Source of the DNA: Planctomycetota bacterium
GTDB taxonomy: Bacteria; Planctomycetota; MHYJ01; JACPRB01
Assembly (NCBI GenBank): GCA_016200125.1
Contig: JACQFK010000013.1
Location: 1-7,309 of the forward strand
Reading direction: 5' to 3'
DNA: 7,309 bases
The notes beneath the pieces are model-generated. The model saw only the letters and a list, made by a program, of their open reading frames with translations, made no database searches and was not told where the DNA came from. Positions within the stretch are counted from its first letter, which is position 1; each line of letters begins with the position of its first letter. This document shows positions 1 to 7,309 of the stretch, piece by piece. The translations under genes were made by a program, and so were the position numbers.

Positions 1-183
1 CCGAACGACGCCGGCCTTGGCGGCGGGCAACACATCGGCGATCACCTCCTCGATCCCCAACGAGGCGCCAACAGCTTTCGCCGTGCGGGTATCGTCGCCG
101 GTCAGCATGATCAGGCGAATGCCTTCCCGTCTCAGGGCTGCGATGGCGTCGACGGTGGTGTCCTTGATGGCATCGGCGATCGC
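1..183 (-). other. P-type metal ATPase P-domain fragment fused in frame to the kinase
   Basis: Codons 515-575 of the left-edge frame read as the end of the phosphorylation domain of a CopA/ZntA-like P1B ATPase. Visible are IADAIKDTT (516-524), the hinge motif MLTGDDTRTAKAV (540-552, normally TGDN or TGDD) and GIEEVIADVLP (557-567). The membrane helices, actuator domain and DKTGT phosphorylation site that should precede it are absent, because the kinase takes their place. A metal pump could not work from this piece. Codon use shifts slightly: I count 11 of 60 codons ending in A or T here, against 6 of 60 just before the joint. The family call rests on the motifs. Whether the joint is real cannot be settled from the sequence. 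Confidence 0.75.
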
Positions 184-1725
184 CAGGAGGCCCGCGGCGG
201 CCGCGATCAGGATCGGTTTGCGGCCCAGGATTCTTCCGGGGATCGTCGTGGTGTCGGCCGTCGGCGTTTTCTTTTCGAGCCAGCGGGCGAGCTCCTGGGC
301 GAAGGCCTCGGCGCTGGGATGCCGCTCCTCCGGCTTCTTCGCGAGCGCCTTCAGGCAGAGGGCCTCGATCTCGCGGTCGGGAGTGGCGAAGGGCCGCGAG
401 CGGCCGAGACTCGAGAGGGGCGGGACCGGATCGTGGATCACCTTCTTCAGGGTCGCCGCGCGCGTGCTTTCCCGGAAGGGGGGGCGGCCTTCGAGGATCT
501 CGTAGAGCATCACGCCGAGCGAGTAGACGTCGGTGCGGCGGTCGATCCCGGGAAGCCCCTGCGCCTGCTCGGGGCTCATGTAGGCGGGCGAGCCGCAGAT
601 CTTCCGGTCCTCGCTCTCCTCGGTTCGCGCCAGGCCGAAGTCCGTGACGAAGGGGCGCTGCTCCTCGTCCACGAGCACGTTGCCGGGCTTCAGGTCGCGG
701 TGGAGGACGCCGTTCTCGTGGGCGTAGTGGACCGCCAGGGCCACGGTCCGGAGCACCCGGATCTGCTGGCGGAGGGAGGGGGCCTCGTGCTTCCGCCACT
801 CGGCGAAGGTCCGGCCGCGGACGAGCTCCATGGCGATGAAGTGGCGGCCGTCGGCGACATCCGCCTCGTGCACGGCGACGATGTGCGGATGCTTCGACAG
901 CCGGGCGGCGAGCCGCGCCTCCTGGACGAAGCGCTCCACTTCGCGGCCGCCTGCCGCGCGCGCCCAGTCGAGTTCGCCGAGCATCACCTTGAGGGCGACT
1001 TTGCGGTTGAGCTGGGGATCGAGCGCCTCGTAGACCTCGCCCATGGCGCCCCGGCCGAGCGTGCCGAGGATCACGTACTTGCCGAGGCGCTCCACGGGAG
1101 CCGGAGCCGGCGGAGGCGGGGCGGGCTTCGGCGCCGCGGCCGGCGGAAGGTCCGAATCCCCGGCCGCGGCGGGTTCCAGGGGACCCTGGCAGCGGGCGCA
1201 GGTGTCGAGCGCGGCCAGGTCCATGGCGCCGGACATCGTCCGCTCGCCGCAGCGGCGGCAGACCAGGGGAATGCCCTTCTGCAGTTCCAGGGCCTCCTCG
1301 ACGGCCCGCGACGTCGCGTGGCCCCGCTGGACCAGGAGCTTCCCGAGGAGCGGGATCTCGTCGGAGCCCGCCTGGATCGCCTCCTCCTGGAGGCGGAGGC
1401 ACTCCTCGACGCCCTGGGAAGTGGAGAAGCCGCCGTCGACGAGGATCCGTCCGAGGAGCAGGTCGCCGGCCCGCTGCCGGTCCTGCGCGATGATCCGCGA
1501 CTCCTGCTCCTCGAGGAGGGCGACCACCAGGTCGTCGGTCAGCAGGTGCCGGGCGGCGAGGACGACGCCCAGCCGGCGGGGCTTCTTCCGTCCCCGCTGC
1601 ACGCCGAGCTGCTGCTCGCGCAGCGCCTCCTCGAGCTGGGCGGCGGTGATGAGCCCCTTCCGGACGGCCATCCTGCCGAGGCGGATATCCAGCCGGTTTT
1701 CGCGCTCGTCCTGCACTTCGGCCAT
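1..1725 (-). CDS. Ser/Thr protein kinase with MshEN-like repeats and zinc ribbon; C-terminal end is P-type ATPase sequence (partial)
   Basis: This frame is open for 575 codons from ATG at 1725 to the left edge, with no stop. Residues ~12-74 and ~86-151 are two MshEN/GspE-N-like repeats (RLGRMAV...LEEALREQ, RRLGVVL...LLEEQ). A zinc ribbon follows (C156, C159, C176, C179), then a Pro/Ala linker (~192-211) and a complete Hanks-type kinase domain (~217-482): glycine loop GTLGRGAMGEV (221-231), VALK with Lys246, Glu269, HRDLKPGN with catalytic Asp344, DFG (362-364), SPE (384-386) and Asp399. It should phosphorylate Ser/Thr on unidentified partners, with the N-terminal module as a likely sensor or docking region. 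Residues 504-515 look like the start of the membrane helix that usually follows such kinases, but from ~516 the sequence matches a metal P-type ATPase. GGAGGG lies 12 bases before the ATG. The kinase call is firm; the C-terminal continuation may be an artefact. Confidence 0.9.
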   Translation of the reverse strand, partial: MAEVQDERENRLDIRLGRMAVRKGLITAAQLEEALREQQLGVQRGRKKPRRLGVVLAARHLLTDDLVVALLEEQESRIIAQDRQRAGDLLLGRILVDGGFSTSQGVEECLRLQEEAIQAGSDEIPLLGKLLVQRGHATSRAVEEALELQKGIPLVCRRCGERTMSGAMDLAALDTCARCQGPLEPAAAGDSDLPPAAAPKPAPPPPAPAPVERLGKYVILGTLGRGAMGEVYEALDPQLNRKVALKVMLGELDWARAAGGREVERFVQEARLAARLSKHPHIVAVHEADVADGRHFIAMELVRGRTFAEWRKHEAPSLRQQIRVLRTVALAVHYAHENGVLHRDLKPGNVLVDEEQRPFVTDFGLARTEESEDRKICGSPAYMSPEQAQGLPGIDRRTDVYSLGVMLYEILEGRPPFRESTRAATLKKVIHDPVPPLSSLGRSRPFATPDREIEALCLKALAKKPEERHPSAEAFAQELARWLEKKTPTADTTTIPGRILGRKPILIAAAAGLLAIADAIKDTTVDAIAALRREGIRLIMLTGDDTRTAKAVGASLGIEEVIADVLPAAKAGVVR

Positions 1726-1731
1726 CCCTTC

Positions 1732-1761
1732 ATCTTACCCTCCGACCCATTCTTGATGCAA
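1732..1761 (-). promoter_or_regulatory. possible sigma70-type promoter for the kinase gene
   Basis: On the minus strand, TTGCAT (1761-1756) and TAAGAT (1737-1732) are separated by 18 bases and resemble -35 and -10 boxes. The -10-like box ends only six bases before the ATG at 1725, so a transcript from it would start at or next to the start codon and be leaderless. That conflicts with the GGAGGG inside the spacer acting as a ribosome site. This is a weak call from one pattern in a divergent intergenic region. Confidence 0.3.
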
Positions 1762-1847
1762 CCCGACTCCGAAGTCCCCCGGGCAGGGTACAGTTGCTTG
1801 AGATCGGGGACCTTCCGAAGCTTCTTTTAGAAAGACCGGATCATAGC

Positions 1848-2582
1848 GTGGGCGCGGACCAGGATCTTCTTTTCGGCCGGATCGCCGTCAACCGGGGATT
1901 CTGCACCCAGGCCCAGCTCGACGCCTGCCTTGCGCTGCAGGCAAAGGACCCGGATCCTCTCCCCCTCGGGCAACTGCTGCTCCGGGAGGGCCACCTCACG
2001 GAGGAGCAGCACTCCGAGATCCTGAAGCTGCAGAGGAAGAACCTGGCCGCCCGAGATCCCGTGAACAAGGCCAGCCGGGATGCGATCCTCATCGGCCGTC
2101 TGGCCGTGCGCGAGAAGATGATGTCGCAGGAGCAGGTCAACGCCTGCCTCCGGCTCCAGGCCCACGAGGGGGAGAAGCGCAGCCTCGGAGAGATCATGGT
2201 GGCTCAGGGCCACCTCACGCCGGCGCAGCTCAAGACGCTGCTGGCCCGGCAGCAGAAGCGGATCATGAGCTGTCCCCGCTGCGGCCTCTCGTTCACGGTG
2301 CTCTCGACGACCCGGACGCCGAACGTCTCCTGTCCGCGTTGCAAGGGCGTGCTCCAGGAGGGGAAGCCCAGCGATTCCGTGCGCACCGACGCTCATCTCG
2401 AAACCTCGGTGGCGCACAAGATGAAGAAGGATCAGGGGAAGGCGGCGCCCGCGCCCGAAGCGGTCTCCTCGGTGAGGAAGGTCAAGATGACCTGTCCGAT
2501 GTGCGCCAAGCCCTTCCACGAGCCCGTGGACTCGAAGGGGCGCGTGGACTGCCCCTCCTGCCACTCCAGCTTCTCGGCCTGA
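1848..2582 (+). CDS. MshEN-like repeat protein with two zinc ribbons (paralogous to the kinase N-terminus)
   Basis: The protein is 244 aa from GTG at 1848, or 262 aa from TTG at 1794 in the same frame. I prefer GTG because it places the first repeat close to the N-terminus, as in the divergent kinase, and because the bases before it look like leader sequence (lower GC). Counting from GTG, residues ~5-64 and ~78-138 are two repeats of the LGxxLxxxGxxTxxQLxxxLxxQ type seen in MshEN/GspE-N domains (FGRIAV...LALQ, LGQLLL...LKLQ, IGRLAV...LRLQ, LGEIMV...ARQ). A zinc ribbon follows (C142, C145, C162, C165), then a charged, low-complexity linker (~172-210) and a second zinc ribbon (C216, C219, C235, C238) at the C-terminus. 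No signal peptide, membrane helix or catalytic domain is visible. The layout suggests a cytoplasmic adaptor or regulator. Its closeness to the kinase module, transcribed away from it, suggests a shared pathway, but the function is unknown. Confidence 0.85.
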   Translation: MGADQDLLFGRIAVNRGFCTQAQLDACLALQAKDPDPLPLGQLLLREGHLTEEQHSEILKLQRKNLAARDPVNKASRDAILIGRLAVREKMMSQEQVNACLRLQAHEGEKRSLGEIMVAQGHLTPAQLKTLLARQQKRIMSCPRCGLSFTVLSTTRTPNVSCPRCKGVLQEGKPSDSVRTDAHLETSVAHKMKKDQGKAAPAPEAVSSVRKVKMTCPMCAKPFHEPVDSKGRVDCPSCHSSFSA

Positions 2583-2591
2583 GGGGATAGC

Positions 2592-2615
2592 CACAGAGAC
2601 ACCGAGACGCAGAGA
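2592..2615 (+). repeat. three imperfect tandem 8-mers (CACAGAGA-like)
   Basis: The units CACAGAGA, CACCGAGA and CGCAGAGA follow each other without gaps in the space between two convergent genes, ten bases after the upstream stop codon. The tract is purine-rich on the plus strand and unlike the surrounding coding sequence. No open frame uses it convincingly. Confidence 0.5.
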
Positions 2616-2637
2616 AGAATCTTCTGATGGATCTTCT

Positions 2638-2651
2638 CCACGACTCCGTGG
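2638..2651. terminator. short hairpin between convergent genes
   Basis: CCACG and CGTGG can pair around the four-base loop ACTC. The hairpin lies between the stop of the plus-strand zinc-ribbon gene and the stop of fdhE, where a two-way terminator would be expected. No T-run follows on either strand and the stem is only five base pairs, so intrinsic terminator activity is doubtful. Confidence 0.2.
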
Positions 2652-2669
2652 CCGAATGGTCAGGCGCTC

Positions 2670-3425
2670 TCAGATCCCGGCGAGGTTCGGCACGATCTTC
2701 ACGTAGCCGTGCTCGCGGGCGATCACGTCGAGCGGTGTGGAGGCGAGCTCGTCGACGACCGGCTCGGCCGCCCAGTTGAGCGTCAGGTCCACCGACTTCA
2801 GGTACTTCCCGCAGGAGTCGCAGGCCTCGACGCGCATCCAGGGGATCTCCTGCGCCGTATAGCGCGGCAGCTTCTCGGGCTTCTCCTCGCGGCAGTGGGG
2901 ACAGAGCACGCGGGCGAAGTCCCACTCCCGGGAGCATCGCGCGCAGATCAGGGAACGCCGCAGCGTTTCGGCGCTCTTATCCTCGCGCAGGACGCTGACC
3001 TGCGGTCGGTCGCCGCAATCGGGACAACGGGGAGAAGTTCCTCCCGGCACGGGCTCGCCGTCCCGATGCGGAGGGACGCTCGTCATGACGGCCGGCTGCA
3101 GGAACACCCGGGGGAAGAACTCGAGAAGGGGATCCTCGATGGTCTCGCCGTCGCGGTAGCGGCGGAACAGGTCCTCCAGGTCGGGCGCTGATTGCGCGAG
3201 CCGGGCGAGAGGCGGAGGACCCTCCCGGGCGACCAACTCCAGGAGGTTCGGCAGGAGCGCGAGCGGGGGCTCCTGGCCCCTGCGCGTGGGATCGGCAAGC
3301 CGCAACAGGATTTCCCTCTGGAAGCTCCAGAGGTGGCGGTGAAATCGGAGCAACTCCGCGGAGAACGGCCACTCCTTCTCGAGGGTCTCGGCGCGGCGGA
3401 TGCGCTTCTCGAAGACGTCGGGCAT
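2670..3425 (-). CDS. fdhE: formate dehydrogenase accessory protein FdhE
   Basis: This 251-aa protein has the four CxxC pairs typical of FdhE: C134/C137 (CPDCG), C161/C164 (CARC), C175/C178 (CPHC) and C202/C205 (CDSCGKYLKSVDL). The conserved tail VVDELASTPLD (223-233) follows. FdhE is a cytoplasmic rubredoxin-like iron protein that acts on the alpha subunit of Tat-exported formate dehydrogenases during maturation. It is needed for activity but is not part of the final enzyme. The E. coli protein is about 309 aa, so the N-terminal helical part is shorter here. It is the last gene of the formate dehydrogenase operon: its ATG lies 20 bases after the stop of the beta-gamma gene. No Shine-Dalgarno sequence is visible in that gap, so translation is probably coupled to the gene upstream. 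The family call is firm; the start is the first ATG and the only convincing one. Confidence 0.95.
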   Translation of the reverse strand: MPDVFEKRIRRAETLEKEWPFSAELLRFHRHLWSFQREILLRLADPTRRGQEPPLALLPNLLELVAREGPPPLARLAQSAPDLEDLFRRYRDGETIEDPLLEFFPRVFLQPAVMTSVPPHRDGEPVPGGTSPRCPDCGDRPQVSVLREDKSAETLRRSLICARCSREWDFARVLCPHCREEKPEKLPRYTAQEIPWMRVEACDSCGKYLKSVDLTLNWAAEPVVDELASTPLDVIAREHGYVKIVPNLAGI

Positions 3426-3445
3426 CGGGGGCCAGTATACGCGGA

Positions 3446-4822
3446 TCAGGCCCCGGGCTTCTTCAACTGTTCCTCAGCCAAGGCGGCATGGTGATGCCTT
3501 GCCCATGCCTCGCTGACCGTGCCCTCGGTCATCGCCCGCAGCGCGCCCTGGGTGATGATCACCGCCATGTGGATGTGCATGACGATCGAGAGGATCGCGC
3601 CCACCGCCGCCGCGGAGTGGATCACGATCGCCCAGAGCCGCAGGTCGCGGCCGAACTCGGCGGGGAACCAGATCGGGATGCCGCTGAGCAACAGCACGAG
3701 GCCCAGCGCCACCTGCGTCAGGAAGAGCAGCTTCTGGCCCGCGTTGAAGCGGCCCGTCGGCGGAATCCCCTCGTCGCGGCCCGCGAGATAGTCGCGCATC
3801 TTCTTCAGCCAGACGCGGTCGTCCGGCGTGAGGCGCAGGTCCTTGAACCACTTGATGAACTGGACCAGCGTCGCGGCGATGAAGACGACGCCGATGATCG
3901 GGTGCCAGGCCCGCACCACCTGGCCGCCGCCGAAGACCTTGAGCAGCCAGTCGAGCTTCGGCGTGAAGAGCCCGAGGCCCGTCAGCCCGAGATAGATGAA
4001 GGTGAACGCGACCGTCCAGTGGACGATCCGCTCGAAGAGCGAGTAGCGCCTGATCCGCTTCTCCGGTTTCGGCGCCGGCTCGGCGTGGGCGACCTTCTCG
4101 CGCCGCGGCCCGGCCACCAGGTAGTGCAGCGCGGCGGCCGCCAGCGAGGCGCCGAACGCGAGGAAGCCCTCCTCCACCACCTGGTGCGAGCGCTTCTCGG
4201 CCCGCGCCTTCATCTCCTTCTTGGTGCCGAACTCGAGGCAGCCCGTCGGGCAGGCCTTGACGCAGGCCGGGCCGAGCCCGTTGGAGACGCGGTCGGAGCA
4301 CATCGTGCACTTGAAGACGCGCTGCGAGGTCGCGTCGAACTTCGGGATGTTGAAGGGGCAGCCCGTCATGCAGTAGCCGCAGCCGATGCAGCTTTCCTGC
4401 TGGAAGTCGACGATGCCGTTCGTGTACTGGACGATCGCCCCCTCCGCCGGGCAGGCGATCATGCAGCCCGGCTCCGAGCAGTGCATGCACATGTCCTTGC
4501 GCATGAGCATCATGATGCCGGGCGCGTCGGCGGCCGCTTCCATCGGGCGGCGCTGCGGATCGACCGTGATCTCGTTGAACTTGATCAGGTTCCAGTACGA
4601 CGGCGTCATGTCCGGGATCGTCTGGAACGAGTTCATCATCAGGCGCAGCCCGGTCTCGGGCTCGATCTTCAGGTCGTTCCACTCCACGCAGGCCACCTCG
4701 CAGGCCTTGCAGCCGATGCAGGTGGTCGTGTCGATGAGCATGCAGACCTGGTCGTCCTCGCGGACGGTGGTCCGCACGCCGGTGGCCGAGACGTTCTTGA
4801 CCTCGAGCGCGCCGCCCTTCAC
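3446..4822 (-). CDS. fdnHI: formate dehydrogenase beta-gamma fusion (FdnH iron-sulfur subunit joined to FdnI cytochrome b)
   Basis: This is a single 458-aa frame. Residues ~26-205 are the FdnH/FdoH ferredoxin-like domain with four [4Fe-4S] cysteine sets: C35/38/41/45, C112/115/120/124, C145/148/151/155 and C172/175/187/191. Residues ~218-237 form the single membrane helix of a beta subunit (GFLAFGASLA...HYLVAGP). After a charged, proline-rich linker (~238-258), residues ~260-458 are the FdnI-type cytochrome b: four helices (~264-284, 305-324, 366-385, 396-423), candidate heme ligands H268, H307, H402 and H416, and an FdnI-like tail (EGTVSEAWARHHH). It should carry electrons from alpha through the clusters and two b hemes to the quinone. 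E. coli makes these as two proteins of about 294 and 217 aa. The start is GTG at 4822, which overlaps the alpha stop codon as GTGA and points to coupled translation; the frame stays open upstream only as a shadow of alpha. No stop or start-like break separates the two halves. Confidence 0.93.
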   Translation of the reverse strand: MKGGALEVKNVSATGVRTTVREDDQVCMLIDTTTCIGCKACEVACVEWNDLKIEPETGLRLMMNSFQTIPDMTPSYWNLIKFNEITVDPQRRPMEAAADAPGIMMLMRKDMCMHCSEPGCMIACPAEGAIVQYTNGIVDFQQESCIGCGYCMTGCPFNIPKFDATSQRVFKCTMCSDRVSNGLGPACVKACPTGCLEFGTKKEMKARAEKRSHQVVEEGFLAFGASLAAAALHYLVAGPRREKVAHAEPAPKPEKRIRRYSLFERIVHWTVAFTFIYLGLTGLGLFTPKLDWLLKVFGGGQVVRAWHPIIGVVFIAATLVQFIKWFKDLRLTPDDRVWLKKMRDYLAGRDEGIPPTGRFNAGQKLLFLTQVALGLVLLLSGIPIWFPAEFGRDLRLWAIVIHSAAAVGAILSIVMHIHMAVIITQGALRAMTEGTVSEAWARHHHAALAEEQLKKPGA

Positions 4823-7308
4823 GCCGGCCCCGCTTTCTCGAGCTTGACGAGGAAGGTCTTGTACTCGGGCGTGTGGGAATTCGGATCGACCACGCTCGGC
4901 GTCAGCAGGTTCGCCATCGGCCCCCGGCCCACGCCCTTTCCGGCGCGGCCCGTGAAGCCCCAGTGGATCGGGATCGCGACCTGCCACACGGTCCTGCCCG
5001 TGACCTTCATGGCGCGGAGGCGGCGCGTGACGAGCGCGCGCCCTTCGATCGCGCCGCGCGGCGTCGACAGGCGGACCCGGTCCTCGTTCGCGATGCCCCG
5101 CTCCTTCGCGAGCCCTTCCGGGATCTCCACGAAGAACTCGGGCTGCAGCGCCGCGGTCGGGGCGATGTGCTTGGTCCAGTAGTGGAAGTGCTCCGTCAGC
5201 CGGAACGTGGTCGCGACGATGTCGTACTCCTTGGGGTCGCCGAACGCGGGATCCAGGGCGCTCCTGAAGACATGCGCCACGGGATTGGACGAGTTCGCCG
5301 GATGGAGGGGGTTGTCGACCGGATGCTCCTGCGCCTCGTAGTGCTCGGGGAAGGGGCCGTCGGCGAAATCGGGCGCCCAGAGCTTGGCGACGCCCTCCGG
5401 GAGCATGATGAAGGCGTCGAAGGTCCCGGGCTTCGCGTCGGGCTTCATGTCGGGGGTGTCGCCCACCCACTTGTCGCCGTCCCAGGCGATGCCCGCGCGG
5501 GTCGGATCCCAGGGCTTCCCCTCGGCGTCGGCGTTCGCCCGGTTGTAGAGCACGCGGCGGTTGGCCGGCCAGTTCCAGGCCCAGCCTTCGTAGCGGCCGA
5601 GGCCCGAGGGGTCGCGCGGATCGCGCCGCGCCATCATATTGCCGGCTTCGGTGAAGCTGCCGCAGTAGAGCCAGTTGCCGCTCGCCGTCGTGCCGTCGGC
5701 CTTGAGCTCGCCGAAACCGGAGAGCTGCTTCCCCGTCGCGAGGTCGCGGCCGTTGATCTCCTTCGCGATCTCCTCGAGCGAGGGCTCGCCGGGATTCTTG
5801 TAGGACCAGTCGAGGTTGAGGATCGACTCCGCGCCGGGCCCGCCTTCCTTCGCGTAGAGCTCGCGGACGCGCAGGAAGAGGCGCGCCAGGATCTCCTGGT
5901 CCGTGAGCGCCTCACCCGGCGGCTCGGCCGCCTTGTGCTTCCACTGCCCCCAGCGCGACGAATTGGTGAAGGATCCGTCCTTCTCCGCGAAGATCGCCGC
6001 GGGCAGGAGGAAGACCTCGGTCTGCGGCGGCTCCTTGGCGACCTTCCAGAACTGGGCGGTCTCGGTTTCGAAGGCCTCCGTGATGACGCACCACTCGAGC
6101 TTGGCGAGCGCGGCGATCATCTTCTCGGTGTTGGGGCCGTTCGCGACGGGGTTCATGCCGAAGTCGATGAAGCCCTTGATCGAGCCGGCGTACATGCGGT
6201 CGAAGAGGTAGACCCAGGAGTAGTTGTCGTCGATCTTGGGGAGCCAGTGGAAGCCCCACTCATTCTCCTTCGTGGCGTTGCGGCCGTACATCGCCTTGAG
6301 GAGCGAGACGGCGAACTTGGGCGTGTGGCCCCAGTAGTTCATCGACGTCGGCGAAAGGGGCTTCGGGGTGATCCGCTCGAGGTACTTGTCGAAGGCGGTG
6401 TCGGAGGGCTTCGGCATCGCGAGGTAGCCGGGGAGCGCGTGGTAGGCGACCCCGTGGTCGGTGCCGCCCTGGATGTTCGCGTGGCCGCGGAGCGCGTTCA
6501 CGCCGCCGCCCGTGCGGCCGATGTTGCCGAGCAGCAGCTGGAGGATGGCGGCCGCCCGGATGATCTGGACGCTCGTCGAGTGGTGGGTCCAGCCGAGCGC
6601 GTACATGATCGTGCCCGCGCGGTCCGCGGTGCCGGTCGACGTCACGATCTCCGCGGCCTTGAGGAAGTCCTCCTTCGTGCAGCCGCAGATGTTCGCCACC
6701 GCTTCGGGGGTGTAGCGCGAATAGTGCTTCTTCAGGTGCTGGAAGACGCAGTTCGGATCGTCGAGCGACGCCGCCCGCTTCGCGAAGCCCTTCTCGTCGA
6801 GCGAGTACTTCCACTTCGACTTGTCATACTTCTTCGTCGCCGCGTCGAAGCCGCCGAAGAGCCCGTCGGCTCCGAGCTCGGAGCCGGGCTCGAGGAGGAA
6901 GAGGGCGTTGGTGTGGAGCTTGACGTACTCCTCGTGGATCCGCCTGTTCTCGACGGCGTGATGGATCAGGCCGCCGAGGAAGGCGATGTCCGTCCCGGCG
7001 CGAAGGGGGCAGTAGACGTCGGCGACGGCCGAGGTGCGGTTGAAGCGCGGGTCGACCGAGACCAGCTTCGCGCGCCGCTTCTTCTTGGCTTCAATCACCC
7101 ACTTGAACCCGCAGGGATGGTTCTCGGCGGGGTTGCCGCCCATGGCGAGGACGACGTCCGTGTTGCGGATGTCGGTCCATCCGTTGGTCATGGAGCCGCG
7201 TCCGAAAGTGGGGGCCAGACTGGCCACCGTGGGGCCGTGTCATATCCGCGACTGCTGCTCGAGGTGGGCGACGGACCAGGCACGCGCGACCTTCTGGAAG
7301 AGCCAGTT
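4819..7308 (-). CDS. fdnG: formate dehydrogenase catalytic alpha subunit, selenocysteine-containing (5' partial)
   Basis: The 829 visible residues cover the protein from just before the active site to the C-terminus; E. coli FdnG is about 1015 aa. The Tat signal peptide and N-terminal [4Fe-4S] motif lie beyond the right edge. The frame continues from 7308 through an in-frame TGA at 7240-7242 read as selenocysteine, giving SRI-Sec-HGPTVASLAPTFGRG, which matches the FdnG active site; the His after Sec is the conserved catalytic His. Further FdnG features are MGGNPAENHP, VDPRFNRTSAVAD, GGGVNALRGHANIQG (with the conserved active-site Arg), WDPTRAGIAW, RLTEHFHYWTKH and, near the end, IPIHWGF and HTPEYKTFLVKLEKA. 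The enzyme oxidises formate to CO2 at a Mo or W bis-pyranopterin cofactor and should face the periplasm. GTG at 7227, 13 bases past the TGA, is only an apparent start. The stop overlaps the next gene by four bases. FdnG and FdoG cannot be told apart here. Confidence 0.96.
7207..7239 (-). promoter_or_regulatory. bacterial SECIS hairpin for selenocysteine insertion
   Basis: Starting 18 bases after the UGA is the five-base loop AGTCT (7221-7217), closed by GGCC (7225-7222) and GGCC (7216-7213). GT (7227-7226) can pair with AC (7209-7208) across a CCC bulge. The loop carries the GU (7220-7219) that SelB recognises, at the same distance from the UGA as in E. coli fdhF and fdnG as I recall them. 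The hairpin lies inside the coding sequence, as bacterial SECIS elements do. Confidence 0.85.
7240..7242 (-). other. selenocysteine UGA codon
   Basis: TGA lies in frame between ATA and CAC. The flanking translation fits the FdnG family on both sides: upstream LFQKVARAW and QQSRI, downstream HGPTVASLAP. The position is that of Sec196 of E. coli FdnG. A sequencing error is unlikely because a SECIS-like hairpin follows at the standard distance. Decoding needs SelA, SelB, SelD and tRNA-Sec (selC), none of which are in this window. Confidence 0.93.
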
Positions 7309-7309
7309 G

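Follow-up and report, generated by a model that had tools for sequence, protein, structure and literature searches.

An in-frame UGA predicted to encode selenocysteine in a formate dehydrogenase-N alpha subunit, beside a fused beta-gamma subunit, on a contig from an uncultured, probably planctomycete group

The closest described system is formate dehydrogenase-N of Escherichia coli (structure 1kqf), in which the catalytic subunit FdnG carries a modified residue, selenocysteine, and in which the beta and gamma subunits, FdnH and FdnI, are separate polypeptides. The end of FdnH and the start of FdnI both lie in the cytoplasm. In the E. coli SECIS element the UGA is separated from the stem by 11 nt. 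Gene finders commonly cut selenoproteins short. Selenocysteine-containing formate dehydrogenases in bacteria are dealt with in PMC1794560. The open-access literature was searched for selenocysteine together with formate dehydrogenase and Planctomycetota, and nothing was found there.

The window, by which is meant the whole stretch of DNA that was analysed (7,309 nt), carries genes for an enzyme of this type on its minus strand. The preferred reading, to which a probability of about 97% is given, is that the subunit encoded by the alpha gene is the catalytic one of a membrane-bound and quinone-linked formate dehydrogenase-N that faces the periplasm, and that it carries selenocysteine at UGA 7242-7240, placed there by means of a SECIS element and SelB. 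Selenocysteine insertion, the identity of the metal, the direction of catalysis and the location of the enzyme are what we infer from sequence, and the probable planctomycete origin is read from the names of relatives alone. A SECIS hairpin just 3' of the UGA would recruit SelB and Sec-tRNA(Sec), the ribosome would insert selenocysteine at 7242-7240, and this residue would ligate the metal (Mo or W) of the bis-pterin cofactor. Oxidation of formate at alpha would release electrons, which would pass through the iron-sulfur clusters of beta and the cytochrome b of gamma to the quinone pool. The enzyme type, the way in which the codon is recoded and the misannotation that goes with them are all of known kinds.

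The alpha subunit and its in-frame UGA

The alpha gene (4819..7309, minus strand) was assigned to formate dehydrogenase-N alpha of the FdnG/FdhG type using TIGR01553, a phmmer match to 1kqf_A and the translation; its N-terminal part is lost at the contig end, the window being an entire contig record. When UGA 7242-7240 is translated as selenocysteine, the minus-strand frame 7308-4819 comprises 829 codons, has no other internal stop, and ends at TGA 4821-4819. The mechanically called ORF begins at GTG 7227, runs for 802 codons and is in frame with TGA 7242-7240 on the minus strand. The original prediction held that the frame continues through this TGA with FdnG-like sequence on both sides, and both the open frame and the alignment to 1kqf_A bear it out. 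Between the UGA and the contig edge 22 codons are open and FdnG-like, with neither the stop nor the frame break that would have counted against recoding.

In a phmmer search against solved structures, residues 3-826 of alpha matched residues 176-1015 of 1kqf_A (E. coli FdnG) with an E value of 2.5e-281. Residue 23 of the query, encoded by the UGA, was aligned to the non-standard residue X of that chain, such that the modified residue (Sec) of the E. coli enzyme and the UGA stand at the same place. The next structure matches were chains named as selenocysteine-containing formate dehydrogenases, e.g. 9qm0_A. The score against NCBIfam TIGR01553 (formate dehydrogenase-N alpha) was 1124.6 bits, above the equivalog cut-off of 814.2. 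At the DNA level, the 116-base Sec region gave no similarity match in E. coli genomes.

Species genomes were scanned for relatives, and the best 80 of 590 confirmed loci (L001-L080, from Acidobacteria and other phyla; 50-63% identical) were used for comparison. The UGA of the contig alpha is shared by these formate dehydrogenases: the Sec codon was TGA in 79/79 loci with the codon in view, all of them Sec forms and none a Cys form, and the 80th locus (L069) stops short of it. Upstream, CxYCxVxC was present in 74/79 relatives (146-148 residues before Sec in 73 of them and 104 in L031), and RRx[FL] was found 140-205 residues before Sec in 73/79. Both motifs were missing at L014, L017, L050, L053 and L077, and the twin arginine only at L046; the contig ends first in four of these six cases, and a stop intervenes in the other two (L050 and L077).

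A sample of 392 genomes was drawn from the phylum of L001 (Planctomycetota by title), and three of them matched the beta-gamma protein at E <= 1e-80. In these Planctomycetota formate dehydrogenases (L097, L098 and L099) the alpha subunits are 77.6%, 79.3% and 64.7% identical to that of the contig, respectively, and TGA occupies the same codon in 3/3. The upstream Tat motifs are RRSFLK, RRSFLK and RREFLK, and CPYCSVSC and CPKGA are present as well. It had been proposed that the metal ligand at this position (7240..7242, minus strand) is selenocysteine and not cysteine. The position of the UGA on the modified residue of the FdnG structure, the TGA in every scorable relative and the SECIS_3 match described below uphold a putative selenocysteine as ligand of Mo or W.

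The rival that survives best, although still very improbable, is a pseudogene or an artefact, in which the UGA either truly ends translation or is a misread codon of a gene that in fact encodes Cys. The sequence comes from one contig only, and a 54-residue gap in the beta part and an odd kinase end, both described in the last section, suggest an imperfect assembly. Against this stand the TGA at the same codon in 79/79 relatives and in L097-L099, the constraint on the SECIS element, and a frame of 829 codons interrupted by no other stop.

The SECIS element and its conservation

Rfam SECIS_3 (RF01989) matched the minus strand at 7245-7187 (69.4 bits, gathering score 63, E 3.9e-15, model positions 1-59 of 59). 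The match is full length, but two model pairs (four positions) are non-standard in the contig copy. The same model scored 78.8-82 bits in L097-L099. The other three Rfam matches listed (E up to 5) all fell far under their gathering scores. The element contains an apical hairpin (7211..7228, minus strand), in which seven base pairs enclose the loop GUC (7220-7218), U 7226 is bulged out and AGT 7221-7219 is a Ser codon. Spacing from the UGA is 11 nt to the apical stem, the same as in E. coli, and 19 nt to the GUC loop. A GU-loop hairpin had been predicted 18 bases after the UGA; the hairpin is present, and the figure fits the loop but not the stem.

Folding of 7200-7245, which had been put forward as a check on the hairpin, did not favour it: 153/200 shuffled sequences folded equally well (z +0.75). 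The energies of 7194-7242 (z +1.22) and 7204-7239 (z -0.10) likewise gave no support relative to shuffles, although the latter interval does fold to the expected stem. Because single-sequence folding energy gives no support, the evidence for a SECIS element comes from the covariance model and from comparing relatives. With the RF01989 score above gathering and the comparative results that follow, the prediction of a bacterial SECIS element 3' of the UGA stands.

Starting at the UGA, 48 nt were aligned without gaps in 80 sequences, 71 of them distinct. Invariant columns across the 80 sequences include the UGA, the bulged U17 and A22-G23-U24. In the 71 distinct sequences 88.3% of the cells of the apical helix were paired. 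Cells changed on both sides numbered 45, located at three pairs, as compared with 13.5 +/- 2.6 in shuffles and <=25 with slid partners; the covariation score was 0.261 as compared with 0.067 in shuffles and at most 0.142 with slid partners. Two measures of the apical helix were not clearly above shuffles, namely the number of pairs changed on both sides (3, with a shuffle mean of 2.8, reached by 375/500 shuffles) and the number of pair types, which was only slightly higher (73/500 shuffles reached the count). For the whole structure including the lower stem, 77.4% of cells were paired, 47 cells were changed on both sides and the score was 0.141, each value being reached by 0/500 shuffles; the four pairs changed on both sides were reached by 365/500 and the 13 pair types by 24/500. 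These comparisons call for caution: sequences that are related to one another may score above shuffles of this kind. Pairing of the lower stem is poor in relatives, holding in 68.9% of cells overall and in 4/71 distinct sequences for columns 5-45; for apical pair 16-31 it holds in 37/71.

Codon choice was examined in the same region. The loop Ser codon is AGT in 79/79 relatives, while AGT makes up 6.5% (194/2,991) of their other downstream Ser codons. In the contig alpha the SECIS codon is the sole AGT among 34 Ser codons after Sec. When the region was resampled synonymously with the gene's own usage (200,000 draws), all seven apical pairs were retained in 2.5% of draws, and all seven pairs together with the GU loop and the bulged U in 0.4%.

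These counts bear on a second rival, judged about half as probable as the first, which holds that the SECIS match arises only from conservation of the peptide HGPTVASLAPTFGRG, the RNA itself having no function. The peptide is indeed conserved, the folding energy is no better than that of shuffles, conservation of the lower stem is poor, and of the five pairing measures two do not clearly exceed shuffles. Three findings stand against it: the loop Ser is written AGT in 79/79 relatives, as compared with 6.5% of Ser codons elsewhere; synonymous resampling keeps the complete hairpin, its GU loop and its bulged U included, in 0.4% of draws; and 45 cells, belonging to three pairs of the apical helix, are changed on both sides, where shuffles gave 13.5 and slid partners <=25. 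Least credible of all is a genome-wide reassignment of UGA (e.g. to Trp or Gly), in favour of which nothing was found, given a single in-frame UGA in 829 alpha codons, a UGA that ends the same frame at 4821-4819, the location of the internal UGA on the modified residue of FdnG and the presence of the SECIS element. Genome-wide reassignment, a pseudogene and peptide-only conservation were all rejected on the evidence given for each, and selenocysteine insertion at UGA 7242-7240 is the reading carried forward.

Selenium machinery and the annotation of relatives

The three genomes with L097-L099 (G215, G295 and G335) were searched for the selenocysteine machinery, and above cut-off SelB was found in 3/3, SelA in 2/3, SelD in 3/3 and tRNA-Sec in 3/3. 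In G295 the tRNA-Sec match scored only 49 bits, and SelA was a fragment lying where a contig begins, with a score under the cut-off. The machinery was also searched in 15 genomes taken from the best-80 loci, with SelB above cut-off in 14/15, SelA in 15/15, SelD in 13/15 and tRNA-Sec in 13/15. The corresponding counts in control genomes were 2/14, 1/14, 2/14 and 5/14. With 5/14 controls passing, specificity is lowest for the cut-off used for tRNA-Sec, and the weaker tRNA-Sec matches may be other tRNAs. One in-frame TGA was seen in 11 of the 13 above-cut-off SelD matches (G003-G006, G008-G013 and G015), and for this reason the selenophosphate synthetase SelD is itself probably a selenoprotein in those relatives. 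As a separate observation, the groundwater contig of L001, titled Planctomycetota, carries an Rfam DUF3800-IX RNA match (70.7 bits) at 21270-21334 on its minus strand.

Database relatives of the 802-codon ORF were retrieved, 120 being listed of 7,999 scored. All 120 (663-828 residues) start after Sec. The search took proteins of up to 1.75x the query length, a limit that left room for full-length entries. Start sites among the 120 were at MTNG in 82, at (V/M)ASLA in 32 and elsewhere in six; the MTNG start corresponds to an ATG 12 codons past GTG 7227. The original prediction that automatic annotation drops the selenocysteine and the N-terminus agrees with all 120 listed relatives; the usual false start, on the other hand, is this later ATG and not the GTG at 7227. 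The best listed alpha relatives (P0122-P0126) are 88-91% identical, with P0122 at 91%, and P0131, 80% identical, bears the name of a Planctomycetota bacterium.

The fused beta-gamma subunit and the rest of the window

Immediately downstream of alpha, the UGA stop and the GTG start of the next ORF overlap as GTGA (4819..4822, minus strand), an arrangement which suggests that the two genes may be translationally coupled. The downstream ORF (3446..4822, minus strand; start GTG 4822) is one open frame of 458 aa, comprising in order an FdnH-like four-cluster ferredoxin domain (beta), a hydrophobic helix, and an FdnI-like cytochrome b556 (gamma). Its halves match 1kqf_B and 1kqf_C. The gamma half scored 159.4 bits against TIGR01583, over the cut-off of 115.85, and the beta half 250 bits against TIGR01582, under the cut-off of 334.7. 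Further along, an FdhE-like formate dehydrogenase accessory protein (2670..3425, minus strand) was identified by PF24860/PF24859 above cut-off; against TIGR01562 it scored 67.6 bits, under the cut-off of 187.65.

The contig differs from E. coli formate dehydrogenase-N, with its separate FdnH and FdnI, in having one beta-gamma polypeptide. It differs in the same way from the loci of Acidobacteria and other phyla, whereas L097-L099 are fused as in the contig. Both halves could be located (E <= 1e-6) at 71 of the 80 best loci (out of 590), and beta and gamma shared one open frame in none of these (0/71): they were in different frames in 67, and in the same frame with at least one stop between them in four. 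In the other nine loci one or both halves were missing. A database search with the beta-gamma protein found 7,058 relatives, and 103/119 of those listed besides the contig's own carry short marks of both halves, in a search where a fused query favours fused matches. This pattern undercounts, because P0039, P0051, P0064 and P0068-P0071 have the Pfam families of both halves. Among the matches listed, several fused relatives are named Planctomycetota and one Myxococcales. No description of a fused formate dehydrogenase-N beta-gamma subunit was found in the open-access literature searched, which is a small part of the whole and not proof of absence.

The fusion is compatible with the known topology of FdnH and FdnI. 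Helix counts from a simple hydropathy scan were uneven among four fused proteins. We entertain, with the odds somewhat against it, that fused beta-gamma is a lineage trait in which a signal-less, folded, cluster-loaded N-terminal ferredoxin would ride the Tat pathway with alpha, the C-terminal cytochrome b helices then being inserted into the membrane. In dual Sec-Tat proteins, within the part of PMC5449189 that deals with them, helices precede the cofactor domain; in fused beta-gamma, by contrast, the folded Tat domain comes first and several helices follow. From this opposite domain order we infer a question for Tat transport and membrane insertion.

Two oddities were found in the contig. 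At 4163/4162 a stretch of 54 residues (YDPxGVGGT...VLHHAD) is missing from the beta part without any shift of frame. The stretch follows the cluster domain, reaches up to the membrane helix and is present in 13/13 aligned relatives, and its absence is a further difference from E. coli formate dehydrogenase-N (1kqf). A pattern made from it occurs in 96/103 fused proteins among the matches listed, and the Pfam family Form-deh_trans, present in P0003 and P0004, is absent from the contig beta part. At the left end (1 to about 215, minus strand), a Ser/Thr kinase ORF turns to P-type ATPase (HAD) sequence at about 165-215. All four aligned relatives (4/4) differ at this junction, and PF00702 appears in none of the other 119 Pfam lists, some of them cut short; the junction may be a chimeric join in a short, similar hydrophobic stretch. 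The gap and the kinase end could each be genuine or could come from faulty assembly; they leave untouched the UGA, which has the support of the relatives. On the plus strand, 1794-2582 encodes a protein in which MshE-type cyclic-di-GMP motif repeats (NF053729) are accompanied by zinc-ribbon-like CxxC pairs, and the kinase N-terminus shares the MshE-type motif.

The fused beta-gamma subunit would provide a natural test case for the integration of a Tat passenger with a membrane domain of several helices when one chain bears both. The alpha gene is a clean example of a selenoprotein shortened by automatic annotation, and its predicted recoding points to selenium use by the respiratory formate dehydrogenase of a group that is uncultured and probably planctomycete.
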